Shown piece by piece: positions 1 to 64,000 of a stretch of DNA of 64,000 nt. Under the pieces are notes generated by a model. The model searched no databases, was not told the origin of the DNA, and saw only the letters and a program-made list of their open reading frames with translations. How positions within the stretch are numbered: the stretch's first letter is position 1; each line of letters starts with the position of its first letter. Source of the stretch: Aestuariibaculum sp. M13 (GTDB lineage Bacteria > Bacteroidota > Bacteroidia > Flavobacteriales > Flavobacteriaceae); assembly GCF_024723255.1 (NCBI RefSeq), contig NZ_JANIAC010000005.1, positions 124,001-188,000 on the forward strand, given 5' to 3'. The translations under genes were made by a program, and so were the position numbers.

Positions 1-415
1 GTTTATTATGTTTTTCGTTTTTAATCAGGTCCTTATTCAATTTGGTTTCAATAATTTCATTATTCTCCATATTATGGGTAATAACTCTAATATTTTCAAC
101 TTTTTCACTAGCTAGTTCATTATTGTATAAAGAAATATAATGTATGGCGTTACTCAACCCAGATTCATTTAAAATCTTAATTTTTCGAATAACTTTTCTA
201 ATAAAATAGATACGATCTTTAAATTCAAAATCAATATCTGTAGAAACTTGAACAGATTCGTAAATGATTAAGGCATTGGCTTCAGAATCTGCTTCATAAC
301 TGGAGCCCTTTAAGTCTTCATAGGTAACATCATACCCTTGAGTATTATAATATTCCTGAGAAAAACCACACAGACTTATAAAGAGCGTTAGGATTTTAAT
401 TAATTTTCGTGTCAT
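1..415 (-). CDS. DUF3857-like protein, N-terminal part (cut by window edge)
   Basis: The reading frame opens with ATG at 415 on the minus strand and runs off the left edge without a stop, giving about 138 residues. It begins with a signal peptide (MTRKLIKILTLFISLCGFSQ) followed by a mature part rich in beta-strand-like segments. The order of segments resembles the N-terminus of DUF3857/transglutaminase-like exported proteins of Bacteroidetes, which remain of unknown function. The call rests on general resemblance, because the diagnostic transglutaminase core would lie outside the window. What is certain is a secreted protein; the family name is tentative. Confidence 0.5.
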   Translation of the reverse strand, partial: MTRKLIKILTLFISLCGFSQEYYNTQGYDVTYEDLKGSSYEADSEANALIIYESVQVSTDIDFEFKDRIYFIRKVIRKIKILNESGLSNAIHYISLYNNELASEKVENIRVITHNMENNEIIETKLNKDLIKNEKHNK

Positions 416-453
416 AACAGTTTAATCGGTACTGTTAAAGTTCTGAAAATTAA

Positions 454-1818
454 TTAATCAAACAAAATTGTTTTTAGTTTCTTATTCTTTCTTAAATAAC
501 TTTGAATAATATGTTGCGTGTCTCTATTATTCTGCATTGGAGTAATAATAGATTGAAGAATCTCAATATTATTAATCTGGTAGTTTAGATTATAAAAACC
601 GATACCTTTAAATACGCCATTTTCAATTAAAATAGCACTGCGCTCGTCAATATCACGACCTCTGTCTATAATAACCATGTTTTGGTTAGTGTAACTGTTT
701 TTAGCTATTAATTTAGAAACACGATCGTTATAATTTTCGGGAGATTCTTTGCCAATGCAAGCGCCTTCACACTGTTTTATATCGTAATTAAAACAACTGG
801 TTTTGGTTTGGTATATGCCGGTTAGTTTCTGGCAAAGTTTATATTCTTCAACGGCGTGGTTTATAAAACTTTTACCGCTGTCTCTGTTGCTAAACGTGGT
901 TATGGGTTTTTTACGACCGTCTGCAATATCTATTTTTAAATTAATATACCCCTTATCGTCAGTAAAGCTGTAAAGGGCATGAGTAAAACGCGTTCTACGG
1001 AGTGCACGATTAAATTTAGGTTTAATGTTTTTAATCGCTTCACTTTCCTTTAAAAGCGCTACAAGTTCGCTACCTGTGGTTTCATAACTCACCGAATCCA
1101 CTAAATTCTGAATTTGTTTAGACTTTCTATTGGTATTGGTAAAATGCTGATTGACGCGTTTTTTTATATTGTTACTCTTGCCAATATAAATGATATTACC
1201 TTCTGCATTATGAATATAATAAACACCGGTTTCCGAAGGTAAATCGGCTAAAATATCTAAATGTCTTGGTTCAAGCTGATGCTTAGGATTTAGTTTAATA
1301 GATTGCTGAATGATACTTTTAGAAGTGTCTTTATCTAATAACAGTTTAAACAATTTAAGCGTTGCCAATGCATCACCTGATGCTCTATGGCGATCGCTTA
1401 CAGGAATCCCTAAAGATCTTACCAATTTGCCTAAACTATAAGAAGGTTGTCCCGGAATAAGTTGTTTAGAAAGTTCTACGGAACATAACGAAGGACGAAT
1501 ATATTCGAAACCTAAACGTCTGAATTCGGTACACAATATACGATAATCAAACTGGGCATTGTGAGCCACCAAAATACAATCTTCGGTAATCTCAACAATG
1601 CGTTTAGCCACTTCAAAAAACTTAGGGGCATTGCGTAACATATTACTGTTTATGCCCGTAAGGTTAACGACAAAAGGTTGTATTTCGCGTTCAGGATTAA
1701 CAAGGCTAATAAACTGATCTACAATTTGATGTCCATCATATTTGTAGATTGCAATTTCGGTAATGCCTTCCTCGTTATATTTACCACCAGTCGTTTCTAT
1801 GTCTAATATTGCGTACAA
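454..1818 (-). CDS. Exonuclease (DEDDh) / GIY-YIG nuclease fusion, DnaQ-UvrC-like
   Basis: 454 residues with two nuclease modules. Residues 1-165 form a DnaQ/epsilon-type 3'-5' exonuclease: D6-x-E8 in DIETTG, HNAQFD at 86-91, and H144/D149 in HRASGDA complete the DEDDh set. Residues about 195-275 form a GIY-YIG domain (GVYYI at 198-202, YIG at 211-213, R221) like the first nuclease of UvrC. Near 340-360 is a UvrC-like cysteine cluster (C-x-NYD-x3-C-x3-C). The UvrC C-terminal RNase H-like half and helix-hairpin-helix are absent, as in Cho-like proteins. A DNA repair or editing role is inferred. The start is TTG at 1818; an in-frame stop lies at 1828-1830 and no ATG lies between. Confidence 0.85.
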   Translation of the reverse strand: MYAILDIETTGGKYNEEGITEIAIYKYDGHQIVDQFISLVNPEREIQPFVVNLTGINSNMLRNAPKFFEVAKRIVEITEDCILVAHNAQFDYRILCTEFRRLGFEYIRPSLCSVELSKQLIPGQPSYSLGKLVRSLGIPVSDRHRASGDALATLKLFKLLLDKDTSKSIIQQSIKLNPKHQLEPRHLDILADLPSETGVYYIHNAEGNIIYIGKSNNIKKRVNQHFTNTNRKSKQIQNLVDSVSYETTGSELVALLKESEAIKNIKPKFNRALRRTRFTHALYSFTDDKGYINLKIDIADGRKKPITTFSNRDSGKSFINHAVEEYKLCQKLTGIYQTKTSCFNYDIKQCEGACIGKESPENYNDRVSKLIAKNSYTNQNMVIIDRGRDIDERSAILIENGVFKGIGFYNLNYQINNIEILQSIITPMQNNRDTQHIIQSYLRKNKKLKTILFD

Positions 1819-1850
1819 ATAATGTTCTTAAGTTTAAAGCTTGAAATGTC

Positions 1851-2519
1851 TTAGTTGTAGTTTCGTTCCCCAAATATACTACTTCCAACCCGAACCATTG
1901 TACTTCCGCAGTCAATTGCTAACTTATAATCACCACTCATACCCATACTTATGGTTTCTAATTTGCAGTTTGGAGTTTCAATAGCTTTTAATTCATCAAA
2001 AGTTTCTTTTAATTTGGTGAATTCCTGCTTTATTTGAGTTTCATTATCAGTAAAAGTAGCCATACCCATAACGCCAACAATTTTTATATTTTGTAATTCT
2101 GAAAAGTCATCAGATTGCAATATTTCTGAAGCTTCAGCGGTTGTCATTCCAAATTTACTGTCTTCTTCAGCTATTTTTATTTGTAGCAAGCAGTTGATGG
2201 CTCTTCTGTATCTCGCGGCTTGTCGGTTTATTTCATTCAGAAGTTTAAAATTATCGACACCATGAATTAAATTCACAAAAGACGCCATGTATTTAACTTT
2301 ATTGCGCTGCACATGACCAATCATATGCCATTGAATATCTTTAGGCATCACCTCGTGTTTCTCGACCATTTCCTGAATTTTGTTTTCACCAAAAATGCGT
2401 TGTCCGGCATTGTAGGCTTCCATTAAATCAGGAACAGGTTTGGTTTTAGATACCGCTACAAGGGTAACATGTGCAGGTAAATCGGATTTTATATGATTTA
2501 AATTTTGTGGTATTGACAT
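1851..2519 (-). CDS. YggS family pyridoxal phosphate homeostasis protein
   Basis: 222 residues, the usual length of the YggS/PROSC family, which binds pyridoxal 5'-phosphate without known catalysis and buffers PLP in the cytoplasm. VAVSKTKP at residues 21-28 holds the PLP lysine (K25), and FGENKIQE and WHMIGHVQRNK are the next family motifs. MGMSGDY followed by VRVGSSIFGERNY near the C-terminus contributes to phosphate binding. It starts 15 bp after the stop of the upstream dehydrogenase gene on the same strand, so co-transcription is likely. Nothing odd was seen. Confidence 0.93.
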   Translation of the reverse strand: MSIPQNLNHIKSDLPAHVTLVAVSKTKPVPDLMEAYNAGQRIFGENKIQEMVEKHEVMPKDIQWHMIGHVQRNKVKYMASFVNLIHGVDNFKLLNEINRQAARYRRAINCLLQIKIAEEDSKFGMTTAEASEILQSDDFSELQNIKIVGVMGMATFTDNETQIKQEFTKLKETFDELKAIETPNCKLETISMGMSGDYKLAIDCGSTMVRVGSSIFGERNYN

Positions 2520-2534
2520 TTTTTAAACAATATA

Positions 2535-3425
2535 TTATTTAGAGAATTGAATCGATATGGTTTCGGCCTTTTTACTTTCTGAATAATCGTAAAATCCTTC
2601 CCCGGATTTTACGCCTAATTTTCCGGCACGAACCATATTCACTAATAACGGACATGGTGCATATTTCGGATTTTTAAATCCGTCGTACATCACATTTAAA
2701 ATTGATAGACAAACATCCAACCCAATAAAATCGGCAAGTTGTAATGGTCCCATAGGGTGTGCCATACCCAGTTTCATCACTGTATCAATTTCAAAAACTC
2801 CTGCAACGCCATTGTATAAGGTTTCAATAGATTCGTTAATCATGGGCATTAATATACGGTTCGCAACAAACCCTGGATAATCGTTTACTTCAACCGGAGT
2901 TTTTCCTAAATCAGCTGAAAGTGTCATGATAGTTTCGGTAACAACATCGCTGGTGTTGTAACCACGAATCACTTCAACCAGTTTCATGATAGGCACCGGA
3001 TTCATAAAATGCATACCAATAACTTTGTCAGGTCTGGAAGTAGCTGCTGCTATTTGGGTAATGGAAATAGATGAGGTATTGGTTGCCAGAATAGTTTCTT
3101 CGGCGCAAGCTTCATCTAACTGTTTGAAAATTTTCAGTTTTAAGTCGATATTTTCAGTCGCTGCTTCAATAACCAAATCGGTTTGTCTGACGCCTTCAGG
3201 AATGCTTAAAAATGTTGCAATATTTGATAAGGTTTCGGCTTTATCTGTTTCATTTATAACTTTCTTAGCTATCATTCTGTCTAAGTTCTTTGAAATGGTT
3301 GATAAGCCTTTTTCTAAAGAAGCTTCGCTAATATCAATAAGATTCACTTTAAAACCGTTTTGAGCAAAGGCATGAGCAATACCATTACCCATGGTTCCTG
3401 CCCCAATAACTGCAATCTGTTTCAT
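2535..3425 (-). CDS. 3-hydroxybutyryl-CoA dehydrogenase (3-hydroxyacyl-CoA dehydrogenase family)
   Basis: 296 residues, single-domain type. An NAD-binding Rossmann motif opens the protein (IGAGTMGNG; G8, G10, G13), followed by the second domain with HFMNPVPIMKLVE, whose H139 is the expected catalytic histidine, and NDYPGFVANRI. Family function is NAD(P)-dependent oxidation of L-3-hydroxyacyl-CoA, as in butyrate or beta-oxidation routes. No thiolase or enoyl-CoA hydratase is beside it here, so the pathway cannot be told from context. It probably heads a two-gene unit with the YggS gene. Substrate chain length is not visible in the sequence. Confidence 0.9.
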   Translation of the reverse strand: MKQIAVIGAGTMGNGIAHAFAQNGFKVNLIDISEASLEKGLSTISKNLDRMIAKKVINETDKAETLSNIATFLSIPEGVRQTDLVIEAATENIDLKLKIFKQLDEACAEETILATNTSSISITQIAAATSRPDKVIGMHFMNPVPIMKLVEVIRGYNTSDVVTETIMTLSADLGKTPVEVNDYPGFVANRILMPMINESIETLYNGVAGVFEIDTVMKLGMAHPMGPLQLADFIGLDVCLSILNVMYDGFKNPKYAPCPLLVNMVRAGKLGVKSGEGFYDYSESKKAETISIQFSK

Positions 3426-3513
3426 TTTTTAAGCTATTTGTTATCTATTAAATGCATAAATAGTTTGATATTAAAAATACCAAACTATTTATGAGTATAA
3501 AAACGTTGCTTAG

Positions 3514-4473
3514 TTAAAAGCAATTTATAATTTGAGTTGCTACGCGCAAGGCTTCGGTACCGTCGTGTAATGTTACTATTGGTGCTCTGTCGTTATTAAT
3601 GGCATCGGCGAAGGTATTTAATTCATCTAAAATAGAATTGTTATTCGCAACAGGCGGATTATCGAAGTAGATTTGCTTTTTCTCTCCTTCGGCATTTTGT
3701 AATACCATATCGAAATCGCCAGGATGTTCCGGAGCGTCTTTCATTTTTACGACTTCACATTTTTTCTCAAGGAAATCTACCGAGATGTAAGCATCTTTCT
3801 GGAAGAAACGTGCTTTACGCATTTTCTTTAATGAAATTCTACTTGCTGTTAAGTTGGCTACACAACCATTTTCGAATTCGATACGGGCGTTGGCAATATC
3901 AGGAGAATTGCTGATAACAGCAACACCGCTGGCACTAATATGTTTTACTTTAGATTTTACAACACTTAAAATAATGTCGATATCGTGAATCATTAAATCT
4001 AAAACCACAGGAACATCGGTTCCTCTTGGATTAAATTCCGCTAAGCGGTGCGATTCAATAAACATAGGAGCGTTAATTTCGTCTTTAACAGCTAAAAAAG
4101 CAGGGTTAAATCGCTCAACATGACCAACCTGACCTCTTAGTTTGTTTTCGGCTAAAAGTTCGCGGATATGTTCGGCTTCTTCAACCGTATTGGTAATAGG
4201 TTTTTCTATAAAAATGTGTTTGCCTTTCGCAATAGCTTGTTTGGCACAATCGTAGTGAGAAAGGGTAGGTGTTACAATATCTACCACGTCTACAGCATCA
4301 ATTAATTCCTCTATAGAATTGAAAAACTTATATCCGAATTCGGCTTCTACTTTTTTACCGTTTTCCTCGTTGGCATCGTAGAAACCAACAAGTTCATATT
4401 TATCTGATTGATTTAGAAGTTTTAAATGTATTTTTCCAAGGTGACCAGCACCAAGTACACCGGCTTTTAGCAT
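3514..4473 (-). CDS. Gfo/Idh/MocA family NAD(P)-dependent oxidoreductase
   Basis: 319 residues. The N-terminal Rossmann fold is marked by GVLGAGHLGKIH, and EKPITNTVEEAEHI carries the lysine-containing EKP motif of the Gfo/Idh/MocA family. The middle part (VGHVERFNPAF and DLMIHDIDI) fits the catalytic domain, with a histidine in the MIHDID segment. Family members oxidise or reduce sugars and sugar derivatives, and the exact substrate cannot be read here. A candidate promoter element lies just upstream: CAAAAATA at 4493-4500, which reads TATTTTTG on the minus strand. It is divergent from pcm across a 161-bp gap. Confidence 0.85.
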   Translation of the reverse strand: MLKAGVLGAGHLGKIHLKLLNQSDKYELVGFYDANEENGKKVEAEFGYKFFNSIEELIDAVDVVDIVTPTLSHYDCAKQAIAKGKHIFIEKPITNTVEEAEHIRELLAENKLRGQVGHVERFNPAFLAVKDEINAPMFIESHRLAEFNPRGTDVPVVLDLMIHDIDIILSVVKSKVKHISASGVAVISNSPDIANARIEFENGCVANLTASRISLKKMRKARFFQKDAYISVDFLEKKCEVVKMKDAPEHPGDFDMVLQNAEGEKKQIYFDNPPVANNNSILDELNTFADAINNDRAPIVTLHDGTEALRVATQIINCF

Positions 4474-4634
4474 AATAATATTAGGTTTTCAACAAAAATA
4501 AGATATTTAAAGTATGAATATCATTATTATTAGTATAAATTTTCGACTAAAGAAAGGCAACGGAAATTCTATAAAAATTATTTTCAGCTTTAAAATGTTT
4601 AACTAATTTTAGCCTTTACAAACACCAGCGAATA

Positions 4635-5276
4635 TTGAAAGATACTTTTAGACATAAGGGATTACGCCAGCAATTGGTTAATGTGTTAATTGACAAAGGA
4701 ATAAAAAATGATGCCGTATTAAAGGCCATTGGTAAAATACCGAGACACCTTTTTATGGATTCTGGTTTTTTAGATCATGCGTATGTCGATAAGGCATTTC
4801 CTATTGCAGCAGACCAAACCATTTCGCAACCTTATACTGTAGCTTTCCAAACCGAATTGTTAGATGTAAAGCGCGAAGATAAAATTCTTGAAATAGGAAC
4901 AGGAAGTGGTTATCAAACCGCAGTTTTACTGGAATTGGGAGCTCGTGTTTATTCTATAGAACGCCAGCAGGAGTTGTTTAAAAAAACCAGTAAGTTTTTA
5001 CCTCAATTGGGCTACCGAGCTAAAAGCTTCATTTTTGGTGATGGTTATAAAGGCTTGCCTCAGGAAGCGCCGTTTGATGGTATTATTGTTACGGCTGGTG
5101 CGCCATTTGTGCCTAAGCCTTTGTTAAGCCAGTTAAAAGTAGGGGGTAGGTTAGTGATTCCTGTGGGTGAAGATGTACAAATTATGAACCTATTTATTAG
5201 AAAAGGTCCTAAAGAATTTGAACAACATGAATTTGGAGAATTCCGCTTTGTACCTTTGCTAGAGGATAAAAATTAA
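4635..5276 (+). CDS. pcm: Protein-L-isoaspartate O-methyltransferase
   Basis: 213 residues, normal length. It transfers a methyl group from S-adenosylmethionine to isoaspartyl residues, starting repair of aged proteins in the cytoplasm. Visible motifs are the family segment IAADQTISQPYTVA and the SAM-binding motif I (ILEIGTGSGYQTA), followed by VYSIERQ and GDGYKG. The reading begins at TTG 4635 because no in-frame ATG precedes the conserved DTFRHKGLRQQL start. Its last four bases overlap the stop of the convergent lipoprotein gene, so transcripts meet tail to tail with no room for a separate terminator. Confidence 0.93.
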   Translation: MKDTFRHKGLRQQLVNVLIDKGIKNDAVLKAIGKIPRHLFMDSGFLDHAYVDKAFPIAADQTISQPYTVAFQTELLDVKREDKILEIGTGSGYQTAVLLELGARVYSIERQQELFKKTSKFLPQLGYRAKSFIFGDGYKGLPQEAPFDGIIVTAGAPFVPKPLLSQLKVGGRLVIPVGEDVQIMNLFIRKGPKEFEQHEFGEFRFVPLLEDKN

Positions 5277-5716
5277 TCCCATACAAATTTCCAGGAACCA
5301 TTACTTTGGCGCCGCCATACCGTATGAAAGATGCCTTTTGTAATTATGTCTTTTCCGGTTGTGTCTGGATGCGTATAGCTGTATGTTCCATAAGTATAGG
5401 CTAGATCACCCGATGATGCAACATCTACAAAATCGGGCGACCATTTAAGTCCTTTTGAGTTTGAATCTACCATATATTCGGCAATGGCCGATTTACCTTT
5501 AATCAGTTTTTCATTACGAAGTAAAATAGCATCATCGGAAGCAAAATAAAGAAATGCTTCGTTCATCCCTTCGCTTTGCGCCATTTCGGAAAAACGGTGT
5601 TCGGTTTCTAAAACCTCCTGTTTCCAAAGCTCTATTTGTTCTTTATTAGGCTTCATATCTTGGTGGCATGAGATGATAGATAAAATGCATAGCGAAAGAG
5701 CGATTAAGGATTTCAT
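5273..5716 (-). CDS. DUF4440/SnoaL-like (NTF2-fold) lipoprotein
   Basis: 147 residues. The N-terminus is a lipoprotein signal with lipobox IISC (Cys17), so export and lipid anchoring are expected. The remainder matches the NTF2-like fold of DUF4440 proteins: a helical start (ETEHRFSEMAQSEG), a central DDAILLRNEKLIKGKSAI segment, and a final TYGTYSYTHPD and FHTVWRRQSNGSWKFVWD strand pair. Members bind small hydrophobic ligands or act as isomerase-like enzymes; no activity is predictable here. It lies 11 bp after the CocE-type hydrolase gene on the same strand and probably shares its transcript. Confidence 0.8.
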   Translation of the reverse strand: MKSLIALSLCILSIISCHQDMKPNKEQIELWKQEVLETEHRFSEMAQSEGMNEAFLYFASDDAILLRNEKLIKGKSAIAEYMVDSNSKGLKWSPDFVDVASSGDLAYTYGTYSYTHPDTTGKDIITKGIFHTVWRRQSNGSWKFVWD

Positions 5717-5727
5717 CTTTTGTTAGG

Positions 5728-7566
5728 TTACTCTTTTGTTGCGCTTTCAAAAGCATTAAGTCCACCAACAACAGGTAAAGTTAACGTTGTTCCGTCTAAA
5801 TCAACGGTTAATTTAGTACCAGGTTTTGGATGCAGTGTAAATTCTTTGTCGCTGGAAAAAATCATTAAGCCGATTTGTTGACCTGCTCTGATAATTTGAT
5901 CATCAGGCATTAAATCGAAAGTCACTTCATAAAATTTACCTGGCTTTAACGGCTCGCTTTCTAGAATGGATTTGTGGTTTTGAGGATCGGCCCAACCACG
6001 AGTAATAATATTGTCGGTGATCTTTACTTTGCCTTCGTTCCAAGGTAATGACACTAACCAAACCGATAAGTTTGCCGCAGGTTTATTACTTGCCAATTTA
6101 ACGGTAACTTTTGGAACACCTGAAATATGAAGATCTTTTGAAAGTTTAGGGGTGATATAAATAAGACGATTTTTTGAACTTTCAGCTTTAGCTAAAGTAG
6201 CACCGTCAAAATTTACATCATCAACTAAGGTTTCTTTGCCTTGCTTTTTTGATGTGTTTACGCTTAAACTTCCTTTTGCAGGGTTTCCTTTAACTAAATG
6301 AAGTGTTACTGGCTTAGCTTCAGGATTTGGGAAATCGGCATAAGCTGTTGGCTCAGACTGTTTGTCGTTTTCTCTAACAATCCATGCTTTGTTGCTTTCA
6401 TTTTCTACTCCGTTATCAATTCCGAATAAATAATGTGTAAACCAACGGTTCATCATCCCTACTGGAGGTGGTCCGCCATGTCCATTTTGATGATAGTAGA
6501 TTTGGGTTTCCAAGCCCATTTCTTTAGCTTTTTTATAGATTCTATAACTGTGCTCTGGCATGACATTCCAATCGTTAAATCCGTGAGACATTAACAACGC
6601 AGCTTTCATCGGTGCCATATCGTTTAAATAATCGCGACCTGCCCAAAAATCATTATAATCGCCAGTAATTCTATCCTGATATTTTCTAAGAATAGAATCT
6701 CTGACAAACTGATTGTTATGTGCTCTTTTTGATTCATCACCACTATGTATAAATTCATAAAGAACATCAATATCTTCACCTAAATACCCCCCTGGAGAAC
6801 GTACCAATCCGTTAGAGCGGTAATAATGATAATACGATGTATTCGGCGCTACAGGGATAATGACTTCCAGTCCTTCAACACCTGTTGTTGCGGCTGCTAA
6901 TGGAAGTGTTCCGTTGTATGATGTTCCAGTCATACCAACTTTTCCGGTGGTCCAGTACGCTTCAATCGTTTCATTTCCGTAAGGCTCGGTATAACCTTTT
7001 GCGCGTCCGTTTAACCAGTCTATAACTGCTTTAGGAGCCAATGACTCATTATCTCCTCCAACCGTTGGAGAGCCTTGAGATAATCCTGTTCCGGGAGATG
7101 ACGAGTGGACTACGATATAACCTCGAGGAACCCATATGCCAACTTGAGAATTTGATATAATTGGACGTTTTCCTATTCGGGTCACTTCAGGGTGTACATG
7201 GTCTTTAGGTTTTTCACCTAATTCGTGATTAACATCCCAGAAGATACCATCAATATCTGGAGCGACACCGGCGTAGTATGGGCTTGATTCGTAAATAACA
7301 GGAAGTTTTAGCCCCTCAGTTTCGGTTTGAGATGGTCTGGTAACATCTACATGCACACGATCTAGTTTACCATCACCATCAGAATCGAAAGTGGTTTCTA
7401 CCCATAAATCATGTCGAATCCATTTGTCAGGATTACTGAAGGCTTCAATAATTTGAGCCTCACCGTTTTTAAAAATGGGTTCAGCTTTTTGACCAAAAGT
7501 AGAGGTAGCTGAAAAAAAAATGCTCATAAGAATAGAGCATTTTAAAGTGTTGTTTAATTTCAACAT
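5728..7566 (-). CDS. Secreted CocE/NonD (Xaa-Pro dipeptidyl-peptidase S15) hydrolase
   Basis: 612 residues from ATG at 7566, chosen because it gives a signal peptide ending in FFSATSTFGQ; the frame stays open further upstream but that would overlap the preceding gene. Peptidase S15 alpha/beta-hydrolase: the GTSYNG segment carries the nucleophile serine, followed by GYLGEDID, a MSHGFNDWNVMPEHS segment with the likely acid, and YYHQNGHGGPP with the likely histidine. The last about 170 residues form the beta-sandwich C-terminal domain typical of S15/CocE. The product should cleave ester or amide bonds, possibly X-Pro dipeptides, outside the cytoplasm. The start lies 5 bp after the upstream NTF2-like gene, so the two are surely co-transcribed. 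Confidence 0.85.
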   Translation of the reverse strand: MLKLNNTLKCSILMSIFFSATSTFGQKAEPIFKNGEAQIIEAFSNPDKWIRHDLWVETTFDSDGDGKLDRVHVDVTRPSQTETEGLKLPVIYESSPYYAGVAPDIDGIFWDVNHELGEKPKDHVHPEVTRIGKRPIISNSQVGIWVPRGYIVVHSSSPGTGLSQGSPTVGGDNESLAPKAVIDWLNGRAKGYTEPYGNETIEAYWTTGKVGMTGTSYNGTLPLAAATTGVEGLEVIIPVAPNTSYYHYYRSNGLVRSPGGYLGEDIDVLYEFIHSGDESKRAHNNQFVRDSILRKYQDRITGDYNDFWAGRDYLNDMAPMKAALLMSHGFNDWNVMPEHSYRIYKKAKEMGLETQIYYHQNGHGGPPPVGMMNRWFTHYLFGIDNGVENESNKAWIVRENDKQSEPTAYADFPNPEAKPVTLHLVKGNPAKGSLSVNTSKKQGKETLVDDVNFDGATLAKAESSKNRLIYITPKLSKDLHISGVPKVTVKLASNKPAANLSVWLVSLPWNEGKVKITDNIITRGWADPQNHKSILESEPLKPGKFYEVTFDLMPDDQIIRAGQQIGLMIFSSDKEFTLHPKPGTKLTVDLDGTTLTLPVVGGLNAFESATKE

Positions 7567-7571
7567 AAATA

Positions 7572-8126
7572 TTAAGATTTTTGCTTTGGTAAGTATGTTC
7601 TCGGTATTGGTGTTCTTCGAGACTCGTTTGCCCAGTATATATTTATAATCCACCAACGTTTACCATCATTATATAATTGAATACTGTTGATGCCTCTCAT
7701 AAAAGGCTCTTCGTCTTCTTTATTTTTATAAGCTTCATAGGTGCTGAATACTTGAGACATATTGCCAAATGTATTGGAAGTACGATGAATTTCTCTTTCA
7801 TGAAAACCATGTTCAACCATCCATTTTCCAGAGTTTTTAATGTAATCGCCCGGATTCATATAGCTAACCATAGCTTCACGCATTTGGTTTTTTCCTGAAG
7901 CAATTAATTTAGCATCTTTATAGAACAGAAATTTGAATAAATCCCAGTTGCGTTCTTCTCCAGGATCTCCGGAAATCACATCATATAATGTACGAACAAT
8001 ATTGTCTATGGTTTGTACATTTTGTGTGTAATCAGGTTCTTTGTTTTCTTCTTTAGGAGCTTCATCCTGAGCAAAAGTTGAAATAGATAAAGTGCTTAAA
8101 AAAGCAAGCAAAATGAGTTTTTTCAT
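7572..8126 (-). CDS. Exported NTF2-like (nuclear transport factor 2 fold) protein
   Basis: 184 residues with a classical signal peptide (MKKLILLAFLSTLSISTFAQ), then an acidic linker and an NTF2/SnoaL-like core: TIDNIVRTLYDVISG, FLFYKDAKLIASG, FSTYEAYKNKEDEEP and SIQLYNDGKRWWIINIYW. The tryptophan-rich last strands are typical for the fold. No catalytic residues can be assigned. It leads a unit with the CocE-type hydrolase (5-bp gap) and the DUF4440 lipoprotein, so two NTF2-fold proteins flank one exported hydrolase. A candidate promoter is TATATTTA on the minus strand, near 8160. Confidence 0.7.
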   Translation of the reverse strand: MKKLILLAFLSTLSISTFAQDEAPKEENKEPDYTQNVQTIDNIVRTLYDVISGDPGEERNWDLFKFLFYKDAKLIASGKNQMREAMVSYMNPGDYIKNSGKWMVEHGFHEREIHRTSNTFGNMSQVFSTYEAYKNKEDEEPFMRGINSIQLYNDGKRWWIINIYWANESRRTPIPRTYLPKQKS

Positions 8127-8220
8127 TCTATAAGGTTATAAAATTAAGCTTAAATATAGCCGTTTGGTTCTTAATATCTTGTTAAACGTATCTTAAACAT
8201 TAATATTTTAGGTTACGTTT

Positions 8221-8679
8221 TTATTTGTAAGCTTTCTTTATTCTGTCTAAATCACGTTTATTATCGCGGTCTTTAATAGTATCGCGTTTATCGTGTAATT
8301 TTTTTCCACGAGCCAGAGCAATATCCATTTTAGCAAATCCCTTATCGTTAATAAACAGACGAAGTGGAACTATGGTAAGCCCTGTGCTCTGTACTTCTTT
8401 ATGAAGTTTTTTTAATTCGCGTTTGTTTAAAAGGAGTTTACGTTCGGCTTTTGGTCGGTGGTTGTAGTAGTTTCCAAAGGCGTACTCTTCAATAGTCATA
8501 TTGATTACGAAAAGTTCACCACGTTGGTTAAATTCACAAAAGCTCTCAGCTATAGAGGCTTTACTACTACGTATTGATTTAATTTCGGTTCCCGTAAGCA
8601 CAATTCCTGCGGTATACTTATCAAGTATTTCATAAAGGAAACGGGCTTTCTTATTTTGTATGTTAATCTTTTTCTGCAT
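8221..8679 (-). CDS. smpB: SsrA-binding protein SmpB
   Basis: About 152 residues from ATG at 8679; an in-frame TTG at 8688 would add only three residues and is less likely. SmpB binds tmRNA and brings it to stalled ribosomes for trans-translation. Family signatures are NKKARFLYEI, the oligonucleotide-binding segment GIVLTGTEIKSIR, and the basic C-terminal KKLHDKRDTIKDRD, which forms the tail that enters the ribosomal A site. The tmRNA gene itself was not seen in this window. It is a single gene on the minus strand. Confidence 0.97.
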   Translation of the reverse strand: MQKKINIQNKKARFLYEILDKYTAGIVLTGTEIKSIRSSKASIAESFCEFNQRGELFVINMTIEEYAFGNYYNHRPKAERKLLLNKRELKKLHKEVQSTGLTIVPLRLFINDKGFAKMDIALARGKKLHDKRDTIKDRDNKRDLDRIKKAYK

Positions 8680-8818
8680 CACGCACAAAACTACACAATT
8701 TACTCGAAAATTGAGATTTGTAGAAGCATCAAAGATTACCTAAAATCCAAATTATATTATTCTTTTATTTAGTTGATTTAATATGAGGATGTTTATCAAA
8801 GGTAAGCTGGTGGTGATT

Positions 8819-9028
8819 TTAAGGGTTCATAGTAAAGCCGACTTTTAAAGTCACTTGCCACATGGCTACCTGTCCGTCTTCAATATTACCGCGGGTTTCA
8901 ATAACTTCAAACCATCTAAGGTTATGAATTGATCTTGAAGCTTTTTCTAAAGCATTTTGTATGGCATCATCGCTAGATTTTTCTGAAGTGCCAACAATTT
9001 CTATTTTCTTGTAAATATGTGCATCCAT
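8819..9028 (-). CDS. Dodecin (flavin-binding small protein)
   Basis: 69 residues, the normal size. Dodecins form hollow dodecamers that store riboflavin, FMN or FAD in the cytoplasm. The protein shows the family pattern: an N-terminal strand (HIYKKIEIVGTSEKSSDDAI), one amphipathic helix, the flavin-stacking tryptophan in LRWFEV, and the C-terminal strands with WQVTLKVGF. The start is ATG 9028. Upstream, 65 bp away, lies a three-hexamer motif (9093-9119) that also occurs before narK and nirB, so the gene may be controlled with nitrate assimilation. Confidence 0.93.
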   Translation of the reverse strand: MDAHIYKKIEIVGTSEKSSDDAIQNALEKASRSIHNLRWFEVIETRGNIEDGQVAMWQVTLKVGFTMNP

Positions 9029-9092
9029 GTCTATTGTTAATTTTAAAATGATTTATATAAGATACGAAAAATGGATGAATCATTCATTTTAT

Positions 9093-9119
9093 TAAGTATT
9101 TATACTTAATTAATACTTA
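9093..9119. promoter_or_regulatory. Candidate operator: TAAGTA-N4-TACTTA-N5-TACTTA
   Basis: Three hexamers sit at 9093, 9103 and 9114, that is at 10- and 11-bp steps on one helix face. The first two form the perfect palindrome TAAGTATTTATACTTA, which recurs unchanged at 13784-13799 before narK. The three-part arrangement with the same 10/11 spacing recurs before nirB at 59387-59413. The site lies 65 bp before dodecin (minus) and about 110 bp before the lpd promoter (plus). A regulator bound here is inferred, not shown. Confidence 0.55.
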
Positions 9120-9230
9120 GATTTTATTAGGTTTTATTTGAAAAAAAATAGTCTTGTTATTGTTTTTTTGAAATATTAATAATTAGTGTTATAAAAATGA
9201 TAAAATCACTTTATAATGAATTGTTTTTTA

Positions 9231-9260
9231 TTGTCTTCCCATAAAACATTTGTACTTTTG
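9231..9260 (+). promoter_or_regulatory. lpd promoter (Bacteroidetes -33/-7 type)
   Basis: TTG at 9231-9233, a 19-bp spacer, then TACTTTTG at 9253-9260, a full match to the TAnnTTTG -7 consensus known for Bacteroidetes. Transcription would begin near 9265, leaving a leader of about 35 nt before the ATG at 9300. Confidence 0.65.
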
Positions 9261-9299
9261 TTTCTCGACTTTTAAATAAACGATTATCAAAATAATTTT

Positions 9300-10700
9300 A
9301 TGAATTCATACGATGTAGCCGTTATCGGCTCGGGTCCTGGAGGATATGTAGCAGCTATTCGTTGCGCACAATTAGGCATGAAAACTGCCCTTATAGAAAA
9401 GTACAGTACATTAGGAGGAACTTGTTTAAATGTAGGCTGTATTCCAAGTAAAGCATTATTAGATTCGTCGCACCATTATGAAGATGCGGTTAAGCATTTC
9501 GAAGAGCACGGTATTGAAATCCCTGGAGATGTAAAAGTGAATTTAGAGAAAATGATTGCTCGTAAGCAAGCAGTTGTTGATCAAACGACAGGTGGTATCG
9601 ATTTCTTAATGAAGAAAAACAATATCGATGTTTACCACGGTTTAGGAAGTTTTAAAGACGCTACGCATATTACTATTGCAGGCGAAGAAACTATTGAAAT
9701 CGAAGCAAAAAACAGTATTATCGCAACAGGAAGTAAGCCATCTAGCTTACCTTTTATAAATATTGATAAAGAGCGAATTATCACATCTACAGAAGCTTTA
9801 AAACTTAAAGAAATTCCAAAACACTTAATCGTAATTGGAGGTGGTGTTATTGGTTTAGAGCTTGGACAAGTATATAAGCGTTTAGGAGCAGAAGTATCTG
9901 TTGTTGAGTTCATGGATCGTATCATTCCAACTATGGATGGAGGTTTGTCGAAAGAACTTAACAAAGTTTTAAAGAAACAAAAATTCAATATCAATACGTC
10001 TCACAAAGTGAAATCTGTAGAGCGTGTTGGTGATGAGGTTATCGTAAAGGCTGATAATAAAAAAGGAGAAGAAGTAGAATTCAGAGGAGATTACTGTTTA
10101 GTATCTGTAGGACGTCGTCCGTATACAGACGGATTAAATGCTGAAGCTGCAGGCGTTAAATTAACAGAACGCGGACAGATTGAAGTTAACGATCACTTAC
10201 AAACCAGTGCTTCAAACATCTATGCAATTGGAGATGTTGTTAAAGGAGCGATGTTAGCGCACAAAGCGGAAGAAGAAGGTGTATTTGTAGCTGAAACATT
10301 AGCAGGACAAAAACCTCATATCGATTATAACTTAATTCCAGGTGTGGTTTACACATGGCCAGAGGTTGCTGCCGTAGGTAAAACTGAGGAGCAATTAAAA
10401 GAAGCTGGAGTAGCTTACAAAGCCGGATCTTTTCCAATGCGTGCTTTAGGTCGTGCCAGAGCAAGTATGGATATCGACGGATTTGTTAAAGTATTAGCGG
10501 ATAAAGAAACCGATGAAATTTTAGGTGTACACATGGTTGGTGCTCGTGCAGCCGATATGATTGCTGAAGCAGTTGTAGCTATGGAGTTTAGAGCATCAGC
10601 TGAAGATGTTTCTCGTATGTCTCACGCACACCCGACATTTACAGAGGCTATTAAAGAAGCAGCATTAGCAGCTACTGAAGATAGAGCGTTACACATGTAA
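9300..10700 (+). CDS. lpd: Dihydrolipoyl dehydrogenase (E3)
   Basis: 466 residues, standard length. This FAD flavoprotein reoxidises dihydrolipoamide in 2-oxoacid dehydrogenase and glycine cleavage complexes, passing electrons to NAD. Motifs in order: FAD-binding GSGPGGYVAA, redox disulfide GGTCLNVGCIPSK, NAD-binding VIGGGVIGLELG, second FAD segment IYAIGDV, and the C-terminal catalytic MSHAHPTFTEA with its His-Glu pair. It stands alone, with its own promoter and a strong terminator. Codon use looks like that of a highly expressed gene. Confidence 0.97.
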   Translation: MNSYDVAVIGSGPGGYVAAIRCAQLGMKTALIEKYSTLGGTCLNVGCIPSKALLDSSHHYEDAVKHFEEHGIEIPGDVKVNLEKMIARKQAVVDQTTGGIDFLMKKNNIDVYHGLGSFKDATHITIAGEETIEIEAKNSIIATGSKPSSLPFINIDKERIITSTEALKLKEIPKHLIVIGGGVIGLELGQVYKRLGAEVSVVEFMDRIIPTMDGGLSKELNKVLKKQKFNINTSHKVKSVERVGDEVIVKADNKKGEEVEFRGDYCLVSVGRRPYTDGLNAEAAGVKLTERGQIEVNDHLQTSASNIYAIGDVVKGAMLAHKAEEEGVFVAETLAGQKPHIDYNLIPGVVYTWPEVAAVGKTEEQLKEAGVAYKAGSFPMRALGRARASMDIDGFVKVLADKETDEILGVHMVGARAADMIAEAVVAMEFRASAEDVSRMSHAHPTFTEAIKEAALAATEDRALHM

Positions 10701-10723
10701 TTACCATTTCAAAATAAATATAT

Positions 10724-10758
10724 AAGCCCTTTTACTTTTTAAGTAGAAGGGCTTTTTT
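10724..10758 (+). terminator. Rho-independent terminator of lpd
   Basis: Arms AAGCCCTTTTACTT and AAGTAGAAGGGCTT close over a short T loop and are followed by a run of T. The hairpin lies 24 bp after the lpd stop and ends the transcript before the sigma factor gene. Confidence 0.85.
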
Positions 10759-10961
10759 GTTTTTATCTAGGTTGGTTTTTATGTAAGATAAATCACTTAT
10801 ATAATGACTGTAAATTGATATATGTCAATAAATAGATGAAAAAGAAAGTAACTTTTATGGAGGTTGCATTTTTTTTGTAATTTTTTTCAAAATAGAGTGA
10901 CTTATCCTCTTGGGTTGTGTCTCATTTAAAAAGAAAGTAATAAAATAGCAGCAAGCGCACC

Positions 10962-11528
10962 TTGAAAATCAACAATATTAGTACCAGTTTACCAGATGAG
11001 GATCTTGTTCGCGCCATTGTTAAAACCAATGACACGCTATTATTTGAAGTGCTCTATGATAGGTATGCGACGCTAGTTTATAACAAATGTTTAAGTTTTT
11101 CAAAAGATGAAGATGAAGCAAAAGATTTAACTCAGGATGTATTTTTAAAGCTTTTTGTGAAGTTGTCTAGTTTTAAAGGAAGTTCAAAATTTTCAACATG
11201 GTTATATGCGTTTACGTATAACCATTGTGTCAATTATATAACGAGAAATACGGCTAAAAAAATAGAAAAGCAGGCGGTAGATCATTACGATATTGAAAAT
11301 ATTACCGATGATCATTACGACGAGGATTTTAGCCAGATGAAGGTAGAGAAACTAAAAGATGCATTGAACTTAATTTCTCCTGATGAGAAAATGATTTTAC
11401 TCCTAAAGTATCAAGATTTCTTGACAATTAAAGAAATTGAGAGTGTGTTAGGAATTGGTGAGAGTGCGGTTAAAATGAGAATTAAACGTGCCAAGGAAAA
11501 GCTTTTAACAGTATATAATGAATTTTGA
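10962..11528 (+). CDS. ECF-type RNA polymerase sigma factor
   Basis: 188 residues, typical ECF size. Region 2 spans about residues 25-95 (LLFEVLYDRYATLVYNKCL, then DLTQDVFLKLF and FSTWLYAFTYNHCVNY, covering the core-binding and -10 recognition helices). Region 4 is at the end, with LLLKYQDFLTIKEIESVLGI and SAVKMRIKRAKEKL forming the helix-turn-helix. It would redirect RNA polymerase to a small set of promoters. The reading begins with TTG 10962, as no suitable ATG precedes it. No membrane anti-sigma factor follows; instead a tiny protein gene starts 2 bp after its stop, then an MscS-like channel. Confidence 0.9.
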   Translation: MKINNISTSLPDEDLVRAIVKTNDTLLFEVLYDRYATLVYNKCLSFSKDEDEAKDLTQDVFLKLFVKLSSFKGSSKFSTWLYAFTYNHCVNYITRNTAKKIEKQAVDHYDIENITDDHYDEDFSQMKVEKLKDALNLISPDEKMILLLKYQDFLTIKEIESVLGIGESAVKMRIKRAKEKLLTVYNEF

Positions 11529-11530
11529 TA

Positions 11531-11710
11531 ATGGATAATCCGTTTCAATATATAAATAAGCCCCTAAAAGAAGTCCCCCCGGAACTTAAGTCTAAGGTGA
11601 TGAACGATATCGCCGTGGCCAAGCTACTTATGGAAATGGCGAGTTTGTTCTCTTTCGATATTGCTAAAGTTATAGAACAGACCGTAAAACAAAGAAAAAA
11701 GAAAATGTAA
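11531..11710 (+). CDS. Small hypothetical protein following the sigma factor
   Basis: 59 residues from ATG 11531; an upstream in-frame TTG at 11525 would add two residues. No family recognised. The product is short, starts with NPFQYINKPLKEVPPELK, continues with a hydrophobic helix-like part (AVAKLLMEMASLFSFDIAKVIEQ) and ends with a lysine-rich tail. It follows the sigma factor stop at 2 bp, so translation is probably coupled. It might be a regulator of the sigma factor or a membrane-associated peptide. Both are guesses from position. Confidence 0.6.
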   Translation: MDNPFQYINKPLKEVPPELKSKVMNDIAVAKLLMEMASLFSFDIAKVIEQTVKQRKKKM

Positions 11711-11752
11711 AAGATCACTAAACCAAATAAAACCTAACGCTAAAAATAAAAC

Positions 11753-12580
11753 ATGGATAAATTAACGGAATGGAATGATAATGTAATGCATTCATTATCA
11801 ACTATGACAAATGAAGTGGCTAAAGTGGTGCCTAATTTACTCGGTGCATTGGCTGTTCTAATTATAGGATGGTTAAGTATTAAGCTTATTGTTTTTGTTG
11901 TTAGACGAGGACTCAAGTTTGCTAAAGCCGATAAGTTAGATGATAAACTAAATGAAATTCAGTTCTTGGGAAGTAGCCAATTGAATTTCGATGTTATTGG
12001 CATTATAACCAAGTTTGTGAAATGGGTGATGTATTTAATTATTGTTATCGTAATCACCGATATTTTAAATCTTACCATAGTTTCAGAGGAAATCAGAAAC
12101 TTTTTGAGATACATTCCGCAGTTATTTTCGGCGTTAATCATATTTACCATTGGTTTACTACTAGCTAATTTTATTAAAAAGGGGATTCAGTCTTTTTTTG
12201 ATTCTATGGATATGTCTGGTGCTAAATTTATCAGTCAGGTGGTATTTTTAGTATTACTTGTTTTTATATCTATTACCGCATTAAATCAGGCAGGGGTAGA
12301 CACAGAGATCATTACAAGTAATATTACCATGATTTTAGCGGCCTTTTTACTGGCATTTGCTATTGCTTTCGGTTTGGGAGCACAACGTGTGGTAAACGAT
12401 TTACTAAGGGCGTTTTATGCCAGAAAGACTTATGAAATAGGACAGGTTATAGAGTTTAACGATATTAAAGGTGAGGTCGAGCGCATTGATAATACTTCCA
12501 TTACCATAAAAACATTAACAGGGAAATTGGTAATACCGATTAAAGATATAGTAGAGAGTCAAGTAAGAATACGGGAATAA
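11753..12580 (+). CDS. MscS-like mechanosensitive ion channel family protein
   Basis: 275 residues. An N-terminal cytoplasmic segment is followed by four or so hydrophobic helices (VVPNLLGALAVLIIGWLSIKLIVFVVRRG; WVMYLIIVIVITDIL; IPQLFSALIIFTIGLLLANFI; FISQVVFLVLLVFISITAL). A final glycine/alanine-rich helix (ILAAFLLAFAIAFGLG) corresponds to the pore helix, then a short beta domain (FNDIKGEVERIDNTSITIKT). The large MscS C-terminal cage is reduced, as in the small flavobacterial members. It would act as a stress-gated channel in the inner membrane. It lies 42 bp downstream of the small sigma-linked gene and is likely in the same unit. Confidence 0.85.
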   Translation: MDKLTEWNDNVMHSLSTMTNEVAKVVPNLLGALAVLIIGWLSIKLIVFVVRRGLKFAKADKLDDKLNEIQFLGSSQLNFDVIGIITKFVKWVMYLIIVIVITDILNLTIVSEEIRNFLRYIPQLFSALIIFTIGLLLANFIKKGIQSFFDSMDMSGAKFISQVVFLVLLVFISITALNQAGVDTEIITSNITMILAAFLLAFAIAFGLGAQRVVNDLLRAFYARKTYEIGQVIEFNDIKGEVERIDNTSITIKTLTGKLVIPIKDIVESQVRIRE

Positions 12581-12640
12581 CTTTAAGTTAGGGTTAAAAT
12601 TTGGTTGGTTACTTTTCTGTAATCCGAACGCTCTTTACTC

Positions 12641-12675
12641 ATCCCTTTCCATTAATTTGGGAAGGGATTTTTTTA
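12641..12675 (+). terminator. Terminator after the MscS-like gene
   Basis: Arms ATCCCTTTCC and GGGAAGGGAT (one mismatch) with an 8-nt loop, followed by a long T run. It separates the sigma factor unit from the EamA transporter gene. Confidence 0.75.
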
Positions 12676-12717
12676 TTGGTTTTAATCGGCTAAATTAGCC
12701 CGGTAATTTATCTTTAA

Positions 12718-13632
12718 ATGAACAGGTCGTATTTAGAATTGCATATTGCTATTATTTTAGCTGGCTTTACTGGTTTGTTTGGTAAACTGGTAACGCTTAA
12801 TGAAATGCTGTTGGTGTTTTACCGTGTATTATTTTCATCTGCAGTATTACTTATTTTGCTGAAGTATTTACAGCGTCGCAAAACCAATGTGCCATTCTGG
12901 AGTAAAACGAATGGACTCATGTTAGCAAATGGGGTGTTACTGGCTTTGCATTGGGTGTTCTTTTTCGGAAGTATTAAAGCCTCAACCGTGTCGTTGGGTA
13001 TTTTGTGCTTTTGTCTCACCAGTTTTTTTACGGCTATATTGGAACCTTTAATAAACCGAAAGGGCTTCTCTATTCGGAATTTAGGCTTAAGTACCCTTAG
13101 CTTAATAGGGATTGCTTTAATTTTTGGTTTCGATAGTTCGTATAGGCTAGGTATTGCGCTGGGGGTTATTTCTTCAATATTTATATCGGTATTTACCATT
13201 TTTAATGAGCGTTTTATTCATAGACATGATACGCTTAAGGTAACTACGTTTCAAATGGTTGGCGGGTTTATAGGATTAGGATGTATTATTCTTTTGTTTA
13301 CTCAGGTTACCGATTTTGTGTTTCAATTTCCAAATACCTCAGATTTGGGGTATTTATTAATCCTGTCCCTGTTCTGTACGGTATTACTGTGTTTGTTACT
13401 GAATAATGCCTTGCGCCATATCAGCTCGTTTACTGTGAACTTAAGCTTTAATTTAGAGCCTATTTATACCATTATACTTTCGGCTATTATTTTTAAAGAA
13501 GCCGCCGATTTTACCTTATCCTTTTGGATTGGTTTAAGTTTCATTGTGCTTTCTATTGTACTCCAAACACTTTTTGCGCGTGCGTCTCGTAAACGGATTA
13601 AAGCACAGGCTTTGTCTGAATTACCAACCTAA
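12718..13632 (+). CDS. EamA/DMT family transporter (RhaT-like)
   Basis: 304 residues with about ten hydrophobic segments in two repeats, the layout of the drug/metabolite transporter superfamily. The N-terminal repeat begins with ELHIAIILAGFTGLFGKLV, and the conserved glutamate-containing loop (FLEPLINRKGF-like, FFTAILEPLINRKG) and second repeat (NLSFNLEPIYTIILSAIIF) match EamA proteins. Substrate cannot be inferred. Start is ATG 12718. A single gene between a terminator and the narK regulatory region. Confidence 0.85.
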   Translation: MNRSYLELHIAIILAGFTGLFGKLVTLNEMLLVFYRVLFSSAVLLILLKYLQRRKTNVPFWSKTNGLMLANGVLLALHWVFFFGSIKASTVSLGILCFCLTSFFTAILEPLINRKGFSIRNLGLSTLSLIGIALIFGFDSSYRLGIALGVISSIFISVFTIFNERFIHRHDTLKVTTFQMVGGFIGLGCIILLFTQVTDFVFQFPNTSDLGYLLILSLFCTVLLCLLLNNALRHISSFTVNLSFNLEPIYTIILSAIIFKEAADFTLSFWIGLSFIVLSIVLQTLFARASRKRIKAQALSELPT

Positions 13633-13664
13633 ACCACTTTTTTTTACCAATTACAAAATTAAAA

Positions 13665-13683
13665 CTACGTATTTTTTACGTAG
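13665..13683. promoter_or_regulatory. Upstream narK site: CTACGTA-N5-TACGTAG inverted repeat
   Basis: A perfect inverted repeat with 7-bp arms and a TTTTT centre, giving two TACGTA hexamers at 13666 and 13677 (11-bp step). A second TACGTA-N5-TACGTA pair occurs at 13815-13831. It lies about 180-195 bp before narK and about 120 bp before its promoter. Confidence 0.5.
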
Positions 13684-13775
13684 GTCGTAAATTTTAACAA
13701 CTTCCTAAAACCATTGTTTTTACTGCTGTTTCGCAGGTTTTATTCATTTTTGACTTAAAATTATTAGGTTTTTTA

Positions 13776-13831
13776 TTTGTTTCTAAGTATTTATACTTAT
13801 ATATTTGCGTCAGTTACGTAATAAATACGTA
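13776..13831 (+). promoter_or_regulatory. narK promoter with embedded operator-like hexamers
   Basis: TTTG at 13776-13779, a 20-bp spacer and TATATTTG at 13800-13807, which fits the Bacteroidetes -33/-7 pattern. The spacer is filled by the palindrome TAAGTATTTATACTTA at 13784-13799. Two TACGTA hexamers follow at 13815 and 13826, in the probable leader. Steps between hexamers are 10, 21 and 11 bp, all near whole helical turns. The placement between the promoter boxes suggests repression, but this is inference. Confidence 0.6.
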
Positions 13832-13861
13832 TTTCTGTTTTAGGTTTTAAAATACATTGGT

Positions 13862-15352
13862 ATGAAAGTAACACAAGGCGCAAATAAGACATTGTTTATT
13901 AATACTCTGGCATTTACATTCTGTTTTGCAGCATGGCTGTTAAATGGTATTCTGGTAACGTTTCTCGCAGATAATCAGGTGTTCGACTGGAGTGCTGTAG
14001 AAATAGGATGGCTAATAGGTATTCCAGTGCTAACAGGCGCTATATTTCGTTTACCGGCAGGAATTTTAACAGATAAGTTAGGAGGTAAACCGGTATTTGC
14101 TGGCTTGCTTTTAATTTGCGCCATACCAATGTATCTTTTGTCTTATGCCAATGGGTTCTGGTCGTTTGCTTTATGCAGTCTGGGGTTTGGTATCACAGGT
14201 GCCAGCTTTGCAGTAGGTATTGCCTTTTCCTCAATATGGTATCCTAAAGAAAAACAAGGCATTGCCCTGGGGATTTTTGGAGCTGGTAACGCTGGAGCAG
14301 CCATCACAACCTTAATAGGACCAAAACTTTTAAATTATTTAACCGATGGCAAAACCAATTTAGAGGGGTGGCGAATGATGCCACGAATTTACGCCGCATG
14401 TTTAGTATTGATGGCGATTATATTCTTTTTAACGACGACCAATAAGAAACCGGCATCAAGTACAAAAAGCCTCTCAGGCATGTTACAACCGCTTAAGAGT
14501 GTACGCGTCTGGCGATTTGGGTTGTATTACTTTTTAGTGTTTGGTTGCTTTGTGGCTTTCGCAGGATGGCTCGTGCCATATTACACCAATGTGTATGCTC
14601 TGGATTTGGCCACAGCAGGACTATTAGCCTCATGTTTTAGTTTGCCATCAGGAGTAATCAGAGCTTTTGGTGGCTGGTTATCCGATAAGTTTGGAGCCAG
14701 AAAAGTGATGTACTGGGTGTTAGGAACATCGGTGGTGTTAAGTTCGGCGTTGATTATCCCCAGAATGGATATTTACGCTGCAGGAAAAGGCATTATGGCG
14801 AAAGGCTCAGGAGAAGTTACTGAGGTAAGCGATACGCATATTGTGGTTAACAATATAACCTATCCTGTAATACAGCGTTCAAAAGAATTGGCTCATGCTA
14901 ATGATGAGTTTAGGGTTTTCCCAGTTAAGGAATCCTGGCAACAGGTACGAGTAAAGAAAGGCGATCAGGTGAATAAAAAAGAATTGCTGGCCGAAGGGAA
15001 AACTCATATTTACTTTCAGGCTAACGTGTGGATCTTCGCCATTATTGCCATAATAATAGGATCGGTTTGGGGAATAGGAAAAGCTGCTGTATATAAACAT
15101 ATTCCTGATTATTTTCCGGAAGAAGTTGGTGTCGTAGGAGGTATGGTTGGTGTACTTGGAGGTTTAGGAGGTTTCTTTTGTCCTATTTTGTTTGGGTACT
15201 TACTGGAAGGCACAGGACTTTGGTCGAGTTGCTGGATACTTATGCTCATACTATCGGCAGTTTGTTTGATTTGGATGCACAGAGTAATACAGCAAATGAC
15301 AAATAAAGCAACACCTTTATTGGTTAATAAATTTGAGAATAATGTAGATTAA
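13862..15352 (+). CDS. narK: NarK-type nitrate/nitrite MFS transporter
   Basis: 496 residues, inner membrane, twelve predicted helices. Nitrate/nitrite porter signatures are seen: SIWYPKEKQGIALGIFGAGN with a glycine-rich helix, and near the end GGMVGVLGGLGGFFCPILFG. These are the NS motifs of the NNP family. The role is uptake of nitrate or exchange with nitrite for assimilation. Between helices there is an insertion of about 80 residues (about 302-382) with beta-hairpin character (GEVTEVSDTHIVVNNITY, then VRVKKGDQVNKKELLAEG), longer than in E. coli NarK. Upstream motifs are shared with nirB, 45 kb away. Confidence 0.87.
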   Translation: MKVTQGANKTLFINTLAFTFCFAAWLLNGILVTFLADNQVFDWSAVEIGWLIGIPVLTGAIFRLPAGILTDKLGGKPVFAGLLLICAIPMYLLSYANGFWSFALCSLGFGITGASFAVGIAFSSIWYPKEKQGIALGIFGAGNAGAAITTLIGPKLLNYLTDGKTNLEGWRMMPRIYAACLVLMAIIFFLTTTNKKPASSTKSLSGMLQPLKSVRVWRFGLYYFLVFGCFVAFAGWLVPYYTNVYALDLATAGLLASCFSLPSGVIRAFGGWLSDKFGARKVMYWVLGTSVVLSSALIIPRMDIYAAGKGIMAKGSGEVTEVSDTHIVVNNITYPVIQRSKELAHANDEFRVFPVKESWQQVRVKKGDQVNKKELLAEGKTHIYFQANVWIFAIIAIIIGSVWGIGKAAVYKHIPDYFPEEVGVVGGMVGVLGGLGGFFCPILFGYLLEGTGLWSSCWILMLILSAVCLIWMHRVIQQMTNKATPLLVNKFENNVD

Positions 15353-15375
15353 AGTTGTTTCAGGTGTTGTAGAAT

Positions 15376-15413
15376 AAAAAGTCGTCTTGTTGTTAGTCCA
15401 AGACGGCTTTTTA
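15376..15413. terminator. Bidirectional terminator between narK and the S1/P1 nuclease
   Basis: Arms AAAAAGTCGTCTTG and CAAGACGGCTTTTT with one G-T pair and a 9-nt loop. The A run on one side and T run on the other allow it to stop transcripts from both convergent genes. Confidence 0.8.
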
Positions 15414-15434
15414 TGTTTTAAGCAGTTGGTTGTT

Positions 15435-16223
15435 TTAAAAAATATCGTTCAATATTTTCGCTAAACGAATACCAGCTATTTGTAACTGACTTCTAACCGT
15501 TTTAAAATGATCGTAAGAATAACGGTATCTTAAGTTTTCGTTGGGTTCAACAGAAGCGTAGACTTTTTTAGTAATGTCGTGGGTTTCGTTCACCCAATCT
15601 ATAACAGAACCTTCCTGAATGGCTTTTATTTGATTTTTAGATAATACATCGGCATTGTCAGCCAATTCATCATAGCCCATTTTATAATCTTCAATCATAT
15701 CTGAATCCCATACGCGGTGCAGGTTGCTGTCTTTGTAAAACCATTGTAGTTTGAAATCATTTCCGCCTTTATCTTCAGCTAATCCCACATGCATTGGCTG
15801 GTGTAGATCACCTATAAGGTGAATAAGCATTTTTAAATGGAAGACTTTATCTTCATCAGTAGTATTATTATCTAACAACACGTTTTTACAAGCTTCAATT
15901 CCTGTAACTAAATCACCTTCAGGGTTTTTTTCTGAAGTTTCATAAGTTTGGTTGAAAGGCATATTTACATAATGCCAGGTATAATATTTGTCGTATGCTT
16001 TGTCTGATTTTATGTCGTCGCCATAGGTCGAGGCAAACGCTAAAGAATGTTGTTTCAGCAAACGGTTGACTTCACGTTTCGCTTTTCCTTTTAAATATTT
16101 TTGAGCAATTTCGCCAACCACACGATGTCCGGTAGCTCCCCAGTCGTCTACTGTTGAGGCGTTAAGATTTAAGGAGGAAATAAGAATAGTTAAAATACAA
16201 AGGTGAAGGGAGAAGGATTTCAT
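15435..16223 (-). CDS. Secreted S1/P1-type zinc nuclease
   Basis: 262 residues with a signal peptide ending near LNLNAS. The mature protein has the trinuclear-zinc ligand pattern of S1/P1 nucleases: tryptophan near the mature N-terminus and histidine in WGATGHRVVG, an aspartate in the DDIK segment, WHYVNMPF, HLIGDLHQPMHVG with several ligands, and the late N-L-H-R-V-W-D-S-D segment. The product cleaves single-stranded DNA or RNA outside the cytoplasm, supplying nucleotides or phosphate. It lies 15 bp after the CLC gene on the same strand, so the two are probably co-transcribed. Confidence 0.92.
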   Translation of the reverse strand: MKSFSLHLCILTILISSLNLNASTVDDWGATGHRVVGEIAQKYLKGKAKREVNRLLKQHSLAFASTYGDDIKSDKAYDKYYTWHYVNMPFNQTYETSEKNPEGDLVTGIEACKNVLLDNNTTDEDKVFHLKMLIHLIGDLHQPMHVGLAEDKGGNDFKLQWFYKDSNLHRVWDSDMIEDYKMGYDELADNADVLSKNQIKAIQEGSVIDWVNETHDITKKVYASVEPNENLRYRYSYDHFKTVRSQLQIAGIRLAKILNDIF

Positions 16224-16238
16224 AGATATGTATATATT

Positions 16239-17552
16239 TTATTTTGGTTTATTCTGGTCGCGACGGTCTTCCACATCAGATAGATGCAGACCTTTTTCAC
16301 GTAAATAATAATTGTTTTTAGGACTTCCTATAATCTGCGAGGCATACACTCCGGAATGTCCGGAAAATAAATAGGCCGTACTGCAGGCCAGAGCGATAAA
16401 CACTCCTGATTCGATTCCGAAAAGTTCTATACCCATTATCGTACACGCAATTGGGGTGTTGGTAGCTCCGGCAAATACGGCTACAAATCCCATACCGGCC
16501 AATAAGCCCATTGGTAGCGGAATGAACCATATTAATGCGTTTCCCAGTGTGGCGCCAATATAGAATAAAGGCGTGACTTCGCCACCTTTAAATCCTGCTC
16601 CCAAAGTAAATGAGGTAAACAGAACTTTTAGAAGGAAATCGTATGAGTTTAAGTCGACACTAAAGGCATCTACAATAGTCGGAATTCCTAAACCTATGTA
16701 TTTGGTCGTACCCATAAAGTAAATGGCGATAGCTAATATCACACCACCAATTACAGGACGTAACGGCGGATAGCTAATATATTTTTTAAACAGGTCGCTC
16801 CAAAAGTGCGTAGATTTAGAGAATAGCATGGCAACCAGACCAAAAATGATACCGGCCAGTAAAGCCCATAGCAGATTGATGGGGGTCATTTCGGCTACGC
16901 TATCAATGTGATAATGGGTGTGGGGTACGCCCCAAACCCGGCAAAAATAATCGGCAAATACGGCAGCCATAAAACTTGGGATGATGGCATCTAAACGTAA
17001 ACGCCCTAAAATAAGCACTTCCAACGCGAAGATTCCGCCTGCTAAAGGTGTACCAAATACCGAAGCAAAACCGGCGCTAATACCGGCAATTAAAATGATT
17101 TTTCTATCGCGTTTCGAGAGTTTTAAAATTTTGGTAAACTGGTCGGCAATAGCACCACCTATTTGTACTGCTGTACCCTCACGACCAGCCGAACCCCCGA
17201 ATAAATGCGTAACAATGGTTCCGAAGAGGACCAAAGGCGCCATTTTAAATGGGATGATTTTTTTAGGGCTATGAAATTCTTCCAGTAACAGGTTATTGCC
17301 TTTTACAACACTGCTACCAAAAAGGTGATAGGATAAGCCGATAATGAAACCACCTACGGGCAGTAACCAGATAATCCATAAGTGAGATTCGCGGTAATTG
17401 GTTGCCCACTCTAAAGCGGTAAGAAAAAAGGCTGAAACGCTACCTGCCAGAGCTCCTAATACCAAACAAATAAAAAGCCATTTGATAAGATATAATAGCG
17501 ATGGTATTTGTTCGAAAGCAAAAAGCTGTTTTTTAATATTGGTTAGGTTCAT
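16239..17552 (-). CDS. CLC-family anion/proton antiporter, fluoride-exporter-like
   Basis: 437 residues from ATG 17552; an in-frame TTG at 17561 would add three residues. Many hydrophobic helices. The CLC signature motifs are altered: GREGT (123-127) instead of GREGP, KGNNL (84-88) instead of GSGIP, and FKGGEVTP in place of GxFxP. As I recall the family, this set marks the CLC-F branch, which exports fluoride in exchange for protons; E125 would be the gating glutamate. A -7 element TATATTTG (minus strand, 17576-17569) is close to the start. No fluoride riboswitch was found upstream. An ordinary chloride carrier remains possible. Confidence 0.8.
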   Translation of the reverse strand: MNLTNIKKQLFAFEQIPSLLYLIKWLFICLVLGALAGSVSAFFLTALEWATNYRESHLWIIWLLPVGGFIIGLSYHLFGSSVVKGNNLLLEEFHSPKKIIPFKMAPLVLFGTIVTHLFGGSAGREGTAVQIGGAIADQFTKILKLSKRDRKIILIAGISAGFASVFGTPLAGGIFALEVLILGRLRLDAIIPSFMAAVFADYFCRVWGVPHTHYHIDSVAEMTPINLLWALLAGIIFGLVAMLFSKSTHFWSDLFKKYISYPPLRPVIGGVILAIAIYFMGTTKYIGLGIPTIVDAFSVDLNSYDFLLKVLFTSFTLGAGFKGGEVTPLFYIGATLGNALIWFIPLPMGLLAGMGFVAVFAGATNTPIACTIMGIELFGIESGVFIALACSTAYLFSGHSGVYASQIIGSPKNNYYLREKGLHLSDVEDRRDQNKPK

Positions 17553-17568
17553 ACATTGCAATAAGACA

Positions 17569-17576
17569 CAAATATA
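17569..17576 (-). promoter_or_regulatory. -7 promoter element of the CLC gene
   Basis: The plus strand reads CAAATATA, that is TATATTTG on the minus strand, a full TAnnTTTG match 16 bp before the ATG at 17552. No clear -33 TTG is seen at the expected distance. Confidence 0.45.
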
Positions 17577-18074
17577 AATGAAATAATAAATTTTGTAAGC
17601 TTATGTGCACTAGGGTTTTGAAATATTTAATGGAAGTGTATGGCGAAACATGTAATTTTTTGTTGAATATATGCATTTTAGTTGTTTTTGTACAAAATTG
17701 TTGTTTTCGTGTATTTTAGTTGATTATGCGGTTTTTATTCAGTTTTGTCATATTCTGTGTTTTTAACACGGTCATACTTTAAGGTGGGCTTTGCTACGCT
17801 TTAACTACTGCTTTGCTATGCCTTTGAAGGCATAAATCGAGAAATCGTTAAGTGTGAACTGTGAGCGGATATGATTAAGAATTGGTTATGGATGACTATT
17901 AATTGAAATGCTTTGTTACGAGTGCTTTATATTTTGAAACACTATCTTTTAATCAAATCAAAAAAGAAGGATTGTTAACCGTTAACCAGACGGTTATGGT
18001 TAAGATACATGGCTTTTAAGAGCGTAAAACCTTAGTTTCTGTATTTAATTGTAAGAATTAACGCATGATATTAG

Positions 18075-18201
18075 CCTTTTATAGGGGTTTGATTCGAGTT
18101 TCCTTCGGGAATGGTTCGGGTTTTCTTCGTAAAATAAGGGTTTTACCGAAGGATTCCCGAAGGAATATCGAATATGACTCGAAGGAAACCCCTAAAATAG
18201 G
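18075..18201. repeat. 127-bp imperfect inverted repeat (hairpin / MITE-like)
   Basis: Outer arms CCTTTTATAGGGGTTT (18075-18090) and AAACCCCTAAAATAGG (18186-18201) pair at 14 of 16 positions. Inside are TTCGAGT/ACTCGAA (18093-18099 with 18177-18183), a 13-bp perfect pair TTCCTTCGGGAAT/ATTCCCGAAGGAA (18100-18112 with 18153-18165), and CTTCGTAAAA with TTTTACCGAAG at the tip. The 13-bp arms are themselves small UUCG-type hairpins. No coding potential and no clear target duplication were found. Confidence 0.75.
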
Positions 18202-18306
18202 TTTTTCAATTAAATAGGTGTTTTCTTAAATTAAGAAAAATTCTTGTAGGTATTTATGTATATTTGGATGTGTGTAATAAAAATAAATACACTGGTGTGT
18301 TTATAT

Positions 18307-18324
18307 ACACGTTGTATGTAAGCC
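18307..18324 (+). repeat. Leader motif ACACGTT-N5-TAAGCC, copy 1
   Basis: The motif lies 20 bp before the hypothetical gene at 18344 and recurs at 23735-23752 directly before another hypothetical gene. GTTGTATGT within it (18311-18319) is the inverted complement of ACATACAAC at 18814-18822, just after the same gene, so the gene is bracketed by a short inverted repeat. A gene-cassette recombination site is one possible explanation. Confidence 0.4.
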
Positions 18325-18343
18325 AATTAATCAGTAACAAAGA

Positions 18344-18805
18344 ATGAACTTTATTAAAATAAATCATAAGAAAATTATTATTTCAGCCATTTTGATTACG
18401 TCATCTATTGGATTATTCTTTGTATTTTGGTTAAACTCAGTTTTTAGCGTAAAAGAATCTGATAATAAAAGAATCAAGCAATTATTTGAATTTTATACTC
18501 AAACTGACTTCCCAAAATCAGGAGTGATTATCAATAAAGATAGTTTTATCCAAGTACTAAGTGATGGTTGGGAGACTAGTATCATAAAAGTTAACAATAT
18601 AACCGAGTTTGAAAAAATAATAAATAAACTTGAGGACAACAAAAGCTTAATTAAAGCTAAAGTCGGCGAATCTGGCTTTGGGTTCTCGTCTAAAATAACT
18701 TATAATAAAACAAAACTATTAGACTCAACCTATTACAAACAAAAAGGTTTTATTTTAGGATATATTAAACATGACAACATAATTATACTTGAGAAATATT
18801 GGTAA
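18344..18805 (+). CDS. Hypothetical membrane-anchored protein
   Basis: 153 residues; no family recognised. A single N-terminal hydrophobic helix (residues about 11-31, IIISAILITSSIGLFFVFWL) follows a lysine-rich start, so the rest probably lies outside the cytoplasm. The remainder is mixed alpha/beta with no motif that I can name. It is isolated, AT-rich, and bracketed by the inverted repeat GTTGTATGT/ACATACAAC. It could be a mobile accessory gene. Confidence 0.6.
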   Translation: MNFIKINHKKIIISAILITSSIGLFFVFWLNSVFSVKESDNKRIKQLFEFYTQTDFPKSGVIINKDSFIQVLSDGWETSIIKVNNITEFEKIINKLEDNKSLIKAKVGESGFGFSSKITYNKTKLLDSTYYKQKGFILGYIKHDNIIILEKYW

Positions 18806-18870
18806 CAAAGCCTACATACAACACCAGTAGCCGTTGCACAAGCCCATAATTTTATAAAAACATGATACAT

Positions 18871-18900
18871 AAGCGCCCATTTTAAGGGCGTTTGTTTTTA
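18871..18900 (+). terminator. Terminator after the hypothetical gene
   Basis: Arms AAGCGCCC and GGGCGTTT (one G-T pair) around a 7-nt loop, followed by TGTTTTT. It separates the 18344 gene from the nuclease-like gene. Confidence 0.65.
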
Positions 18901-19019
18901 TCCCCATATCCAAACAAGTTACACCTTACGGAATACCGCACAATATTGTAAGAATAAATAACTATATTAGTAGCTAAGTAGTTTACTAACTTACAAATAC
19001 CTAACTAAAAACCAACCTT

Positions 19020-20864
19020 ATGAAATTAGAAAAGATACTCGATAAACTAGGCTCTATTGAGAAAAATGCTTTTATAAAAATTATTGATAACATTATATCT
19101 AAAAACCCAAAGCATCTTAAAGAGATTAATAAAATTCTAAGTTCGTCTGATAAAGGTTTAAAGTCGGTTGACAATCAAAACATAGCTACTATTTTTGCAT
19201 TAACCTCTCACGAGTTTCAAGAGCATATAAAATGTGAGTTTCAGGAAATATCGTCACAATTAGACATCTTAATTGACATTATTATACGCGACGGCAACTG
19301 TATTATGAAGCAGGATTGGTTTTCCAGATTATACGAAACCGAAATAAAGAATTTAAAAGCCAAGATTAAAGGACTTAATGCCGATTTTGAAAATGATAAA
19401 TCAGATTTAAACCCTAACAGAAAGCGAGATTATCGTATATATAAGGCTTGTTTACATACAGCTTATCACAATGATGTTGACAATAATAGAGATGCCAAAG
19501 TATCGGCTGACGAATTATCTATTATATTAACCCTATCTAGACAGTTAGGCTTATCTCAAGAAGAAGTGAAGTTGATAAACTACTCTATTCTCCCCATACA
19601 TAAGCTCGATATTCATGAAGTTATAAAGGGACTCAAAAACATTGGTGTCATTTTTTATTCTAATAAAGAAAACACCATTTATGTAGCTGACGAAATGGTT
19701 AGAATTTTACGTAAAATTCGTAAAAAGGAAGTCGCTGAAAAATTCTTCAGAAGAACTCTCAAATTATTAAGGGAACCTGTAATTAATCAAATTGCCCGAG
19801 ACCACAACATCGACAGAAAACTAACTTACTCTCAAAAAATTGAAGAGATTATTAAAGAAGGAATATCTTTTACCGGCTTGCTCCTTAATGACATTTACAA
19901 ACAAGAAAGCACACTCACCGAAAAGAAAAAAACTTTAAATGAACTTTGTGAGAAGGGACTAAACATTAATAACCTAAAAGGCAGTACACTTGAGGATAAA
20001 ATAAGTAGCCTTATCGAACATTTTGAAAATGTTGAACGTGATGAAAAGGTAGGTATATCACTAGATGGTTTCGACAAGTTACTTAGTGAATTGAACACTT
20101 CGCTTCCTAAATTAAATAAACAAATACGAGAACAATTTGAACTACAAGACGAATTTGTATTAAAAGCAGACTTTTTACTAGACTATAATATTAAGCCTCG
20201 TGACATATTAGACCTGATAGAAAAACCAGACTTAACCAAGTTCATAAAAGATAATGGTGTTAAACAACGTGGCGACGATATCCTAAATATACTTGAACAT
20301 TATAAGGATGTAGAAAACCTGTATTTAGAAAACTATGAAAATGTGGCTTACAGGAATTTAAATGCTTTAAAAGAAAATGGAATTACCATAAAAGAAAGTG
20401 AATTAGGCTTAAAGTTTGAAGATTTAACCAAAACCATATTCAAAGGTATAGGTTTTAATGTAGATGACACCTTTAAAACCAAACTAAACACTAAAAAGGA
20501 TATGATGGATATTCTTTTAAATTTAGGCAACAACGAAATTATAATTGTAGAATGTAAAACCAGTAAAGAACGAGGTTATAATAAGTTCAGTTCAGTCTCT
20601 AGGCAATTAAAATCTTATCAAAGTTTGGCTCTTAACAATGATTTGAGAATTATAAAAATTCTTCTTATTGCTCCAGAGTTTAGCGATGACTTTGTTACCG
20701 ATTGCGAAATGGATACAGAAATGAACTTATCTCTCATTACTGCCTCTACGCTATCTAACATAGCTGAAGCATTCAAAACCTCAAAATACAACGCGTTTCC
20801 TCATGTATTATTCAGAGACATTGTTATAAATGAAGAACGCATTTTAAAAGCATTAAGCAAATAG
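19020..20864 (+). CDS. Large hypothetical protein with C-terminal PD-(D/E)XK nuclease-like domain
   Basis: 614 residues. The C-terminal about 150 residues look like a restriction-endonuclease fold of the Mrr type: E467 in GLKFEDLTKTIFKGIGFNV, D497 in MMDILL, then E511-C-K513 in IIIVECK and a later RQLKSYQSL helix. The spacing fits a PD-(D/E)XK active site. The N-terminal 450 residues are mostly helical, with a SAP-like or coiled segment and no named domain. A DNA-degrading or defence function is inferred. It stands alone, without a methyltransferase or helicase partner, in a sparsely packed region, which suggests transfer. A housekeeping DNA-repair role is not excluded. Confidence 0.6.
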   Translation: MKLEKILDKLGSIEKNAFIKIIDNIISKNPKHLKEINKILSSSDKGLKSVDNQNIATIFALTSHEFQEHIKCEFQEISSQLDILIDIIIRDGNCIMKQDWFSRLYETEIKNLKAKIKGLNADFENDKSDLNPNRKRDYRIYKACLHTAYHNDVDNNRDAKVSADELSIILTLSRQLGLSQEEVKLINYSILPIHKLDIHEVIKGLKNIGVIFYSNKENTIYVADEMVRILRKIRKKEVAEKFFRRTLKLLREPVINQIARDHNIDRKLTYSQKIEEIIKEGISFTGLLLNDIYKQESTLTEKKKTLNELCEKGLNINNLKGSTLEDKISSLIEHFENVERDEKVGISLDGFDKLLSELNTSLPKLNKQIREQFELQDEFVLKADFLLDYNIKPRDILDLIEKPDLTKFIKDNGVKQRGDDILNILEHYKDVENLYLENYENVAYRNLNALKENGITIKESELGLKFEDLTKTIFKGIGFNVDDTFKTKLNTKKDMMDILLNLGNNEIIIVECKTSKERGYNKFSSVSRQLKSYQSLALNNDLRIIKILLIAPEFSDDFVTDCEMDTEMNLSLITASTLSNIAEAFKTSKYNAFPHVLFRDIVINEERILKALSK

Positions 20865-20986
20865 TTTTCTTTAAATGAAAAGAATTTTTTTATAAAATTA
20901 CTAAACCAAAAACAAGATAAACCAAACAGATAACTGACGGTTGTATAAATAGTTACCATTCATTGAACGAAGACAACAAAACAATT

Positions 20987-22774
20987 ATGAGAAAAATAAT
21001 TTTAGCAATTTCAATACTTATGATGTTTAATACTTCTTGTAAAAAAGAAAAAGAAACATCTATGGAAACTTCAAAAGAAAATATAATTTTTAACCAGCTG
21101 TTAAAAGACTATAACGAGGGTAAATTAAAATTAGTCCCATTGAATGCAACCTTTGCTGGTGACAATCGTTATAATGACCAGTTTCCAAATTTTTTGTCGG
21201 ATGAATATGTACAAAAAAGCAATGCATTTTTTAAAGATTATAAAGCTAAACTTGCTCAATTTAAAGATGATGACTTGACAGAAAGTCAACAAATGAGTAA
21301 AGCTGTTTTAGATTGGGACTGCGACATGGCCTTAGCACAAGCAAGTTATAAAAATGATTTGCTAATGCCCATTGACCAAATGTGGAGTGTAAATTTAACT
21401 ATGGGACAATTTGCTAGCGGAAGTAGTGCACAGCCTTTTGAAACAATTAAAGACTATGATAACTGGTTAAGTAGATTAGAACAATATAATTCTTGGCTAA
21501 AATCTGCTAAGATTCGTATGAACCAAGGAATTAAGGAGGGGTATATTCTTCCAAAATCATTAATCAAAAAAGTGATTCCTCAATTTGAAGTATTAGCGAA
21601 TACAGAATTAGAAAATCATCTTTTCTACTCTCCCATCAAAAACTTCCCTGCTGATTTTTCAAATGAAGATAAAGAAAGACTAACGAAAGGTTACACCACT
21701 ATATTGAATGATAAATTAATTCCTTCATTTAAGTCTATATACGAGTTTTTAAAGACTGATTATTTAGCCGCAGGTAGGGAGGATAGTGGTATTGATGGAG
21801 TTCCCCAGGGAAAAGAATATTACCAGCATGCTATTAAAAACTATACTACTACAAATATGACCGCGGATGAAATCCATGAGTTAGGATTAAAAGAGGTTGC
21901 TCGTATTTTAGCAGAAATGGAAAAAATAAAAAAGGAAGTTGGCTTTGAAGGAGACTTAAAAGCATTCTTTAATTTTGTTAGAAACAATAAGGAATTAATG
22001 CCATATACCGAACCTCAGCAAATCATTGACAATTTTAATGCTATTCATAAAAAAATGAAACCGCAATTAGAAAAGCTATTTGGTAACAAACCAAGAACTC
22101 CTTTCGTGGTTAAGCAAACTGAAAAATTTAGAGAAGCTTCTGCTAGTGCAGAATATAATCCTGGTTCATTAGACGGGACTCGTCCTGGAGTATTCTATGC
22201 TCCTATTCCAGATGCTTCTAAATACAATGTTTTTTCAGATGAAGCTTTATTCTTACACGAAGCTATTCCAGGACATCACTATCAAATTTCATTAACGCAA
22301 GAAAATGAAAGTTTACCAGATTTTAGAAAAACAATACGGCATAGCGCATACAGAGAAGGTTGGGCTTTATATACTGAAAATTTAGGTAAAGAATTAGGCT
22401 TATACACAGATCCTTATCAGTATTTTGGAATGTTAGGAATGGAAATGCATCGTGCTATTCGTTTGGTTGTAGATACAGGTATGCATGCAAAAGGATGGAG
22501 TCGTGAAAAATCAATTCAATATTCCTTAGATAATGAAGCAGAAAGTGAAGCGAGTATTATTTCAGAAATTGAACGTTATATGGCTAATCCAGGGCAAGCA
22601 TTGTCTTATAAAATTGGACAGTTAAAAATTAGAGAATTACGTGATAAGGCTTCAAAAGAATTAGGTGATAATTTCGATATTAGAGAATTTCACGATCAAG
22701 TTTTAGAAACTGGTAGTATTCCTTTAGAACTATTAGAATCAAAAATCAACAAATGGATTTCTACTCATAAATAA
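20987..22774 (+). CDS. DUF885 family lipoprotein (putative zinc peptidase)
   Basis: 595 residues from ATG 20987, chosen over an in-frame TTG at 20963 because it yields a lipoprotein signal with lipobox FNTSC. DUF885 proteins carry a metalloprotease-like site, here HEAIPGHHYQ in the last third, followed by YREGWALYTE and further acidic residues that likely complete metal binding. The protein should be anchored in the envelope, and peptidase action is likely by family but unproven. It follows the nuclease-like gene by 122 bp on the same strand with no visible terminator. Confidence 0.85.
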   Translation: MRKIILAISILMMFNTSCKKEKETSMETSKENIIFNQLLKDYNEGKLKLVPLNATFAGDNRYNDQFPNFLSDEYVQKSNAFFKDYKAKLAQFKDDDLTESQQMSKAVLDWDCDMALAQASYKNDLLMPIDQMWSVNLTMGQFASGSSAQPFETIKDYDNWLSRLEQYNSWLKSAKIRMNQGIKEGYILPKSLIKKVIPQFEVLANTELENHLFYSPIKNFPADFSNEDKERLTKGYTTILNDKLIPSFKSIYEFLKTDYLAAGREDSGIDGVPQGKEYYQHAIKNYTTTNMTADEIHELGLKEVARILAEMEKIKKEVGFEGDLKAFFNFVRNNKELMPYTEPQQIIDNFNAIHKKMKPQLEKLFGNKPRTPFVVKQTEKFREASASAEYNPGSLDGTRPGVFYAPIPDASKYNVFSDEALFLHEAIPGHHYQISLTQENESLPDFRKTIRHSAYREGWALYTENLGKELGLYTDPYQYFGMLGMEMHRAIRLVVDTGMHAKGWSREKSIQYSLDNEAESEASIISEIERYMANPGQALSYKIGQLKIRELRDKASKELGDNFDIREFHDQVLETGSIPLELLESKINKWISTHK

Positions 22775-23004
22775 TTTTTTTCAATTGTTACTAATACCTA
22801 AAAAATATAGAAGCGAATATAACAAAGAAAAATATAACAAAACGAAATGGCAACAATGGCTCCTATGAAAAGAACTAGTACAGTTCTTCAAAATCTAACA
22901 GACATGCTATTTTGAAATTAAATTACCTGTTTAAAACTTGCTTTAACCTATTGACATATTTCGGTATTGTAAACAAGGTAGTTAAGTAACCTGAACAAAT
23001 TATT

Positions 23005-23196
23005 TTAATTATGTTTTTTCTTTTGTTGTCCAGGGGCGTATGGTTTAGCTGATTTGCTACCTGTATATTTCTTTACTTGACCCGGAGCGTGCGCTTTATT
23101 TGGATTAGGGTGAAATATATAAAGTTTTTTACTGCAGCTTGTTCCAAAAGTGAATATTAGAGTTAATAATGCTAGTTTTAAAAATTTTAAATTCAT
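23005..23196 (-). CDS. Small lipoprotein with APGQ-KK repeats
   Basis: 63 residues from ATG 23196; the frame is open upstream but the lipoprotein signal starts here (MNLKFLKLALLTLIFTFGTSC, Cys at the end). The short mature part carries two APGQ-containing, lysine-rich motifs and a GSKSAKPYAPGQ segment. Comparable Bacteroidetes proteins are often labelled quinol oxidase subunit 4, but nothing in the sequence supports an oxidase role. Function is unknown. It probably sits on the outer or inner membrane with a basic, flexible tail. Confidence 0.65.
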   Translation of the reverse strand: MNLKFLKLALLTLIFTFGTSCSKKLYIFHPNPNKAHAPGQVKKYTGSKSAKPYAPGQQKKKHN

Positions 23197-23407
23197 CCTT
23201 TTTATATATTTATTATTGTTAAAGTAGGCTTTAAACAATAGTTGTTTATATATTTAAGTTACGAAAAGAGTCAGCATTTGGATGTTTTTTCAGAATTACA
23301 AAGCCAAAATGATTTTAAACTAAATGAGGGGTAAACAATTGAAAAAGCTTAATATTAACAGGTTTAATATGTTGCTATATTTTCAAGACCAGACAATAAC
23401 ACCAACT

Positions 23408-23605
23408 ATGAAACTTCTATCAATAACCTTTTATATTATTCTTTTTGCTATTCAGTTTACATTCGCTCAACATGATAAAAATATTGTAACAGGAGAAAAA
23501 ATTAAAAAACTGTTGGAAATTCAATGGTGGAATTGGGATATAGAACGAATAACAAGAAATGTTCAGAATTTAACTGACAATAAACTTGAAAAAATAATTG
23601 AATAA
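23408..23605 (+). pseudogene. Chimeric remnant: signal peptide fused to CatB-like acetyltransferase C-terminus
   Basis: 65 residues from ATG 23408. The first 21 residues are a good signal peptide (ending TFAQ). The rest (KIKKLLEIQWWNWDIERITR and the following NLTDNKLEK part) resembles the last about 45 residues of xenobiotic (CatB/Vat-type) hexapeptide acetyltransferases, where the IKWWDWDIEKI-like helix is characteristic. The hexapeptide repeat body and the catalytic histidine are missing, so it cannot be an active acetyltransferase. A recombination or deletion joining unrelated pieces is likely. It is followed by a conserved-looking intergenic stretch. Confidence 0.6.
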
Positions 23606-23734
23606 AAATACGACTACTGCCAACAGGGTGTAATTCATTCCCGTCGGATTACTTAAATGGAATCCTTTGCAATAAATTATCTTTAGAGCCAGGAGAACAT
23701 TTTCAGTTGGAAAAGTCTGTACAAATCATATAAA

Positions 23735-23752
23735 ACACGTTAGCTTTAAGCC
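23735..23752 (+). repeat. Leader motif ACACGTT-N5-TAAGCC, copy 2
   Basis: The same ACACGTT-N5-TAAGCC arrangement as at 18307-18324, here ending immediately before the ATG at 23753. It is preceded by a stretch beginning ACTGCCAACAGGGTGTA near 23615 that carries GCCAAC, a partial complement of GTTAGC in the motif, so an attC-like folding site is possible. Confidence 0.4.
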
Positions 23753-24316
23753 ATGAAAAAAACTATTCTGACATTAATATTTCTAACTAATTTATCTGTT
23801 ATGTTTTCTCAAGAAAAAGATGAGAAATTATTCTTTGAAATAAAGAATTTTATAAAGGTAAATAATGAATCTAACTTTGAAAAAATGGTTGAATATTTTC
23901 CTGAATTTACATTTGACTCGATTTCTCGTAGAGAATTTTTGAGTCAACTAAAAGAAGTGTCATCCAGTACAATGAATGTAAACATAAAAATGGATAATAT
24001 ATTTGAAATTGACACTTTGATTACTTTAAACAAAGTTAAATATGCACGTATTAACTTACCACAGGAAACCACAGTGAATTTCAGTGAATTTAAGGATAAA
24101 GGAGGAGCGGATTTTGCAAGTCAAATGGCTTATTTATCACTAGTAAAAGAATATGGGGAAGAAAATGTTAAACTAGATAAAGAAAAATGGACAATCACAA
24201 TTGTGAACGTTTTCCCAATTTATGCAATAGAAGAGAAAAGCGGATGGAAATTTACTGTGCTGAATAAGAAAACTAAAAATTATATTCCTAAAACTATTCA
24301 GAAATCAATACAGTAA
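23753..24316 (+). CDS. Hypothetical exported protein
   Basis: 187 residues; no family recognised. A signal peptide (MKKTILTLIFLTNLSVMFSQ) precedes a mature part with regular alternation of charged and hydrophobic residues: FFEIKNFIKVNNESNFEKMV, YFPEFTFDSISRREFLSQL and WKFTVLNKKTKNYIP. The composition suggests an alpha/beta periplasmic or cell-surface protein of the NTF2-like size class. It follows the repeated leader motif directly, with no spacer before the ATG. Confidence 0.65.
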   Translation: MKKTILTLIFLTNLSVMFSQEKDEKLFFEIKNFIKVNNESNFEKMVEYFPEFTFDSISRREFLSQLKEVSSSTMNVNIKMDNIFEIDTLITLNKVKYARINLPQETTVNFSEFKDKGGADFASQMAYLSLVKEYGEENVKLDKEKWTITIVNVFPIYAIEEKSGWKFTVLNKKTKNYIPKTIQKSIQ

Positions 24317-24534
24317 AGATTTAAGAGTTTAAAGCTAAAAATGTATAAGTTTTGTTTACTTTTTTCTATAGAAAGTGTGGGGCAATTGTAGTATCTTAGT
24401 TTGTAATCTGATAATCCTGGATTTGATTGTAGAATAGTAACAAGAACCCTATTTGCTATACATCAGTCAAGCAGTTTTATTCTGATTTTTTATATATCAA
24501 GAACATATAGGTAACCTGCAAAAGCTTTAGGAAA

Positions 24535-25302
24535 ATGGCAGACAAGGAAAATGAAATTCAGGACATAGGAATGATTTTGCTGCGAATCGGTTCCATGTTA
24601 CAAAGTTCGGGAGCTTGTACTGCTCGGATTAGAATCATTTTAGAGCGTATTGCACGCGCTTATGATATGAATGCAAATGCCCTGATTACTCACAGAGCGA
24701 TTATTTTAACCTTATTAAACCAACAGGAAGAACCTGTTTTTAACAGTGTAAAACGAACCGCATCTGTTGGGGTTAATTTTAAGATTGTTTCGGGGATTAG
24801 TTTGATGAGTTTGAATATTAAAAACTCTAAATGGCAATTAGTTAATATTATAAAGGAACTTGATAAACTTGAAAATGCACCTCATTATCATCGGTTTATT
24901 GTTATGAATGCGGTGTCACTGGCTGGTGCTGGTTTTTGCTTCCTTGCTGAAGGGAGTCTTTTTTCAATGTCGGTTTGTTTTATAGCTACTTTTTTAGGGC
25001 TTTTTGTTAAGCAGGAAACCACACGAATTCATTTAAATCCATATTTATGTGTTTTCTTAGGAGCATTTACAGCGACCTTTATAGCTGGTGCTTTCAGGTG
25101 TTTTTTCCCGGAAGCAGACCTTGAACACGCGTTTGCAACCTCGGTTTTATTTCTTATTCCCGGGGTTCCTTTAATTAATTCGTTTATCGATTTCATTGAT
25201 GGAAATCTGTTAAATGGGATAATTCGTTTAATTAACGGTTTAGGTATTTCATTTATGATTGCCATAGGAATGATTTGTTCAATTGTAATTTTCGATTTAT
25301 AA
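24535..25302 (+). CDS. Threonine/serine exporter, ThrE N-terminal-type half (DUF1212)
   Basis: 255 residues. The cytoplasmic first third has the DUF1212 pattern (GMILLRIGSMLQSSGACTAR, then VNFKIVSGISLMSLNI), and the rest has about five helices including FLIPGVPLINSFIDFIDGN, a typical ThrE segment. ThrE exports threonine and serine across the inner membrane; here, as in many bacteria, the protein is split in two. The partner begins 2 bp after this stop. The start is ATG 24535. Confidence 0.87.
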   Translation: MADKENEIQDIGMILLRIGSMLQSSGACTARIRIILERIARAYDMNANALITHRAIILTLLNQQEEPVFNSVKRTASVGVNFKIVSGISLMSLNIKNSKWQLVNIIKELDKLENAPHYHRFIVMNAVSLAGAGFCFLAEGSLFSMSVCFIATFLGLFVKQETTRIHLNPYLCVFLGAFTATFIAGAFRCFFPEADLEHAFATSVLFLIPGVPLINSFIDFIDGNLLNGIIRLINGLGISFMIAIGMICSIVIFDL

Positions 25303-25304
25303 AT

Positions 25305-25793
25305 ATGGATTATGTGCTCTTAATATTGAAAGCTTTGGCAGGAGGGGTTGCCGCTATAGGTTACGCCATTCTGTTTAATACACAATCTTCATCACTGGTT
25401 ACCATATTTTTTATTGGTATAACCGGTATTTTTATTAAAGTTGGACTGATGCTTTTTGGTATTAACGTCATTATTACCTCGTTTTTTGGAGCGACAAGTG
25501 TTGGCTTTTTAAGCTATTATTTGGCACGTTATATAAAAAGACCACCTTTAACCATTGCTATTCCTTCAATTATTCCAATGGTGCCTGGCATTTTTTTATA
25601 CCGCATGATGATTGGATTTGTAAAATTGGCTGATAGCAGGGAAATTACTGAACATGAATTTATTAAATTACTGTCGCATACGTATTCAAATGGGATAAAA
25701 GCCATATTTATACTTTGTGTTTTAGCAATTGGCATAAGCTTCCCTTATCTTCTTTTTAGAAAAAGTTCGTTGCATTATATTCATAAAAAGTAA
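25305..25793 (+). CDS. Threonine/serine exporter, C-terminal-type half (DUF3815)
   Basis: 162 residues from ATG 25305, chosen as it begins after the partner's stop; an earlier in-frame start at 25275 would overlap the partner. The protein is almost wholly membrane-embedded with five helices and carries a IPMVPGIFLYRMM segment typical of DUF3815. Together with the DUF1212 half it should form one ThrE-like exporter. The two reading frames are coupled by a 2-bp gap. Confidence 0.87.
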   Translation: MDYVLLILKALAGGVAAIGYAILFNTQSSSLVTIFFIGITGIFIKVGLMLFGINVIITSFFGATSVGFLSYYLARYIKRPPLTIAIPSIIPMVPGIFLYRMMIGFVKLADSREITEHEFIKLLSHTYSNGIKAIFILCVLAIGISFPYLLFRKSSLHYIHKK

Positions 25794-25877
25794 ATGTAAA
25801 GAAGGAAACACTACATGTGCTCAGGATATCGTTTAAAAGACAGGTGAAAAATTGAGATTAATGTAATATATTTTAAT

Positions 25878-26945
25878 ATGACTCTGGAAGATTTAGGATA
25901 TAATAAAACCTTAGAAGATTATAGACAACAGCATAATCTCGGAGCGTTTGATGTGGGCAGGGTAGCGCAGGAGCATAAAGATCGGTATGTGGTAGTCACC
26001 GATGCGAAAACTCTGGACTGTGAACTTATAGGGAATTTAAGATATACGGCTACAAGTAGAAATGATTTACCTGTTGTTGGAGATTGCGTTGCTATTTCGG
26101 AATATGATGAAGGTAAAGGGTTAATTCATGCTGTTTTGCCTCGTTTTTCTGTTTTAGAACGTCAAGCCATAGGTAAATATGGAGAAGCGCAATTAATAGC
26201 CAGTAATGTCGATTATGGATTAATTATACAGTCGGTAAACAGAGATTTTAATATCAACAGGTTGGAGCGTTATTTAACCTTATGTTACGCTTCGAAAATC
26301 AAACCAATAATCGTTGTTACAAAAACAGACCTGACAGATGTGCAGAAGGTAAATGTCTTACTTGATGAAATAAACAATAGGATTAAAAATGTTTCTATTG
26401 TTGCTGTGAGTAATAAAACCCAAATGGGGATGGATGACCTGAAAAAACTGATTTATAAGGGTAAAACCTACTGTCTTTTAGGGTCGTCTGGCGTAGGTAA
26501 ATCTTCGCTTATAAATAGTTTGAGTGGAGCATATTTGATGAAAACAGGAAGTATTAGTGAACGTATAGACAGAGGTAAACATGTTACCACACACCGAGAG
26601 CTAATACCTTTAATAAACGGAGCGATACTTATTGATAATCCGGGAATGCGAGAGGTTGGAATAACAGATGCTTCAGGCGGATTAGAAAGCACATTCGAAA
26701 AAATATACGAATTAACACAACATTGTAAATTTTCAGATTGTACGCATACTACAGAGCAGGGCTGTGCTGTAATATCGGCCATAGAAAAAGGAGAAATAGA
26801 GGAATCGTTTTTTGAAAACTATCTAAAAATGGAAAGAGAAAAAGAACATTTTGAATCGACAGTAGCCGAAAAACGCAAAAAGGATAAAGACTTTGGTAAG
26901 ATGATAAAACATTATAAGAAGTCTAAAAACTCTAATAGGAATTAA
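25878..26945 (+). CDS. rsgA: Ribosome small subunit-dependent GTPase A
   Basis: 355 residues. RsgA assists late maturation of the 30S subunit. The circularly permuted GTPase order is visible: G4 (TKTD), then G1 (GSSGVGKSSLIN), then G3 (DNPGMRE). The N-terminal OB fold starts near residue 30 (VVTDAKTLDCEL) and the C-terminal zinc knuckle is C-x4-C-x-H-x5-C in CKFSDCTHTTEQGC. Start ATG 25878. It stands alone downstream of the exporter genes. Confidence 0.96.
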   Translation: MTLEDLGYNKTLEDYRQQHNLGAFDVGRVAQEHKDRYVVVTDAKTLDCELIGNLRYTATSRNDLPVVGDCVAISEYDEGKGLIHAVLPRFSVLERQAIGKYGEAQLIASNVDYGLIIQSVNRDFNINRLERYLTLCYASKIKPIIVVTKTDLTDVQKVNVLLDEINNRIKNVSIVAVSNKTQMGMDDLKKLIYKGKTYCLLGSSGVGKSSLINSLSGAYLMKTGSISERIDRGKHVTTHRELIPLINGAILIDNPGMREVGITDASGGLESTFEKIYELTQHCKFSDCTHTTEQGCAVISAIEKGEIEESFFENYLKMEREKEHFESTVAEKRKKDKDFGKMIKHYKKSKNSNRN

Positions 26946-27303
26946 ATAACGACTCTGTCTAAACAAAAAAATATATAGCCTTTATTGAATAGGAATGCTG
27001 CTGAAATTAATGAATTTTAAAAACTTTTTAGAATGTAAAGTAATTTTTGAGTAACCGGTAAAATAATTACGAACGATATCCAGTTTGTAATTGCAATGTG
27101 ATTTTATCTCTCCCATAAATAAACTTCAAAAAGGATAAAATGCTATATAAGATTTTTCATTATAATTTTTTCCTTTAGCATATAAAGTAATTAAGAGTTT
27201 TTATTTCAATTGTTTGACATCCAATTCACCATGTTGAACGAAAAATATTGAAGTTCTTTTCGTTTTATTTTTCATTTACACTACAAACATTAAATGACCA
27301 ATT
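26946..27303. other. 358-bp intergenic region
   Basis: AT-rich, no reading frame found. The only structure seen is an inverted repeat AACGAAAA/TTTTCGTT (27237-27244 with 27257-27264, 12-nt loop), about 40 bp before the outer-membrane protein gene, where it could affect transcription or mRNA stability. Confidence 0.4.
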
Positions 27304-27810
27304 ATGAAAACAATTATTTCAACATTAGTTCTTTTGACATTTATAATGAATATGAATGCTCAAAACTTTGGTGTAAGAGTAGGGGCGAATTTCGCAACAG
27401 CTAAAGCTGATTTTGATGGTATTTCTATAAGTGATAATGAAACAGGATTTTATTTAGGAGCTTATGGTGAATTAAAAGTTTTAGAAAATCTGAAAATTAG
27501 ATCTGAGATTAACTACATTTATGTGAAGGATTTAGATCAACTCCAATTTCCCCTTTTAGCTAAATTCGCTGTCTCAGATAAGTTTAACATATTAGCCGGA
27601 CCTAGTTTTACATTTTTGCAGGATGCAGGAGAGGATGAAAAATCATTCAATTTCGGAATTGATTTCGGGCTTTCATACAATATATGGAACAAATTTGATC
27701 TGGAGGCAAGGTATAGTGTGGGACTATCTAATTTGGCAGAGGACAATTATTATGATGCTAAAATAAAATTACATGGTTTGTTTGTTGGCGTTGCATATAA
27801 TATACAGTAA
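27304..27810 (+). CDS. Outer-membrane beta-barrel (porin-family) protein
   Basis: 168 residues. Signal peptide (MKTIISTLVLLTFIMNMNAQ), then repeated amphipathic strands such as FGVRVGANFATAKADFDG, TGFYLGAYGELKVL, FNILAGPSFTFLQ and GIDFGLSYNIWNKFDLEARY, closing with LFVGVAYNIQ. This is the layout of small eight-strand outer-membrane barrels (OmpW/PorT-like, outer membrane protein beta-barrel domain). The specific role is unknown. It is monocistronic. Confidence 0.8.
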   Translation: MKTIISTLVLLTFIMNMNAQNFGVRVGANFATAKADFDGISISDNETGFYLGAYGELKVLENLKIRSEINYIYVKDLDQLQFPLLAKFAVSDKFNILAGPSFTFLQDAGEDEKSFNFGIDFGLSYNIWNKFDLEARYSVGLSNLAEDNYYDAKIKLHGLFVGVAYNIQ

Positions 27811-27912
27811 AGCATAAATAAAATGACATAAGATTAATTGATAGTGTTAACTTTATATCTTATGATAAGGGCTATACTAACATTAGGGCTCTCAATTTAA
27901 ATTTCCGGAACA

Positions 27913-28539
27913 ATGAAAAAATTAAGCTTAAATAGACTGTATTTTTATTTGTTGCTTATGGTGATTGTTTTCGGATGCGCATCATTTCCTAAAAAAAAGA
28001 CACCGGTAAGCAACCTCAATTCTGAGAACATCAGTAACCTAAATGGGAGATATGAATTAATCGAAAAGTATTCAGGAGGAACAAAAGATACTTCAACTAT
28101 TTGGAAATCAGCTTTTAATTTTTCAAGTGCAGATCGGGGACATTATCCTACTTTTTTTGATGAAATTAATTTTCAGGTTTTTAAAGAAAACGAACTCAAG
28201 GTAGATTCCCTAAAAACTTATTCGTTTACATTGAAATTAATAGACAGTAAGAACTTAAAAATAGATTATTACGAAAACGATAGTCTTTTTTTCGGAAACA
28301 CGATTAAGTACAAATTTAAAAATGATGGTTATATCTATTTAATAAGTACAAATTCTGAAGTTGTAGGTATTCCGTATTTGTTTGGTGGGGTCACAAAGAA
28401 AAGAAGTAGAATAACCCTCAATAAGGAAAATGATTTGTTGTTTGAGACTTCTGAAGTCGTTACTGGAGGATTATTGTTTGTACTGGTAAATCCAGGAGAA
28501 AAAATGAAATATGAGAAGGTATTTCAGCGAATAGAATAA
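27913..28539 (+). CDS. Lipoprotein, CASFPK-type paralogue 1
   Basis: 208 residues, no named family. A lipoprotein signal ends in lipobox VFGC (Cys 23 by position), followed by ASFPK. It shares order and motifs with the next gene: CASFPK, a LxGxY segment, then YKFKNDGYIYL, GIPYLFGG and LLFETSE near the C-terminus. The pair probably arose by tandem duplication. The likely location is the outer membrane, and the role is unknown. Confidence 0.65.
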   Translation: MKKLSLNRLYFYLLLMVIVFGCASFPKKKTPVSNLNSENISNLNGRYELIEKYSGGTKDTSTIWKSAFNFSSADRGHYPTFFDEINFQVFKENELKVDSLKTYSFTLKLIDSKNLKIDYYENDSLFFGNTIKYKFKNDGYIYLISTNSEVVGIPYLFGGVTKKRSRITLNKENDLLFETSEVVTGGLLFVLVNPGEKMKYEKVFQRIE

Positions 28540-28618
28540 GGTACTTACCTTCTTGTTCTCGAAAAAATCAAAGTTAATAATACTGAAGGGTTTTTCAGAT
28601 TGTCAAGCAAATAAGAAA

Positions 28619-29269
28619 ATGAATAAAGACAATTTTAAAATATTATTTGGCTCTCTAATTCTGTTAAGCTTAGTAATGAGCTGTGCCAGTTTCCCTAAAA
28701 ATGAATTCCCATCAATTTCTTATATCAATAGGAGTAATATAAGCTTGTTAGAAGGGAATTATTGTATGAAGCATTTTAATACTGCCTACTATAATGATAG
28801 TATTCTTCATAAGTCTGTTAGTAAAGAGGACTTAAATAAATATCCTACACTATTTCATGAAATTAATAATGGTTTGTTGGTGAGGCGTTTAAAATTGGAT
28901 TCAGAAAAAGCACATACGTTTTCTTTAAAAATTTTAAATCCCAAACGTATTGAAATAGATTATATCGAAGATGATCTTATTATTAGAAAAAATAGCATTA
29001 GATATAGATTGAAGGATGATGGCTTTGTATATATAAAACACAGAAATTTTAAAATTATTGGCATTCCTTATATTTTGGGTGGAATTAATCAAAAAAGAAA
29101 TCGTTTAGCATTGAATGTAGATTATAATTTGCTATTTGAAACATCCGAATTTCGGTCGGGAGGTGTGTTTTATCCTGGATTTATGGTGCCGGTAATTAAT
29201 TTTGGAAGCACGTCAAAATATAGAAAAATATATAAGCGTATTGATGAGTTAAATAACGATAATGAATAA
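28619..29269 (+). CDS. Lipoprotein, CASFPK-type paralogue 2
   Basis: 216 residues from ATG 28619, chosen because it opens a lipoprotein signal (lipobox VMSC); an upstream open segment at 28553 lacks it. Paralogue of the preceding gene, with matching CASFPK, DDGFVYIKHRNFKIIGIPYI, GGINQKRNRLALN and LLFETSE segments. The two proteins are clearly similar but diverged along most of their length. No function can be assigned. They lie just upstream of a LytS/LytTR signalling pair. Confidence 0.65.
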   Translation: MNKDNFKILFGSLILLSLVMSCASFPKNEFPSISYINRSNISLLEGNYCMKHFNTAYYNDSILHKSVSKEDLNKYPTLFHEINNGLLVRRLKLDSEKAHTFSLKILNPKRIEIDYIEDDLIIRKNSIRYRLKDDGFVYIKHRNFKIIGIPYILGGINQKRNRLALNVDYNLLFETSEFRSGGVFYPGFMVPVINFGSTSKYRKIYKRIDELNNDNE

Positions 29270-29421
29270 GTGTAAAGTAATGATTTTTTTGCCTAAATTG
29301 TTATAAAGTGATCCGTTAGTCTATAAGTGTTTGACTTACTAAGTGCCTTGTTCAACGAAATAATTATAAAGATGAAAACTATTGGTGTAATTTCAACTTA
29401 GAATTTTAAACCAGAGAAATC

Positions 29422-30153
29422 ATGAAAACACGTTACTTTTTCATTTTTGCAATTACAGTACTTATGCTAAATTCATGTATAGTAAAGTCTTTATATCCAT
29501 TTTACACTAAAGAGACTCTTGCATTTGAAAAAAGTTTTTTGGGTATCTGGAAGGACGACAAGGATTCTAATAATGAATGGATTATAGCTTCGATTAAAGA
29601 TTATTGGGAAGAAGAAAGAAAACACGATACCGTACTACCTTCTCCCAGAGAGATAGAAGATTATAACAAACTAAAGGAAGGGTACTTTGTTATTAGTAAA
29701 CAAAAGAAAGGAGTGGCTATTTTTTTTGCAATGCCATTTAAAATAAAAAATCAGTTTTTTTTAGACTTTATACCTTTTACTTCAAGTTGTGATTGTTGTG
29801 TAGACCTTTATTGTTATCATCAAATTGCAACACATTCTCTGGTAAAGTTTGATATTTTAAATAATAACAGTGTCTCAATTAGGTGGTTTTCGTCTGAAAA
29901 AATGAATGATTTAATTGATAACCACAAAATCAATATTAAACACGAAAAATACGATTCTAATTATTTGCTAACGGCATCACCTGAAGAATTGCAGAAATTT
30001 ATAGCAAAATTTATGGACTCCAAGGAAAAAGAGAAATGGAAAACCGATGTTGCTTATAACTTGGAAAGAACAGAAAGCGGTGAAAAATCATTTCAGTACA
30101 TTAAAAAACTTATTAATGGAGAAGAAAAATTGAAGGGCATTAATTTAAACTAG
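29422..30153 (+). CDS. Hypothetical lipoprotein
   Basis: 243 residues, no family recognised. Lipoprotein signal with lipobox LNSC (Cys19), then a mature part starting IVKSLYPFYTKE. A cysteine-rich patch near the middle (SCDCC then CCV and CY) is unusual and could bind metal or form disulfides. The C-terminus is lysine-rich. The gene precedes the LytS kinase by 9 bp, so it is probably in its operon and may be part of the signal output or a sensed component. Confidence 0.6.
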   Translation: MKTRYFFIFAITVLMLNSCIVKSLYPFYTKETLAFEKSFLGIWKDDKDSNNEWIIASIKDYWEEERKHDTVLPSPREIEDYNKLKEGYFVISKQKKGVAIFFAMPFKIKNQFFLDFIPFTSSCDCCVDLYCYHQIATHSLVKFDILNNNSVSIRWFSSEKMNDLIDNHKINIKHEKYDSNYLLTASPEELQKFIAKFMDSKEKEKWKTDVAYNLERTESGEKSFQYIKKLINGEEKLKGINLN

Positions 30154-30162
30154 AAAGCATTT

Positions 30163-31233
30163 ATGACATCCATTAATACATTAAAAATAGTTAACCATAA
30201 ACCCATTATTTTTAATTTGGTTTTATGGGCTGTTTCTTTTGTGATTCTTTTGAAATCTTTTTCACGAAATGGTGTTCCTCATAAAATAGATTATATCTAT
30301 ACCAGCAGTTTTTTAGCTACTATAATTATTCCTGTACTTATTAATCTTTATTTTTTGTTACCCCGCTTTTTAAAGCAGGAAAGATATCTGGTGTACGGCT
30401 TGTTGTTTATGGCTAACCTTTTGGTGTTTACTCAATTAAATATTTGGTTCTATACTTATCTTATTGATTATCTCTTTCCTGATTACTATTTTATTTCCTA
30501 CCATTCAGGTGTGAAACTCATCTCTATTTTTAGTGTCTTTTTAGTGGGTACTACATTAATTAAGCTTTCTGTAGATTGGTTCTATTTTAATAAGAAGGAA
30601 AATGAAGAACTAAAGTTAAAAAATCAACAAATTCAAGCTGAGTTATTATTGTTGCGTTCCCAGATAAATCCTCATTTTTTATTCAATTCTTTAAATGTAA
30701 TTTATGCTTTAGCTATTGAAAAAAAGATAGAAACGAAAGATGCCATTGTTCAGCTTTCTGATATTTTGAGGTATGTAATTTATGATTCAGACTCCAAATT
30801 AGTAACTCTTAAAAATGAGGTTTCATTTTTAAAAAATTATATTGAATTTCAGCAGTTTAGGCATCAAAAAAACAAAGACATCATTTTTAGTCATAATGTA
30901 GAAGATGAGAATTATCAAATTTACCCTATGTTATTGTTACCACTTATAGAGAATAGTTTTAAGCATAGTAATGCTAGCTCTACAAAACTTCCTTATATCC
31001 ACATAAGCCTTACACAAAATGACAACGAATTTATTTTTGAAATTGAAAACAATGTTTCTGAAAATAATTTGCAAGATAATGGTTATTCGGGAGTGGGATT
31101 AGAGAATGTTAAAAAGAATCTGGAGATTATATATTGCAAATCTCATAATTTTATAGTAGAAAAAAGCAAGGACTCATTTAAGGTAATCTTAAAATTATTT
31201 AATCATGACAATAAATTGCCTAATAATAGATGA
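30163..31233 (+). CDS. LytS/YehU-type sensor histidine kinase
   Basis: 356 residues. Four hydrophobic helices occupy residues 1-135, then a linker helix and the His_kinase/HATPase region typical of LytS-like kinases (Pfam His_kinase): LLRSQINPHFLFNSLNVIYAL holds the phospho-acceptor histidine. ATP-binding motifs follow in LPLIENSFKHSN and GVGLENVKKNLE. It signals to the LytTR regulator whose gene overlaps its end by 29 bp. The stimulus is not visible, and the kinase gives no clue beyond membrane-embedded sensing. Confidence 0.9.
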   Translation: MTSINTLKIVNHKPIIFNLVLWAVSFVILLKSFSRNGVPHKIDYIYTSSFLATIIIPVLINLYFLLPRFLKQERYLVYGLLFMANLLVFTQLNIWFYTYLIDYLFPDYYFISYHSGVKLISIFSVFLVGTTLIKLSVDWFYFNKKENEELKLKNQQIQAELLLLRSQINPHFLFNSLNVIYALAIEKKIETKDAIVQLSDILRYVIYDSDSKLVTLKNEVSFLKNYIEFQQFRHQKNKDIIFSHNVEDENYQIYPMLLLPLIENSFKHSNASSTKLPYIHISLTQNDNEFIFEIENNVSENNLQDNGYSGVGLENVKKNLEIIYCKSHNFIVEKSKDSFKVILKLFNHDNKLPNNR

Positions 31234-31906
31234 TGAACCTTCTTCCCAAACGGTTCTTATAAACTTTATTGAAAAAATTGACTTTTTAGAACTTAAAGGG
31301 GTTTGCAGAAATACATTTGAAGCTCTTGAGTTTTTAAAGCAAAACAATAATATTGATTTGCTTTTTCTAGATGTTAATATGCCCAAGGTTACAGGGTTAA
31401 CGTTTTATAAATCGCTTCACAATCCTCCGGATGTTATTTTTACTACTGCATACCCGCAATATGCTGTTGAAGGATTTGAGGTTAACGCTCTTGATTATTT
31501 ACTTAAACCTTTTTCATTTGAACGGTTTTTTACCGCTGTAAATAAAGTAATAGAAAAGAAATACACCAATGATAAAGCTCTGGAAGAAGATCATTATTTG
31601 CTAATTAAATCAAACAAGACACTATATAAGGTGTTTTCAAAAAAAATATTCTTCATAGAAGCTTTGGGAGACTATGTAAAAGTACATTTGGATGATAAGT
31701 ATATATTAACCAATGCAACCTTTTCATCTGTTTTAGATTCACTTCCAAAGAAGATGTTTATCAGAACTCATAAATCATTTGCCATTAATTTTAAAAAAAT
31801 GTCAAGTATTAGTGGAAATCAAATAAGTATAGGTGATAACAAAATTCCAATTGGCCAAAAGTATAAAGAGGAGTTTATGAACTATGTAAATAACATGAAT
31901 ACATAA
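31205..31906 (+). CDS. LytTR-family response regulator
   Basis: 233 residues. N-terminal receiver domain with DDE at residues 9-11 (IIDDEPS), phospho-acceptor D in LLFLDVNMP, and the conserved lysine in LLKPFSF. The C-terminal LytTR DNA-binding domain begins near residue 135 (LLIKSNKTLYKV) with IEALGDYVKVH and FIRTHKSFAINF. The gene overlaps its kinase by 29 bp, so the two are translationally linked. LytTR proteins bind promoter repeats near their own operons or nearby genes, so the neighbouring lipoproteins are candidate targets. Confidence 0.9.
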   Translation: MTINCLIIDDEPSSQTVLINFIEKIDFLELKGVCRNTFEALEFLKQNNNIDLLFLDVNMPKVTGLTFYKSLHNPPDVIFTTAYPQYAVEGFEVNALDYLLKPFSFERFFTAVNKVIEKKYTNDKALEEDHYLLIKSNKTLYKVFSKKIFFIEALGDYVKVHLDDKYILTNATFSSVLDSLPKKMFIRTHKSFAINFKKMSSISGNQISIGDNKIPIGQKYKEEFMNYVNNMNT

Positions 31907-31920
31907 AACAATATGTTAAT

Positions 31921-32676
31921 ATGAAAATGTTTTCTTTTTTTAAAACAATATGGTTTGGTATTATTTTTTTGATAGCAACATCGGTATTGGCACAGAATAC
32001 TACAAGCGTTTTTGAACCGCTCCCAAGTAATTCTGAAAAATTAGATCTTGTCTATCCTAAAGCATATTTGTTTAATTCATATAAAATTAAAATACCTAAT
32101 TATGGAGTAGCCAAAATAAAGGAAAATGCTCCAGATTCTGATGCTTTAAAAAAGCAAAAGATCTCAATTAGTTTAACGGATTTAAATAATAATACGGTTA
32201 AAATAGAAGCAAAATCGACACAAGAATATGTCTATTCTGTAAAAACACACTATTTAGAAAATAACGCTTTGAGAATTTTAAAAACTGGATTAGAGGTTGA
32301 TACTGAAGAACACTTAATAGATTCTATTGGTCCTAAAATGATTGAAGGAACTATAATTACTAATCTGGAAAATTTAAAAAAGTGGAATATCAGTTTAGTT
32401 AAACCCAAGAACCCTTCAATTTTCTTTGAAATAGGTAGCCTTACAGAGGGTGATCGAACAATAAAAGTGATACCATCAAATTTGGATAGTAACTACAATA
32501 TAAATCAAGAAGGGAAGATTCATCAAGATGCACTTTTTTATGAATTAATAGAAGATGGTATCTCGTTAGGAGCTATTGCTTTTAATGGGGAAAGTGGAAT
32601 TTGGTTTAAACCGGATTTAGAAACGGCAACTAAACTAGTTTTATGTTCTATAATGTTGTTATTGATAAACTTTTAA
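31921..32676 (+). CDS. Hypothetical exported protein
   Basis: 251 residues, no family recognised. Signal peptide ending in SVLAQ near residue 25. The mature part consists of beta-rich stretches and ends with a hydrophobic segment (TKLVLCSIMLLLINF) that could anchor it in a membrane. It follows the LytTR regulator by 14 bp in the same direction, so it likely belongs to the signalling operon. Confidence 0.6.
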   Translation: MKMFSFFKTIWFGIIFLIATSVLAQNTTSVFEPLPSNSEKLDLVYPKAYLFNSYKIKIPNYGVAKIKENAPDSDALKKQKISISLTDLNNNTVKIEAKSTQEYVYSVKTHYLENNALRILKTGLEVDTEEHLIDSIGPKMIEGTIITNLENLKKWNISLVKPKNPSIFFEIGSLTEGDRTIKVIPSNLDSNYNINQEGKIHQDALFYELIEDGISLGAIAFNGESGIWFKPDLETATKLVLCSIMLLLINF

Positions 32677-32708
32677 GTAATTATACTAACAATTAAATCA
32701 TCGTTGTC

Positions 32709-33212
32709 ATGTTAAAATTTATGTTGTTAATTTTCAATATAGTTATTTTTAATAGCCTGATTGCTCAAGAAAATGGGCTCAATATTTATAATGAGCAAAT
32801 ATCTAAAAGTATCCTTATTAAGGAAAATAAAAGGATTCGTATTAAAACCTTTGATGGAGAAAAATTAACCGGAAGGTTTAAAATAATTGACGATGAAACC
32901 ATTTACATCAAGAACAGAGAAATAAAGCTTAGCCAAATAGAAAGAATAAAAAAGCACCCTTTGGTGATGTCTGTTTTAATAAATGGATCACTTTATTATC
33001 TGGGAGCAGGGTTTTTGATTGGAGGTATTGAGTTGGCAATTTTAGCATTTTCTGGAGGAGATGCTTCTGCTTTACTTCTAATACCAGTTGCTTTACTTAC
33101 AATGACACCTTCTCCTTTTTTAATTAAGGGAGCAATTAAATCACCTAATATTCTTAAAAGCTATAAAAGTTCAGATTTATGGCAATACGAGGTAATAGAA
33201 ATATCGGATTGA
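32709..33212 (+). CDS. Hypothetical protein with signal peptide and C-terminal membrane segments
   Basis: 167 residues, no family recognised. A signal-like N-terminus (MLKFMLLIFNIVIFNSLIAQ) precedes an RIRIKTFDGEKLTGRFKII segment that looks like a small SH3- or Sm-like beta barrel, followed by two hydrophobic stretches (LIGGIELAILAFSGG and ALLLIPVALLTMTPSPF). The barrel-plus-membrane order hints at an envelope stress or membrane-associated role, which is speculation. It lies 32 bp after the previous gene. Confidence 0.55.
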   Translation: MLKFMLLIFNIVIFNSLIAQENGLNIYNEQISKSILIKENKRIRIKTFDGEKLTGRFKIIDDETIYIKNREIKLSQIERIKKHPLVMSVLINGSLYYLGAGFLIGGIELAILAFSGGDASALLLIPVALLTMTPSPFLIKGAIKSPNILKSYKSSDLWQYEVIEISD

Positions 33213-33315
33213 TTAAGTCTAATAACTAAATATAAATAATATTAAAGACTGTTTTAATTTCGTAAATTGTTCAATCAATTTTTTGAAAAATTAGTTGATT
33301 TTAAATCATGAGGAA

Positions 33316-33660
33316 ATGAAACAGTTAATTTTTATACTTACGGTGTTCTTGGTTGTAGGTTGCGAACAAGGCCACAAGAAGAAAGATTTTTTAGGAACCT
33401 GGGATATTGTTTCGCAAATAGAAATTAAAACCGGAAAATTAATAGACCCGGATTCTAAAATTTTGCATGTGGCAAAATTTACAAAGGATTCCCTGTATAT
33501 AGATTCAGATATAGTGCATAGCTGGAAAGTTGAAGGCGATTCTATATTTATGGATAACTCTACTCCGGGCGTTTATATAAGGGAGCTAACTTCAGATAAA
33601 CTTGTTGTTGAATTTGAATTTTTCGATTTAATTCAACTGATTTTAAAAAGACGGGAGTGA
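33316..33660 (+). CDS. Lipocalin-like lipoprotein
   Basis: 114 residues from ATG 33316, chosen because it gives a lipoprotein signal (VVGC); an in-frame start at 33295 lacks it. After the cysteine, DFLGTWDIVSQIEIKTG and later WKVEGDSIFMDNSTPG resemble the Gx(T)W motif and strands of small lipocalin-like/DUF4488-type domains in Bacteroidetes. These bind small ligands; no substrate is evident. The final strand set (LVVEFEFFDLIQLILKRRE) closes the fold. Confidence 0.6.
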   Translation: MKQLIFILTVFLVVGCEQGHKKKDFLGTWDIVSQIEIKTGKLIDPDSKILHVAKFTKDSLYIDSDIVHSWKVEGDSIFMDNSTPGVYIRELTSDKLVVEFEFFDLIQLILKRRE

Positions 33661-33708
33661 TAAAATGATAATTTTGTTTTAAAAATGTAAAACAAGATTT
33701 TTAGGATA

Positions 33709-34917
33709 ATGAAACGAATAAGGGAAATAGATGCATTAAGAGGTTTTGCTTTATTTGGCATCATTATGACGCATATGTTTCAGGGGTATCTGGCGAGTTT
33801 AGTGCCTCCTCAATATAATGGTTTTAACATGTTTTTCCCTGTTGACGAATTAAGCCGTTTTATGGTTAGGAATTTCTTTGTCGGGAAGTTTTATGCCATT
33901 TTTTCAATGCTTTTCGGACTTAGTTTTTATTTAATTTTAGATGGGAAAAAAGATGCGAGCTCTAGGAAGTTTGCATGGCGTTTGGTGTTGCTTTTTGTTA
34001 TCGGTTACGTGCATCACATTCACTATCGAGGAGACTTTTTAACAGTCTATGCTGTTTTTGGAATAATTTTAATTCTTTTTAGAAAAATCCCAACGAAAAT
34101 AATTTTTGTGGCAGGACTGTTTTTAGCTCTTAATGGGCCTGCTGTTTTGCAAAAAGGGAGTGCTTTGTTTTTTCAGAAGACAGAGGCAGCACCACAAAAT
34201 ACAGGCGGAAAGACCAAATTAGAGTTAGCAAACAGTTATTTTGATTTGGTTCTTGAGGGGGAGTATAAGAAGTTATTAATATCTAATAGTACTGCAGGTT
34301 TTATTAATAAGTATAATTATTTGAAATCCAGTGGACGAATGTGGATTGTTCCCGGATTGTTTCTTCTTGGGCTTTGGGTAGGAAGAAGAAAGTGGCACGA
34401 GAGGTTGGCACACATTCCTTTGAAGAGATTGATTTTAGTATCCTTTAGTATAGGGATGCCTTTAGTTTGGATTAATTTTCATTTTTCGAGGTCTAATTAT
34501 TCAGAGTTTGTACAGTTTTTAGGAGGGATATCTAAGGACGCTTCAAATATTTTTATGCCCTTATTTTATATAGGTTTGTTGCTTTTGGCTTATAAATCGA
34601 ATTTCATTTCAAAATTTATAAAATATTTAATACCAGTTGGGAAAATGGGTTTGACGACTTATGTGTTTCAATCGGTATTTGGTTTATTTGTGTTTTACGG
34701 ATATGGTTTAGGATTACTGTTAAAATTGTCGGGAACTGTTGCTCTTGGTTTAGGGCTACTGTTTTTTATAATGCAAATGTTGTTTGCTCAATGGTGGTTT
34801 AGCAAGTTTAAATACGGGCCTTTAGAATGGCTTTGGCGATGCGGAACCGATAGAACATGGTTATCTAATAAACTGTCGGAATCAGACAGAGTTTCTTTAA
34901 AATTTCCAGTGAGTTAG
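33709..34917 (+). CDS. DUF418 family membrane protein (YeiB-like)
   Basis: 402 residues. It begins with the DUF418 hallmark REIDALRGFALFGIIMTHM and has about ten membrane helices, ending with the DUF418 region (FQSVFGLFVFYGYGLGL and FSKFKYGPLEWLWR). Members may be acyltransferase-like transporters or modify envelope glycans; no function is proven. Start is ATG 33709. It is the last gene of the plus-strand run and is closed by a perfect 13-bp terminator stem. Confidence 0.85.
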   Translation: MKRIREIDALRGFALFGIIMTHMFQGYLASLVPPQYNGFNMFFPVDELSRFMVRNFFVGKFYAIFSMLFGLSFYLILDGKKDASSRKFAWRLVLLFVIGYVHHIHYRGDFLTVYAVFGIILILFRKIPTKIIFVAGLFLALNGPAVLQKGSALFFQKTEAAPQNTGGKTKLELANSYFDLVLEGEYKKLLISNSTAGFINKYNYLKSSGRMWIVPGLFLLGLWVGRRKWHERLAHIPLKRLILVSFSIGMPLVWINFHFSRSNYSEFVQFLGGISKDASNIFMPLFYIGLLLLAYKSNFISKFIKYLIPVGKMGLTTYVFQSVFGLFVFYGYGLGLLLKLSGTVALGLGLLFFIMQMLFAQWWFSKFKYGPLEWLWRCGTDRTWLSNKLSESDRVSLKFPVS

Positions 34918-34924
34918 ATTAAAG

Positions 34925-34970
34925 CAAATAAAAAGGGGAACATGATTAAATGCTCCCTTTTTATTTGTTT
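34925..34970. terminator. Bidirectional terminator after the DUF418 gene
   Basis: A 13-bp perfect stem CAAATAAAAAGGG/CCCTTTTTATTTG (34925-34937 with 34955-34967). It serves the DUF418 gene and the convergent lipoprotein gene at 34989. Confidence 0.8.
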
Positions 34971-34988
34971 AAGAGTTATCCTTTAAAA

Positions 34989-35873
34989 TTATCTGGTAAC
35001 AAAATCGCTCAGCGTAATGTATATGTTGCCATTTAATTCATCGTGATAGATGTTGTATTTTGTCGGGTAGTTATTTCCGGGTTCTTCAAAGGTAAGCGGT
35101 TGGGAGTAAGTGCCACTAAACTCTTCTCCTGATAATAAATAATCAACGGTTATCATGGGTTCAGTAAACGTGTTTTTTTGAGCATAAGACCCATAAACCA
35201 TAATGTGAGTAAATGTATTGCTTCCTATAAACCAGGAAATTGGAAGCCAGTGTTTACCCATATTAGGATACGAGGCTTGAATTAATGGCGGTTTTACATA
35301 ATCGTTTGGCATTTTTGTTGGATCAGGAAAAAGATTGAAGGCATCAACAATATCTTGATTATTTTGATCGTAGGTTGGGATTGCTAAACGTTCTTCCAAA
35401 GTAATGGCATAAAAGTGTAAATCGAAATGAGGAACGTTAAATCCGGGATCATGACCCATGGGCTGAAAGTTTAAACCAATATGTTCAAAAGGGGTTACTT
35501 CTTTGGCTTTGCTGTGTAAAGGTAAAACTGTGGCACCATCTTCAACAAGCGTTCCTGGCAAGATATTATTTTCAGGCATTACCATTTCTCCGTCTGTAGG
35601 TATTGGTAAATCTACCAAGACATCAGGTGTGAATTCAATTGCTAATTCCAGTGGAAATCCTTCTTTGTTAATACTAATCCAGGAGCGGGCTTTGCCATTA
35701 AGGTATTGTACTTCCGGACCTTTAAAGACATTGAATTTATCCGAACTGGTTTTTAAGGAGCTGTTAGTACTTGTTGATGCATTGGATAAGTCATCATTAG
35801 TACTGCAAGAGCAAAAGCTAAATACAATGACAAGAGCCATTACTTTCTTTAAGTTGTTGATTAATGTTTTCAT
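34989..35873 (-). CDS. Lipoprotein, DUF5602/TTHB210-like
   Basis: 294 residues with a lipoprotein signal (FCSC). The mature part has no enzyme motif I can name, but HFDLHFYAI, GKHWLPISWF and FTHIMVYGSYAQ, with repeated histidines around residues 150-230, resemble the DUF5602/TTHB210-like beta-barrel proteins. That family resemblance is moderate. The histidine cluster could bind metal. A long serine/threonine linker follows the lipidated cysteine. It is convergent with the DUF418 gene. Confidence 0.55.
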   Translation of the reverse strand: MKTLINNLKKVMALVIVFSFCSCSTNDDLSNASTSTNSSLKTSSDKFNVFKGPEVQYLNGKARSWISINKEGFPLELAIEFTPDVLVDLPIPTDGEMVMPENNILPGTLVEDGATVLPLHSKAKEVTPFEHIGLNFQPMGHDPGFNVPHFDLHFYAITLEERLAIPTYDQNNQDIVDAFNLFPDPTKMPNDYVKPPLIQASYPNMGKHWLPISWFIGSNTFTHIMVYGSYAQKNTFTEPMITVDYLLSGEEFSGTYSQPLTFEEPGNNYPTKYNIYHDELNGNIYITLSDFVTR

Positions 35874-36095
35874 TTTCCTAAGTTTTAGTGTTAATAGAAA
35901 TTATTAAGCGGTTGTATAGGAAGAAGCTCAGTTTAGTTTTGAAGACGTTATAAAATTAAATGCAATTTAGGAGAGAAAACATTAAATGAGGTGTACTATT
36001 GAATTTTGTAGATAGATAAGCAGATAAATGCGACAAATCACTTAAATCGTATTTTATGGTTAATTAGGGGAAATAAATTTTAGTTGGCAATTATT

Positions 36096-36809
36096 CTAAT
36101 CTTCTAAATTATAGTTGCCAGGTGCCAATTTTTGAACCATTTCTGAATAATTTTTGCCGAAAGGAATTTCAATTTTACCTATTTCTACATCATTTTTTGT
36201 GAAGGCAGTAACTTTATTGATGGAAATAATAAATGATCGGTGAATTCGAATAAATAAATTTTTAGGAAGCATATCTTCAACCGAAGACAGTGTTTGTTTG
36301 ACCTTCAACGTTGTGCAATCCTCTTTGTGGATGATGATATAATCTCTTAAACTTTCAATGTAAAGTATTTCTTCAAGAAAAATTTTAATCATTTTTCGAT
36401 CAGAGCGGAAATATAAAAACCCTGAATCATCTATAATTTCTTCAGATTCAGTTGCATTTAACTGAGAATATTTATTAACAGCTTTCAGAAACCGTTCGAA
36501 GGAAATGGGTTTAAGAAGATAATCTATGGCATCAAGGTCGAAGGCTTCAATGGCGTACCCTTTGTGAGCTGTTGTAAATATAACTTTGGGTGGGTAGCGA
36601 AGGGATTTTAATAAATCAGTGCCAATTAATTTGGGCATGTTTATATCTAAAAACATTAAATCTATTTTGTGTTCGTTTAAAAGCTCGATGGCCTGAAAGG
36701 CATTAACACAAGTTCCAACAATATCCAGCTGGTTTAAAGTTTTAATATAATTTGTTAATACTTTAATTGCGGGGGGCTCATCATCTACTATAAGACATTT
36801 GTGTTTCAT
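36096..36809 (-). CDS. LytTR-family response regulator (second copy)
   Basis: 237 residues. Receiver domain with acidic pocket VDDEPPAI, phosphorylation site LMFLDINMP and lysine in LLKPISF, followed by LytTR (residues about 140-237: YFRSDRKMIKI, IESLRDYIIIH, FIRIHRSFIISI). It overlaps its kinase gene by 4 bp (ATGA). Sequence and layout are strongly parallel to the regulator at 31205-31906, but on the opposite strand. It probably derives from the same ancestral pair. Confidence 0.9.
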   Translation of the reverse strand: MKHKCLIVDDEPPAIKVLTNYIKTLNQLDIVGTCVNAFQAIELLNEHKIDLMFLDINMPKLIGTDLLKSLRYPPKVIFTTAHKGYAIEAFDLDAIDYLLKPISFERFLKAVNKYSQLNATESEEIIDDSGFLYFRSDRKMIKIFLEEILYIESLRDYIIIHKEDCTTLKVKQTLSSVEDMLPKNLFIRIHRSFIISINKVTAFTKNDVEIGKIEIPFGKNYSEMVQKLAPGNYNLED

Positions 36810-37882
36810 AATGAGTGTTGTTTGATTAGTTTATCCTTAAATTCTTCTTGTAGTTCTTCTAACTCAATTTCCAGGTCAACAATAAAAACATCATTTAGTA
36901 AGTTGGTTTTAAATTTATATTTCCCATGGTATAGCAACTCTAATCTTCGCATTACATTTTGTAATCCCAGGCCACCGCTATGTTTTGTGTTTTTATTATT
37001 AAGATGTTCTATACTATTCACCAGTTTAAATGTCATTACAGATTCTTTTAATATCATATCCAGACGAATCCAGCATTGGTCTATTTGTTTACTCGTGCCA
37101 TGCTTAAAAGCATTTTCTAAAAACGGGAGCAGAAGCATGGGGGCTATTTGGAAATTTTTAACCTGGCCAGAAATGGTTATCGATATGTCTAGGCGGTCTC
37201 CATAACGCAATTGCTCTAAAGCAATGTAATTTCTGAGAAGTTCAATCTCTTTTACCAGCGGAATTCTGGCTACATCACTTTCATAAACCATGAATCGAAG
37301 TAATGAAGATAGTTTTAAAACTATTTCAGGGGCATGAATAGACTGTTCTAAAGTGTGAGAATATAAATTATTTAGTGTATTAAACAAAAAGTGCGGGTGC
37401 AGCTGCGCTTTTAAAAGTTTTAATTCTGCCTGCGACTTTTGTTTTTCGGCTTCCAAGGTTTGTTGTTTTTGTTCATACCAGTACTGTAACAATTTTATAG
37501 AGATTACAATGCCACCAACATGAAAAAAAGGCAGAACATTTTTACCTATCAATACGGTCATTCCTTTTAATTGTGAATTAATATTTATAGAGATTTGTGC
37601 CAAGGAAGTGTAAGCCCCACATAGTAATACTGTGATGATAAGTCCTGCTGTAAATGAGATGAATTTTCGTTTAAGTAAGAATTTGGGTATTAGCAAATGA
37701 TCAAGAGAATAAGCCATAATCATAAATCCAGGTAAATACAAACTTGCATTTATAAACGATTTTTTAGGATTTATATTAAGCCCAAAACCCCATGCAAAAT
37801 AGGTTGTAATCAGTAACCAAAACAAAGTGTGTAAACCAATGGTTTTGAGTGTCTTTGCCCATTTTATTTGATCCATAGCCAT
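36806..37882 (-). CDS. LytS/YehU-type sensor histidine kinase (second copy)
   Basis: 358 residues with four N-terminal hydrophobic helices, a linker, and the His_kinase domain (KAQLHPHFLFNTLNNLYSH with the phospho-acceptor histidine) then the ATPase part (LPFLENAFKHG, GLGLQNVMRRLE). It pairs with the overlapping LytTR gene. The N-terminus differs clearly from that of the kinase at 30163, so the stimuli probably differ. The upstream region (37883-38088) contains no clear -33/-7 promoter. Confidence 0.9.
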   Translation of the reverse strand: MAMDQIKWAKTLKTIGLHTLFWLLITTYFAWGFGLNINPKKSFINASLYLPGFMIMAYSLDHLLIPKFLLKRKFISFTAGLIITVLLCGAYTSLAQISININSQLKGMTVLIGKNVLPFFHVGGIVISIKLLQYWYEQKQQTLEAEKQKSQAELKLLKAQLHPHFLFNTLNNLYSHTLEQSIHAPEIVLKLSSLLRFMVYESDVARIPLVKEIELLRNYIALEQLRYGDRLDISITISGQVKNFQIAPMLLLPFLENAFKHGTSKQIDQCWIRLDMILKESVMTFKLVNSIEHLNNKNTKHSGGLGLQNVMRRLELLYHGKYKFKTNLLNDVFIVDLEIELEELQEEFKDKLIKQHSL

Positions 37883-38088
37883 AGTCAGAATTTTATTTAA
37901 AATAGTTAATAATTTTGTCTAATTAAAATTTAATTTTTGAAATTCAATTAGTTATGGATGAATGGTGTTAATTAGTCATTTTGTCTATCTCTACAGTTTA
38001 AGATTTGCTAGGTGTTTGTCGGGGTGAAGATTTTCGTTTTTATAACTTCAATTCTGTAATATGCCCCGTAATTATAGGTATTTTAAAC

Positions 38089-39174
38089 TTACCTTTTCTG
38101 TCTTAATCTCGTTAAGTAATTGCGAACCGGAGTATCGTAAAATTTCATGACAATCCAGCTGAAAAGTACCATCGTGATGGTTCCGAAAATGATTATGTAG
38201 GCTAGTTTTTCAGGCGAAGGGTTTTGTGTAACATAGTAATTGCCAAACCACCAGATGCCTGCATAGTGCGTCATGTATAACGGGTACGAGATGTTTCCTA
38301 AAAACATACACAATTTTTTGAAAGATTCAGATAGAATAGAACCAGCTCCCAGAGATACTAATAACGGGAAATAAAACAAAACCACTAAAGCTTCGGTTAT
38401 CCAGTTTAGAGAACCCCATGGCATCACAAAAGCAGCAGTTAATAGCACAGATAATCCAATAAAACCTAATTTGTTTTTAATAATCCAACCAGATCTGTGA
38501 ACAACCAACCCGGCAAGGAAAGAATAAAACATTCTTATACCACCATCTGCAAAAGTGCCACCGCTCCAGCCGCCAAGTAAATTTTCAGAAGAATAACTCA
38601 CCCCAATAAGTGCAACTGCCGCAGGAATTAATAGAACTTGCAGTACTTTTTTAGATAATTTAATGAGAATGAAAGCATACAGCAAATTTGCGATGTATTC
38701 CCAGAATAAAGACCATGCAGGAGCATTTAAGCTGAATAAATTAAAGCCACGTTCTTTCATTACAGGTAGCGGAATAACAAATAAAGAGCAGATTAAAATT
38801 AAAAGTAGTTTAGCAATCGAATATCCCTCGGCATGATTTTCAAAAGGATCAATCAACAAGCCAATAAAACCAATTAAAGACCCGAAAATAACTAATGGAT
38901 GTAATCGTATAAGTCGGGATGTAAAAAACGATTTTAGTCCTATTTGTGGTAGCCTGTTATCGTAAGCATAAGCGATTACAAATCCCGAAAGGCAGAAAAA
39001 GAAATCTACAGCCAGAAATCCGTGAGCTATAAAGTTTTTAGAAAAGTCGTCGTAGTAAATCCACTCCATATAATGAAACACCACTACCGCTAATGCGGCA
39101 ATCCCTCTTAAGCCGTCTAAAATATGAAAATGGGGTTTGCTTTGAAGTTGGGTTGAGGTTGTAGGTTGATTCAT
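38089..39174 (-). CDS. Acyltransferase family 3 (OafA/YrhL-like) membrane protein
   Basis: 361 residues. The N-terminus shows the acyltransferase_3 pattern: ILDGLRGIAALAVVVFHYMEW with the R and H of the family motif, followed by FLAVDFFFCLSGFVIAYAY and SRLIRLHPLVIFGS. About ten membrane helices follow. Such proteins acylate sugars of lipopolysaccharide, exopolysaccharide or peptidoglycan; the acceptor is not predictable. It is a single gene on the minus strand. Confidence 0.87.
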   Translation of the reverse strand: MNQPTTSTQLQSKPHFHILDGLRGIAALAVVVFHYMEWIYYDDFSKNFIAHGFLAVDFFFCLSGFVIAYAYDNRLPQIGLKSFFTSRLIRLHPLVIFGSLIGFIGLLIDPFENHAEGYSIAKLLLILICSLFVIPLPVMKERGFNLFSLNAPAWSLFWEYIANLLYAFILIKLSKKVLQVLLIPAAVALIGVSYSSENLLGGWSGGTFADGGIRMFYSFLAGLVVHRSGWIIKNKLGFIGLSVLLTAAFVMPWGSLNWITEALVVLFYFPLLVSLGAGSILSESFKKLCMFLGNISYPLYMTHYAGIWWFGNYYVTQNPSPEKLAYIIIFGTITMVLFSWIVMKFYDTPVRNYLTRLRQKR

Positions 39175-39340
39175 GAAAGAAGATGAGATTTGTAGTTAAT
39201 TGCTGTAAATCTATAAAAAAATCGATGATAGCATAGGAATTGGAGAGATTATAAGTAGTAAAAAGAAATCATGGAATTAAAAATATTTTTTAGTATATTT
39301 CCTACATGATAATTTTCTAACCAACTCAATTAAATCATTT

Positions 39341-40549
39341 ATGAGAAAACCTATTTATGTCGCCCTATTGTCCTTTGTTGTTTTATCGTGTAAAACCAAA
39401 GAGGTGGAAATAATGGAAATTACTTTTGAAAACCGCTATAAGTTTACCAATGAAATAGAGAAAAGTGTTCTTGGGGAAAATCCGGATTATCAAGATTCTT
39501 CGGTCGATTATTCATATGTTGTTAATCATGAAAAGGCATTAGAACATTGGGATTTAGCAACCAATGCGCAGCCTAAAAAATATAAGCAAGAGCAATTAGA
39601 TTCTGTTCGTAATCTTTACAAAGTAAATGACGCAAAAGACTATATTTTAAGTCAGGCTAATAATGAAAAAATTATAATGATAAACGAAATGCATTATAAT
39701 GCTACGCACAGAATTTTCACAGAAGAATTGTTAAAAGATTTGTATGCAAAAGGATATAAAAATTTATGTGTAGAAGCTTTATATAATGATGGATCAGATA
39801 CTTTATTGAATGCTTTGAGGTATTCAAAATATGAATTTGGAACGTATTTATGGAATCCACAGTTTAGCAACATGATTCGTAAGGCTTTGAAAATTGGCTT
39901 TAAAATACATGCCTATGAAACTAAAGGAGATATTGGAGGGGAGGTAAGAGAAATAGATCAGGCTAATAATATGGCTAAAATTATAAAAGAGAATCCTGAT
40001 GAGAAGTTTTTAATTCATTGTGGAAGTGGTCATGCTCTCGAAGGAAATATTAAGTTTTTCGGAGGTGCAGCATTAGCAGGTAGGTTGCATCAATTGACAG
40101 GGATAGATCCTTTTACTATTGATCAAGTGTTTTATTCAGAAAAATCTAAAAGAGAAAATAGTAACATCTTTTCTCAGGCATTTAATTTTGAAAACTACTC
40201 AATTTTATTAGATAAGAATTCAAAACCATTTGGTTACAAAAAGGGAGAAGAGAGGATGGACTTAGTGGTGTTTCACCCAATGACTACTTATAATAACAAA
40301 AGACCAAACTGGGTTTTTGAAAGGGGAAATAAAGATGTTGAAATAAACATGAATAAGATAAATCTAGAATTTCCTGTTATGGTTCTTGCATTCAATAGTA
40401 ATGAGGAGTTGCATGAGGCTATTCCCATTGATATAACAGAGGTAGAGAAAAGAGATGCAGGTTGTCATCTTGGGTTGCCAAAAGGAAATTATAATATTGT
40501 TGTAACAAATAAATCGGAATCCATTTTGTTTAAAAAGGATGTTTTGTAA
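39341..40549 (+). CDS. Lipoprotein of the Tiki/TraB/ChaN/EreA-like superfamily
   Basis: 402 residues with a lipoprotein signal (VVLSC). The mature part has the superfamily pattern: IIMINEMHYNATHRIFTEEL with the Glu-x-His motif, then YKNLCVEALYNDGS and HCGSGHALEGN with further acidic and histidine residues. Members include erythromycin esterases, TraB and haem-uptake ChaN, which use these residues as catalytic or ligand groups. The substrate is unknown. The last about 110 residues (after 290) form an extra domain of unknown fold. Confidence 0.6.
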   Translation: MRKPIYVALLSFVVLSCKTKEVEIMEITFENRYKFTNEIEKSVLGENPDYQDSSVDYSYVVNHEKALEHWDLATNAQPKKYKQEQLDSVRNLYKVNDAKDYILSQANNEKIIMINEMHYNATHRIFTEELLKDLYAKGYKNLCVEALYNDGSDTLLNALRYSKYEFGTYLWNPQFSNMIRKALKIGFKIHAYETKGDIGGEVREIDQANNMAKIIKENPDEKFLIHCGSGHALEGNIKFFGGAALAGRLHQLTGIDPFTIDQVFYSEKSKRENSNIFSQAFNFENYSILLDKNSKPFGYKKGEERMDLVVFHPMTTYNNKRPNWVFERGNKDVEINMNKINLEFPVMVLAFNSNEELHEAIPIDITEVEKRDAGCHLGLPKGNYNIVVTNKSESILFKKDVL

Positions 40550-40613
40550 TTTGGTTTAAATCTGTAGGTCATTGAAGGTGAATGTTTAGTATCTTAGATG
40601 AAAAAGTATAAAC

Positions 40614-40976
40614 ATGTTAGGACTTCGAACAACCATTTATAAGGTTAGTAATATTGAACAGGCTACCGATTGGTATAGCAAAGCTTTTGAAACTGAGCCG
40701 TATTTTAATGAACCGTTTTATGTAGGATTTAATATTGGTGGGTTTGAATTAGGACTTCAGCCAGAAGAAGAGCCTGTTCCAGATAAGGCGGAAAGTGTCG
40801 TGTCGTATTGGGGTGTTGATGATATTTATGCGACATTTAATAGGTTGCTCGATTTAGGAGCAACAGAACATGAAGCGCCCTTTAATGTTGGAGGAGAACT
40901 CATGACGGCTACTGTAAAAGATCCTTTTGGAAATATAATTGGTATTATTTACAATCCGTATTTTAAAATGGAGTAG
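40614..40976 (+). CDS. VOC-family (glyoxalase-like) protein
   Basis: 120 residues, a single VOC domain: LRTTIYKVSNIEQATDWYSK, FNIGGFELGLQPEE, VSYWGVDDIYATFNRLLD and TVKDPFGNIIGIIYNPY. Metal ligands of the vicinal oxygen chelate family would be the histidine/glutamate at the strand positions, though the first ligand here is not obvious. Members range from glyoxalases to drug-binding proteins. Start ATG 40614. It is a small independent gene. Confidence 0.85.
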   Translation: MLGLRTTIYKVSNIEQATDWYSKAFETEPYFNEPFYVGFNIGGFELGLQPEEEPVPDKAESVVSYWGVDDIYATFNRLLDLGATEHEAPFNVGGELMTATVKDPFGNIIGIIYNPYFKME

Positions 40977-41023
40977 GACGAGTAGCATTTCGTTTACTAT
41001 CTTCGTTTTATATTTATATTTCC

Positions 41024-41557
41024 ATGAAATTAACTTATACATTAGGTAAAGCAGACTTTTTAGAATATCAGCTGTATGCTTCTTCAAAATCCAAATCACA
41101 TAAAAGCAGACGTTTTCGTTCCCGTATCATTATCCCGATTATTTATGTGGCATTAGGAGGTTATGTTGTAAGCTTAGGTAATACAACCGAAGGCTTAATG
41201 TTTGCCGGTATTGGTGTTGTTTGGTTTTTGTTTTACCCCAAATATTCCAAATGGCGTTATAAGAAACATTTTCAAAAGCATATCGAAGAGCATTATCAAA
41301 ATAGAATTGATAAAACAGTTGAATTAACCATAGAAGATGGCAGCTTACAGACTAAAGATTTTACGGTCGAAACCAAAGTAAATGCCAGCGAATTAAAGGA
41401 ATTAATTGAACTTCCAAAACATGTCTTTATCAGGCTAACAACCGAGTTGGCATTAATTGTTCCGAAACAGAAGATTAAAGATTTAGAGGTATTTAAAAAT
41501 GAAATCCAGTCTTTGGGAGCGACTTATGTTGATGATATCCAATGGCAGTGGAAGTAA
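41024..41557 (+). CDS. YcxB-like membrane protein
   Basis: 177 residues. Two hydrophobic helices near residues 34-70 (IIIPIIYVALGGYVVSLGN; EGLMFAGIGVVWFLFYP) sit between a short N-terminal strand (MKLTYTLGKADFLEYQLY) and a C-terminal YcxB-like beta domain (TVELTIEDGSLQTKDF, HVFIRLTTELALIVPKQ). Function is unknown. It is followed closely by an SDR gene, 24 bp away. Confidence 0.75.
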   Translation: MKLTYTLGKADFLEYQLYASSKSKSHKSRRFRSRIIIPIIYVALGGYVVSLGNTTEGLMFAGIGVVWFLFYPKYSKWRYKKHFQKHIEEHYQNRIDKTVELTIEDGSLQTKDFTVETKVNASELKELIELPKHVFIRLTTELALIVPKQKIKDLEVFKNEIQSLGATYVDDIQWQWK

Positions 41558-41581
41558 ATATTTAAAAAGAGGAAATAAATT

Positions 41582-42340
41582 ATGAAGACAAAAATAGCAT
41601 TAGTAACCGGAGGAAGTCGTGGCTTAGGAAGAGATATGGCTATCAATCTGGCTAAAAAAGGCTTAGATGTTATTATTACTTATCATAGCAATGAAGCAGC
41701 CGCAAAGGAGGTTGTTAAGGTTATTGAAGACTTAGGTCAAAAGGCTAAGGCGTTTCAGTTAGATACCAGTTCGACAGCGGGATTTGATGATTTTTTTAAG
41801 AACATTTCCAATTATCTGAAAGAAGAGAATGGTAGTCCGAATTTCGATTTTTTAATTAATAATGCGGGTACAGGGTTATATGTGCCTTTTGAAGACACCA
41901 CCGAAGCCCAGTTTGATGAGATGGTTAATGTGCATTTAAAGGGCGTGTATTTCTTAACGCAAAAAGCGGTGCCTTTTTTAAATGATAAAGGTGGTATTGT
42001 AAATATATCTTCAGGTTTAGCACGATTTACGTTGCCTAAATCGTCTGCCTATGCTTCTATGAAAGGTGCTGTTGACGTGTTTACGCGTTATCTGGCCAAG
42101 GAATTGGCGTATAAAAAAATAAGAGCAAATGCTGTGGCGCCTGGAGCTATTGCTACAGATTTTGGTAATGGTGAGAATAAAAAGAACGAAGAAAAAAGAA
42201 AACTACTGTCTAATGTCACTGCTTTAGGTCGTGTGGGTGAGCCAGAGGATATTGGGAGTATTGTGGCCTTTTTATGTACAGACGAAGCGGGGTGGATTAA
42301 TGGGCAACGTATTGAAGCTTCAGGAGGTGTGTTTTTGTAA
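41582..42340 (+). CDS. SDR family NAD(P)-dependent oxidoreductase
   Basis: 252 residues, classical short-chain dehydrogenase size. Motifs: TGGSRGLGRD (cofactor binding TGxxxGxG), NNAGTG, and the catalytic S-x12-YASMK set, here with SGLARFTLPKSSAYASMK. GRVGEPEDIGSIVAFL closes the fold. It resembles FabG-like reductases but the substrate cannot be told. Not linked to fatty-acid genes here. Confidence 0.9.
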   Translation: MKTKIALVTGGSRGLGRDMAINLAKKGLDVIITYHSNEAAAKEVVKVIEDLGQKAKAFQLDTSSTAGFDDFFKNISNYLKEENGSPNFDFLINNAGTGLYVPFEDTTEAQFDEMVNVHLKGVYFLTQKAVPFLNDKGGIVNISSGLARFTLPKSSAYASMKGAVDVFTRYLAKELAYKKIRANAVAPGAIATDFGNGENKKNEEKRKLLSNVTALGRVGEPEDIGSIVAFLCTDEAGWINGQRIEASGGVFL

Positions 42341-42419
42341 TTGACCTTGGTGCAATTATAAACCTTTGTTTAAAAATAATTATGTAGTTTGCGGGCGTTT
42401 TAACCCCTAATCTTAAATA

Positions 42420-42710
42420 ATGAAATCAGTTTTATTTTTTACATTCTTAACTGCAGTTGCAAAATCGGCAGTCATCGCCTGTATAGGGCTTTTAGTTAAA
42501 GACCATTTTAAAACCTTTTTAACGTTAATTACCAGGAAAGCTATTCCGGAAAGCGAGACAGAAGCTGTAAACTCTGAAAAATTTAATAATGTATTAAAAT
42601 GGATAGGTATTGCTATTATAGCTTTAGGCGTATGTATGGCTGTAACGGCATTTGCGAGTTTTATTGCCGGTATTGAAATGTCTTCAAACCGATTAAAACT
42701 TAATTTTTAA
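42420..42710 (+). CDS. Small membrane protein
   Basis: 96 residues, no family recognised. Two hydrophobic helices (VLFFTFLTAVAKSAVIACIGLLV and WIGIAIIALGVCMAVTAFASFIAGI) around a short polar loop. It lies 8 bp upstream of the cyclophilin gene and may be expressed with it. No functional clue. Confidence 0.6.
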   Translation: MKSVLFFTFLTAVAKSAVIACIGLLVKDHFKTFLTLITRKAIPESETEAVNSEKFNNVLKWIGIAIIALGVCMAVTAFASFIAGIEMSSNRLKLNF

Positions 42711-42718
42711 TCTCATAA

Positions 42719-43312
42719 ATGAAATATCTCCAAATAATAACGTTTAGTCTTCTTTTATTTATGTCTTGTAAACATGAGAAACATACAACAATTGAAATCG
42801 AAACAGATTTAGGAAATATTGTTTTAGAGTTGTACCATGATAAAGCTCCAAAAACCTGTGCCAATTTTTTAAAACATATTGAACAGGGGACTTTCAAAGA
42901 TGCTAGTTTTTACAGAACAGTTCGTTTAGATAATCAACCTGAAAATAATGTGAAAATTGAAGTCATTCAAGGTGGAATTAATTCTGAAGAAACTCCATTT
43001 GAACCGGTACTACATGAAAATACCAAGCAAACAGGTATTTTGCATGAAGAAGGTACTTTATCTATGGCGCGTTACGAACCCGGAACAGCAACCACAGAAT
43101 TTTTTATTTGCATAGGTAATCAACCTGAGTTGGATTATGGGGGAAAACGTAATCCTGATGGACAGGGCTTTGCTGCCTTTGGTAAGGTCGTTCAAGGAAT
43201 GGATGTGGTTAAAGCTATTCAGCAGTTAAAGGATGAAGATCAGATGTTGATTAAGCCTGTTCCTTTCAGCATTGTGTCTGTTGGATCTACTACCCTTTAT
43301 AATACTTTATAG
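42719..43312 (+). CDS. Peptidyl-prolyl isomerase (cyclophilin), lipoprotein
   Basis: 197 residues. Lipoprotein signal (LFMSC) then a cyclophilin domain: IVLELYHDKAPKTCANFLKHI, FYRTVRLD and FFICIGNQPELDYGG with GFAAFGKVVQGMDVVKAI. Phe and Arg active-site segments are recognisable, although the FFRV motif is changed to FYRTVR. It should assist protein folding in the envelope. It follows a small membrane protein gene by 8 bp. Confidence 0.9.
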   Translation: MKYLQIITFSLLLFMSCKHEKHTTIEIETDLGNIVLELYHDKAPKTCANFLKHIEQGTFKDASFYRTVRLDNQPENNVKIEVIQGGINSEETPFEPVLHENTKQTGILHEEGTLSMARYEPGTATTEFFICIGNQPELDYGGKRNPDGQGFAAFGKVVQGMDVVKAIQQLKDEDQMLIKPVPFSIVSVGSTTLYNTL

Positions 43313-43342
43313 AGCTCCAAACGGTAGACTTTTGTGTTAGAA

Positions 43343-44098
43343 ATGGCAATTGTTATTCTTCTTTTTGTTTTAATTTTTTACGGGTTTTCATACCATTATA
43401 AGAGCAATATACGTCCTAGAATTATAGGAGCTCGAGGAGAGCATGAGGTGGCAAAAAAGCTAAGCAGACTTAATAAACGAAAGTATCTGGTTTTAAATGA
43501 TGTTTTATTAAAATTCGGAGATTCTACGACACAAATAGATCATATTGTTGTCTGTAAGGCAGGAATTTTTGTGATAGAAACCAAAAACTATAAAGGCTGG
43601 ATTTACGGACACGAACATGCCGAATACTGGACGCAATCTATTTATAAATTCAAGAAGAAACTCAGAAATCCAATTAAACAGAATTGGGTACATGTTTTTG
43701 CTTTAAAGGAGATTTTAGCACCTTTTGGATTTATCGAATATTTTCCAGTTGTTGTTTTTGCTGGTAGCGGAAAGTTAAAGCATGTTACATCGTCTTTACC
43801 GGTTATAAAAACCAAAAAGCTTAGAAGAGCTATAAAGAAATCAACCCAAACGGATTATTTACCTCCTGATATCATGAAGCAGATTACAGATACGTTATTG
43901 GAATCTAATATTACTGACAGAAAAGAAAATAGGAGGCATATAAAACGGGTAAAAAAGCAAGTTAAAGAAAAGAAGAATCAGATAGGCGGAAGATCGTGTC
44001 CTAATTGCGGAGGTAAACTCGTTATTAAAGGCGGGAAATATGGTAGGTTTTATGGGTGCTTGAGCTTCCCAAAGTGTAGATATACAATTAAGTGTTAA
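43343..44098 (+). CDS. NERD-domain nuclease-related protein with C-terminal zinc ribbon
   Basis: 251 residues from ATG 43343; a GTG at 43334 would add three residues. An N-terminal hydrophobic helix anchors it, then the NERD domain: GARGEHEVAKKLSRL, D-S-T-T-Q-I-D-H-I-V-V, and FVIETKNYKGWIYG with the E-x-K of a PD-(D/E)XK-like fold. A topoisomerase-type four-cysteine zinc finger follows at the end (SCPNCGGKLVIKGGKYGRFY then CLSFPKC). The combination suggests nucleic-acid binding near the membrane. The function is unknown. Confidence 0.85.
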   Translation: MAIVILLFVLIFYGFSYHYKSNIRPRIIGARGEHEVAKKLSRLNKRKYLVLNDVLLKFGDSTTQIDHIVVCKAGIFVIETKNYKGWIYGHEHAEYWTQSIYKFKKKLRNPIKQNWVHVFALKEILAPFGFIEYFPVVVFAGSGKLKHVTSSLPVIKTKKLRRAIKKSTQTDYLPPDIMKQITDTLLESNITDRKENRRHIKRVKKQVKEKKNQIGGRSCPNCGGKLVIKGGKYGRFYGCLSFPKCRYTIKC

Positions 44099-44127
44099 TA
44101 CTTGTGATATTCTAGTTGATTGATATA

Positions 44128-44163
44128 AAAAATCCCTGTTCAATCATTCTGGACAGGGATTTT
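44128..44163. terminator. Bidirectional terminator between NERD and DEAD-box genes
   Basis: Arms AAAATCCCTGTTC and the complementary GGACAGGGATTTT with a short loop. A and T runs on both sides allow termination of both convergent genes. Confidence 0.8.
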
Positions 44164-44167
44164 CTTC

Positions 44168-45520
44168 TTATTTTTTCTTATTACGCTTATTGAAGTTTTT
44201 ATCGCCTCGTGTTTTGGGCTTTTTGTATTTCTTTGCGATTTCACGTCGGTAAGAACCTCCTAAATTTTCTTTTTGATTTTTAGCTTTCTTTTCATGAAAT
44301 GCAGGTCCTGGAGCATCTTCTTCGTTACGTTTCGTAGGATTGTTACGTTCTTTTACTTTAGTGCGTTCTTCTTCTAAAAGTTGTTCTGATATTTCAACCA
44401 TGTCAGGGAACTCTAAAACAGGAATTTCCATGTTCATTAAACGTTCGATGTTTTCGCGGGCTTCCTGTTCTTTTTCAGTTGACAGTAAAATAGATTTACC
44501 TTTACGTTCAGCACGACCTGTTCTACCAATACGGTGCATGTAGTTTTCGGGGAAGTCTGGGGTATCTAAATTGATAACATGACTTACGTTTTCAATATCC
44601 AGACCACGAGCCATAACATCTGTAGCTACTAAAATGCGGTTGTCATCATTTCTGAATTGTTCGATGCTTCGTAAACGGTAGTTTTGTGTTTTGTTCGAGT
44701 GAATTACACACAATTCTTCCTTAAAATGAAGGTCTAATTCCTCAAACAGTTTATCGGCAATCTTTTTATTCGATACAAAAACAATCACCTTATTGAATGT
44801 TTCGGCATCATTCAGAATATGAACTAACAAATTTACTTTCGTAAAAAAGTTTGGTACATTATATCGCGTTTGCTCAATATTCTCTAACGGCGTTCCTGAA
44901 ACCGCAATCGATACACGCTCTGGTATGGTGAAGAAATCGTTTAGTAATTCATCTACATCTTCGGTCATTGTCGCCGAAAACATAATATTCTGACGCTTTT
45001 CGGGAAGGATATCAAAAATATTAATTAATTGGTGTCTGAAACCTAAATCCAGCATCACATCAACTTCATCAATCACAAGCTTCTGAATTGATTTCAGCTG
45101 AAGTACGCGACTTAAAGCTAAATCATATAAACGTCCCGGTGTAGCCACTAAAATGTCTAAGCCTTCGGCAACCGCCATTTTTTGAGTGTTAATGTTGGTG
45201 CCTCCATAAACACCAAGTACTCTGGTGTTGATGTATTTGGTAAGTTTTTCAATTTCTTCAACCACCTGAACTACCAATTCGCGGGTAGGTACTAAAATAA
45301 GCACACGTGGATTTTCTTGTTTTGAAAATTTTAAATTCTTTAAAATTGGTAGCATGTAAGCAAAAGTTTTACCGGTACCAGTTTGTGCAATACCAACAAT
45401 GTCTTTTCCAGAGCTAACAATATTAAAAGCTTCCGCCTGAATAGGTGTAGGTGTTGTAAAACCTAAATCGTCTAAGGCGTTGTATAACGGGGTATTTAAA
45501 TTTAAATCTTTAAAAGTCAA
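44168..45520 (-). CDS. DEAD/DEAH-box RNA helicase
   Basis: 450 residues. It shows the Q motif (FTTPTPIQAEAF), Walker A (AQTGTGKT), DEVD in place of DEAD (VIDEVDVMLD), SAT (FSATMT), and the C-terminal motifs (VATDVMARGLDI, HRIGRTGR). It has a basic C-terminal tail with lysine- and arginine-rich KKAKNQKEN, KKYKKPKTRGD and FNKRNKKK. It likely remodels RNA or ribosome precursors. The start is TTG at 45520, and a TAACTTTG element (minus strand, 45548-45541) precedes it. Confidence 0.92.
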   Translation of the reverse strand: MTFKDLNLNTPLYNALDDLGFTTPTPIQAEAFNIVSSGKDIVGIAQTGTGKTFAYMLPILKNLKFSKQENPRVLILVPTRELVVQVVEEIEKLTKYINTRVLGVYGGTNINTQKMAVAEGLDILVATPGRLYDLALSRVLQLKSIQKLVIDEVDVMLDLGFRHQLINIFDILPEKRQNIMFSATMTEDVDELLNDFFTIPERVSIAVSGTPLENIEQTRYNVPNFFTKVNLLVHILNDAETFNKVIVFVSNKKIADKLFEELDLHFKEELCVIHSNKTQNYRLRSIEQFRNDDNRILVATDVMARGLDIENVSHVINLDTPDFPENYMHRIGRTGRAERKGKSILLSTEKEQEARENIERLMNMEIPVLEFPDMVEISEQLLEEERTKVKERNNPTKRNEEDAPGPAFHEKKAKNQKENLGGSYRREIAKKYKKPKTRGDKNFNKRNKKK

Positions 45521-45540
45521 AACGTATAATTTATAGTGGG

Positions 45541-45548
45541 CAAAGTTA
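45541..45548 (-). promoter_or_regulatory. -7 promoter element of the DEAD-box helicase
   Basis: The plus strand reads CAAAGTTA, that is TAACTTTG on the minus strand, a full TAnnTTTG match about 20 bp before the TTG start. No clear -33 element is seen. Confidence 0.4.
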
Positions 45549-45563
45549 CGCTTATTATTCTAC

Positions 45564-46454
45564 TTACACTAAATGCGTCTTATGTATTTCGATTTGGTAG
45601 CTAGCTTTAAATGTTTTTCCTGATTCTAAACTTAAAATGCCATCTTTGGTTTTAAAGTCCTGATTATGGGATACACTGTCGGCAATGCCTAACCAGGGCT
45701 CAATACAAACGTAATCGCCGTTTGGTTTTGCCCAAATGCCTAAATAGGGAAAATCGTGATAGGATACGGTTATAATATCTCCGGAATGTGCACTATTTAA
45801 AGTGATTTTTCTGGATTTTAAATCTTTAAAAATTAGAGCATCTTTATCGAATAAATTGTGCTTAAGTTTTATGGTATCTGAATTATCTAAAAAAGGAATA
45901 GATTCGTCAAAAATAAGTCCGTCCGAAAGGCTAACCATATGGGTTTCTGAATTTTCAGTATGCTCAAAAACCAGGTTGTAATCTTCATAGGCTTCGTTGT
46001 TGTAAACAGGACATTTAAATGCCGGATGCCCGCCTAAGGAAAAATACATGGTTTTATTGTCCAGATTTTTAATGGTATGAATAATATCTAAGGTGTTTCC
46101 GTTTAGTTTGTAAGTAATCAAAAATTCGAATTTGAACGGGTATGTTATTAAAGATTCCTGATCGTAAGTAAGTTTAAAGGTTATACTATCCTGAGTTTGC
46201 TCGGCTAATTCTATTTTATCGTTATCCCTAATAAAACCGTGTTTAGGTAATGAGTACGGTTTGTCTTCCAGAAAATAGGTGTTGTTTTTTAAGGCTCCGA
46301 TAATGGGAAACAGGTTAGGAGCGTAGCCCGCCCAGACATCGGGGTTGGCATCCCACATAAACTGAGTTTGGTGTTTTACAGAACTTATTTCGCATAATTC
46401 GGCGCCGGTTTTTTTAACGCCAATTTTTAGCAGGTCGTTTTTTAATGTGAACAT
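45564..46454 (-). CDS. Aldose 1-epimerase-like protein (galactose mutarotase fold)
   Basis: 296 residues from ATG 46454; an in-frame TTG at 46481 is less likely. The sequence fits YeaD/LacX-type mutarotase-like proteins: AGYAPNLFPIIGALKNNTY, KHGFIRDN and FSLGGHPAFKCP (His-containing substrate segments), then GIWAKPNGDYVCIEPW near the C-terminus. The catalytic glutamate is probably in the YVCIEPW strand and a histidine in GGHPAFK. It should interconvert sugar anomers; which sugar is unknown. It is divergent from pabB. Confidence 0.85.
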   Translation of the reverse strand: MFTLKNDLLKIGVKKTGAELCEISSVKHQTQFMWDANPDVWAGYAPNLFPIIGALKNNTYFLEDKPYSLPKHGFIRDNDKIELAEQTQDSITFKLTYDQESLITYPFKFEFLITYKLNGNTLDIIHTIKNLDNKTMYFSLGGHPAFKCPVYNNEAYEDYNLVFEHTENSETHMVSLSDGLIFDESIPFLDNSDTIKLKHNLFDKDALIFKDLKSRKITLNSAHSGDIITVSYHDFPYLGIWAKPNGDYVCIEPWLGIADSVSHNQDFKTKDGILSLESGKTFKASYQIEIHKTHLV

Positions 46455-46484
46455 GAACAGAATATTTAAACTAATATACAAAAC

Positions 46485-46516
46485 TTGTGAATTTTTAAGG
46501 ATTCTACCTAAATTTG
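46485..46516 (+). promoter_or_regulatory. pabB promoter
   Basis: TTG at 46485-46487, a 21-bp spacer, and TAAATTTG at 46509-46516. Transcription would begin near 46521, about 13 nt before the TTG start of the gene, supporting that start. Confidence 0.6.
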
Positions 46517-46533
46517 CGCCATAATTTTTTCAC

Positions 46534-47826
46534 TTGAGAGCAGTACAAAATCGTCATATCGAAGACATTCAGTTGTTTAAGCAAAAATTGTTGTTGTGGA
46601 GTCAGCAGTTTGAAGATGTTGTTTGGTTGGATTCCAACAATTACAAACAGCAATATGGACAATATGACGCTGTGTTAGCAGTTGATGCATTTACCAGTAT
46701 TAAAACTGATTATACACAGGCATTCGAGCAGTTAAAAGACTATCAAACTCAGGCCAAAGATTGGATTTTTGGGTATTTGACCTATGATTTAAAAAATGCT
46801 GTTGAGCCTTTAAAATCTGAAAATTTCGATGGTTTGGAGTTTCCTGATTTATACTTTTTTCAGCCAAAACGTTTATTCTTTTTAAAAGATAATCAGGTTG
46901 AAATGCTGTATTTAAATATGGTAGATGATGAAATGGATATTGACATTGAAGATATTATGTCAGTTGATATTTCTGAAAAACAATTACAAAGTGATCCTAT
47001 AAAAATTCACCTTCGCATTCATAAAGACGCCTATCAGGAAAAGGTGAAAGCTATGTTGAACCATATTCACCGTGGTGATATTTATGAGGCTAATTTTTGT
47101 CAGGAATTTTATGCTGAAGACACTCAGATTCAACCGTTGGAAATTTATAATAAGCTAAACAATATTTCTAATCCGCCATTTGCCACATTTTTAAAATGTA
47201 ACGATAAATATTTATTATCGGCTTCACCCGAGCGTTACATAAAAAAAGAAGGTAACAAAGTCATTTCTCAACCCATTAAGGGGACTGCCAAGCGCGCTAA
47301 AGATTTGGCTGAAGATGAACAACTGAAAAAGGAGTTGGTTGAAAATGAAAAGGAGCGCAGTGAGAATATTATGATTGTAGATTTGGTGCGTAACGATTTA
47401 TCTAAAACCGCCATTCGAGGTAGTGTTGAGGTCGAAGAGTTGTGTAAGATTTACACCTTCGATCAGGTGCATCAAATGATATCGACAGTGAAATCGGAAG
47501 TAACACCAGAAACGCATCCGGTGGACATAATTGAAACCACATTCCCTATGGGAAGCATGACCGGAGCACCAAAGTTTTCGGCAATGAAAATTATTGAAGC
47601 TTTGGAAGAAACCAAACGCGGGCTATATTCCGGAGCTGTGGGGTATTTTTCTCCAACCGGAAATTTCGATTTCAACGTGGTGATTAGAAGTATTCTTTAT
47701 AATGAACCTAAAAAATACGTTTCCTATTCCGTTGGAGGTGCTATTACAGCAAAAAGCGACCCGATAAAGGAATATGAAGAGTGCCTTGTGAAAGCCAAAG
47801 CCATGCGCCAGGTGTTGGAGGACTAA
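46534..47826 (+). CDS. pabB: Aminodeoxychorismate synthase component I
   Basis: 430 residues. The chorismate-binding domain (residues about 170-430) has the family motifs HRGDIYEANFCQEF, SASPERYIK, SQPIKGTAKRAKD, IMIVDLVRNDLSKTA and SMTGAPKFSAMKIIE. It should convert chorismate and ammonia to 4-amino-4-deoxychorismate for folate, with an amidotransferase partner not seen here. The TTG at 46534 is used because the promoter ends 17 bp before it and no ATG precedes. Its stop overlaps the convergent gene by 4 bp. Confidence 0.9.
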   Translation: MRAVQNRHIEDIQLFKQKLLLWSQQFEDVVWLDSNNYKQQYGQYDAVLAVDAFTSIKTDYTQAFEQLKDYQTQAKDWIFGYLTYDLKNAVEPLKSENFDGLEFPDLYFFQPKRLFFLKDNQVEMLYLNMVDDEMDIDIEDIMSVDISEKQLQSDPIKIHLRIHKDAYQEKVKAMLNHIHRGDIYEANFCQEFYAEDTQIQPLEIYNKLNNISNPPFATFLKCNDKYLLSASPERYIKKEGNKVISQPIKGTAKRAKDLAEDEQLKKELVENEKERSENIMIVDLVRNDLSKTAIRGSVEVEELCKIYTFDQVHQMISTVKSEVTPETHPVDIIETTFPMGSMTGAPKFSAMKIIEALEETKRGLYSGAVGYFSPTGNFDFNVVIRSILYNEPKKYVSYSVGGAITAKSDPIKEYEECLVKAKAMRQVLED

Positions 47827-48515
47827 TCTAAATTTGTTTCAAAGGTTTTTTTTACCCAGTTAATAATAGTGTCAATGCGTTTTTCTTCAATGTGCTTTAT
47901 GGAAGCAATATCTTTTATGGTTAGTTTTCCAAAGACATACAAATCAATAATATTCGAGACATTAATAGGTAGTCGACTATAAATATTACCTATAACCTGT
48001 TGCGAATTGTTGCGTTTTGATGCTTTTGTATTAAAAGCATTGAGTATAGAGTGGTTATTATCATCATATAAGAACATGTGTTTATCATGACCGTTTTGTT
48101 GATAGGAGATATCATTAAGGTCTTCATTCATCACATAATCAAAGCCATCGTCAATGGTATACTCTTCTTCAAGCGCTTTCAATTCATCTTCTAAAAGGTT
48201 ACGTGTACTAATGGTGTTTTTATGAAAGGCTTCTTTTTCGTAAATGCTGTCCAACTGAGTGTTAACCATTTTAAAAAGCTTCATTTTCAGGGTATTGTTG
48301 TCAATATCTACATCATAGCCTTTTTCGTAAAAAGCCACGAGCGTGTCATCTACTACACCATTTGAAGAATACATTTTTCTGGGAATAATACCGGTCGATT
48401 CAGCAATGTAAAGTCGGTGTTTAACATAAGGATGAAGTTGTTGAGACGCTGAAATAACCTTTTTGTTGAAAGCAATCTGTGTTGCTTTGTCGTTTAATTT
48501 ATCAATTGTGCTCAT
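47823..48515 (-). CDS. Divergent sigma-70-like / HTH protein
   Basis: 230 residues from ATG 48515 (a GTG at 48524 adds three). The C-terminus (about 185-230: RLPINVSNIIDLYVFGKLTI then KDIASIKHIEEKRIDTIINW) resembles the region 4 helix-turn-helix of sigma factors. The N-terminus (LHPYVKHRLYIAES and DTLVAFYEK) weakly resembles region 2. A long acidic, low-complexity middle (about 95-165) separates them. The product may be a transcription factor of the ECF-like type conserved in Flavobacteriaceae. The call is tentative. Confidence 0.5.
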   Translation of the reverse strand: MSTIDKLNDKATQIAFNKKVISASQQLHPYVKHRLYIAESTGIIPRKMYSSNGVVDDTLVAFYEKGYDVDIDNNTLKMKLFKMVNTQLDSIYEKEAFHKNTISTRNLLEDELKALEEEYTIDDGFDYVMNEDLNDISYQQNGHDKHMFLYDDNNHSILNAFNTKASKRNNSQQVIGNIYSRLPINVSNIIDLYVFGKLTIKDIASIKHIEEKRIDTIINWVKKTFETNLD

Positions 48516-48627
48516 AATCCTCACGTATTAAAATTACTATTAAAAGATACTAAATTTCGAGATTTAAAACTAAAATTTTGTTGCATTTTAAATGCTTGTA
48601 GGATATCATTTTCAAAAGGCATTATTG

Positions 48628-48635
48628 TATATTTG
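48628..48635 (+). promoter_or_regulatory. tilS -7 element, possibly leaderless transcript
   Basis: TATATTTG lies 4 bp before the ATG at 48640, so with the usual distance from -7 to transcription start, the mRNA could begin at or next to the A of the start codon. No TTG is seen 19-21 bp upstream. Confidence 0.4.
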
Positions 48636-48639
48636 AAAC

Positions 48640-49965
48640 ATGCTTAAAGAATTTCAAGACCATATAGAATCTCGTTTATCGTTCTTAAAGGAGAGTAAAT
48701 TGCTCATTGCCATTTCCGGCGGAATTGATAGCGTGGTGTTAACACAGCTTTGTGTAAAGTCTAACCTGAATATAGCGCTGGCCCATTGTAATTTTAATTT
48801 ACGAGGAGATGAAAGTGATGCCGATGAAGATTTTGTGTTGCAACTGGCAGAAGATTTAGAATTGGAAGTTTTTGTAGAAAGTTTTGATACCAAGGCTTAC
48901 GCCGAAGAAAACAAGCGTTCTATACAAATGGCGGCTCGCGAGTTAAGGTATAATTGGTTTACTGAATTGTCAGAGCAGTTAAAATTTGATTATGTGCTAA
49001 CAGCCCATCATGCCGATGATAACTTAGAAACCTTTTTAATCAATTTTACGCGTGGTACAGGTTTGGAAGGTTTAACCGGAATTCCGGAGGTAAACGATAT
49101 TTTCGTGCGTCCGTTATTGCCTTTTTCAAACGAACAGATTGCCGGTTATGCAAAAAGCAATAAGATTAAATGGCGGGACGATAGCAGTAATAGATCCACT
49201 AAATATTTAAGAAATAAATTGCGTCACGATGTGATTCCAATTCTTAAGGAGATTAACCCAAGTTTATTGCAGAGTTTTCAGAATACACTAAGTAATTTAA
49301 ATGATACGTCGCGTATTGTTGAAGATGCAATCGAAAAATTTCAGAAGGAGGCTATTGAAGATGTTTCCAATCAGCATATAAAATATAAAGTTGAAGCCTT
49401 TAAAAAACTAGCAGAACCCAAAGCGTATTTGTATGAAATTTTTAAAGATTACGGATTCACCCAATGGGATGATATTCTAAATTTACTTTCGGCGCAGCCC
49501 GGAAAATATGTCGCTTCGGCAACACATCGATTAATTAAAGATCGCGATATTTTAATTCTTACGAATAGTTTTTCAGATGAAATTTCCGAAGAATATATAG
49601 AGGTTTTAGATACGAATACAACTTTGAAAATCCCTAATGGATTTCTGGAGTTTTCTGAAGTCGATACTATAGATACGCAACATCATGAGAATTGCATTTA
49701 TATAGACAAAGCGTTACTGCATAGTCCGCTTACTATCCGTCAGAAAAAACAAGGTGATGCTTTTTCTCCTTTAGGGATGAAAGGCAAAAAGAAAAAGTTG
49801 AGTAAATATTTTAAAGACGAGAAGTTTTCGTTGGTTGATAAAGAAAATACCTGGTTGTTTTGTAGTGATGAAAATATTGTCTGGGTAATTGGCAAGCGTG
49901 CTGACGACCGATTTAAAGTCACCGATAAGACGAAACATATTTTAAAAATAGAATTAATTCAATAA
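48640..49965 (+). CDS. tilS: tRNA(Ile)-lysidine synthase
   Basis: 441 residues. TilS adds lysine to C34 of the CAU-anticodon tRNA(Ile), an essential modification in the cytoplasm. The ATP-pyrophosphatase PP-loop is SGGIDSVVL (residues about 26-34), followed by [32 protein letters not shown] and the [13 protein letters not shown] segment. The C-terminal TilS domain carries [19 protein letters not shown]. Its stop overlaps the ATG of adenine deaminase by one base (TAATG), so they are co-translated. Confidence 0.95.
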
Positions 49966-51590
49966 TGACTGTAGTACAAGGACAAATTGTCGATATATTA
50001 AATCAGCGAATTTTTAAAGGTGAAGTTACTATTACAGATGGGAAAATTTCATCTATTGAAGCAAAGGACCATGATGTGAATCATTATATTCTTCCGGGAT
50101 TTGTTGATGCGCATATACATATCGAAAGTTCTATGTTGGTGCCCAGTGAGTTTGCCCGATTGGCTGTGACTCATGGTACAGTAGCTACAGTTTCCGATCC
50201 GCATGAAATAGCCAATGTTCTTGGTGTTGAAGGTGTAGAGTTTATGATTGAAAACGGAAAACAAGTGCCATTTAAATTCAATTTTGGAGGGCCTTCCTGT
50301 GTACCTGCTACTACTTTTGAATCGGCTGGAGCTGTAATTGATTCCGATGATATTAAGACCTTACTTGAAAACCCGGATATTAAATATCTGGCGGAAATGA
50401 TGAATTATCCCGGCGTTTTGTTTGATGATGACGAAGTCATGAAAAAATTGTCCTGGGCTAAACATTATAATAAACCTATTGATGGTCATGCACCCGGTTT
50501 ACGAGGGGATGCTGTTACAAAATATATTAACGCAGGCATAACTACGGATCATGAGTGTTTTACATATGAAGAGGCTTTAGAGAAGCTTCAAAAAGGTATG
50601 AAAATTTTAATTCGGGAGGGTAGTGCAGCGAAAAACTTTGAAGCTTTAATCGGTTTGGCTTCTCAGCATTATAACCACATGATGTTTTGTAGCGATGATA
50701 AACACCCTGATGATTTGTTAATCGACCATATAAATAAGCTTTGTGCACGTGCGGCAGCAAAAGGTGTCGACGTGTTTAAAGTGTTACAGATGGCTTGTAT
50801 TAATCCGGTGAAACATTATAATTTAGATGTCGGGTTGTTGAATGTTGGTGATGCTGCCGATTGTATTGTAGTTGAAGACTTAAAAGATTTTAAAACCATT
50901 CAAACCTATGTGGATGGCGAGTTGGTTTTTGATAATGGAACATCTTTAATTAAACCGGTAGCCTTCGAAAATCTGAATAATTTCAATTGTGATAAAAAAT
51001 CAATTGAAGATTTTAAAGTAGAATCTTCTGCGAAGCAAATTCGAGTTATTGAAGCATTGGAAGGGCAGTTGGTTACCAATGAGCTAATTGAAGAGGCCAA
51101 GGTTGTTAATGGTAATCTGGTATCGAACGTTGAAAAGGATATTCTAAAAATGACGGTGGTTAACCGATATAAAAACCAGATCCCAGCGATGGCATTTATT
51201 AAAAATTTCGGATTGAAAGAAGGAGCAATAGCGTCTTCTGTGGGGCACGATTCTCATAATATCATTGCGGTAGGCGTTTCCGATGAAGCGATTTGTAAAG
51301 CTGTGAATTTATTAATTGAAAATAAAGGAGGTATATGTGCCGTATCAGATAATGAAGAACAGGTTTTACCTTTACCTGTGGCTGGAATTATAAGTGACGG
51401 AGATGGAAAAACTGTTGGAGAAGCTTATGCAAAACTTGATGCTATGGCTAAAGATTTGGGTAGTACGTTGTATGCACCGTACATGACCTTGTCTTTTATG
51501 GCTTTACTTGTTATTCCATCATTGAAATTGAGCGATAAAGGGTTGTTTGATGGAACGAATTTTAAATTTACTACATTAGAAGTTAATTAA
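49965..51590 (+). CDS. ade: Adenine deaminase
   Basis: 541 residues. The enzyme deaminates adenine to hypoxanthine for purine salvage or catabolism. Metal-binding amidohydrolase motif [11 protein letters not shown], then [16 protein letters not shown] and [12 protein letters not shown] are visible, and a C-terminal adenine-deaminase domain follows with [19 protein letters not shown]. It overlaps tilS by one base and is followed by a YheT-type hydrolase at 2 bp. The IorAB-like hydroxylase cluster begins about 1 kb downstream, so hypoxanthine oxidation could be linked. Confidence 0.94.
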
Positions 51591-51592
51591 TT

Positions 51593-52549
51593 ATGCCGGT
51601 ATTACATAGTACATATAGTCCATCGTTTGTTTTTAGAAACGGATTCGTTTCTACCGTTTATTCTGGGTTAATTCGTTCGGTAAAACTTGAGCAGGAACGC
51701 AAGCGTATTGAACTTAGAGATGGAGACTTTTTAGATTTAGACTGGAGTTATGCTTCAGCTAAGTCAGATAAACTTATTTTGTGTTTTCACGGTTTGGAAG
51801 GTAATGGGCAACGCCCGTATCTTACCGCAACGGCAAAGCTGTTTAATGAGAATCATGCCGATGCCATTTGTGTGAATTTCAGAGGGTGTAGTGGCGAAGA
51901 TAATTTAAAATTCAGAAGTTATCATTCAGGTGCTACTGAAGATCTGGAAGATGTGCTTGAGCATGTTTTTAGTCTGAATATATATTCTGAAATTTATTTA
52001 TATGGTATTAGTCTTGGAGCCAATCTTATTCTAAAATATTTAGGAGAACGCAATGATGTTCCTGAGCAGATAAAGGCTGCAGTGGCCGTGTCGGTTCCGG
52101 CAGATTTAAATGGTTCCTGCAAGGAATTGTTAAAACCTAAAAACCGCCCTTATGCGAATCGATTCCTGAATCATTTAAAGAAAAAGTTATTGAATAAAGC
52201 GGTAAAATATCCGAAAGATTTATCGTTTGAAGAATTTTGTACCATCAACACGTTACGTGATTTTGATGAGGTATATACCGCAAAAGCCCATGGATTTAGA
52301 GATGCTTCTGATTATTACGAGAAAAGTAGTTGCTTACAGTTTCTTCCTAATATAAAGACAAAAACACTTATTATTAATGCCTTGAATGACTCTTTCTTAT
52401 CGCCAGAGTGTTATCCAGTGAAAGAGGCAAAACAAAATCCGAATCTGTTTTTAGAAATGCCAAAGAATGGTGGACATGTTGGTTTTATTGATAAAAGCAA
52501 TGTATATTACAATGAAAAACGGGCTTTAGAGTTTGTTTTTAATTCTTAA
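51593..52549 (+). CDS. YheT-family alpha/beta hydrolase
   Basis: 318 residues. The catalytic serine is in YLYGISLGANLILKYLGE, the acid near NALNDSFLSPECY, and the histidine in NGGHVGFI. FHGLEGNGQRPYL forms the oxyanion region. Members are esterases of unknown natural substrate. It starts 2 bp after the adenine deaminase stop, so it is in the same transcription unit as tilS and ade. Confidence 0.88.
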   Translation: MPVLHSTYSPSFVFRNGFVSTVYSGLIRSVKLEQERKRIELRDGDFLDLDWSYASAKSDKLILCFHGLEGNGQRPYLTATAKLFNENHADAICVNFRGCSGEDNLKFRSYHSGATEDLEDVLEHVFSLNIYSEIYLYGISLGANLILKYLGERNDVPEQIKAAVAVSVPADLNGSCKELLKPKNRPYANRFLNHLKKKLLNKAVKYPKDLSFEEFCTINTLRDFDEVYTAKAHGFRDASDYYEKSSCLQFLPNIKTKTLIINALNDSFLSPECYPVKEAKQNPNLFLEMPKNGGHVGFIDKSNVYYNEKRALEFVFNS

Positions 52550-52600
52550 AAAAAACTTAAAAGCCGAGAGCAAGTATTCTTTTTTGTATTTTTAAAGGAA

Positions 52601-52614
52601 TTGACTTTGGTCAA
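52601..52614. promoter_or_regulatory. CRP/FNR-type palindrome TTGAC-N4-GTCAA
   Basis: A perfect inverted repeat with TTTG between the arms, 31 bp before the ATG of the molybdenum hydroxylase operon. It matches the shape of FNR-family operators (TTGAT/TTGAC half sites with 4-bp spacer). Which regulator binds is not known. Confidence 0.5.
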
Positions 52615-52645
52615 ACAAACAACCTTTAACTTAATACAAATTACA

Positions 52646-53101
52646 ATGCCTGAGTATAAATTACGCATTAACGGTACTTCCCATAGTGTGGATGTAGATA
52701 GCGATACCCCGTTACTTTGGGTATTACGAGATGAGTTGAATCTTCTTGGAACGAAATTCGGATGCGGTATTGGCCAATGTGGCGCGTGTACGGTACATTT
52801 TCAAGGTGCTGCCGTGCGAAGTTGCTTGATAGAGGTGTCTACCATTGGTAATTCTGAAATTACAACCATTGAAGGTTTGTCTGAAGATGGTGATCATCCG
52901 GTGCAAAAGGCGTGGTCAGAACACGATGTGCCGCAGTGTGGCTACTGCCAAAGCGGACAAATAATGAATGCTGCTGCACTGTTAGCCGAAAATTCAAAGC
53001 CTACCGATAAAGATATTGATAATGCCATGAGCGGAAATATTTGCCGTTGTGGTACCTACGTAAGAATCAAGCAAGCCATTAAAACGGCATCTAATCAATA
53101 A
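52646..53101 (+). CDS. (2Fe-2S) small subunit of a molybdenum hydroxylase (IorA-like)
   Basis: 151 residues from ATG 52646, the usual size. The N-terminal plant-type ferredoxin part has [20 protein letters not shown] and the next Cys, and the C-terminal helical part carries the second cluster in [14 protein letters not shown] and NICRCGTY. It carries electrons for a molybdenum cofactor subunit encoded 11 bp downstream. No FAD subunit gene is present, as in isoquinoline 1-oxidoreductase type enzymes, so electrons likely go to a cytochrome or other periplasmic carrier. Confidence 0.95.
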
Positions 53102-53112
53102 AAGCAGAACTG

Positions 53113-55305
53113 ATGACAAAAATACAAACACAATACAATCGTCGTTCATTTTTGAAAATTTCTACGGCTGCCGGTGGTGGTATGCTTATTGGTTTTAGTT
53201 GGTTAACGGGTTGTATTTCCGAAGGGAAAAAAGATGAAACATTAGCGATTCCAAACGAATGGTTCGATATAAATGGTTACATTAAAATAGGTGACACGGG
53301 GTTAGTAACCATCTATTCGCCCAATCCTGAAATTGGTCAGAATGTAAGAACTTCAATGCCTATGATTGTTGCCGAAGAGCTCGACGTCGACTGGAAACAT
53401 GTTGTTGTGGAGCAGGCACCATTAAACACGGGGTTTTATAATAATCAGATAGCCGGCGGAAGTCAGTCCATTCGCAGAGGTTGGCATCCTTTACGTATGG
53501 CGGGAGCCACGGCCAGAAGAATGTTGCTTGAGGCTACAGCTAAAGAATGGGGTGTTGAGGTAACAGTATTAACGGTTGCGAATGGGATTATCAAGGAAAT
53601 TAACGGCGACCGCACCATGAGTTACGGCGAGATTGCTTCAAAAGCTGTAGGTTTAGAGGTTCCGGAAGAAGTGGAATTAAAAGATATTAAAGATTTTAAG
53701 CTTATTTCGACAAGTGTTAAAAATGTTGACGGAAAAAAAATTGTAACTGGAAAACCTTTATTCGGATTGGATTTTCAACGTGAAGGCATGCAATTGGCTA
53801 TGATTCAGCATCCACCAGCCTTTGGAATGAAAGTGAAAGATTTTAATGAAGCTGACATTAAAACCATGCCGGGTATTAGTGATGCTTTTATTGTTGATAT
53901 CACAATCCCTGAACCAGGGTATTTTGATGAAAAGGGGTTTTTACAATTAATTGCCATTGTTGGGAAATCGACCTGGCAACTAATGAAAGCTAAAAAAGCA
54001 TTGCAAGTTAATTGGGAACAAGTAAGTGAACCAGAAAGCTCCGAAATGCATTTAAAGCGTATGGAAGAAACCTTAGCTTCAGAAATGGGCGAAAGCCGAA
54101 AAGACGGCAATCCTGAGGCAGCCTTTAAGAAAGCAACTAAAGTTATAGAACGTAGCTATAGTGCGCCTTTTTTGCCGCACAATACCATGGAACCAATGAA
54201 TTTCTTCGCAAACGTCACAGAAACGTCAGCCGAGCTTATTGGGCCAACGCAAACGCCTCAGGCTTTAGAAGGGTCGGTGTCTAAATTATTAGGATTACCC
54301 ATTGAAGATATTACAGTAAATATGACGCGTATGGGTGGCGGTTTTGGAAGGCGTTTATATGTGAATTTCGGGGTTGAAGCAGCGGCAATTTCAAAGAAAA
54401 TTGGTGGTCCTGTAAAATTAATTTACACCCGTGAAGACGATATGACTCAGGGAACCTATAAACCGGCATATTTAGCAACCTATAAAGCAGGATTAGATGA
54501 AAATAACAACTTAATTGCATTTTCAGTAAAAGGAACCGGTTTACCCGAAAGTCCGGTATTTGAAAATCGTTTTCCGGCCGGAACGGTAGAAAATTATATT
54601 GCTGAAAAAGCGAGTACAAAAACCAATATTACCACAGGTGCCTGGCGTGCACCGCGTTCGCATTTTATAGCAGGTGCCGAGCAATCATTTTTAGATGAGG
54701 TGGCCGAACTGGCTGGAAAAGATCCTATAGATTTTAGATTGGAATTGTTAGATAAGGCTATTTCCAATCCTATTGGAAAAAGAAATGATTACGATGCCAG
54801 TCGTTATGCGGGTGTTTTAAAACTGGTTAAAGAAAAATCGAATTGGGGACAGGAAACACCTGGAATTCATCGTGGTGTGGCTGCTTATTTTTGTCATAAT
54901 AGTTATGTAGCTGAAGTCATTGATATTGCCATGGAAGACAATAAGCCAAAAATTAAAAAAGTCTGGTGCGCGGTAGATTGCGGTATTGTCATTAATCCTG
55001 ACGCAGCAGTAAATATGATGCAAGGCGGCGTGATAGATGGCATAGGTCACGCTTTGTACAGTCAGTTAACGTTTAAAGATGGTGTGCCTCAGCAATCTAA
55101 TTTCAATCAATATCGATTAATACGTCATTCGCAGGCGCCAGAAGCTATCGAGGTGTTTTTTGTAGAAAATAATATCGACCCAACAGGACTTGGAGAACCC
55201 GGGTTACCACCGGCTATAGGTGCTTTAGCTAATGCATTGTATCAGGCGACTGGCGAACGATATTATCATCAGCCTTTTATGTCGTATAAACCTGTTATGG
55301 GGTAA
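53113..55305 (+). CDS. Molybdopterin-binding hydroxylase large subunit (IorB-like), Tat-exported
   Basis: 730 residues. The N-terminus has a twin-arginine signal (NRRSFLK at residues 9-15) followed by a hydrophobic stretch and LTGC, a lipobox-like cysteine. The molybdenum domain bears GGSQSIRRGW, PFLPHNTMEPMNF, MGGGFGRRLYVNFG and the C-terminal GLGEPGLPPAIGA, where the glutamate is the expected catalytic base. Oxidation of aldehydes, purines or N-heterocycles is typical, and the true substrate is unknown. Gene order suggests one enzyme with the 2Fe-2S subunit. Confidence 0.9.
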   Translation: MTKIQTQYNRRSFLKISTAAGGGMLIGFSWLTGCISEGKKDETLAIPNEWFDINGYIKIGDTGLVTIYSPNPEIGQNVRTSMPMIVAEELDVDWKHVVVEQAPLNTGFYNNQIAGGSQSIRRGWHPLRMAGATARRMLLEATAKEWGVEVTVLTVANGIIKEINGDRTMSYGEIASKAVGLEVPEEVELKDIKDFKLISTSVKNVDGKKIVTGKPLFGLDFQREGMQLAMIQHPPAFGMKVKDFNEADIKTMPGISDAFIVDITIPEPGYFDEKGFLQLIAIVGKSTWQLMKAKKALQVNWEQVSEPESSEMHLKRMEETLASEMGESRKDGNPEAAFKKATKVIERSYSAPFLPHNTMEPMNFFANVTETSAELIGPTQTPQALEGSVSKLLGLPIEDITVNMTRMGGGFGRRLYVNFGVEAAAISKKIGGPVKLIYTREDDMTQGTYKPAYLATYKAGLDENNNLIAFSVKGTGLPESPVFENRFPAGTVENYIAEKASTKTNITTGAWRAPRSHFIAGAEQSFLDEVAELAGKDPIDFRLELLDKAISNPIGKRNDYDASRYAGVLKLVKEKSNWGQETPGIHRGVAAYFCHNSYVAEVIDIAMEDNKPKIKKVWCAVDCGIVINPDAAVNMMQGGVIDGIGHALYSQLTFKDGVPQQSNFNQYRLIRHSQAPEAIEVFFVENNIDPTGLGEPGLPPAIGALANALYQATGERYYHQPFMSYKPVMG

Positions 55306-55325
55306 CATAATTAAGAAAACTATTT

Positions 55326-56354
55326 ATGACACACGAATTTAAAACACTTGTTGAAACCGCTATAGCCTGGAAAAAGGATAATTTTAAAGTGGTATTAGCG
55401 ACGGTTGTAGCTTTAGATGGCTCGTCTTACAGGCGCCCCGGTGTTCGGATGTTGTTGAATAATAGAGGCTTTTGGAAGGGTGCTGTAAGCGGCGGATGCG
55501 TCGAGAAGGAAGTGTATCGCGAATCGGAACGTGTTTTTGAAACTGGTCAACCAAAAATGATGACTTACGACGGGCGTTATCGTTTAGGTTGCGAAGGTGT
55601 TTTGTATATTTTGTTAGAATTTTTTAATCCAAGTGAAGCTTTTAATCAAGCATTTTTCTATGGAATTAAAAACCGAAAACCTTTTAAAATTTCTTCCTAT
55701 TACAAAAAGGAAGAAGGCGAATTTCAGGGCATGGGTTCTGTGGTTGATTTGAATGCTACGTTATTTTCAATGAATGCTGATAATTTTCCGAAAGATGAAA
55801 GAAATCAGTTAACAGTATTTAAACAGAATATGCAGCCTTGTTTCAAATTACTTATTATTGGCGCAGAACATGATGCCGTTAAATTATCGCAATACGGGTT
55901 GTTAACCGGTTGGGAAGTTACCGTGGTTGCCAGAACAAGCGAATTAAAATCGGCTGAACATTTTTCGGGCACGCGTCTTATACAGCTTGTTGTTCCTGAA
56001 GATATCACTGCATTAAACATCGATAATCAAACCGCAATTGTATTAATGACACACAATTTTGCTATAGATTTACGGTATCTGGTGGCTTTAAAGAATTCAA
56101 ATCCAAATTATATCGGACTCCTAGGGGCGACAAGGCGTCGCGATGATTTGTTATCGCAGTTAATAGAATATTGTCCTAATATTTCAGATGATTTTTTAGA
56201 TGTTATTTACGGTCCGGCAGGCATAGATATCGGTTCAGAAACGCCTGAAGAAATCGCATTGTCGATAGTTTCCGAAATATTGGCGGTAACCAGAAACAGG
56301 GAAACGTATTCGCTTCGTAAAAAATCAGGAAAGATTCATTCAAAATTGAAATAA
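55326..56354 (+). CDS. XdhC-family molybdenum cofactor chaperone
   Basis: 342 residues. The XdhC N-terminal domain (VVLATVVALDGSSYRRPGVR, then GGCVEKEVYRESERVFETGQ) and the C-terminal Rossmann-like part (LLIIGAEHDAVKLSQYGLLTGWEVTV in outline) with GLLGATRRRDDLL and a GPAGIDIGSETPEEIALSI close. XdhC inserts sulfurated molybdenum cofactor into hydroxylases of the xanthine dehydrogenase family. It follows the large subunit by 20 bp, which fits that role. Confidence 0.92.
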   Translation: MTHEFKTLVETAIAWKKDNFKVVLATVVALDGSSYRRPGVRMLLNNRGFWKGAVSGGCVEKEVYRESERVFETGQPKMMTYDGRYRLGCEGVLYILLEFFNPSEAFNQAFFYGIKNRKPFKISSYYKKEEGEFQGMGSVVDLNATLFSMNADNFPKDERNQLTVFKQNMQPCFKLLIIGAEHDAVKLSQYGLLTGWEVTVVARTSELKSAEHFSGTRLIQLVVPEDITALNIDNQTAIVLMTHNFAIDLRYLVALKNSNPNYIGLLGATRRRDDLLSQLIEYCPNISDDFLDVIYGPAGIDIGSETPEEIALSIVSEILAVTRNRETYSLRKKSGKIHSKLK

Positions 56355-56358
56355 AATC

Positions 56359-56973
56359 ATGCAAAATGCTCCAGAAATAGCATTGGTAATATTGGCTGCC
56401 GGCGCTTCAAAACGCATGGAAAAACCTAAACAATTATTGCCTTGGGGCGATTCCACATTAATAGAACACAGTATAAAAACAGCTTTAAGAGTAAAAGGAA
56501 GTCCTGTTTTTGTAGTTTTAGGTGCAAATTTTGAAATTCTAAGTGAGCAAATTGAAAGCTATCCGATTGAAGTTATTCATAATTCAGATTGGAAACAAGG
56601 TTTAGGCACGTCAATTTCAAAAGCGGTTAAGTATATAACTGATTTTAAATTGAACTTTGATGGCATTTTATTTCTTCTTGCAGATCAGCCGTTTATCACA
56701 ACAGATTATTTAGAACAAATTATTGCCAATTACAAGCCTAATAAAGCTCAGATTATTGCAACATCTTATATTGAAGGAGAAAAAGGTGTTCCGGTGTTGT
56801 TTGATGCTGAATATGTTTCCGAATTAGAGTCTCTAACCGAAGATGTCGGAGCAAAACGAGTATTAAAAGCTAATGAATCAAAAGTCGAAATTTTATTTAA
56901 TGATATTAAAAACATAGATTTGGATACCCAAACCGAATATAAAGCTGCTTATAAAGCGCAATTTTTAGATTAA
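56359..56973 (+). CDS. MobA-like nucleotidyltransferase (MocA-type)
   Basis: 204 residues. Nucleotidyltransferase signature LAAGASKRMEKPKQLLPW at residues about 13-30, then VVLGANFEILSEQIES and LLADQPFITTDYLEQII. The position after XdhC suggests cytidylylation of molybdopterin to MCD, as for MocA, but MobA-type guanylylation or another nucleotide transfer is possible. It lies 4 bp after xdhC. Confidence 0.88.
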   Translation: MQNAPEIALVILAAGASKRMEKPKQLLPWGDSTLIEHSIKTALRVKGSPVFVVLGANFEILSEQIESYPIEVIHNSDWKQGLGTSISKAVKYITDFKLNFDGILFLLADQPFITTDYLEQIIANYKPNKAQIIATSYIEGEKGVPVLFDAEYVSELESLTEDVGAKRVLKANESKVEILFNDIKNIDLDTQTEYKAAYKAQFLD

Positions 56974-56974
56974 C

Positions 56975-59269
56975 ATGAGTTCTTCAGCCCAGGATAAAGC
57001 CAAAACACCCGAAACGTTTTCAAATTTAAAAGTGAAAACACCACCTAAAAATAGTGCCGGAATTGAGGGTTTAACTTCAGTAATAGGTCAGGTTTCTAAG
57101 TACATGAATTTCTCCGATGCCCTAAAGTTGTCACGTAAAATGAATCAGAAAGGCGGGTTTGATTGTCCGGGTTGTGCCTGGCCAGATCCTGATGACGAGC
57201 GTTCTGTTCTTGGAGAGTACTGTGAAAACGGTATGAAAGCTATGGCGGAAGAAGTTCAGAATAAAACTATTGGAACTGAATTCTTCTCGCAGTATTCGGT
57301 TGATGAATTAGCGAGTTGGACTGATTTTGAAATTGGTAAGTCCGGACGTCTGGCTGAACCCATGTATCTCCCTGAAGGCGCTACACATTATCAACCAATT
57401 AGTTGGGATGAGGCTTTTGCTAAAGTTGCTGGACACTTAAATGGGTTAGAGTCTCCTGATGAAGCGGTGTTTTACACGTCGGGTAGAACTACCAATGAAG
57501 CTGCTTTTTTGTATCAATTATTTGTTCGGGAGTTTGGTACAGCTAATTTACCCGATTGTTCCAATATGTGTCATGAAGCCAGTGGTAAAGCTTTGTCCGA
57601 AACTTTAGGTATCGGTAAAGGTTCAGTAACCTTAGACGATTTATACAAAGCGGAATTGGTTATGGTTGTTGGGCAAAATCCAGGGACGAACCACCCCAGA
57701 ATGTTGTCTGCTCTAGAGAAGTGTAAAAAGAACGGAGGAAAAATTATTTCTATAAATCCATTAGCTGAAGCTGGTTTGGTACGATTTACTAATCCGCAAA
57801 ATCCTTTGAAGCTATTAACCGGCGGAACGAAGCTAACAGATATTCATGTACCAGTAACTATAAATGGTGATGTGGCCTTTTTTAAAGCTATTTTATTGAA
57901 GTTGCTTGAAGCAGAAGAAGAAACAGGGAATGTGTTTGATAAAGCATTTATAAATGAATTTACACATGGTTATGATAGTTTTATTGATGATTTAAAACAA
58001 TATAGTTTCGAAAATTGTTTGCAGAAATCAGGTGTTTCAAAAGAGGTTTTTGATACTGTTTTAGATTTAATCATAAATAAAAATAAGATTATTGTGTGTT
58101 GGGCCATGGGGCTAACACAGCATGAAAATGCGGTTGATAATATTCGGGAACTGGTTAATTTATTACTTCTAAAAGGAAGTATTGGTAAAGAAGGTGCGGG
58201 AACTTGTCCGGTTCGTGGTCACTCCAATGTGCAAGGCGATAGAACCGTAGGGATTTGGGAAGCAGCACCCCAAAAATTTTTAGATAAAATTGAAGCAAAA
58301 TACGGTTTTAAGCCAACTACAAAGCATGGGTATTCGGTTATTGATGCCATTAAAGCCATGTATGAGAAAAAAGCTAAAGTATTTTTTGGGCTGGGTGGTA
58401 ATTTTATTTCGGCTGTACCAGATACCTTATATTCTGGAGAGGCATTGGCTAATTGTAATTTAACAGTTCATGTGAGCACTAAATTAAACCGTTCACATCT
58501 GGTAACCGGAAAAGAGGCGTTAATCTTTCCTTGTTTAGGGCGCGCCGAAAAAGATTATCAAAAATCAGGGCTTCAAGTGCAAAGTGTCGAAAATTCCATG
58601 GGCATTGTGTCTTCTACAAAAGGCATTTTAGAACCTTGTTCTAATGCATTACTTAGTGAAGTTGCTGTGGTTTGTGGTGTTGCTCATGCCACTTTAAAAG
58701 AGAAATCTAAAATCAATTGGTTAAAGTATCAGGACGATTACAATTTGGTACGCCAGGATATTGAAGAAGTCGTTGACGGTTTTAATGATTATAATAACAG
58801 ATTAAAACAACCGTCCGGATTTTATTTGCCTAATGGGGCTCGTGTTAGACAATTTCATACTAAAACCGGAAAAGCGAATTTCTCTATTAATAAATTACCG
58901 TCTTGGAAATTAAAGGAGGAGGAGTTGGTTATGATGACGATACGTAGTCATGACCAGTTCAATACGACTATTTATGGTTTAAATGACAGGTATCGTGGTG
59001 TCTTCAATGAGCGACGTATTATATTTATGAATCGGGAAGATATGAATGCTAGAAGTCTGCAAGAAAAGCAGGTTGTTAATATTCAATCCAACTTTAATGG
59101 TGTTTTGCGCGAAGCTTCTAACTTTAAGGTGATTGGATATGATATTCTTAAAGGTTGTTGTGCTACGTATTTTCCTGAAGCTAATATCTTGGTCCCTTTA
59201 GATAGTTTTGCGCATACTGCCAAAACGCCGGCATCAAAGAGTATAGTGGTTTCAGTTACGTCTATTTAG
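56975..59269 (+). CDS. YdeP/FdhF-type molybdopterin oxidoreductase
   Basis: 764 residues. DCPGCAWPDPDD (Cys64, Cys67) and EYCENG (Cys83) near the N-terminus are typical of the YdeP branch of bis-MGD oxidoreductases, with DCSNMCHEASGK as the molybdenum-proximal segment and GTCPVRGHSNVQGDRTVGIW near the middle. The C-terminal molydopterin dinucleotide-binding domain ends the protein. Its natural substrate is unknown; formate dehydrogenase labels are by homology. The start is 1 bp after the nucleotidyltransferase stop. It may draw on the same cofactor supply as the hydroxylase. Confidence 0.87.
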   Translation: MSSSAQDKAKTPETFSNLKVKTPPKNSAGIEGLTSVIGQVSKYMNFSDALKLSRKMNQKGGFDCPGCAWPDPDDERSVLGEYCENGMKAMAEEVQNKTIGTEFFSQYSVDELASWTDFEIGKSGRLAEPMYLPEGATHYQPISWDEAFAKVAGHLNGLESPDEAVFYTSGRTTNEAAFLYQLFVREFGTANLPDCSNMCHEASGKALSETLGIGKGSVTLDDLYKAELVMVVGQNPGTNHPRMLSALEKCKKNGGKIISINPLAEAGLVRFTNPQNPLKLLTGGTKLTDIHVPVTINGDVAFFKAILLKLLEAEEETGNVFDKAFINEFTHGYDSFIDDLKQYSFENCLQKSGVSKEVFDTVLDLIINKNKIIVCWAMGLTQHENAVDNIRELVNLLLLKGSIGKEGAGTCPVRGHSNVQGDRTVGIWEAAPQKFLDKIEAKYGFKPTTKHGYSVIDAIKAMYEKKAKVFFGLGGNFISAVPDTLYSGEALANCNLTVHVSTKLNRSHLVTGKEALIFPCLGRAEKDYQKSGLQVQSVENSMGIVSSTKGILEPCSNALLSEVAVVCGVAHATLKEKSKINWLKYQDDYNLVRQDIEEVVDGFNDYNNRLKQPSGFYLPNGARVRQFHTKTGKANFSINKLPSWKLKEEELVMMTIRSHDQFNTTIYGLNDRYRGVFNERRIIFMNREDMNARSLQEKQVVNIQSNFNGVLREASNFKVIGYDILKGCCATYFPEANILVPLDSFAHTAKTPASKSIVVSVTSI

Positions 59270-59386
59270 AAAACTTAATTCTTTCATTGTTGAATCCTTA
59301 TTATTTTAATTAATACGTATAAAAATGTGTTTCAATTTGTGAATTTGTCAATAATTGACTGATTTTGAAATTTTCACACATTTAAT

Positions 59387-59435
59387 TAAGTATAATTACG
59401 TAGTTTTTACTTATGTTTGTAATGTAAAATACGTA
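59387..59435 (+). promoter_or_regulatory. nirB regulatory region: TAAGTA-N4-TACGTA-N5-TACTTA plus -7 box
   Basis: Hexamers at 59387 (TAAGTA), 59397 (TACGTA), 59408 (TACTTA) and 59430 (TACGTA) follow 10-, 11- and 22-bp steps. TATGTTTG at 59412-59419 is a full TAnnTTTG -7 element overlapping the third hexamer, and no TTG -33 box is visible, as expected for a regulated promoter. A further TACGTA lies at 59314-59319. The first three hexamers have the same spacing as those at 9093-9119. Confidence 0.6.
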
Positions 59436-59438
59436 GTT

Positions 59439-61949
59439 ATGAAAAAAATAATTGTTGTAGGTAACGGAATGGTAGGTTATAAGTTTTGTGAAAAATTTGT
59501 AGCTGAAGTTAAAAGTCAGACTTATAAAATTACTGTTTTTGGAGAAGAGCCAAGACCAGCGTACGATAGGGTGCATTTAAGTGAGTATTTTGAAAATCAA
59601 GATGCTGAAGCTTTAGAGATGGCGCCAAGATCATGGTATGAAGAGTACGGTATAGAATTGATAACTGGTGAGCGAGTTGCAGATATCCATCGAAGCAAGA
59701 AAACCATAACTACGGCTAAGGATCGGGAGTTTGAATACGATTACTTAGTACTTGCAACGGGATCTTCTCCTTTTGTGCCACCTATTAAGGGGGTAGAAAA
59801 GAAAGGGGTTTTTGTGTATAGAACCATTGAGGATTTAGAAGGTATGTTGGCTTATGCAGCGGAGTTGAAAGCTAAAAATCCGGATGCTAAAGCTGCTGTT
59901 CTAGGTGGTGGCTTATTAGGGTTAGAAGCTGGTAAAGCGGTTTTAGATATGGGTTTAGAACCACATATTGTTGAGTTTGCTCCTAAATTAATGCCGAGAC
60001 AATTAGATACCAGAAGTAGTCAGGTTTTAAAACTAAAATTAGAATCTATTGGTTTAAATATTCATTTAAGTAAAGCGACCAATCAGATTTTGGGAGGTGA
60101 GGCTATCACCGGGATGGAGTTTGGTGAAGATGACGTTTTAGATGTCGATATGCTAATCATTTCTGCTGGTATTCGTCCAAGAGACGAATTAGCAAAAACT
60201 TGTGATTTGCAAATGGGCGTTCGTGGAGGTATTGTAGTCGATAATAAAATGCAAACTTCCGATTCTAACATTTACGCTATTGGAGAAGTAGCGCTTTACA
60301 ACCAGATGATTTACGGTTTAGTGGCGCCAGGATATGATATGGCTGGTGTTGCAGTTAAACAGATTTTAGGAGAGTCTGATTTTGTAATGCCTGCAGATAT
60401 CGATATGTCTACCAAATTGAAATTAATAGGTGTTGATGTGGCAAGTTTTGGCGAACCATTTATGCCGGCAAGTCAGGGACATTCTGTAATTTTTGAAAAT
60501 AAAACTCAACATTTATATAAGCGTATTAACGTGAGCTTAGATGGGAAATCACTTCTTGGAGGGATTCTTGTAGGCGATGCTTCCGATTACAATATGTTGC
60601 ATCAGATTTATCTAAACGGCATGAAAATTCCTGAAGATCCTTCGCAATTAATTTTACCTGCAAGTGAAGGCGGATCGGCTTTTGGCAGCGTTCTGGATTT
60701 ACCAGATACAGCGCAAGTATGTTCATGTGAAAGCGTAAGCAAAGGAGCTATTTGTTGTTCTATTACCGAAAATGGTAGTAATAATTTAGGTGATGTAATT
60801 GCAGAAACCAAAGCGACAACAGGTTGCGGTGGTTGTAAACCTATGGTGGTCGATTTGGTAAACGAAACGCTTAAATCTTTAGGTAAAGAGGTTAAAGAGG
60901 TTATCTGTGAACACTTTAGTTTTAACCGTCAGGAGCTATATGATTTAGTAAAAGTGAATCAGGTTAAAGATTACGATGAAGCGTTAAATTTATTTGGTGA
61001 CGGTGATGGTTGTGAGGTTTGTAAGCCTGCATTAGCTTCTATTTTCGCTACGATTACCATGGAAACCCCAAATAAGCAATTTGCTATTCAGGATACTAAT
61101 GACAGATTCCTGGCTAACATTCAACGTAATGGAACATATTCGGTGGTGCCGAGGATTGCTGGAGGAGAAATTACACCTGATAAATTGATTGTTTTAGGTG
61201 AAGTTGCTAAGAAATATGATTTATATACTAAAATTACCGGAGGTCAGCGTATCGATTTATTTGGAGCGCAAATTCATGAGTTACCATTAATTTGGAAAGA
61301 ATTAATTGCAGCCGGATTTGAAAGTGGTCATGCTTATGGTAAATCGTTGAGAACGGTTAAGAGTTGTGTGGGGTCTACGTGGTGTCGTTATGGTATGCAC
61401 GAGAGTGTCACTTTTGCTATTGAGATAGAAAATAGATACAAAGGATTACGTAGTCCACATAAATTAAAAGGAGGTGTTTCTGGTTGTATTCGAGAATGTG
61501 CCGAAGCCAGAGGTAAAGATTTCGGATTGATAGCTGTAGATGGTGGTTGGAATCTTTATGTGTGCGGAAATGGTGGTGCAACACCTAAGCATGCTATTTT
61601 ATTCGCCGAACAATTAGATGATGAAACAGCTATTAAATACTTAGATCGTTTCCTGATGTTTTATATTAAAACGGCTGGTCCGTTAGTAAGAACGGCCCCA
61701 TGGTTAGAAAAATTAGATGGCGGTATTGAATACTTGAAAAAGGTGGTGATTGAAGATTCGTTGGGCATTGCAGACGATTTAGAACAAGAAATGAAAGGTT
61801 TGATCAATAAATATGAATGCGAATGGAAACAAGCCATCGAAGATCCGAATATTGCTAAACGTTTTAAACATTTTGTGAATTCTGATGATACCGACGATAA
61901 CTTGGTTTTCGTACCAATGCGTGAACAAAAAATGCCACAAGCCTGGTAA
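59439..61949 (+). CDS. nirB: NADH-dependent nitrite reductase, large subunit
   Basis: 836 residues from ATG 59439; the frame is open further upstream but that segment is intergenic and holds the promoter. FAD/NAD binding at the N-terminus (VVGNGMVGYKFCEKF, LGGGLLGLEAGKAV), two BFD-like [2Fe-2S] segments (CSCESVSKGAI with TTGCGGCK, and CEVCKPAL), then the sulfite/nitrite reductase half with siroheme/4Fe-4S ligands CVGSTWCRYGMH and SGCIRECAEARGKDFG. It reduces nitrite to ammonium. Start of a nirB-nirD-DUF4202-kinase unit. Confidence 0.95.
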   Translation: MKKIIVVGNGMVGYKFCEKFVAEVKSQTYKITVFGEEPRPAYDRVHLSEYFENQDAEALEMAPRSWYEEYGIELITGERVADIHRSKKTITTAKDREFEYDYLVLATGSSPFVPPIKGVEKKGVFVYRTIEDLEGMLAYAAELKAKNPDAKAAVLGGGLLGLEAGKAVLDMGLEPHIVEFAPKLMPRQLDTRSSQVLKLKLESIGLNIHLSKATNQILGGEAITGMEFGEDDVLDVDMLIISAGIRPRDELAKTCDLQMGVRGGIVVDNKMQTSDSNIYAIGEVALYNQMIYGLVAPGYDMAGVAVKQILGESDFVMPADIDMSTKLKLIGVDVASFGEPFMPASQGHSVIFENKTQHLYKRINVSLDGKSLLGGILVGDASDYNMLHQIYLNGMKIPEDPSQLILPASEGGSAFGSVLDLPDTAQVCSCESVSKGAICCSITENGSNNLGDVIAETKATTGCGGCKPMVVDLVNETLKSLGKEVKEVICEHFSFNRQELYDLVKVNQVKDYDEALNLFGDGDGCEVCKPALASIFATITMETPNKQFAIQDTNDRFLANIQRNGTYSVVPRIAGGEITPDKLIVLGEVAKKYDLYTKITGGQRIDLFGAQIHELPLIWKELIAAGFESGHAYGKSLRTVKSCVGSTWCRYGMHESVTFAIEIENRYKGLRSPHKLKGGVSGCIRECAEARGKDFGLIAVDGGWNLYVCGNGGATPKHAILFAEQLDDETAIKYLDRFLMFYIKTAGPLVRTAPWLEKLDGGIEYLKKVVIEDSLGIADDLEQEMKGLINKYECEWKQAIEDPNIAKRFKHFVNSDDTDDNLVFVPMREQKMPQAW

Positions 61950-61973
61950 TTATTCAATCTAAAAATATTAAAA

Positions 61974-62351
61974 ATGCAAGATATACTTAGTCAATACAAT
62001 ACAGTAACCGAAGCCGATGTTACAACGTGGTTTGAAGTGGGAACCGTTGCCGATTTTCCGGAGAATAGCGGAGCCTGTATAAAGTACAAAACCAAGCAGA
62101 TAGCGGTTTATAATTTTGTTAGAAAAAATAAGTGGTATGCCGCACAAAATCTTTGTCCGCATAAAATGGAAATGGTGTTGTCTCTAGGAATGGTGGGAGA
62201 TAAGGATGGGATCGCAAAAGTAGCCTGCCCGATGCATAAAAAGAATTTTTCGTTGGAAGACGGTTCTAATTTAAACGGTGATGATTTAAAAATTGCGACT
62301 TATCCTGTTAAAATTAAAGATGGAAATGTGTATATTGGCTTTTCAGACTAA
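61974..62351 (+). CDS. nirD: Nitrite reductase small subunit
   Basis: 125 residues, Rieske-like NirD fold. The order of strands is visible in WFEVGTVADFPENSGACIK, AVYNFVRKNKWYAAQNLCPH and ACPMHKKNFSLEDG; the C-x-H residues sit where a Rieske cluster would be, though the NirD type usually lacks the cluster. It partners NirB. It follows nirB by 24 bp. Confidence 0.93.
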   Translation: MQDILSQYNTVTEADVTTWFEVGTVADFPENSGACIKYKTKQIAVYNFVRKNKWYAAQNLCPHKMEMVLSLGMVGDKDGIAKVACPMHKKNFSLEDGSNLNGDDLKIATYPVKIKDGNVYIGFSD

Positions 62352-62366
62352 TATATACCAAACCAA

Positions 62367-62951
62367 ATGGAACCAACAAGATTTGAAACGGCAATAGCCT
62401 TAATAGATAAAAAGAATTCAGAAGATCCTAATGTGTATCACAGTCATGGTTTAGATTTTCCAAAAGAATTGTTATACTCGCAACGCATGTCTCAAAAACT
62501 GTTACAGTTTAAGCCGAATGCATCAAGAGCCTTGCAATTGGCAGCCAGAGCGCAACATATATGCCGATGGAAAATTGCAAGAGACGAGTATCCTATGGAT
62601 CGCGTAGGGTATTTAAAATGGCGAGAAACTCTAAAAAAAATGCATGCCGAATTAACTGCGGAAATTTTAAAGGAAGTAGGGTATGAAGATGAATTTATTG
62701 ATCGCGTTTCGTTTTTAATTAATAAAAAATTAATCAAGAAAAATGAAGAAAGTCAGACTATTGAAGATGTCATTTGTCTGGTGTTCTTAGATTATTATTT
62801 TGAAGAATTTGCTGCTAAGCATGAAGATGAAAAGGTTATTGATATTCTTCAAAAAACATGGGTTAAAATGTCTGATGAAGGACATGAGGAAGCCTTGAAA
62901 ATTAAGTTTTCAGATAAAAGTTTAGCCTTGGTAAAACAAGCGATTTCTTAA
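62367..62951 (+). CDS. DUF4202 protein linked to nitrite reduction
   Basis: 194 residues, mostly helical. It carries PKELLYSQRMSQKLLQFKPN, ALQLAARAQHICRWKIARDE with conserved His and Arg, DFYLEEF-like and HEDEKVIDILQKTWVKMSDEG. DUF4202 genes frequently follow nitrite reductase genes, but the role is unknown. The HIC-R-W and H residues hint at a metal- or cofactor-linked function. It lies 15 bp downstream of nirD. Confidence 0.85.
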   Translation: MEPTRFETAIALIDKKNSEDPNVYHSHGLDFPKELLYSQRMSQKLLQFKPNASRALQLAARAQHICRWKIARDEYPMDRVGYLKWRETLKKMHAELTAEILKEVGYEDEFIDRVSFLINKKLIKKNEESQTIEDVICLVFLDYYFEEFAAKHEDEKVIDILQKTWVKMSDEGHEEALKIKFSDKSLALVKQAIS

Positions 62952-62964
62952 ACAGTATTTAAAA

Positions 62965-64000
62965 ATGACAAATAACGGTAATTCATTAGATCAGCGTACG
63001 TTTGATAAGTTAAGCCGTTTGTATATTATTGCCCTAAGTACCATTGCGCTTTCGGTAATTGTTAGCCAGATTCTTATTCGCAAGCATTTAAATGCGCAAC
63101 AAAGTGACTCGACCGTTATTAACATTGCGGGAAGACAGCGTATGCTTAGTCAGAAGCTTACAAAGGACATTGTTGCACTTTCAGTCGAGCAGGAATTAAA
63201 AGAGCGTATTCTACTTAAAGATAAAATAAAGGCGACCTTAAAACTTTGGGAAACGTCGCATTATTCACTTCAGGAAGGAAGCGAAAGTTTAGGGCTTCCA
63301 GGGAATAATAGTACTGTTATTTCAGATAAGTTTCAAAAGTTAAATCCTATATTCAATACGATAAGTCGTTCGGCTCAAACAATCATAGAAGATATTGAGA
63401 ATGTCCCGCCGTTACCGAATTCGGCTTTTTCTGAAGATATTAAAAAGGTTAGGCAGAATGAAGGTGAGTTTTTGTCTGTGATGGACGAAATTGTAAATCA
63501 ATACGATTTAGAAGCTAATGAAAAAGTGAGCTGGTTACGTCGTTTGGAGATGTTGCTTACTATTTTAACGCTTATCATTTTACTGGCTGAATTTTTATTC
63601 ATTTTTTGGCCAACAGCAAAGTCGGTTAGAGCGACTTTGGCAGAATTATTATCGGCAGAACAACGTGCCAAGCAAATGGCTATTGATGCTGACGAACTGA
63701 GTGTAGCCAAAGAGAAATCGATGCGTGAATTACGTGCTTTAAATCACGCCATGGATGAAACTTTATTGTTTGCTCGTATTACTCAAAGTGGAAATGTGGT
63801 TCATATTGGAAAACGATTTTCACGATTGTTTAAGTTTTCAGGATTTAATGTGACTACAAGTTTTTCAGAAGTGATTTCTGTGCACGAAAAAGAGCAGTTG
63901 GTTTTAGAAAGTATCATTTCAAAAAGTAAGAAAACCGGTTGGCAAGGCGAGGTTAAAGCAACTACAAAAGATCATGAAGATATCTGGTTAGAGATGGCTA
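62965..64000 (+). CDS. Sensor histidine kinase with PilJ-type input, partial
   Basis: At least 345 residues; the gene runs off the right edge before the kinase core. N-terminal helix (about residues 18-40), then a periplasmic PilJ/NarX-like four-helix region with a P-box-like NIAGRQRMLSQKLTKD segment, a second helix (LEMLLTILTLIILLAEFLFIF), a coiled coil and a PAS domain (LLFARITQSGNVVHIGKRFS). By homology of the P-box to nitrate/nitrite sensors, it may sense nitrate or nitrite and control narK and nirB. It starts 13 bp after the DUF4202 gene. Confidence 0.8.
   Translation, partial: MTNNGNSLDQRTFDKLSRLYIIALSTIALSVIVSQILIRKHLNAQQSDSTVINIAGRQRMLSQKLTKDIVALSVEQELKERILLKDKIKATLKLWETSHYSLQEGSESLGLPGNNSTVISDKFQKLNPIFNTISRSAQTIIEDIENVPPLPNSAFSEDIKKVRQNEGEFLSVMDEIVNQYDLEANEKVSWLRRLEMLLTILTLIILLAEFLFIFWPTAKSVRATLAELLSAEQRAKQMAIDADELSVAKEKSMRELRALNHAMDETLLFARITQSGNVVHIGKRFSRLFKFSGFNVTTSFSEVISVHEKEQLVLESIISKSKKTGWQGEVKATTKDHEDIWLEMA

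Follow-up and report, generated by a model that had tools for sequence, protein, structure and literature searches.

Six hexamers of the form TAMKTA lie upstream of a narK-like gene in Aestuariibaculum sp. M13 and resolve into three inverted pairs. We propose, with a probability of about 0.83, that these hexamers are the half-sites of an operator bound by a NarL/FixJ-type response regulator, that the regulator is encoded together with a PilJ(NIT)-PAS-HisKA_3 kinase, and that in Bacteroidota it governs the uptake and assimilation of nitrate. The narK array very probably provides the operators through which a NarXL-like system of Bacteroidota would control nitrate assimilation. Five observations carry the argument: the palindromes, their conservation, the set of genes that they precede, their constant position relative to the -7 box, and the co-occurrence of the site with the regulator. 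Below, 'the window' means the whole stretch of 64,000 nucleotides that was analysed.

Results

The array and promoter upstream of narK

An earlier note on this DNA had listed four copies of TACGTA, one of TAAGTA and one of TACTTA upstream of narK, separated by steps of 11, 107, 10, 21 and 11 bp. All the positions and every step are exact. The promoter that it described is also present: TTTG is followed by 20 bases and TATATTTG, and the central pair of hexamers occupies 16 of these bases, all but the first four. The six hexamers form three palindromic pairs between 13666 and 13831, which we call sites 1 to 3 (Table 1). Parts of a published account give the -7 consensus of sigma-A as TAnnTTTG, at -12 to -5 (PMC9723704). 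Because the box has this position, site 2 would span about -28 to -13 and site 3 +4 to +20; the transcription start is predicted at about 13812. A further hexamer, TGCGTC, may be a degenerate half-site that prolongs the array; in 16 of 34 nirB promoters TGCGTA is spaced equally from the -7 box, and these 16 belong to a single genus.

Table 1. Features of the window, with positions relative to the predicted narK start where these apply
Feature	Position	Strand	Basis or remark
TAAGTA-N4-TACTTA between dodecin-like gene (-) and lpd (+)	9093-9108		
Site 1, TACGTA-N5-TACGTA	13666-13682		about -146 to -130 of predicted narK start
-33 element TTTG, narK promoter	13776-13779	+	sequence and comparison of promoters
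Site 2, predicted main operator, TAAGTA-TTTA-TACTTA	13784-13799		predicted -28 to -13
-7 element TATATTTG, narK promoter	13800-13807	+	fits sigma-A consensus TAnnTTTG
Possible degenerate half-site TGCGTC	13806-13811		putative continuation of the array
Site 3, TACGTA-N5-TACGTA	13815-13831		predicted +4 to +20
narK-like MFS transporter gene	13862-15352	+	PF07690
Operator upstream of nirB, TAAGTA-N4-TACGTA-N5-TACTTA (three half-sites)	59387-59413		
nirB -7 element TATGTTTG	59412-59419	+	TA common with last half-site
Extra half-site TACGTA just 5' of nirB	59430-59435		
nirB, nitrite reductase large subunit	59439-61949	+	TIGR02374, 965 bits (cut-off 578)
nirD-like Rieske protein gene	61974-62351	+	PF13806
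DUF4202 protein gene, between nirD and kinase gene	62367-62951	+	PF13875
Sensor kinase gene (605 aa in full, runs past window end)	62965-64000	+	PilJ, PAS, HisKA_3, HATPase_c

When the closest narK promoters are aligned (four genomes), the half-sites of site 2 are invariant and its 4-bp spacer is different in each. Nor is there any variation, in the same four promoters, in the -7 box or in the TTG of the -33 box. Site 1 is retained in two of three Aestuariibaculum relatives, with a spacer of 4 bp in one of them, and site 3 in all three, one copy having a mismatch. The narK-like protein scores 185 bits against the NarK family model TIGR00886, below the cut-off of 312. By eye it has about 85 extra residues after residue 300 or so; in many of its distant relatives some 490 matched residues are spread over about 2.07 kb of DNA, which suggests a larger insert.

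How often should such hexamers arise by chance? The earlier note had put the expectation well under once in a stretch of this length. That estimate was too strong: 20000 dinucleotide shuffles of the intergenic stretch 13633-13861 (229 bp) contained 1.47 TAMKTA on average. Six or more were reached with P = 0.0021; four TACGTA were reached in 0/20000 shuffles, as were three TAMGTA-N4/5-TACKTA pairs (0/20000). Across the whole window TAMKTA is not enriched, with 122 copies found and 142 expected, so that the signal lies in pairing and location and not in the hexamer itself.

The helical phasing read into the steps holds at short range. In 36 nirB promoters the distances between half-sites cluster at 10, 20, 22-23, 30, 32-33 and 42-43 bp, and to a lesser degree at 12-13 and 56-57 bp, in a sample of which more than half the genomes belong to one genus. 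At long range the claim finds no support, and we rejected it for site 1. The 118-bp step that had been taken as 11 turns comes to 11.2 turns at 10.5 bp, and the step that ties site 1 to the rest measures 117 bp in one close relative and 116 bp in another, the third being without site 1.

The operator across the genome

The pattern TAMGTA-N4-TACKTA occurs nine times in the 4.16-Mb genome, against once for a reversed-pattern control. Seven of the nine copies fall within one 85-kb stretch, at narK, nirB, nasC, moeA/fnr-like, globin, nrtA-like and dodecin/lpd (the dodecin, moeA, nrtA and nasC-type names come from domain matches and a reading of the translations). The exact form TAAGTA-N4-TACTTA is found five times, always on C7, the narK contig, of which the window covers 124001-188000: at dodecin/lpd, narK, nasC (L014:2829), moeA/fnr-like and nrtA-like. 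TACGTA-N5-TAC[GT]TA is found three times, twice at narK and once at nirB, and a copy of the operator with one mismatch precedes the response regulator gene. Looser patterns show no excess over their controls in the genome, neither TACGTA-N5-TACGTA with two mismatches (97 sites vs 217) nor TAMKTA-N5-TAMKTA (13 vs 30).

Two of the nine copies lie away from nitrate genes, at C1:298920 and C1:1178662. By eye, one precedes an aconitase-like gene by about 490 bp and the other an uncharacterised gene by about 70 bp; they may be due to chance. At dodecin/lpd no -7 box was seen adjoining the operator; its half-sites are retained with other spacers in three loci that have lpd and dodecin, among ten narK loci searched. 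This operator would place flavin or lipoamide genes alongside the nitrate regulon.

Conservation of the operator in relatives

The earlier note would have given up its reading if orthologous narK promoters lacked the hexamers and altering them left expression unchanged; the sequence comparison did not refute it. We scanned 49 of 80 listed narK loci, together with 4 loci from another search. A site with at most one mismatch lies within 450 bp of narK at 18 of the 49. All 18 are among the first 19 loci listed, Marinoscillum being the exception, and the other 30 have none (0/30). One of the 4 further loci has a site. Two of the site-less ones are narK-like genes of a single genome (G127) that has both the regulator and a site at nirB; one of these two genes is directly behind the regulator gene. 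Marinoscillum likewise has the regulator and no site at narK. Its nirB and its fnr-like gene have overlapping operator arrays (L194:4794-4819 and L194:17379-17404).

Is the site found at other genes of the set? An exact site precedes nirB at 21 of 21 loci, our own included. Within 300 bp, a site is present at only 13 of 23 loci for the regulator gene and 10 of 18 for nasC, and the fnr-like gene has one at 5 of 5. Genes inside operons rarely have it: nirD 0/21, DUF4202 0/17, nasB-like 0/18 and kinase 1/18. These multi-gene counts come from 300 bp of upstream sequence only; we left out matches below 38% identity (except for narX, narL and moeA), matches starting after residue 12 and those with less than 60 bp of upstream sequence, and some genomes are represented twice, by two labels (for example, L185 and L208).

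Co-occurrence of the site with the regulator

The 39 genomes behind the narK loci were tested for both candidate regulators, the response regulator and an FNR-like protein discussed below, and 30 of the 39 for site counts. An orthologue of the response regulator (E<=1e-60) is present in 18 of 18 genomes with a narK site and in 4 of 21 without one, and those four have the site at nirB. Summed over the 17 counted genomes with the regulator, sites number 130 against 42 for the backward control; over the 13 without it, they number 11 against 30. One regulator-bearing genome, G211, shows no excess (6 vs 7).

Within the order, 36 genomes out of 395 carry nirB, and the 35 besides our own all have an orthologue of the regulator. 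The promoter could be read in 34 of these, the 35th gene beginning at a contig end. In 34 of 34 a site with at most one mismatch precedes nirB, and in 33 it is mismatch-free; these genomes represent 10 genera, 20 of them coming from one genus, and overlap with the 21-locus set by at least one genome. A sample of 392 genomes from the phylum includes 30 with nirB, of which 13 belong to other orders, each with some match to the NarL family. In two of the 13 a regulator orthologue (E<=1e-60) is encoded beside nirB, and both carry the site; in one of these promoters the upstream DNA is 58% GC, yet it holds six TACGTA. In two others the regulator encoded beside nirB is divergent (36 and 40% identity) and the site is absent, and nine have only weaker NarL-family matches, not beside nirB, and no site. 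When the nirB promoters are pooled, the site is present in 36 of 36 with the orthologue and 0 of 11 without it (Fisher 5.7e-11, a figure that ignores descent); the backward pattern, at one mismatch, is present in 0/36 and 1/11. Because regulator and nirB are co-inherited, another co-inherited factor may be the binder.

The kinase and the response regulator

From nirB onwards the gene order is nirB, nirD, DUF4202, kinase, response regulator, nasC-like and NirB-like/rubredoxin. Matches to PF13675, PF07730 and PF02518 in the kinase are above cut-off, and PAS_9 is just at its cut-off of 27. With its PilJ/NarX-like, HisKA_3 and HATPase_c domains, the protein has the composition that defines nitrate-sensing histidine kinases, and would be classed among them; its neighbours include the nitrate genes nirB, nirD, nasC and nasB-like. 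No HAMP or GAF domain was matched in the kinase. Bacteroidetes nitrate-sensor kinases that lack HAMP and GAF and have PAS are described in parts of an earlier survey (PMC8199190).

The response regulator gene (L014:2024-2689) begins 140 bp beyond the kinase stop and encodes 221 aa with a receiver-GerE architecture. It belongs to the NarL/FixJ (LuxR-type) family, scoring 107 bits for PF00072 and 65 bits for PF00196, both above cut-off. It falls below the cut-offs of the NarL equivalog NF007935 (155 of 250 bits) and the FixJ equivalog NF006900 (99 of 255 bits), as the kinase does for NarX (65 of 578 bits) and NarQ (91 of 553 bits). The best curated models for the pair are MctR (NF052445) with 181 bits and MctS (NF052443) with 132 bits, both again below cut-off (300 and 700). 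We know of no target site for MctS/MctR.

Three of the neighbouring genes deserve mention in their own right. The DUF4202 gene stands beside nirD and the kinase gene in 17 of 21 nirB loci, which hints at a role in nitrite reduction. The nasC-like gene (L014:3048-6569) encodes 1173 aa, in which a molybdopterin nitrate-reductase-like part is joined to a NirB-like FAD/BFD part. Directly after it, a 479-aa NirB-like protein with a rubredoxin end is encoded (L014:6575-8014).

What might the regulator bind? Its recognition helix, RTAEVHRFN, resembles that of FixJ, RTVEVHRAN. The form RT-x-E-x-HR-[FY]-N is kept in 30 of 30 orthologues read from site-bearing genomes, 22 from the genomes behind the narK loci and 8 others, and a second copy of the regulator in Flexithrix has RTVQVHRFN. 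The two divergent regulators beside site-less nirB genes have RTVDNHRAN and NTVANQRAS, and two unlinked regulators from site-less genomes have RTVDAHRRN. The FixJ site in the fixK promoter of Sinorhizobium meliloti is given in parts of the literature as TAAGTAATTTCCCTTA, with a SELEX class GTAMGTAG (PMC4999443). By eye, it has the 16-bp layout TAAGTA-N4-xxxTTA in common with ours; here, in contrast, both halves are alike and the site abuts the -7 box. Both proteins are of the NarL/FixJ family with a helix RTxEVHRxN. FixJ serves nitrogen fixation; here the genes act in nitrate assimilation, and the regulator is paired with a kinase that has a PilJ sensor domain. The likeness of the helices together with the matching site supports both the assignment of the protein and TAMGTA as its half-site.

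NarX/NarQ-NarL/NarP of Escherichia coli and our system have a nitrate-type sensor kinase, a NarL-family regulator and nitrate gene targets in common. In our system, unlike NarX/NarQ, no HAMP or GAF was matched and PAS is present, the recognition helix is RTAEVHRFN rather than STVKVHVKH, and the genes are assimilatory. NarL sites are inverted heptamers TACYYMT with a 2-bp spacer (7-2-7), in which TAC faces outward. In site 2, TAAGTA-N4-TACTTA, TAC faces inward by eye, and the two do not match.

The proposal that the narK promoter would carry binding sites for a dimeric regulator thus draws strong support from the palindromes, their conservation and the co-occurrence with the response regulator.

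Placement of the operator against the -7 box

We collected 67 pairs of a site and a nearby -7 box upstream of narK, nirB, nasC, narL, fnr-like and moeA genes, taking only sites with a box near and allowing one site or box to count twice. In 31 pairs the box starts 2 bp ahead of the site end and in 4 right at it; in 26 it starts 6-9 bp beyond the site end, and in 6 elsewhere. There are two registers, about one helical turn apart. At nirB, the last TA of the site is common with the -7 box in 27 of 34 genomes of the order.

A missing -33 box might be taken as a sign of activation. Promoters in the narK register (n=4) have TTTG in 3 and TTG in 4, and the 54 promoters of the other main register have TTTG in 1 and TTG in 3. 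Thirty other upstream TAnnTTTG boxes are equally poor, with TTG in 2 and TTTG in 0; because these control boxes also lack the element, its absence does not discriminate, and we rejected this line of argument.

Discussion

How might the operator work? In the mechanism that we favour, one dimer of the regulator would read TAMGTA-N4(5)-TACKTA, and since further half-sites follow at steps of about 10 bp, several dimers could stack on one face of the DNA. Nitrate (or nitrite) would trigger the kinase. The phosphorylated dimer would then bind site 2 (about -28 to -13), adjoining the -7 box, and activate narK, nirB, nasC and the regulator's own gene. Sites 1 and 3 would raise occupancy or tune the output, with neighbouring half-sites taking up further dimers, perhaps cooperatively. 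If the operator and the regulator are rightly assigned, activation is fairly probable, and repression by covering the core promoter has a lesser but appreciable chance.

The repression reading keeps the regulator and its sites and reverses only the sign of control: RNA polymerase would be blocked, until the signal comes, by a dimer or array that covers about -28 to +20. Sites 2 and 3 do bracket the -7 box and the predicted start, half-sites continue beyond the -7 box in 16 of 34 nirB promoters, and at the nrtA-like gene the 16-bp site is downstream of a TATATTTG box. On the other hand, two registers one helical turn apart would fit contact with the polymerase better than a block. Kinases of the nitrate type should promote phosphorylation in the presence of nitrate, which is when these genes are needed. 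Taken over all, we regard repression as possible and rather unlikely.

Activation might take a more particular form, which we offer tentatively. A dimer at about -28 to -11, its last half-site sharing the TA of the -7 box, would replace the -33 contact from within the core promoter. This would be a distinct, spacer-bound and nitrate-induced mode of activation for the phylum, and its site could be moved by one turn. NarL/FixJ activators usually bind further upstream, which speaks against our mechanism. FixJ, according to parts of one study, protects -69 to -44 and -57 to -31 (PMC4999443).

Could another protein bind the site? The best candidate was the FNR-like CRP-family regulator encoded at G000:C7:213134 (L107:1619-2329). 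It has CRP-family domains, and a site stands in the moeA/fnr-like intergenic region, that is, in its own promoter, as at the fnr-like gene in all five loci. The FNR box is TTGAT-N4-ATCAA; by eye, AAGTA-N4-TACTT has the same 4-bp spacer and G-to-C distance, but its half-site is AAGTA and no TTGAT is present. Its distribution across genomes fits less well. A close orthologue (E<1e-80) is present in 11 of the 18 narK-site genomes and absent from seven, including a Flexithrix isolate (the other six are mostly MAGs and may be incomplete), whereas the response regulator is in 18 of 18. We therefore rejected the FNR-like protein as the binder and consider it improbable in that part. Because its gene, which encodes an N-terminal cysteine cluster and diverges from moeA, has the operator in its promoter, it may form a second layer of the same control.

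That the pattern is part of a promoter for an alternative sigma factor, as its tight coupling to a -7-like box might suggest, is very improbable: it is a palindrome with a free spacer, copies are found far upstream (site 1) as well as downstream (site 3), half-sites form arrays, the dodecin/lpd copy has no -7 box, and the box itself fits the published sigma-A consensus (PMC9723704). A chance cluster in AT-rich DNA, which the commonness of single TAMKTA in the window might suggest, has a negligible likelihood given the three pairs that no shuffle matched and the conservation of the site at narK and nirB loci of other genomes.

The regulator family and the kinase class are already known, and nitrate-type kinases of Bacteroidota have been catalogued, as parts of that survey indicate (PMC8199190). 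In the titles and abstract openings of the open-licence papers that our searches listed, we recognised no description of a target site for them. The present analysis predicts an operator, its regulator and a set of target genes in the nitrate assimilation of Bacteroidota. With this site, the genes that a member controls can be recognised from sequence alone, and the way in which the site is fused to the -7 box raises a testable question about the control of sigma-A promoters in this phylum.
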